The notes under the pieces are model-generated. The model saw only the letters and a program-made list of their open reading frames with translations, had not been told where the DNA came from and searched no databases. The position numbers and the translations under genes were made by a program. From Verrucomicrobia bacterium TMED44 (lineage in GTDB: Bacteria; Verrucomicrobiota; Verrucomicrobiia; Opitutales; Seribacteraceae): a DNA stretch of 16,339 bases. The stretch is from positions 1 to 16,339 of the forward strand of contig NHCX01000001.1 of the NCBI GenBank assembly GCA_002168015.1. Direction: 5' to 3'. Positions 1-16,339 of the stretch are shown piece by piece (the first letter of the stretch is position 1; each line of letters begins with the position of its first letter).

Positions 1-1291
1 AAAAAGATAAGCCGATATTCTTCTGTTTTAATAAAGATGCTGCTTCCAGCCTTTTTGTAGTCGAATGATCGGGTAAAGGGATTGATCGGGGCCATCGAAC
101 TAGATGGGTGAATTCGGGTTTACCTTGGATACCCAACAGCTCGCGGTTTTCAGAATCTGCTAGAGAAATAAGATCATCGTCTGGCAACCCGCATAGTTCG
201 GGATTTCTCTCTCCCCCTACAAAACTTGTTAATAAAGCCTTTTGCTTTGGGGCACGATTGGAGAATAAGGTGCTGGAAAAGAGTGTGCCTAAGATTTTCC
301 TTTTTTCAACTTCTGGTACCAAAAAGCCGAAGCCGTCAAGAGGGTGAGAAATTTGCTCCTTTTTATAACCAAGGAATGTCAGTGCGAGCGGAGGATGAGT
401 AGCTTCTGCGAGAACATGGATCAAGTGATTTTCGTCCAAGTTATGCCATTTAATTTTTGGCAAGCAATGGCTTGGTAATGTGCAAATCACCTCATCAAAT
501 TTTTTTTCAACCCGACCTTTCTCTTTTGACTCAACAAGTATAGTCCATAGTCCATTTGATTCCCTCTTAACTTCTAGAATATTACAGCTAAGTAAAAGTT
601 CACATTGCAAATGTTTGGCTAACCTGTGGGGTAGTTCGTGCATACCATTTTCAAAAGAAATAAGACGGGTTTTAGGAAGTTTGTCCTCCTGGTTGATTCC
701 ACCTTTGACCATACCTTTTAAAACTGAACCATATTTTTCTTCCAATTGCTGTAAATTCGGAAAAGCATGCTTGAGAATCAAACTTTCTGGACGCGATGCA
801 TAAATGCCTCCGATAAATGGATTTGCGGCATAGTCCAAGGCTTCTTGTCCCAACCTTCTTTTAACAAATGCTCCCATTGATTCATCTTCAGGATTATTTT
901 TCAAACGGGGTAAAAAAGGTTCCATACCTAGACGCAACTTGCCTCTAATAGAAAGAAACGAAGATGTGAAAAAAGAGATAAATCCTTGAGGAAGTGAAAC
1001 TATTTTATTTTGTTTAACGATGAATCTTTTGGCGCATTCAAGGTTGGCATCTATCGCGTGCTCAAGAATGTTGTATTTCTTGAGGTAATCTGCGATTTTT
1101 TTGGACCGTAAACTTAAGGTGTTTGCACCGTAGTCGACTAAGTATCCGTCAATCTTATTGGATTGGAGGACTCCGCCGACTTGGGATTGTCGATCAATAA
1201 CAGTAACCTCGTCTCCTGCCTCTTGTCGCCCCAATGCATGAGACAAACCCGACAATCCTGCTCCTAGCACACATATTTTTTTCGGTTCCAT
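1..1291 (-). CDS. hemG: Protoporphyrinogen/coproporphyrinogen oxidase (PPOX, HemY type), C-terminus cut by window edge
   Basis: FAD-dependent amine-oxidase-fold enzyme that oxidises protoporphyrinogen IX (or coproporphyrinogen III) late in haem synthesis. Reading from the ATG at 1291, the N-terminus KICVLGAGLSGLSHA is a Rossmann FAD-binding motif (GAGLSG around residues 10-15), followed by VIDRQSQVGG and VDYGANTL, the flavin-contacting segments of this family. Around residue 319 is GFGFLVPEVEKRKILG followed by TLFSS, a hallmark of PPOX, and near residue 398 is VRWPRSIP, the family's C-terminal RW..aIP motif. About 430 codons are present; family members are about 450-480 residues, so only the last few dozen are missing beyond the left edge. 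The frame is open throughout. The oxygen-dependent type is called hemY in Bacillus and often hemG in automatic annotation; the sequence cannot say whether proto- or coproporphyrinogen is the substrate. It is divergent from the 1351 gene across 59 nt. Confidence 0.9.
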   Translation of the reverse strand, partial: MEPKKICVLGAGLSGLSHALGRQEAGDEVTVIDRQSQVGGVLQSNKIDGYLVDYGANTLSLRSKKIADYLKKYNILEHAIDANLECAKRFIVKQNKIVSLPQGFISFFTSSFLSIRGKLRLGMEPFLPRLKNNPEDESMGAFVKRRLGQEALDYAANPFIGGIYASRPESLILKHAFPNLQQLEEKYGSVLKGMVKGGINQEDKLPKTRLISFENGMHELPHRLAKHLQCELLLSCNILEVKRESNGLWTILVESKEKGRVEKKFDEVICTLPSHCLPKIKWHNLDENHLIHVLAEATHPPLALTFLGYKKEQISHPLDGFGFLVPEVEKRKILGTLFSSTLFSNRAPKQKALLTSFVGGERNPELCGLPDDDLISLADSENRELLGIQGKPEFTHLVRWPRSIPLPDHSTTKRLEAASLLKQKNIGLSF

Positions 1292-1350
1292 TTCTGACTT
1301 AATCTTCTTTAGGCTTGTCCAAAGAGGAACACTTTATTTGAAGTTAACAT

Positions 1351-1572
1351 ATGAAAGATGAAATTAGAGTGTCTTTGAAGGCTATTGTTTCTCCCGTCGA
1401 GAACAAACAGACTGATTTGGTAGAGGCATTACGCACCCTTGATGCAATCGTGTCCAATCATTCTGGGGATCTACATCCTCAAATGCGTCATTTTTTGCAA
1501 AATCGTAGTTATGAGAAGGCTCTGCTTTGGCTTGATGGCGGAGAACCGGAGAAGGGTGTTTGTCAAAAGTGA
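1351..1572 (+). CDS. Small conserved-looking hypothetical protein, coupled to the SUI1 factor
   Basis: A 73-residue soluble protein that I do not recognise. It has no signal peptide or membrane segment. Visible segments are an N-terminal strand-like part (EIRVSLKAIVSP), a helical middle (LVEALRTLDAIVSN) and the more distinctive part HPQMRHFLQNRSYEKALLWL, which looks like a helical pair. The ATG at 1351 is the only good start; no Shine-Dalgarno precedes it. Its end overlaps the start of the SUI1 gene (by 13 nt from the TTG start, or 4 nt as GTGA from the alternative GTG), so the two are almost certainly co-translated. The overlap and shared strand are the main evidence that this is a real gene; a role in translation is inference from that neighbour only. 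Confidence 0.7.
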   Translation: MKDEIRVSLKAIVSPVENKQTDLVEALRTLDAIVSNHSGDLHPQMRHFLQNRSYEKALLWLDGGEPEKGVCQK

Positions 1573-1976
1573 CGAAGAAAAAAAATCGTTTACCGACTGA
1601 ACCAGTGCAGGCTTTCGGAACAAATCCATTTGATGATTTGGAAACTGATGGTTTATCATCTTTACCATCTAGATCTTTGGATGAGGTTTCACCTAAAATT
1701 AAGGTTTCGGAATCCGAATGTTTAGGAAAAGGAGAGCGCTTGGAAGTCAGAAGAGAAAAAAGCGGGCGTGGAGGCAAGACTGTTACCACCGTGCGGGGGT
1801 TTCCTTCACGGTTTACACAAAATGATTTTAAACGGATGCTCAAAGGTCTTAAGTCTCGACTCGGTACCGGAGGGGGTTGGCGAGATGATCAAATGGAAAT
1901 CCAAGGTGACCAACGCGAAATAGTCTGTGACTGGTTATCTGCAATGGGGTTTGAACCAGTGCTGGCTGGAGGATGA
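1560..1976 (+). CDS. yciH: SUI1/eIF1-like translation factor (YciH family)
   Basis: The C-terminal half is a SUI1 domain (about residues 60-138): basic GRGGKTVTTVRGF, a helix (FTQNDFKRMLKGLKSRLGTGG) and the closing DQMEIQGDQRE...LSAMGFEPVLAGG, matching the conserved GTGG, EIQGD and final AGG of bacterial YciH and eukaryotic eIF1. The family is thought to affect start-codon fidelity; the bacterial role is not well settled. Residues 1-55 are a Lys-rich then Ser/acidic low-complexity extension, making it longer than E. coli YciH (about 108 residues). The start is either TTG at 1560, with GGAGAAGGG at 1548-1556 placing GGAG 8 nt upstream, or GTG at 1569, overlapping the previous stop as GTGA. I prefer TTG because of the spacing. 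It ends 6 nt before the convergent tatA stop. Confidence 0.88.
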   Translation: MSKVTKKKNRLPTEPVQAFGTNPFDDLETDGLSSLPSRSLDEVSPKIKVSESECLGKGERLEVRREKSGRGGKTVTTVRGFPSRFTQNDFKRMLKGLKSRLGTGGGWRDDQMEIQGDQREIVCDWLSAMGFEPVLAGG

Positions 1977-1982
1977 AACGGC

Positions 1983-2285
1983 TTATCCAGCTGTTTGTTT
2001 TTCGCCTTCTGGTTTGACTTTTTCCTTGTCTGAATCTTCTTCCTTTGAAGATTTTTGATCAAAATCATGATCTTCCAAAGGTTCCTGACTCATAACATCC
2101 TGTATGTCCTGCTCCCATTCATTCTTTGCTTTTCGGAATTCATTTACTCCTTTGCCCAATGAACGGAATAGTTCAGGGACTTTCTTCGCACCAAATAGCA
2201 AGAGAACAATCAGGAAAATAAGGATTATCTCCCCGCCGCCAAAATTACCAATGAATGCAAGTGTAGTTGGAGTGTGTGTAATCAT
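1983..2285 (-). CDS. tatA: Sec-independent (twin-arginine) translocase subunit TatA
   Basis: Small membrane component that forms the pore-like assembly of the Tat system exporting folded proteins. It has a short polar N-terminus, one membrane helix at about residues 18-31 (EIILIFLIVLLLF) with the conserved polar Glu19, the hinge FG (31-32), then an amphipathic helix KKVPELFRSLGKGVNEFRKA (34-53). The KVPEL..SLGKG...FR signature is typical of TatA/E rather than TatB. The tail from about residue 55 is long, charged and disordered (many Glu, Asp, Lys), as in other TatA proteins. Total length 100 is ordinary. No tatB or tatC is in the window. It lies downstream of rpoD on the same strand after 74 nt containing an inverted repeat. 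The ATG at 2285 has no Shine-Dalgarno. Confidence 0.92.
   Translation of the reverse strand: MITHTPTTLAFIGNFGGGEIILIFLIVLLLFGAKKVPELFRSLGKGVNEFRKAKNEWEQDIQDVMSQEPLEDHDFDQKSSKEEDSDKEKVKPEGEKQTAG
2043..2080. repeat. Nested inverted repeat inside the 3' end of tatA
   Basis: CTTTGAAGAT (2043-2052) pairs with ATCTTCCAAAG (2070-2080) with a single bulged base. The loop contains a perfect 12-bp palindrome, TTTTGATCAAAA (2053-2064). It lies within the tatA tail codons, about 70-100 nt downstream of the convergent SUI1 stop. No T-run follows on either strand, so it is not a standard intrinsic terminator. Function is unknown. Confidence 0.4.
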
Positions 2286-2300
2286 ATGATTAATACTAGT

Positions 2301-2338
2301 TTAGCGTATACAGCTAAGCAACTTTTTTGTATAGCTAA
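2301..2338. repeat. Inverted repeat between rpoD and tatA
   Basis: TTAGC-G-TATACA (2301-2312) pairs with TGTATAGCTAA (2328-2338): 11 base pairs with one bulged G and a 15-nt loop. On the transcribed minus strand it falls between the rpoD stop (2360) and the tatA ATG (2285). A run of six T on the plus strand (2323-2328) lies in the loop, and no T-run follows the stem in the direction of transcription, so this is not a classical terminator. It may be an RNA processing or attenuation hairpin, or an operator; this is inference. Confidence 0.4.
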
Positions 2339-2359
2339 TCGAAGAATAACAAATGGAGC

Positions 2360-4327
2360 TTACAAGCCCAATTGACGAAGAGCCTCAGGTTTTGGTTTAT
2401 TAACTGAGCTTTGATCAGCTTCGAAGAAACCATGTAATTGCCGAATTCTCGTTGGGTGGCGCATTTTACGGAGTGCCTTGGCTTCTATTTGCCGGATTCT
2501 TTCTCTTGTCACCTTGAACTGTCTACCAACTTCTTCGAGAGTCCGGCTGTACCCATCCTTAAGTCCGAATCTTAGCGAAAGCACATTTCTCTCCCTATCG
2601 GTGAGAGAATCAAGCACATCAAGAATTTTTTCTCTTAAGAGGGAATAGGCGGTCATGTCATATGGATTTTCAGCCCCTTTGTCTTCAATAAAATCACCAA
2701 AATTCGTGTCATCACTGTCACCAACGGGACTTTGAAGCGAAATTGGTTGCTGAGCCATTTTCATAATGCTCTGGACTTTATCGAGGGGTAAGCCCATCTC
2801 CTTAGCAACTTCATCGGGTGTGGGTTCGTGTCCAAGTTCCTGCAATAATTGTTTTTGTACTTGCATGACCTTGTTGAGGGTCTCGATCATGTGAACAGGG
2901 ATACGGATTGTGCGAGCCTGATCAGCGATTGATCTGGTAATCGCTTGTCTTATCCACCAGGTAGCATAGGTGGAGAATTTGTAACCGCGACGATACTCGA
3001 ATTTTTCGACTGCCTTCATCAAACCCATATTTCCTTCCTGAATCAGATCAAGAAAAGAAAGTCCACGGTTGGTGTATTTTTTTGCTATGGAAATTACCAA
3101 GCGAAGATTAGCTTCTACCATTTCGGTTTTCGCCTTATGGGCAAGGCGCATGTTCAGCCGTAGTTCCTTAATCAGTGCAACAAGTTCTTCCGGTTCCATG
3201 CGGAACTTGGAACGGGCTTCTTGTAAATCGTTCTTAACCTGTTCAAGTTTTACGCCCTTCCTTTTTATTTTAGCTAAATCTTTTTTTGACAGTTCGAGGT
3301 TGTGCAGATTGCGGGCGATTGCTTTTAACTCGGGATTCACCCGGTGGAGAAAATCCTCAAAGACTTTGAGTTTTAAGCAACATTTTTTAAAAATCGTAGC
3401 AAGCTCGTTCTCATGATTTTTAAAGCGGGTTAAGGATCTTTTTTGTTGCGTGGAATTGGCAGCTTTCTCGAAGCTAATCCATGCTTTTTTGATCTTTGTA
3501 TCCAATTCTTCAAGAGCAATAACCTGTTTACTTAGAGATCTAAAATATGCTTCACGGCTGTCTATTTTCTTATCTAATACGACCCGATCGAATCTTTCCT
3601 CTCTTTCCAAAAGCTTTTTACAGATTTCAAGTTGAAAATCATTAGTCAACGATACTGAATAAATGATCTTTAGTGCAGCTGTTTCTGCACTTTCTATTCT
3701 TTTGGAAATATCAACTTCTTCTTCACGAGAAAGGAGAGGAACCTTACCCATTTGTTTAAGATACATGCGGACTGGGTCATCGAGCATATCGCTTTGATTA
3801 GAGCGTGCTGTTTCTTCTTCTGACTCTTCTTTTTTCTTTTTAAACTTCTCCACATCTTTTGAGTCGAGAAGTTTGATTTCCAAATTATTGAAGATGGAGA
3901 TCACATTTTGGAGTTCTTCAGGTTGATCTGCAATTTTGGGCAATGCTTTATCCACATCGCGATAAGTCAGGAATCCTTGTTCGCGAGAAAGGTGAATCAG
4001 TTCTCGAACTTTCTCGGTAACTTCATCATCCAAGGCATGAGGCTCAGCACCTTTCGATACTTTACTGGCAGCAATTTTTGATGAGGAAACTTTGGAGGTA
4101 GGAGTATTCTCCTTGGCAACTTTCCTTTTTCTGCCAGGGGTGGCTTTTGCTGCGGGGGTCGCAGTTTTTGCCTTTGTTCTCTTGACTGGTGACGCCTGGG
4201 TCTTAGTTCCCTTGGATGCAGCATTTTTTTTGGTCACAGATTTTTGTTTGGTCGTGACAATCTTGGCCGATGTAGCTTTGGTTTTAGCAGATTTTGTCGC
4301 GGTTTTTTTGGTTTTAGTAGTAGGCAT
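2360..4327 (-). CDS. rpoD: Primary sigma-70 factor RpoD with Lys-rich N-terminal extension
   Basis: Housekeeping sigma subunit that directs RNA polymerase to -35/-10 promoters. Order of parts: a Lys/Ala/Thr/Ser-rich head (1-92), region 1.1 (about 99-155, [20 protein letters not shown]), region 1.2 (182-214, [22 protein letters not shown]), a charged non-conserved spacer (about 215-400), region 2 (about 403-472, with [28 protein letters not shown] and [15 protein letters not shown]), region 3 (about 480-555) and region 4 (566-632) with the helix-turn-helix [21 protein letters not shown]. All group 1 features are present, so this is the essential sigma and not an alternative one. The ATG lies one base after the dnaG stop (TAAGATG), implying translational coupling. 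The head carries 24 Lys and 3 Arg but one acidic residue in 92 positions, like histone H1 tails. Length 655. Confidence 0.97.
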
Positions 4328-4328
4328 C

Positions 4329-6194
4329 TTAAAGTTTGGGATCTAGCTCAGTTTCAAATATTTTAGGTGGATTTTTTCGACAGCTCCGGATTTCTTTTAA
4401 TTGGGCACGTAGTTCAGTAGTAGAGCTAGGGTTATGGTTGAGTTCTTGTAAACTGGAAAGAAGGGTCTTTTCGGATTTACGAGAATTCTTGGCAAATAAT
4501 GCAGCAATGCAATGGTTTGCCGTGTCCATGATTGTGGTATCACTCTCTTCTTCAGGCTCTTGAAAAAGGAGATTTTGAAAAACAAACCTTTCACTGTCCG
4601 CTTCGAGTAGTTCCTCCATCTCGGATGATTCCAATGGACCATCTGCAAGAATCTCAGCAAGAATTTTGGCAAGTATGCGACCAGCAGTGACCTTAGTGTC
4701 AAGCCACGAAGGGTCAATGATTTGTGAAAGGGAACTTCCAAGGCGAACATCGTGCAAAAGGCAATAAAGTAAATCATCTTCTGCGGTTGTCAATCGTTCT
4801 GTTGTCTTATTCTCAACCTTTTGAGTGGGGTTGTGGGTGGTTTTTTGTTGATAGGCAGGCTTTCGATTTCTGTTAAATTTTTGAAAGTCTGCTTTTAGTG
4901 CTTGGGCGGGTACTATGAGGGAATCAGCTAGTTCATTGAGATAGGAGTCTCGAATAACGAGTGATTCCATCTCCGCAAAGGTGGGAAAAAAGAAATCTGT
5001 GACTTTTATCTTTTCCTGAGGGCTTGGTTTTTTACTCAAAATTTTTCCGCAAACATAACTTACCATGGGCTCACCCTCCTCGATAATTTTTTCAAGGGCT
5101 TCCTTTCCTTGGTTAACCACTATTTGATCTGGATCAGCACCTTCGGGGAGAGTTGCAAAGCGTGCATCTAATCCCGTTTTCAAAAAAATGGGTACATAGG
5201 ATAAGGCTGCTTTTTGCCCTGCCTGATCTCCATCAAGCAAACATACCACGCGGCGAGGGTTAGATTTTCTCATTAACTCTGCCTGCGATTCTTTAAAAGC
5301 CGTACCTTGTGGTGCTACGGTAGTCTTGAATCCTTCGGTGTAGCATCGGATAGAGTCGAGTTGACCTTCTACTAAAAGGAAATCTTTACTTTCATTAATT
5401 TCTTTGTTTGCTAAGTCGAGGTTAAATAAAATCTGACCTTTATGAAAAATGGGGGTTTCAGGTGAATTTACATATTTGGGGGCTTTTTTCTCCCCCCATT
5501 CCGGCGTAACGGATAGCTTTCTTCCTGTGAAACCGCAAATTCGGCCGAGTTTTTCACGAATCGGAATCATTAGCCTGCCGCAAAAAATAGAAACCCAGTC
5601 TGATTGATTTTTTTTGTCATAGAATAGACCCGATTTAGCCATCAATTTATCCACTATTCCTTTGGAAGTGAGGTGGCGACCCAATGCAAAACGGTCTGTG
5701 GGTGCATAGCCTACACCAAAACTATCTGCCACTTCATGGTTAAATTTTCTTTCTTGCAGCCAGTATTTGCGTGCCACTTCACTTTCAGTTCCCTCTGCTT
5801 TCATTTGCTCGCTAAACCAGGCCTTTGCGATTTCCTGAAGGGAAAATAATTCTTTTCGCATCGACTGACCTAAAGGTTCTGATGTGGACGAGCCTTCTTG
5901 AAAGCGCAGGGGAATGCTAAATTCACGAGATAGATATTCGATGGCTTCGTAGAAATCGAGATTCTCCATTTTCTGAACAAAAGTGATTCCGTCTCCTTTT
6001 TCACCGGAACTAAAACAGTTAAAAAAACCTTTTAGAGGATGGACATAGAAGGAAGGCGTCTTTTCTTTATTAAAAGGGCTGAGACCCACCCAGCTGGAAC
6101 CACTTTTTTTTAACTGAACATAGCGACTGACTAAATCATGTAAATCAATTCGATCTTTTAGTTCGGTTACGAAGCCTTCTGCAAGTCTTGGCAT
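4329..6194 (-). CDS. dnaG: DNA primase DnaG with degenerate zinc-binding domain
   Basis: Primase that makes RNA primers at the replication fork and binds the DnaB helicase through its C-terminus. The N-terminal CHC2-type domain (about 35-90) aligns without gaps to the canonical one, but three of the four zinc ligands are replaced: Ser39 (GLSPF), Asn42 (FNKEK) and Ser63 (CFSSG); only Cys60 remains. The catalytic domain is intact: [19 protein letters not shown] (208-225), [14 protein letters not shown] (240-253), and the TOPRIM acids Glu276 and Asp280 (VEGQLD), Asp321 and Asp323 (LLDGDQAG), Asp354 and Asp356 (EGADPDQ). The poorly conserved C-terminus (about 450-621) fits a helicase-binding domain. 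Length 621 is slightly above E. coli (581). The ATG at 6194 starts 15 nt after the TPR gene's stop, and the stop is one base before rpoD. Confidence 0.96.
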
Positions 6195-6209
6195 TTTATA
6201 AATGAAGTA

Positions 6210-7748
6210 CTATTCTCTAAGCTTAAGAATTTCCATTTCTGCCTGCCGTGCTAAGGCACTCCCTTCAGGTTCCAATTCTAATACTTTTCGGTATAGAATA
6301 CCTGCAGTTACAGGCATTCTTTCGACTAAATGGTATCGTCTTGCTAGTTCCCAAACTAAATCGCTGGATTCAGGAAAAATTTCTCTGGCTTTTTCAAGCT
6401 CTGCTAAATAGCGGTTTGGACTTAGTGTTTCACGGGCAATACGAAGGTAGTCCATTCTTATATCCAAGCTAGTGGGGTCGTGCCTAATTGCTTCAAGAAT
6501 AGTCATTTCCGCTTCCTGCGTCTCCCCTATTTGAAAATGGGCTTGGGAGCAAAGTTTCCACGCATCTGCACTTTTAGGATTTTCTTTAAGTGCGGCCCTT
6601 GCTGATAGTAGAGTTTCTTGATATTTACGGTCGAGGTATGCAATTCGAGCTTTTTCTATATTTGATTTTAGGGGTAAATAAGTCTGGTCTTGCGGAGGTG
6701 TGGCGAATGCATTCGCCAGGCTCGTTCCTTGGCTTACTGAGTTTTCGGTATTCTTGATTTCAGGATCGAGCAAAGAATTGTGGTCTTCCTCAGGGGGCAA
6801 GAAAGAATCGGTTTGTGTCGGTCGACTCGGAGGCAACTTCGGTCCTTTTGCGATGATTCTTTCTAATGGAGACTGAACAGGTTGCTTAAGCACGGAAATA
6901 AGCTTGGTTATGGATAACCCGCTAGGAGAAATTCCTTTACGGATAAACTCACCAATTTTTCTACGCCTTACTAAATTCGCACATTTTTCGGCAAGATCTG
7001 TTTTCTCAAGAATCCCTGAGTTCTTTTCTTCGATCTTTAAAATTAGAGATTCAGCTTCTTCTTCTTTCTCTTGATTATCAATTTTAAGGCGCAGGAGTTG
7101 GACTAGGGGTTCGGAGCTCGTATCTTTTTTTAATGCAGCTTCATTATACCAGTACTCAGCCTGTTGGAGCAGTTTTTTGGATGCAAAAAGATTACCGACA
7201 AGAAGACAATCTTCGAAAGTGAGAAGATCTGCACCTTTGGAGAAAGCATTGATTGCATCAGTTGTTTGTTGTATTCGGGCTAAAACACGACCGTATTTTA
7301 GCCATGCTTGCCGGTCGTCTTCTTCCACAAGTAGGTAATCTGCATATCTTTTGGCTGAAGTATGATAGTCATTGGCATAGGCATAGGCTTCAGCTGCTTC
7401 CTTGAGTGCCTGTTGCGGTGCACCTGCTGCAATCGCTTGATCAAACCGGAAGGATGCGAGTGCATATTGATCAGCCTCGCCCAAAGCTCTCGCTAGTTGG
7501 ACTAAAATGGCATGAGATTCAGGGAAATCTCGGTTGTATTCTCTCAGCATTGTAATCGCCTCAGTTGTATTTCCCTCCATTCTCTTCTCTACCACTTCAG
7601 AAAGATCCGGAAGCTTAGGTTGAGCAGGTGACGGCGGTCTGGATGCAGGTTCGATTCCATCTGCAGATTCTCTTTCTGAGCAACTTTGAAAATAAAGTAG
7701 CCCCAATCCCAAAAGCGAGATAAGTTTTGTTAGGTTTGCCATTCGCAT
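6210..7748 (-). CDS. TPR-repeat lipoprotein upstream of dnaG
   Basis: A 512-residue exported protein. The N-terminus MANLTKLISLLGLGLLYFQSC is a lipoprotein-type signal with the candidate lipidated Cys23 (numbered from ATG 7748; the second ATG at 7742 is equally possible). The -3 Phe and -2 Gln make the lipobox imperfect. After a Pro/Ser-rich linker come helical tetratricopeptide-like repeats at about 50-200 (such as ESHAILVQLARALGEADQYA and RQAWLKYGRVLARIQQTTDA) and again at about 365-510 (ADAWKLCSQAHFQIGETQEA, then VWELARRYHLVERMPVTAGI). These are separated by a less regular Pro/Gln/Ser-rich stretch (about 295-360). TPRs mediate protein-protein contacts; no enzymatic domain is visible. It lies 15 nt upstream of dnaG, so the three genes are probably one transcript. 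Its specific role is unknown. Confidence 0.85.
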   Translation of the reverse strand: MRMANLTKLISLLGLGLLYFQSCSERESADGIEPASRPPSPAQPKLPDLSEVVEKRMEGNTTEAITMLREYNRDFPESHAILVQLARALGEADQYALASFRFDQAIAAGAPQQALKEAAEAYAYANDYHTSAKRYADYLLVEEDDRQAWLKYGRVLARIQQTTDAINAFSKGADLLTFEDCLLVGNLFASKKLLQQAEYWYNEAALKKDTSSEPLVQLLRLKIDNQEKEEEAESLILKIEEKNSGILEKTDLAEKCANLVRRRKIGEFIRKGISPSGLSITKLISVLKQPVQSPLERIIAKGPKLPPSRPTQTDSFLPPEEDHNSLLDPEIKNTENSVSQGTSLANAFATPPQDQTYLPLKSNIEKARIAYLDRKYQETLLSARAALKENPKSADAWKLCSQAHFQIGETQEAEMTILEAIRHDPTSLDIRMDYLRIARETLSPNRYLAELEKAREIFPESSDLVWELARRYHLVERMPVTAGILYRKVLELEPEGSALARQAEMEILKLRE

Positions 7749-7786
7749 ATTTATTTCTTTTGCATAGTAGCGGTAAACGTCAAGTC

Positions 7787-8839
7787 ATGGTATCATTATT
7801 TATTATTTCCTTGTTCACATCATTCGTTCTTTGTGCAGAAGAAAGTGCTTCTGTTTATTATAAACAAGATTTGAATACTTCGGGCAATCATACGGAAGAT
7901 GGTAATCAGATTATTGCTTACATGGGCGAATCAGGAATGAATGCTGAAGAGTATTTTGTAAGTTTACAAAAAGTCCTTTCGCATTTCGAGGAAGATCATT
8001 TACTTCGAATTGAACCGAGAGAATATCCAAAGATTGCAATTAAATTGGAAACTTCATTTGCACCCGGTTTGCAGACTTCGGTTCATCTGATCGATGCTCT
8101 TTTGGAGTCTTTAAAAAGGCGTGGCTATAAGAAAAGTGATATTTTACTATTTGATCGAAATTTAGAAGGATTACAGGAAGCAGGATTTATTTTGCAATCC
8201 GGAAAGGATAACTACAAGGGACACCAGGTTATAAGTTCTTCAGACAATGAATATTTTATGGAAGGGTGGTTTCATGACAGCCCTCTTCCGCCCACATCCT
8301 TTGATCGTGCCAAGTTTATTCTTAAATTTCCATCCAATCCATCGAAACGATTCCTTGAGGAAAGAAAAAGTTATCTTCCGGCACCTATTTTTAAGGACGC
8401 ATATTGGATTAACCTCGCTGTTCCCATGGATGATGTCTTTTTGGGGATTGATGGTGCGGCAGCCAACCTCTCTCTTGGTGCTATGAGTAACTACGGTCGC
8501 TTTCAATTGAAAAAAACAATGGCTCCAGCAACCGTTGCTGAAATTATGGCGATTCCAGAAATCTGGGATAAGCGGTTGTTTTCAATTCTGGATTTTTCTC
8601 GTTATCAAGTCGCGAATGGACAGAGGTTTGATTCCAAATACACGGAAAAAGAACCAAATTTCTTATTAAGTAGGAATCCATTTTCAATAGATTACTTGGC
8701 ATGGAAGACAATAAATAAAAAAAGATCAACTCGTGGACTCTCGGTTAGACTGGAAGATCAGTCCTTGCTATTCAAATATGCGGAAGAATTGGGCTTGGGT
8801 GTACCTCGCAAGACTCGGCTTAAAATAATCTCAAAGTGA
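7787..8839 (+). CDS. Exported DUF362-like protein
   Basis: From the ATG at 7787 the protein has 350 residues with a Sec-type signal (MVSLFIISLFTSFVLCAEES, probable cleavage near residues 16-18). The frame is open further upstream (7727, or a TTG at 7760 that would add basic residues), but that would run into the divergent lipoprotein gene. The fold signature resembles DUF362: KIAIKLETSFAPGLQTSVHL (82-101), a GYKKSDILLFDR segment (113-124), YWINLAVPMDD (206-216), FSILDFSRYQVANG (265-278) and SRNPFSIDYLAWKTINKKR (295-313), corresponding to the family's S.DPVA.D....I...R motif. Many DUF362 proteins carry ferredoxin-type clusters; this one has no Cys after the signal peptide. Reaction unknown. 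It is followed after 18 nt by the propeller gene, probably one operon. Confidence 0.75.
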   Translation: MVSLFIISLFTSFVLCAEESASVYYKQDLNTSGNHTEDGNQIIAYMGESGMNAEEYFVSLQKVLSHFEEDHLLRIEPREYPKIAIKLETSFAPGLQTSVHLIDALLESLKRRGYKKSDILLFDRNLEGLQEAGFILQSGKDNYKGHQVISSSDNEYFMEGWFHDSPLPPTSFDRAKFILKFPSNPSKRFLEERKSYLPAPIFKDAYWINLAVPMDDVFLGIDGAAANLSLGAMSNYGRFQLKKTMAPATVAEIMAIPEIWDKRLFSILDFSRYQVANGQRFDSKYTEKEPNFLLSRNPFSIDYLAWKTINKKRSTRGLSVRLEDQSLLFKYAEELGLGVPRKTRLKIISK

Positions 8840-8857
8840 TGTTTTATCTTTTTACTT

Positions 8858-10111
8858 ATGTATAATAGGCTCAGTCTTTTCACCTTTTTAATATTTTCGA
8901 TACTTTTACAACCGTTTAGCACATTTGCATCTGATTGGAGTAATTGGTTAGGCCCAAATTTTGATGGTTCAGTAGAGGAGGAAATCATGATTCCGGAGAA
9001 ACAAGATGAACTACCAGTTATTTGGAAACAACCGGTTGGAAAAGGTTGGTCTTCCCCGGTTTTCAGAGATGGAAAAGTTTATATTCACGACCGGACTGAT
9101 CAGAATGAAAACCTTACTGCATATGAAATCGAAACTGGTCAGAGACAATGGCGTTTTTCATATCGCTCCAACTATCAAGATTCTTTTGGTATGGAGGACG
9201 GTCCGCGGTCGACTCCAGCCATTAGGCAAAAGATACTGGTCAGTCATGGACCTCAAGGTTTGCTACATGCGATCGAAACTGGGAAGGGTAAGTTAATTTG
9301 GAAGAGGGATCTAGTCAAAGATTTCGGTTCCCCTAAGGGTTTTTTTGGTAGATGTTCCTCCCCTTTGATTGTGGGCAATAAAGTGATTATAGATGTTGGC
9401 GGTAAAACTGTTGGCTTGGTAGCATTTTCATTATTTTCGGGTAAGACTTTATGGACCGGAAATCCATATACTAATGATTATGCTTCAGTTGCTCCGATAA
9501 AGATCGAAGAAAAAATCTTGGCCGCAAGTTTTATGCGAGAAGGATTGGTCATCGTGAATACGACAAATGGCAAAGAGATTTTTTTTGAATCCTTTCAATC
9601 GCCCATAAATGCATCGGTGAATGCTGCGACTCCCTTGGTATTAAATAATGGAATATTTCTTTCTTCATGTTATGAAGTCGGAGCCCATTTTTGGGAGTTT
9701 TCGTCGGCTAATCAAGATGTCCCTGTGATGTTTGAGAAAAGTTGGCACAAGCAAAATGTTTTGGATTGTCATTATTCTACACCGGTTGCATCAGGAGAAT
9801 TTTTATATGGATTTCATGGTAGACAGGAGCGGGGAGCAAATCTTCGCTGTGTAAGAATTATCGATGGTGAGGTTATGTGGACTGCACCACCTATGGGGAC
9901 GGGCAATTTAATCCGAGCGGGTCGTCAAATTATTATTCTTACAGAAAGCGGAGAGATCGTTATCATTAAAGCAGACCCTCATGGATTCCGTTTGCTTTTT
10001 CGGCAGCAAATTCTTGGGCAGGGCAGGGCACACTTTGCTTACTCCGGTGGTAGACTTTTTGCCAGGGATAACCGTAGATTAATTTGCCTAAAGACCTCGG
10101 ATAAGAAGTAA
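8858..10111 (+). CDS. Exported PQQ-like (BamB-type) beta-propeller protein
   Basis: A 417-residue protein with a clear Sec signal peptide (MYNRLSLFTFLIFSILLQPF, TFA then cleavage near residue 24). The mature protein begins DWSNWLGPNFDGS, the motif that opens many exported PQQ-like/WD-type propellers in Planctomycetes and Verrucomicrobia. Repeated blades follow the pattern of hydrophobic strand, Gly-x-Val/Ile, then Ala-x-[DE]-x-x-[TS]-Gly-x-x-x-Trp: LTAYEIETGQRQWRF (86-100), LHAIETGKGKLIWKR (136-150), LVAFSLFSGKTLWTG (187-201) and later IIDGEVMWTAP. There are no PQQ-dehydrogenase catalytic signatures or cytochrome c motif, so it is probably a binding or scaffold protein. Real PQQ binding is not shown. 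It follows the DUF362-like gene by 18 nt and converges on the sulfatase gene, with 24 nt between stops and no hairpin. Confidence 0.85.
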   Translation: MYNRLSLFTFLIFSILLQPFSTFASDWSNWLGPNFDGSVEEEIMIPEKQDELPVIWKQPVGKGWSSPVFRDGKVYIHDRTDQNENLTAYEIETGQRQWRFSYRSNYQDSFGMEDGPRSTPAIRQKILVSHGPQGLLHAIETGKGKLIWKRDLVKDFGSPKGFFGRCSSPLIVGNKVIIDVGGKTVGLVAFSLFSGKTLWTGNPYTNDYASVAPIKIEEKILAASFMREGLVIVNTTNGKEIFFESFQSPINASVNAATPLVLNNGIFLSSCYEVGAHFWEFSSANQDVPVMFEKSWHKQNVLDCHYSTPVASGEFLYGFHGRQERGANLRCVRIIDGEVMWTAPPMGTGNLIRAGRQIIILTESGEIVIIKADPHGFRLLFRQQILGQGRAHFAYSGGRLFARDNRRLICLKTSDKK

Positions 10112-10135
10112 ATGTTTATCTATAGTTGTTGCGAA

Positions 10136-11575
10136 TTAGATTTTGCTAGTGAGAGAGGGAAATGATTTGGACAAGTCTAATTTGTCTCCCATCTGTTTTT
10201 GAAGTTTCAGAAGTCGTGGGAATAATTTGGACGCGATTACTTTTCCTCTCTTAGTTCCAGCTAAATCTTTTTTCTCGAATGGATCACGAAAGATATCATA
10301 CACACGAACGATTGGCACATTTGGATAGACCAATAGTTTTTCGTTGCCAACGGTGACGGATCTTTGGGCATCTAGATAAGCTCCGTATATTTCTTTATAT
10401 GGTGATCTGTTTACAGTGCCTTTAGCCAAAGGCATTATATCTTGAAACTGAACATGTTTTGGCTTTACAACCTTTGCAAGAGCTAGCGTGGTGGGCATAA
10501 TATCCTGTAGATAAATAGGGGCTGTTATTTCCTTTTTTTTCGGGATGCCAGGGCCGCAAACGATAAACGGAACACGGGTGCTGTGCTCGTACAAATTTTG
10601 TTTTCCCAAAAGACCATGATGCCCCACTCCCAAACCATGATCAGCGGAAAAGAAAATGTAGGTATTTTTTTCCATACCTGACTTTTGGAGTCCAGATATT
10701 ATTTTTCCGATTTGTTCATCCATATGAGTAATGATCGCGTAGTACTCCTGCCTGTTTACTTTTATGGAATGCGTAGTCCTTGGCATAGGGGCGAGTTTTT
10801 CATCGCGCAGATTATGCGGGCACTTAATTTCTTCCTTATATGGGTATTCCGGAAGAAAGCTAGTGGGTACCTGGATTCGATCTAAGGGGTATCGGTCAAT
10901 GTATGACTTGGGTGCTTGCCTTGGGTCATGCGGTGCATTGAAGGCAATATATGCAAAAAAAGGGTTTTCATCCTGGTGCTTTTTTGCTTCGTCAAAAAAG
11001 TACAGGGCATCATCGGCTACCACTTCGCTCCAATGTTTTCCGCCTTTCCAAAAACCTCCGAATTTTGGATCGTATGGACTCCAGGGGTCGGGCTTATCAC
11101 TAATGGGTCGGTTGTATCCCTCAGGGGTTTGGTTGGGCATGCCCCCCCGAAGATTACGAACAACATCAAAGCACTTTTCAGCCTTAGCTCGTACATGCCA
11201 TTTTCCTGTCATGTAAGTCTTGTATCCTGCTTTCTTCATATACTCTGACCACCATCGGCCGGAAATTCTTTCTTCTTCAGCTTGGTTTGATGCTTCCTGA
11301 GCCTGCCAGATAAAACGGCCTGTATTCAGCATATGACGACTTGCTACACATACCGCTCCACTCCATGAACCCATATTATAGGCTCGGGTGAAACTAGTCC
11401 CCGAATTCATCAGATGGTCGAGGTGAGGGGTGTCGATATCAGTTAGTCCTAATTCTCGAATGGTTTCATAGCATTGATCGTCTGCAAAAATAAAAAGAAT
11501 ATTCGGCTTGGATGCTTGGCTGAAGAAAGAAAAGATGAAGAGTAAAAAGGAACATTGCAGTAAGCTTGTTTTCAT
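10136..11575 (-). CDS. Exported type I (formylglycine) sulfatase
   Basis: Hydrolyses a sulfate ester, probably on a polysaccharide outside the cytoplasm; the substrate cannot be read from the sequence. Signal peptide at about 1-20 (SLLQCSFLLFIFSFFSQAS), then the sulfatase opening KPNILFIFADDQ with metal ligands Asp32 and Asp33. The modification site is Cys76-Val-Ala-Ser-Arg80 followed by HMLNTGR, i.e. C-x-A-x-R instead of the usual C-x-P-x-R. Other active-site residues are in place: Lys125 and His127 (TGKWH), His216 (APHD), Asp312 and His313 (SADHG) and Lys325 (GKQNLYEHSTRVPF). Length 479 is normal for the family. It requires a maturation enzyme (FGE or anSME) for formylglycine, not found in the window. 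It is 86 nt downstream of the unknown acidic gene on the same strand. Confidence 0.93.
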   Translation of the reverse strand: MKTSLLQCSFLLFIFSFFSQASKPNILFIFADDQCYETIRELGLTDIDTPHLDHLMNSGTSFTRAYNMGSWSGAVCVASRHMLNTGRFIWQAQEASNQAEEERISGRWWSEYMKKAGYKTYMTGKWHVRAKAEKCFDVVRNLRGGMPNQTPEGYNRPISDKPDPWSPYDPKFGGFWKGGKHWSEVVADDALYFFDEAKKHQDENPFFAYIAFNAPHDPRQAPKSYIDRYPLDRIQVPTSFLPEYPYKEEIKCPHNLRDEKLAPMPRTTHSIKVNRQEYYAIITHMDEQIGKIISGLQKSGMEKNTYIFFSADHGLGVGHHGLLGKQNLYEHSTRVPFIVCGPGIPKKKEITAPIYLQDIMPTTLALAKVVKPKHVQFQDIMPLAKGTVNRSPYKEIYGAYLDAQRSVTVGNEKLLVYPNVPIVRVYDIFRDPFEKKDLAGTKRGKVIASKLFPRLLKLQKQMGDKLDLSKSFPSLTSKI

Positions 11576-11661
11576 GAGCTTAAGTTTTTAATTTTCAGGA
11601 TGTGAATGAAAGTTGGAATGGGTGACTCTCAGAGAAAAAGAAGAGTGAAAGAAACAAAAAC

Positions 11662-12330
11662 TTACCTGCGGCAGTCATTCATCACCCTAAGCCAAATTTC
11701 TCGAAGATCGTGCATTCGCATGTTTGTTTCTTTAAAATAAGATGCCAATTTTTTTCTGCTGTGATGAAGAAATAAATGATTGATCCTCATCGATTCGTTC
11801 AAGGCTGAATGAGCTTTCTTAAAGTGACAAACGGCAAGCAGGAAATCTCCAAGATCAAGGCAGTTTGCAGCCATAATACAATGTTTTTCAGCGTCAGATA
11901 AGCTCACGCTGTATCCCCATACCAAATCAGGACTAGTGGGGTGATTATTCTTTCTCATTAACTGCTCCCAAGAAGCTCGTAGATAAGAAAAAAGAGCATT
12001 GGAGGTTATGTAAATTGGATGCCTGTGGATGGTGTACGGATCCATACTATTAATTTCCTCCGGATCTAAGGGCTTAAGTACAGGCAGATCGTTTTCATCG
12101 AATTCAAGTTCGTCTGTGGATGACCAGTCATCTCGATGCCAACCCATCAGACTGGCTGCAGCATCGAGTCGATCGTCTTGTTCTTTCACTTGGTTGTATG
12201 CAGTCATGAACCGTACAACTTCCTTATCAGAATTTCTTAGAAATACTTGCCAGTCAGATTCATTCCAAGCAAGATCACCAGCATCATCCCAATCACCCTC
12301 ATTACTTCCTTCAAATTCGTACTGACTCAT
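11662..12330 (-). CDS. Hypothetical acidic protein with an internal D-W repeat
   Basis: 222 residues, not recognised. It has no signal peptide or membrane helix, so it is probably cytoplasmic. The first 90 residues are acidic and Trp-rich and contain an internal duplication: DWDDAGDLAWNESDWQVF (13-30) and DWSSTDELEFDENDLPVL (68-85) share D-W-x5-L-x3-E-x-D-x2-V. The rest (about 95-222) looks all-helical with His/Cys/Leu-rich segments (SDAEKHCIMAANCLDLGDFLLAVCHF) that could form a small helical-repeat or four-helix bundle. The ATG at 12330 is the first Met of a well-behaved frame; no Shine-Dalgarno precedes it. It is divergent from acylphosphatase across 115 nt and lies upstream of the sulfatase. 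The function is unknown. Confidence 0.75.
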   Translation of the reverse strand: MSQYEFEGSNEGDWDDAGDLAWNESDWQVFLRNSDKEVVRFMTAYNQVKEQDDRLDAAASLMGWHRDDWSSTDELEFDENDLPVLKPLDPEEINSMDPYTIHRHPIYITSNALFSYLRASWEQLMRKNNHPTSPDLVWGYSVSLSDAEKHCIMAANCLDLGDFLLAVCHFKKAHSALNESMRINHLFLHHSRKKLASYFKETNMRMHDLREIWLRVMNDCRR

Positions 12331-12365
12331 ATACTTTCATTCAAATTGGACAAGATTTCAACGCC

Positions 12366-12395
12366 TTGCAAATGTTTTTATCTTTAGTTTATAAA
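12366..12395 (+). promoter_or_regulatory. Candidate sigma-70 promoter for acylphosphatase
   Basis: TTGCAA at 12366-12371 and TATAAA at 12390-12395 are separated by 18 bases, in the 115-nt gap between divergent genes. The -10 matches 5 of 6 consensus bases and the -35 matches 4 of 6. The predicted transcript would begin near 12402, about 44 nt before the GTG start. It is found by eye only in an A/T-rich region, so a chance match is possible. Confidence 0.35.
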
Positions 12396-12445
12396 AGCTT
12401 GGTATTCGAGTGTGCTTGGCCCATCCATAACTCATCTTATTTTCA

Positions 12446-12712
12446 GTGAGAAGAAAAATAGTTTACAAGGGGAGGGTGCAGGGTGTGGGTTTTCGATGGA
12501 ATGCAAAAGATTCAGTATCAGGATTGCATATTACTGGATATGTAAAAAATCTAAGCGATGGATCTGTGGAATTACTCCTGGAAGGTGAACTAAGAAATAT
12601 TATTGAAGCACAGGCCGCAGTAGACCGGAGGATGCGTGGTTATTGGATAAGTCGTAATCATGAGGATCTTGGTGGGGAAGCTCATTGGGACAAGTTTTCA
12701 ATTCACTCTTGA
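12446..12712 (+). CDS. acyP: Acylphosphatase
   Basis: Small cytoplasmic enzyme that hydrolyses carboxyl-phosphate bonds of acyl phosphates. The 88 residues match the family's usual length of about 90. The signature KGRVQGVGFRW (8-18) holds the phosphate-binding loop and catalytic Arg17, and GYVKNLSDGSVELLLEG (31-47) contains the catalytic Asn35. The start is GTG at 12446: an in-frame stop lies at 12428-12430, and no ATG exists between. No Shine-Dalgarno is visible, but a candidate promoter lies about 50-80 nt upstream. The last 10 bases overlap the 3' end of the convergent toroid-protein gene. Confidence 0.94.
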   Translation: MRRKIVYKGRVQGVGFRWNAKDSVSGLHITGYVKNLSDGSVELLLEGELRNIIEAQAAVDRRMRGYWISRNHEDLGGEAHWDKFSIHS

Positions 12713-13905
12713 GGAAGACAGCGCTTCAGGCTTAGTAAAGCCATAGCTGTTCCATATTGTTGATGGTAATCATAAAAAGGAAAGTCCCACCAGGATCCAT
12801 CTTTTTCCTGTAATGGAGCCAAAATGTTACCCAATTGTTTTTGATACTTCGGTTGATCTTCAAGAGGAAGAGTATCGATACAAAAGGCCGCGTAAAGGTG
12901 ACCGTAGTAAAAGAAATAACCTGCCACCGCGAACCAAGACTCGTGAGGAATAGGTCGCTTACGGGCTACATCTAGCCAACCGTTTCTTTTGATCAAGCGG
13001 TCAAGGCATAACTTATGAATTTCATCGGTAACGGATTCATCCCCCCAAATTTGCAGGGCATAATTACAGGCATGGGATCGGCCGAGGCTGCCAGCGGGAC
13101 GGTTGATTCCACTGCGAGGCCTGTATTTTAGATATTCTCCATATAAATAACTATGGTCAGGCAATCGTTGACGTTGGATAGCATCAAGAGCTCGTTTAAC
13201 CAATTTTTCCGAAACTGCGACCCCCGCAATTTTTGCTTCTTTAAGGCCGACAAGAGCAGTCGCATTAACAAAAGAAATGGAAGAACCGGATGGCTGTTTG
13301 GTTTGGGCATTGAAATCGTAATAACCCCAGCCACCGTCCACGGACTCGTAAGTTTCCAACATCCTAACCTGTTGTGCCATAACCTCTAGAATTTTGTTTT
13401 TTTGCCGCATATTTTCAGCAGAGTTAAGCATACGACTTAGCGCTTGCAGCCCATACGAATGGGACCAAACATTGTAAAGAGCCATAGGACTTGCCCTTCG
13501 TAGTTGCGGAAGTTTTTCGATCAGATAACTTTCTCCCAATTCTATACACTTAGAATACTTTTTATCATCAGCTTTGATTTCAAGGAGGGCAGAGATGGAC
13601 AGTGCGGTAACAGCCAGACGAAATGCCCGGTGTGAACCAGGAACAGGGGCAAAAATATTTAATCCTTTGGTTTGTCTTGCAGATCCCCAGGACCCATCCT
13701 TGTTTTGTTTATTGAGCAGGAACTCACATCCCTTTTCTAATCTATCTTTGATTTCACTAGGTGAGAAATCAATCTTAGCGGGGGAATCAGACTGATTTGA
13801 GTCAACTTCAGCTGATGTAGAAAATACCCAAAGAAATAATCCCTGTACGAGAATAAATGGACCCAACAAAATATTGTTGGTAAAGGGATGCTTGGAATGG
13901 CTCAA
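12703..13905 (-). CDS. Exported prenyltransferase/squalene-cyclase-type alpha/alpha-toroid protein
   Basis: 400 residues. An N-terminal hydrophobic stretch (LLGPFILVQGLFLWVFSTSA, about 13-32) looks like a signal peptide. The mature part has repeats of the squalene-cyclase/prenyltransferase toroid: CEFLLNKQNKDGSWG, the DGGWGYYDF stretch, a weaker NGWLDV stretch and LAPLQEKDGSWWDFP, with helix pairs such as AFRLAVTALSISALLEI between them. The DxDD acid motif needed for squalene-hopene cyclisation is not present, so it is probably not a hopanoid cyclase. Similar exported toroid proteins are common in Planctomycetes and Verrucomicrobia without known function. The start is TTG at 13905, overlapping the upstream stop as TTGA; there is no other in-frame Met nearby, and coupling explains the weak start. 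It overlaps acyP by 10 nt at the 3' end. Confidence 0.8.
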   Translation of the reverse strand: MSHSKHPFTNNILLGPFILVQGLFLWVFSTSAEVDSNQSDSPAKIDFSPSEIKDRLEKGCEFLLNKQNKDGSWGSARQTKGLNIFAPVPGSHRAFRLAVTALSISALLEIKADDKKYSKCIELGESYLIEKLPQLRRASPMALYNVWSHSYGLQALSRMLNSAENMRQKNKILEVMAQQVRMLETYESVDGGWGYYDFNAQTKQPSGSSISFVNATALVGLKEAKIAGVAVSEKLVKRALDAIQRQRLPDHSYLYGEYLKYRPRSGINRPAGSLGRSHACNYALQIWGDESVTDEIHKLCLDRLIKRNGWLDVARKRPIPHESWFAVAGYFFYYGHLYAAFCIDTLPLEDQPKYQKQLGNILAPLQEKDGSWWDFPFYDYHQQYGTAMALLSLKRCLPQE

Positions 13906-15380
13906 CTGTTAGGCTTCTTTTTGAGCACTTTCATCCCCATGCGAACCCCCGAGAGGATTTCTATGGAATCACCAGACTTCTTCCCTTCTTCAATTCTTTT
14001 CTTTTGGACTTTCCCTTTTTTGTTGAGAATGTATACAAATTTGGATTCAGGGTTATTTTCTTCGGATTTGATTACATCAGCGGGTAGGGTGATAGCATCA
14101 GCCCGATGATAAGTTACGCATTCTAATGTGCAGGCTGAGCCGGGATTCGGCAAAATAAAGCCTTTGGGTAACATGATTTCTGCAGTCAGGTCAAAAATAC
14201 CTGGCTGGACCTGAATTTTACTTATTTTTTTGATCGAGCTGGGTATTTTCGACTCGTCTGCGGAGACAAGCGAAAGTTTCGCTTCGTTTCCAACCTTGAT
14301 TAGATGAAGATGTTTTTCAGGAAGATCTAGACGTGCACGAATTTGTCTGCCAGGGGAAATGGTCATGAAATCTTCATGCGGTTTGAGAATGCCACCTTTG
14401 CGGAGTTTGGACTTAAATCCGCTTGCTCCACTCCATTTTCCTCGATCAAAGGTTCCCCAAAATAGAACTCCATTGAATGGACTTTTAATGGGTTGAATAA
14501 TTTTTAAATCCTTTTCAAACTTTTCTTTATTAATGGCCAACTGTTTTCTTTCCTCTACCATTTTTTTACCTTCGAGTTTTTTTCTATTCAATTCAGCTGG
14601 TTTGATCTTCCTTATTGTTTTAATCGATAATTTCTCACGATTAAAGTTTGCATCGGTTGCAGTTTTTCCACGAGGCAATTGGATATCGAGAGTTTCTTCA
14701 TGCCTGATCTTAGCAGCTTCAAAAGAAAATTTTGCTCGTTCATATTGATGCTGAGCTCGTTGAAGAATGATTTCCTCTGTTTCTTCTGTGAGGTCGTCAG
14801 CCTCGTACATTTTTTTCAATTGGTTTAACTCCTCAGCCGCATTGGCAAGATATTGCTCAGATGATTTTAAACTCATGGTTGCCGATTTCTTGTCGAACGG
14901 AAGATATACCTTGTTGAAGCGATTATAGTCTTCTTTTACATAATTTTCGAAACGGTCAATTTCTGCTTTCTCGAGTGGAGCGAGTTCCTCGGCCAGTTTG
15001 ATTTCCGCAAGCAGAATTTCTTTATTTAGGTCTAAAATATTTAGATCATGGCTGAGGACTTGAATATGATTACGAATTTTTTCAGTATCTATCTCAAGAA
15101 GTATTTCTCCTTTTGAAACAGTCTTTCCATGAATAGGTGGTGTACTTACCCTTAAATCGGACCAGTTTTGCGTATCAATTGATAGCACAGTTGCATCAGG
15201 GTCTTCTATGAATCCCTTTAGTACGATTGCATTACGGATAGTTTTCTTTTTTGGAAGTATCACTTCTGGATCTTTATCTTTCGCTTTTTCGCTAGTAGAG
15301 TTGGATTCAGTTCCATAACTGACTAAAGAGGAAGCGAGTAAGCAAAGGAATAGAGAAATTATTTGTAGATTGTAGAGCAT
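13902..15380 (-). CDS. HlyD/RND-type periplasmic adaptor (membrane fusion) protein
   Basis: From the ATG at 15380 the protein has 492 residues (the frame extends to a TTG at 15416, but the ATG sits directly before the signal segment). N-terminal hydrophobic helix YNLQIISLFLCLLASSLVS, then a split biotinyl-lipoyl-like domain: the first half at about 75-105 (VSTPPIHGKTVSKGEILLEIDTE) and the second at about 295-345 (KIIQPIKSPFNGVLFW, then RKGGILKPHEDFMTI). Between them lies a long charged coiled-coil hairpin (about 105-295). A beta-barrel part follows (RARLDLPEKHLHLIKVGNEA, about 348-367), then a membrane-proximal part ending SIEILSGVRMGMKVL. Such adaptors bridge inner-membrane pumps to the outer membrane, but no ABC, RND or MFS pump or TolC-like gene is present. 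It is coupled to the toroid gene by a TTGA overlap. Confidence 0.8.
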   Translation of the reverse strand: MLYNLQIISLFLCLLASSLVSYGTESNSTSEKAKDKDPEVILPKKKTIRNAIVLKGFIEDPDATVLSIDTQNWSDLRVSTPPIHGKTVSKGEILLEIDTEKIRNHIQVLSHDLNILDLNKEILLAEIKLAEELAPLEKAEIDRFENYVKEDYNRFNKVYLPFDKKSATMSLKSSEQYLANAAEELNQLKKMYEADDLTEETEEIILQRAQHQYERAKFSFEAAKIRHEETLDIQLPRGKTATDANFNREKLSIKTIRKIKPAELNRKKLEGKKMVEERKQLAINKEKFEKDLKIIQPIKSPFNGVLFWGTFDRGKWSGASGFKSKLRKGGILKPHEDFMTISPGRQIRARLDLPEKHLHLIKVGNEAKLSLVSADESKIPSSIKKISKIQVQPGIFDLTAEIMLPKGFILPNPGSACTLECVTYHRADAITLPADVIKSEENNPESKFVYILNKKGKVQKKRIEEGKKSGDSIEILSGVRMGMKVLKKKPNS

Positions 15381-15471
15381 GTAAACAGTATCAAATTTTC
15401 CAATGTTCGGAAGCAAGTTAAAAGGATTATTTTAATCGTTGAAGATGAGCGAATATCAGCATTAAATCCAT

Positions 15472-15500
15472 AAACAAAAAGTGACCCATTCGGGCCACTT
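15472..15500 (-). terminator. Intrinsic terminator after the coiled-coil gene
   Basis: On the minus strand AAGTGGCCC, loop GAAT, then GGGTCACTT: a 9-bp stem (one G-U wobble) followed at once by TTTTTGTTTA, the last two T of the stem belonging to the T-run. It lies about 23 nt past the stop at 15524 in the direction of transcription and separates this gene from the HlyD-like gene. The G-U wobble and T-run make it directional for the minus strand. Confidence 0.8.
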
Positions 15501-15523
15501 GCTTGGTATAAATATTTAAAGAC

Positions 15524-16261
15524 TTAGTCGATCTGATCGATTTCCAATGGAAATTTTAACTGCCCACCATTACGTGCAATCATGCGAAGCAGGGCTTGAG
15601 TTCCTTTCTCAACCAAAAAATCGGGCTCTACTCCTAATTTAGTCGCGGTTTCCTCCAATCCTTCAACAGGTAGAGGAACTATCTGTTCTTTGCTCAAGGC
15701 TTCAGTTTGCTCAGGCTGGACAGTCTCAGATATACGGGATGTGGATTCTTGACTAGTTTCAATACGATTACTTGGAGTACTCATAGTTTGGGTAGTTGTG
15801 GAAAGATTCTCTTCCAAATTTGACTCTTCACCGGAAGGCATATTCAACGAAATTATGGGTGATGCTGGATCTGTGAAATTACTTGATGAATTATCTAAAG
15901 ATGAAGCGTCATCATCATGAGAACGATTTAATTTCCGCCCCAAATCTTCTAAGTACTGTTCCTGCTCTAAAGATTCCAATCTTTCCTGAGCAATCTCCAA
16001 CTTATCATTAACACTAGATATCTCTTCCTCAAGTTTATCCAATGGCGTATCGACCAATTCAGAGGAAACTTTAAGCCCATCCTCTAAGGCAGAAATCCTC
16101 TTTTCGAGGGCATCTTTCTGTGCATGCACTTCTTCAATAAGAGAACCAGTCTCTTCTCTCTTTCGTGCAATCTTAATTTTACCATCCAACTCTTGCCGCT
16201 GTTTGGACAACTCTTCAATTGCCCAATGCAAGGAATCAACTTTACCACCATCAATTTGCAT
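15524..16261 (-). CDS. Hypothetical coiled-coil protein with a short conserved-looking C-terminal domain
   Basis: 245 residues, not recognised. Three parts are visible. Residues 8-112 form a continuous charged coiled coil (HWAIEELSKQRQELDGKIK, then LEKRISALEDGL and LEIAQERLESLEQEQYL). Residues 113-195 are a Ser/Thr/Asn/Glu-rich, probably disordered linker. Residues 200-243 form a compact helix-turn-helix-strand segment, LEETATKLGVEPDFLVEKG followed by TQALLRMIARNGGQLKFPLEI. The last part has the look of a small DNA-binding or oligomerisation domain (ribbon-helix-helix or HTH style), but this is only inferred from its pattern. There is no signal peptide or membrane helix. The ATG at 16261 lacks a Shine-Dalgarno. 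A clear terminator follows, so it is the last gene of its own transcript. Confidence 0.75.
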   Translation of the reverse strand: MQIDGGKVDSLHWAIEELSKQRQELDGKIKIARKREETGSLIEEVHAQKDALEKRISALEDGLKVSSELVDTPLDKLEEEISSVNDKLEIAQERLESLEQEQYLEDLGRKLNRSHDDDASSLDNSSSNFTDPASPIISLNMPSGEESNLEENLSTTTQTMSTPSNRIETSQESTSRISETVQPEQTEALSKEQIVPLPVEGLEETATKLGVEPDFLVEKGTQALLRMIARNGGQLKFPLEIDQID

Positions 16262-16339
16262 AAATATTAATGTTATTTAATTTTGTTAATAAGTGAAGCA
16301 TTAAGTTCAAGCTAAGGATTTAACTTTTTCCAAAGAAGC
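16262..16339. other. A/T-rich leader at the right window edge
   Basis: 78 nt upstream of the coiled-coil gene, strongly A/T-rich, and presumably containing its promoter on the minus strand. A TTGAAC hexamer (minus strand) is present, but no well-spaced -10 element could be matched, so no promoter is called. No gene is visible before the edge. Confidence 0.3.

Follow-up and report, generated by a model that had tools for sequence, protein, structure and literature searches.

A DnaG primase lacking three of its four zinc ligands in Verrucomicrobiota, and recurrence of the same change in other bacteria

The dnaG locus and its zinc-ligand sites

The window (the whole 16,339-nucleotide stretch analysed here, contig 127 of a 2.35 Mb source genome, G000, that is 82.5% complete) carries on its reverse strand a dnaG gene (4329..6194) encoding a DNA primase of 621 aa, with matches to the PF01807, PF08275 and Toprim families and a score of 378.2 bits against the NCBIfam dnaG equivalog model TIGR01391 (cut-off 283.6). 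Directly downstream on the same strand lies rpoD, the gene for the primary sigma factor (2360..4327; TIGR02393 and NF004208 both above cut-off), confirming the dnaG–rpoD arrangement described in an earlier, sequence-only reading of this DNA. The TOPRIM region (residues 273–358, 5121..5378, reverse strand; Pfam Toprim_2 at 274–358) retains its catalytic acids, as that reading had also stated: E276, D321 and D323 are invariant across 15 aligned DnaG sequences. Elsewhere in the window, 10136–15416 holds a sulfatase-like gene (judged by eye), with weak profile matches at 12703–13905 (squalene cyclase) and 13902–15416 (RND adaptor).

The N-terminal zinc-ribbon domain (residues 1–100, 5895..6194, reverse strand) scores 99.6 bits with Pfam Zn_ribbon_DnaG (cut-off 24.9) in a profile search, and both its PF01807 profile score and its predicted ribbon fold place it with the CHC2 family; its ligand sites, however, read Ser-Asn-Cys-Ser instead of Cys-His-Cys-Cys, so strictly speaking the domain does not qualify as a CHC2 zinc finger. 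Relative to the E. coli zinc ligands, which we take to be Cys40, His43, Cys61 and Cys64 (positions given below without a residue follow this numbering), the window protein has Ser39 (AGC, 6078..6080), Asn42 (AAT, 6069..6071), Cys60 (TGT, 6015..6017; the only ligand kept) and Ser63 (TCC, 6006..6008), all on the reverse strand. Re-reading these codons gave the same residues as before, so the loss of three of the four ligands stands, and the normal spacing and conserved surroundings of the sites were seen again; the spacing agrees in alignment with the zinc domains of B. stearothermophilus (1d0q) and A. aeolicus (2au3) DnaG, from which the window protein differs in the three replaced ligands and in a Gly63 to Ser change. 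This serine is Ser62 of the window protein (AGT, 6009..6011, reverse strand), and Tyr50 (TAT, 6045..6047, reverse strand) occupies position 51.

Profile searches returned a single DnaG in G000 (at 82.5% completeness) and one match in each of the congeners G008, G015 and G026 (95–96% complete), such that the second, canonical cellular dnaG raised as a possibility by the sequence-only reading was found in none of these genomes. A CHC2 protein on contig C66 of G000 was set aside as a second dnaG in that it is, by eye, a phage-like primase-helicase (L002, about 5277–5399, CHC2 ligands intact, weak Pfam match), and the contig may represent a prophage or viral DNA binned in error; profile matches on C47 and C93 were rejected as dnaG copies since their frames contain stops. 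In a further genome, a second DnaG-like match with internal stops (G016:C26:769–2597, alongside an intact copy on C2) may be a decayed copy, a strain mixture or contamination.

Ligand loss in close kin and selection on the domain

All of the best 120 listed of 621 homologue clusters of the N-terminal domain, these 120 being near kin, carry a ligand-less pattern (41 SSCS, 40 SQCS, 38 SNCS and 1 SACS), so the state of the window gene is no sequencing error. In 8/8 pairs compared inside the window's genus, dN is lower for the N-terminal domain than for either of the other two (for example 0.03 vs 0.10 and 0.18), synonymous sites in these pairs being mostly saturated. On these two observations sequencing error and a pseudogene are rejected as accounts of the locus, and the earlier judgement that a pseudogene was unlikely is upheld. 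Comparing change in the N-terminal domain with that in the polymerase domain, the median ratio is 0.59 for ligand-less and 0.83 for zinc-bearing proteins (pairs not independent); ligand-less domains evolve no faster than zinc ones relative to the polymerase domain. Residues P41, F42, E45, S49, F50 and G68 are invariant in 52 ligand-less rows. The evidence supports a ligand loss that is real, fixed in sampled kin and under purifying selection.

The predicted fold of the ligand-less N-terminal domain is retained and agrees with 1d0q and 2au3 (AlphaFold, which is able to draw a metal site without its metal), in line with the proposal of the sequence-only reading. These data bear on the suggestion that the domain has decayed and dropped out of priming, as in metazoan Twinkle, with the polymerase domain and helicase sufficing. 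We consider this very improbable: the domain that should be decaying is the one with the lowest dN, its six invariant residues and the TOPRIM acids are intact, and its replacements are stereotyped across the ten contrasts described below. In Twinkle, moreover, the primase-like domain has lost further primase motifs together with its activity (excerpt of PMC3610141), whereas in the window protein the TOPRIM acids are still there, and the search of its genome turned up no other DnaG.

Distribution and history of the switch

Across 280 distinct DnaGs read, 150 have all four ligands, 112 have one, 18 have none and none has two or three; states were called by pattern, which could miss odd forms, and the printed sequences when read by eye showed no intermediate. 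(Four loci, L154, L181, L187 and L230, had no readable DnaG N-terminus, and the state of row L298, SSCT, was assigned by eye.) The 130 ligand-less proteins all lack ligands 1, 2 and 4 and have Ser or Thr at both positions 40 and 64, with N, S, T, Q, K, G or A at position 43. The third ligand is Cys in 112 and Asp in 18. Bradyrhizobium, Bosea and families f20 and f7 are among those with Asp (loci L141, L143, L146, L147, L161, L162, L165, L175 and L188; L038, L270–L272 and L294), and these retain no ligand at all. Of the 59 families coded for the class, none mixes zinc and ligand-less forms. Joint loss of ligands from a domain still under selection is one of two marks of a zinc-free ("C-minus") form, next to absence of bound zinc, and this mark is seen here (0/280 with two or three ligands; lowest dN). 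The SPF...C-x-SS change also occurs in two long TOPRIM-type proteins, L350 (G103:C37) and L352 (G037:C94), which carry a ligand-less SPFT...CMSSG pattern in genomes that also have a normal DnaG; L354, of similar kind, has kept the CHC2 ligands.

The same counts speak to whether some other, harder metal might be bound at the site, with Ser/Thr, Asn/Gln/Ser and either Asp or Cys as its ligands. Asp at position 61 in 18/130 and Ser/Thr at 40 and 64 in 130/130 would suit such a site, but position 43 can be Gly or Ala, which offer no side-chain ligand, or Lys, an unlikely one, and we know of no harder-metal site of this composition; we regard the idea as very improbable.

Residue states were compared over 143 non-redundant rows (91 zinc, 52 ligand-less). 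Position 63 is Gly in 90/91 zinc rows and Ser in 51/52 ligand-less rows, and at position 51 42/52 ligand-less rows have Phe or Tyr, vs mostly His, Asn or Thr in zinc rows (Tyr in 8/91; a further 8 have none of the six residues tabulated). Zinc-bearing A. aeolicus DnaG has Tyr at position 51 in the alignment with 2au3, hence an aromatic residue here is not exclusive to ligand-less forms. In ten ligand-less vs zinc contrasts, some of which share taxa, Cys40 is replaced by Ser/Thr, His43 is lost, Cys64 is replaced by Ser/Thr and Gly63 is lost in 10/10 each, the last giving Ser/Thr throughout in nine; in 4/10, position 51 is aromatic in every ligand-less member and in no zinc member, the reverse occurring in none. 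An independent-pairs test of linked sites has five supported pairs only and with these cannot reach 0.05. From the aligned residues, the switch looks all-or-none, in that ligands 1, 2 and 4 disappear as a set, Ser takes the place of Gly63 and an aromatic residue often appears at position 51.

Ligand-less DnaG is present in 27 of the 28 sampled families of the window's order, which named relatives suggest to be Opitutales. The exception is f13, which we equate with Opitutaceae and which clusters with L131 and L135 (L128 and L129, from records titled Opitutaceae, lack the ligands and are placed apart from the f13 clade). Eight of 31 families in other orders of the class are ligand-less, and the rest of the phylum has zinc ligands in all 38 DnaGs read. 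Beyond the phylum, the best 80 loci among the matches listed (a biased sample) include 15 ligand-less and 5 zinc DnaGs from named Alphaproteobacteria, named strains of Bradyrhizobium, Methylobacterium and Ancylobacter being among the ligand-less, and 15/15 zinc DnaGs from Gammaproteobacteria; the survey covered groups other than Bacteroidetes and Planctomycetes. An identical signature thus marks the change in Alphaproteobacteria and in further orders of the class. The earlier description of it as a property of one lineage holds as far as fixation in sampled kin is concerned and is too narrow in that the signature extends outside that lineage.

On a polymerase-domain tree of 111 rows the distribution needs at least 11 state changes, and branches with good support force 5 of these; the corresponding tree of 42 rows from the phylum needs 8, with 5 forced. 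Placing the 11 ligand-less rows of other orders in a single clade costs 71 log units and is rejected (p-AU 0.00086). A longer RpoB tree (29 rows, 1284 columns), which does not depend on DnaG, puts 23/23 ligand-less rows of the window's order in one clade with f13 as its sister (99/95), the clade recurring in 100% of 200 bootstrap trees, with two outgroup rows only.

The placement of f13 bears on the direction of change. In the DnaG polymerase-domain tree this family nests among ligand-less families (94/86 with L128 and L129), a clade of the ligand-less rows is disfavoured (p-AU 0.037) and a two-rate model beats a loss-only one (2dlnL 33), all of which would have f13 regaining a zinc site from a ligand-less ancestor. 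We set this reading aside on the RpoB tree, where f13 branches off before every ligand-less row of the order (99/95, with two outgroup rows). We read the DnaG topology as an effect of the outgroup joining the tree at the window's family, whose branch is long, and give regain little credence. One loss after f13 branched off is the most likely history of the window's order. Four-ligand relatives, which according to the sequence-only reading would point to error or decay, do exist in the same order, but their sister position argues for evolution rather than error. Since the forced counts include the f13 placement contradicted by RpoB, our claim is about four or more changes of zinc state overall, not eleven, with direction addressed for the window's order alone.

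The recurrence of the same residues in Alphaproteobacteria and Verrucomicrobiota could also be read as horizontal spread of a ligand-less DnaG, or of its N-terminal domain, from one source, and zinc-free ribosomal S4 genes were indeed dispersed by transfer (excerpt of PMC3087516). Against this, ligand-less polymerase domains group with their own class, N-terminal domains outside the switch sites resemble those of zinc-bearing kin by eye, and one clade in the other orders is rejected by the test above; we hold such a spread to be highly improbable.

Zinc use in other proteins and meaning of the change

Zinc cysteines are absent from ribosomal proteins L31 and L32 in 8/8 genomes read from the order, two of which are f13 genomes whose DnaG is of the zinc type, and are present in both outgroup genomes (f29 and f40); S14 has no zinc motif in any of ten genomes read. 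(The G000 ribosomal-protein loci examined for zinc cysteines were L361, L374 and L381; at loci L357 and L361 an L36 gene adjoins that for L31 and, read in its own frame, encodes a single Cys.) A search for L32 in 40 genomes matched in 39 (unread were G132, with no match, and G203 of family f68). Zinc-free L32 occurs in 9/12 ligand-less vs 2/15 zinc-DnaG families read (Fisher p 0.002 by family, families not being fully independent; p 0.03 with ligand-less kin collapsed to six lineages and zinc families left uncollapsed). Families f30, f32 and f35 have ligand-less DnaG yet zinc-type L32. The two zinc-DnaG families with zinc-free L32, f13 and f50, are both next of kin to ligand-less clades, as if ribosomal zinc were lost before that of DnaG.

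A general abandonment of zinc is not supported: the sites of RpoC, LigA and ClpX are kept in most genomes checked. The RpoC zinc motif is present in 27/30 RpoB loci (two yielded nothing, and the pattern match in L333 is unrelated). LigA has an intact zinc finger in 5/5 window-family genomes searched and in two f13 genomes, and the ClpX site is intact in 8/9 genomes, with no match in G000. The LigA zinc finger gave no profile match in G037 and G045 (97–99% complete), whose LigA may be a zinc-free form. Zinc sparing is hence at best partial and the loss selective. According to Table 2 of Chen and colleagues (PMC3087516, seen in part), nearly all zinc-binding ribosomal proteins are zinc-free in Verrucomicrobiae, Alphaproteobacteria and Bacteroidetes, and ligand-less DnaG was met in the first two of these three groups heading the table. 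Against a link to zinc sparing, the same table has Gammaproteobacterial ribosomal proteins as mostly zinc-free, despite the zinc DnaGs of that group (15/15 among the best 80 loci listed).

We think it probable that the window protein is the replicative DnaG in a zinc-free form, its fold and primosome role kept, and the product of a repeated all-or-none switch; zinc in DnaG is apparently replaceable. In the switch, the knuckles CPFH and CFGC would become SPFN and CFSS, with Ser/Thr and another residue replacing zinc as the cross-link, probably via hydrogen bonds and packing, and the ligand-less ribbon would go on doing the template and primer contact work of the zinc ribbon. The window's order would have switched once, after the f13 split, in a lineage already with zinc-free L31 and L32, zinc sparing being the likeliest driver. 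The data show the sequence states, distribution, recurrence, conservation and predicted fold; we infer the absence of bound metal, the hydrogen-bond replacement, the retained priming and the zinc-sparing motive. A bolder version, which we advance tentatively, has two discrete DnaG classes without stable intermediates, crossed repeatedly by about five changes, in which the template-reading face is remodelled (an aromatic residue at position 51 near the old knuckle), possibly giving different Okazaki start sites; that priming sites may be selected differently had been suggested in the sequence-only reading. Position 51 can be set beside the base-stacking residues of T4 gp61, a comparison that rests on presumed ligand numbers and so serves as a lead only. 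Those residues come from PMC10359460, in an excerpt of which the zinc ribbon of T4 and T7 primases touches template bases and primer. In C. difficile primase, one residue beside the zinc site shifts start-site preference, and the zinc ribbon of DnaG is called essential for function (both in an excerpt of PMC5204125); a review notes the high conservation of the zinc ligands and regards what the motif does exactly as unresolved (PMC6163395, in part).

Our search of the open-licence literature found no description of a DnaG without zinc ligands (earlier mention in subscription papers is possible) and no report of metal content or priming for any ligand-less DnaG. Type IA topoisomerase is also a TOPRIM enzyme. 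Its Topo_C_Rpt repeats without cysteines (excerpt of PMC9369019) are alike in being a zinc-free counterpart of a zinc domain; they are, however, accessory C-terminal repeats, whereas the DnaG ribbon is the template-reading domain of a primase. Zinc-free ribosomal S4, L31, L32 and others offer a further likeness, a core informational protein existing in zinc and zinc-free forms, but in the part of PMC3087516 consulted these C-minus forms use gene transfer or zinc-regulated second copies, whereas DnaG is a replication enzyme with apparently repeated substitution in place. An all-or-none, repeated change of this kind, in an enzyme that is essential, would count as a clean example of convergent evolution, and the natural ligand-less DnaGs would offer a direct test of whether zinc serves primase in holding the fold, in redox sensing or in reading the template.
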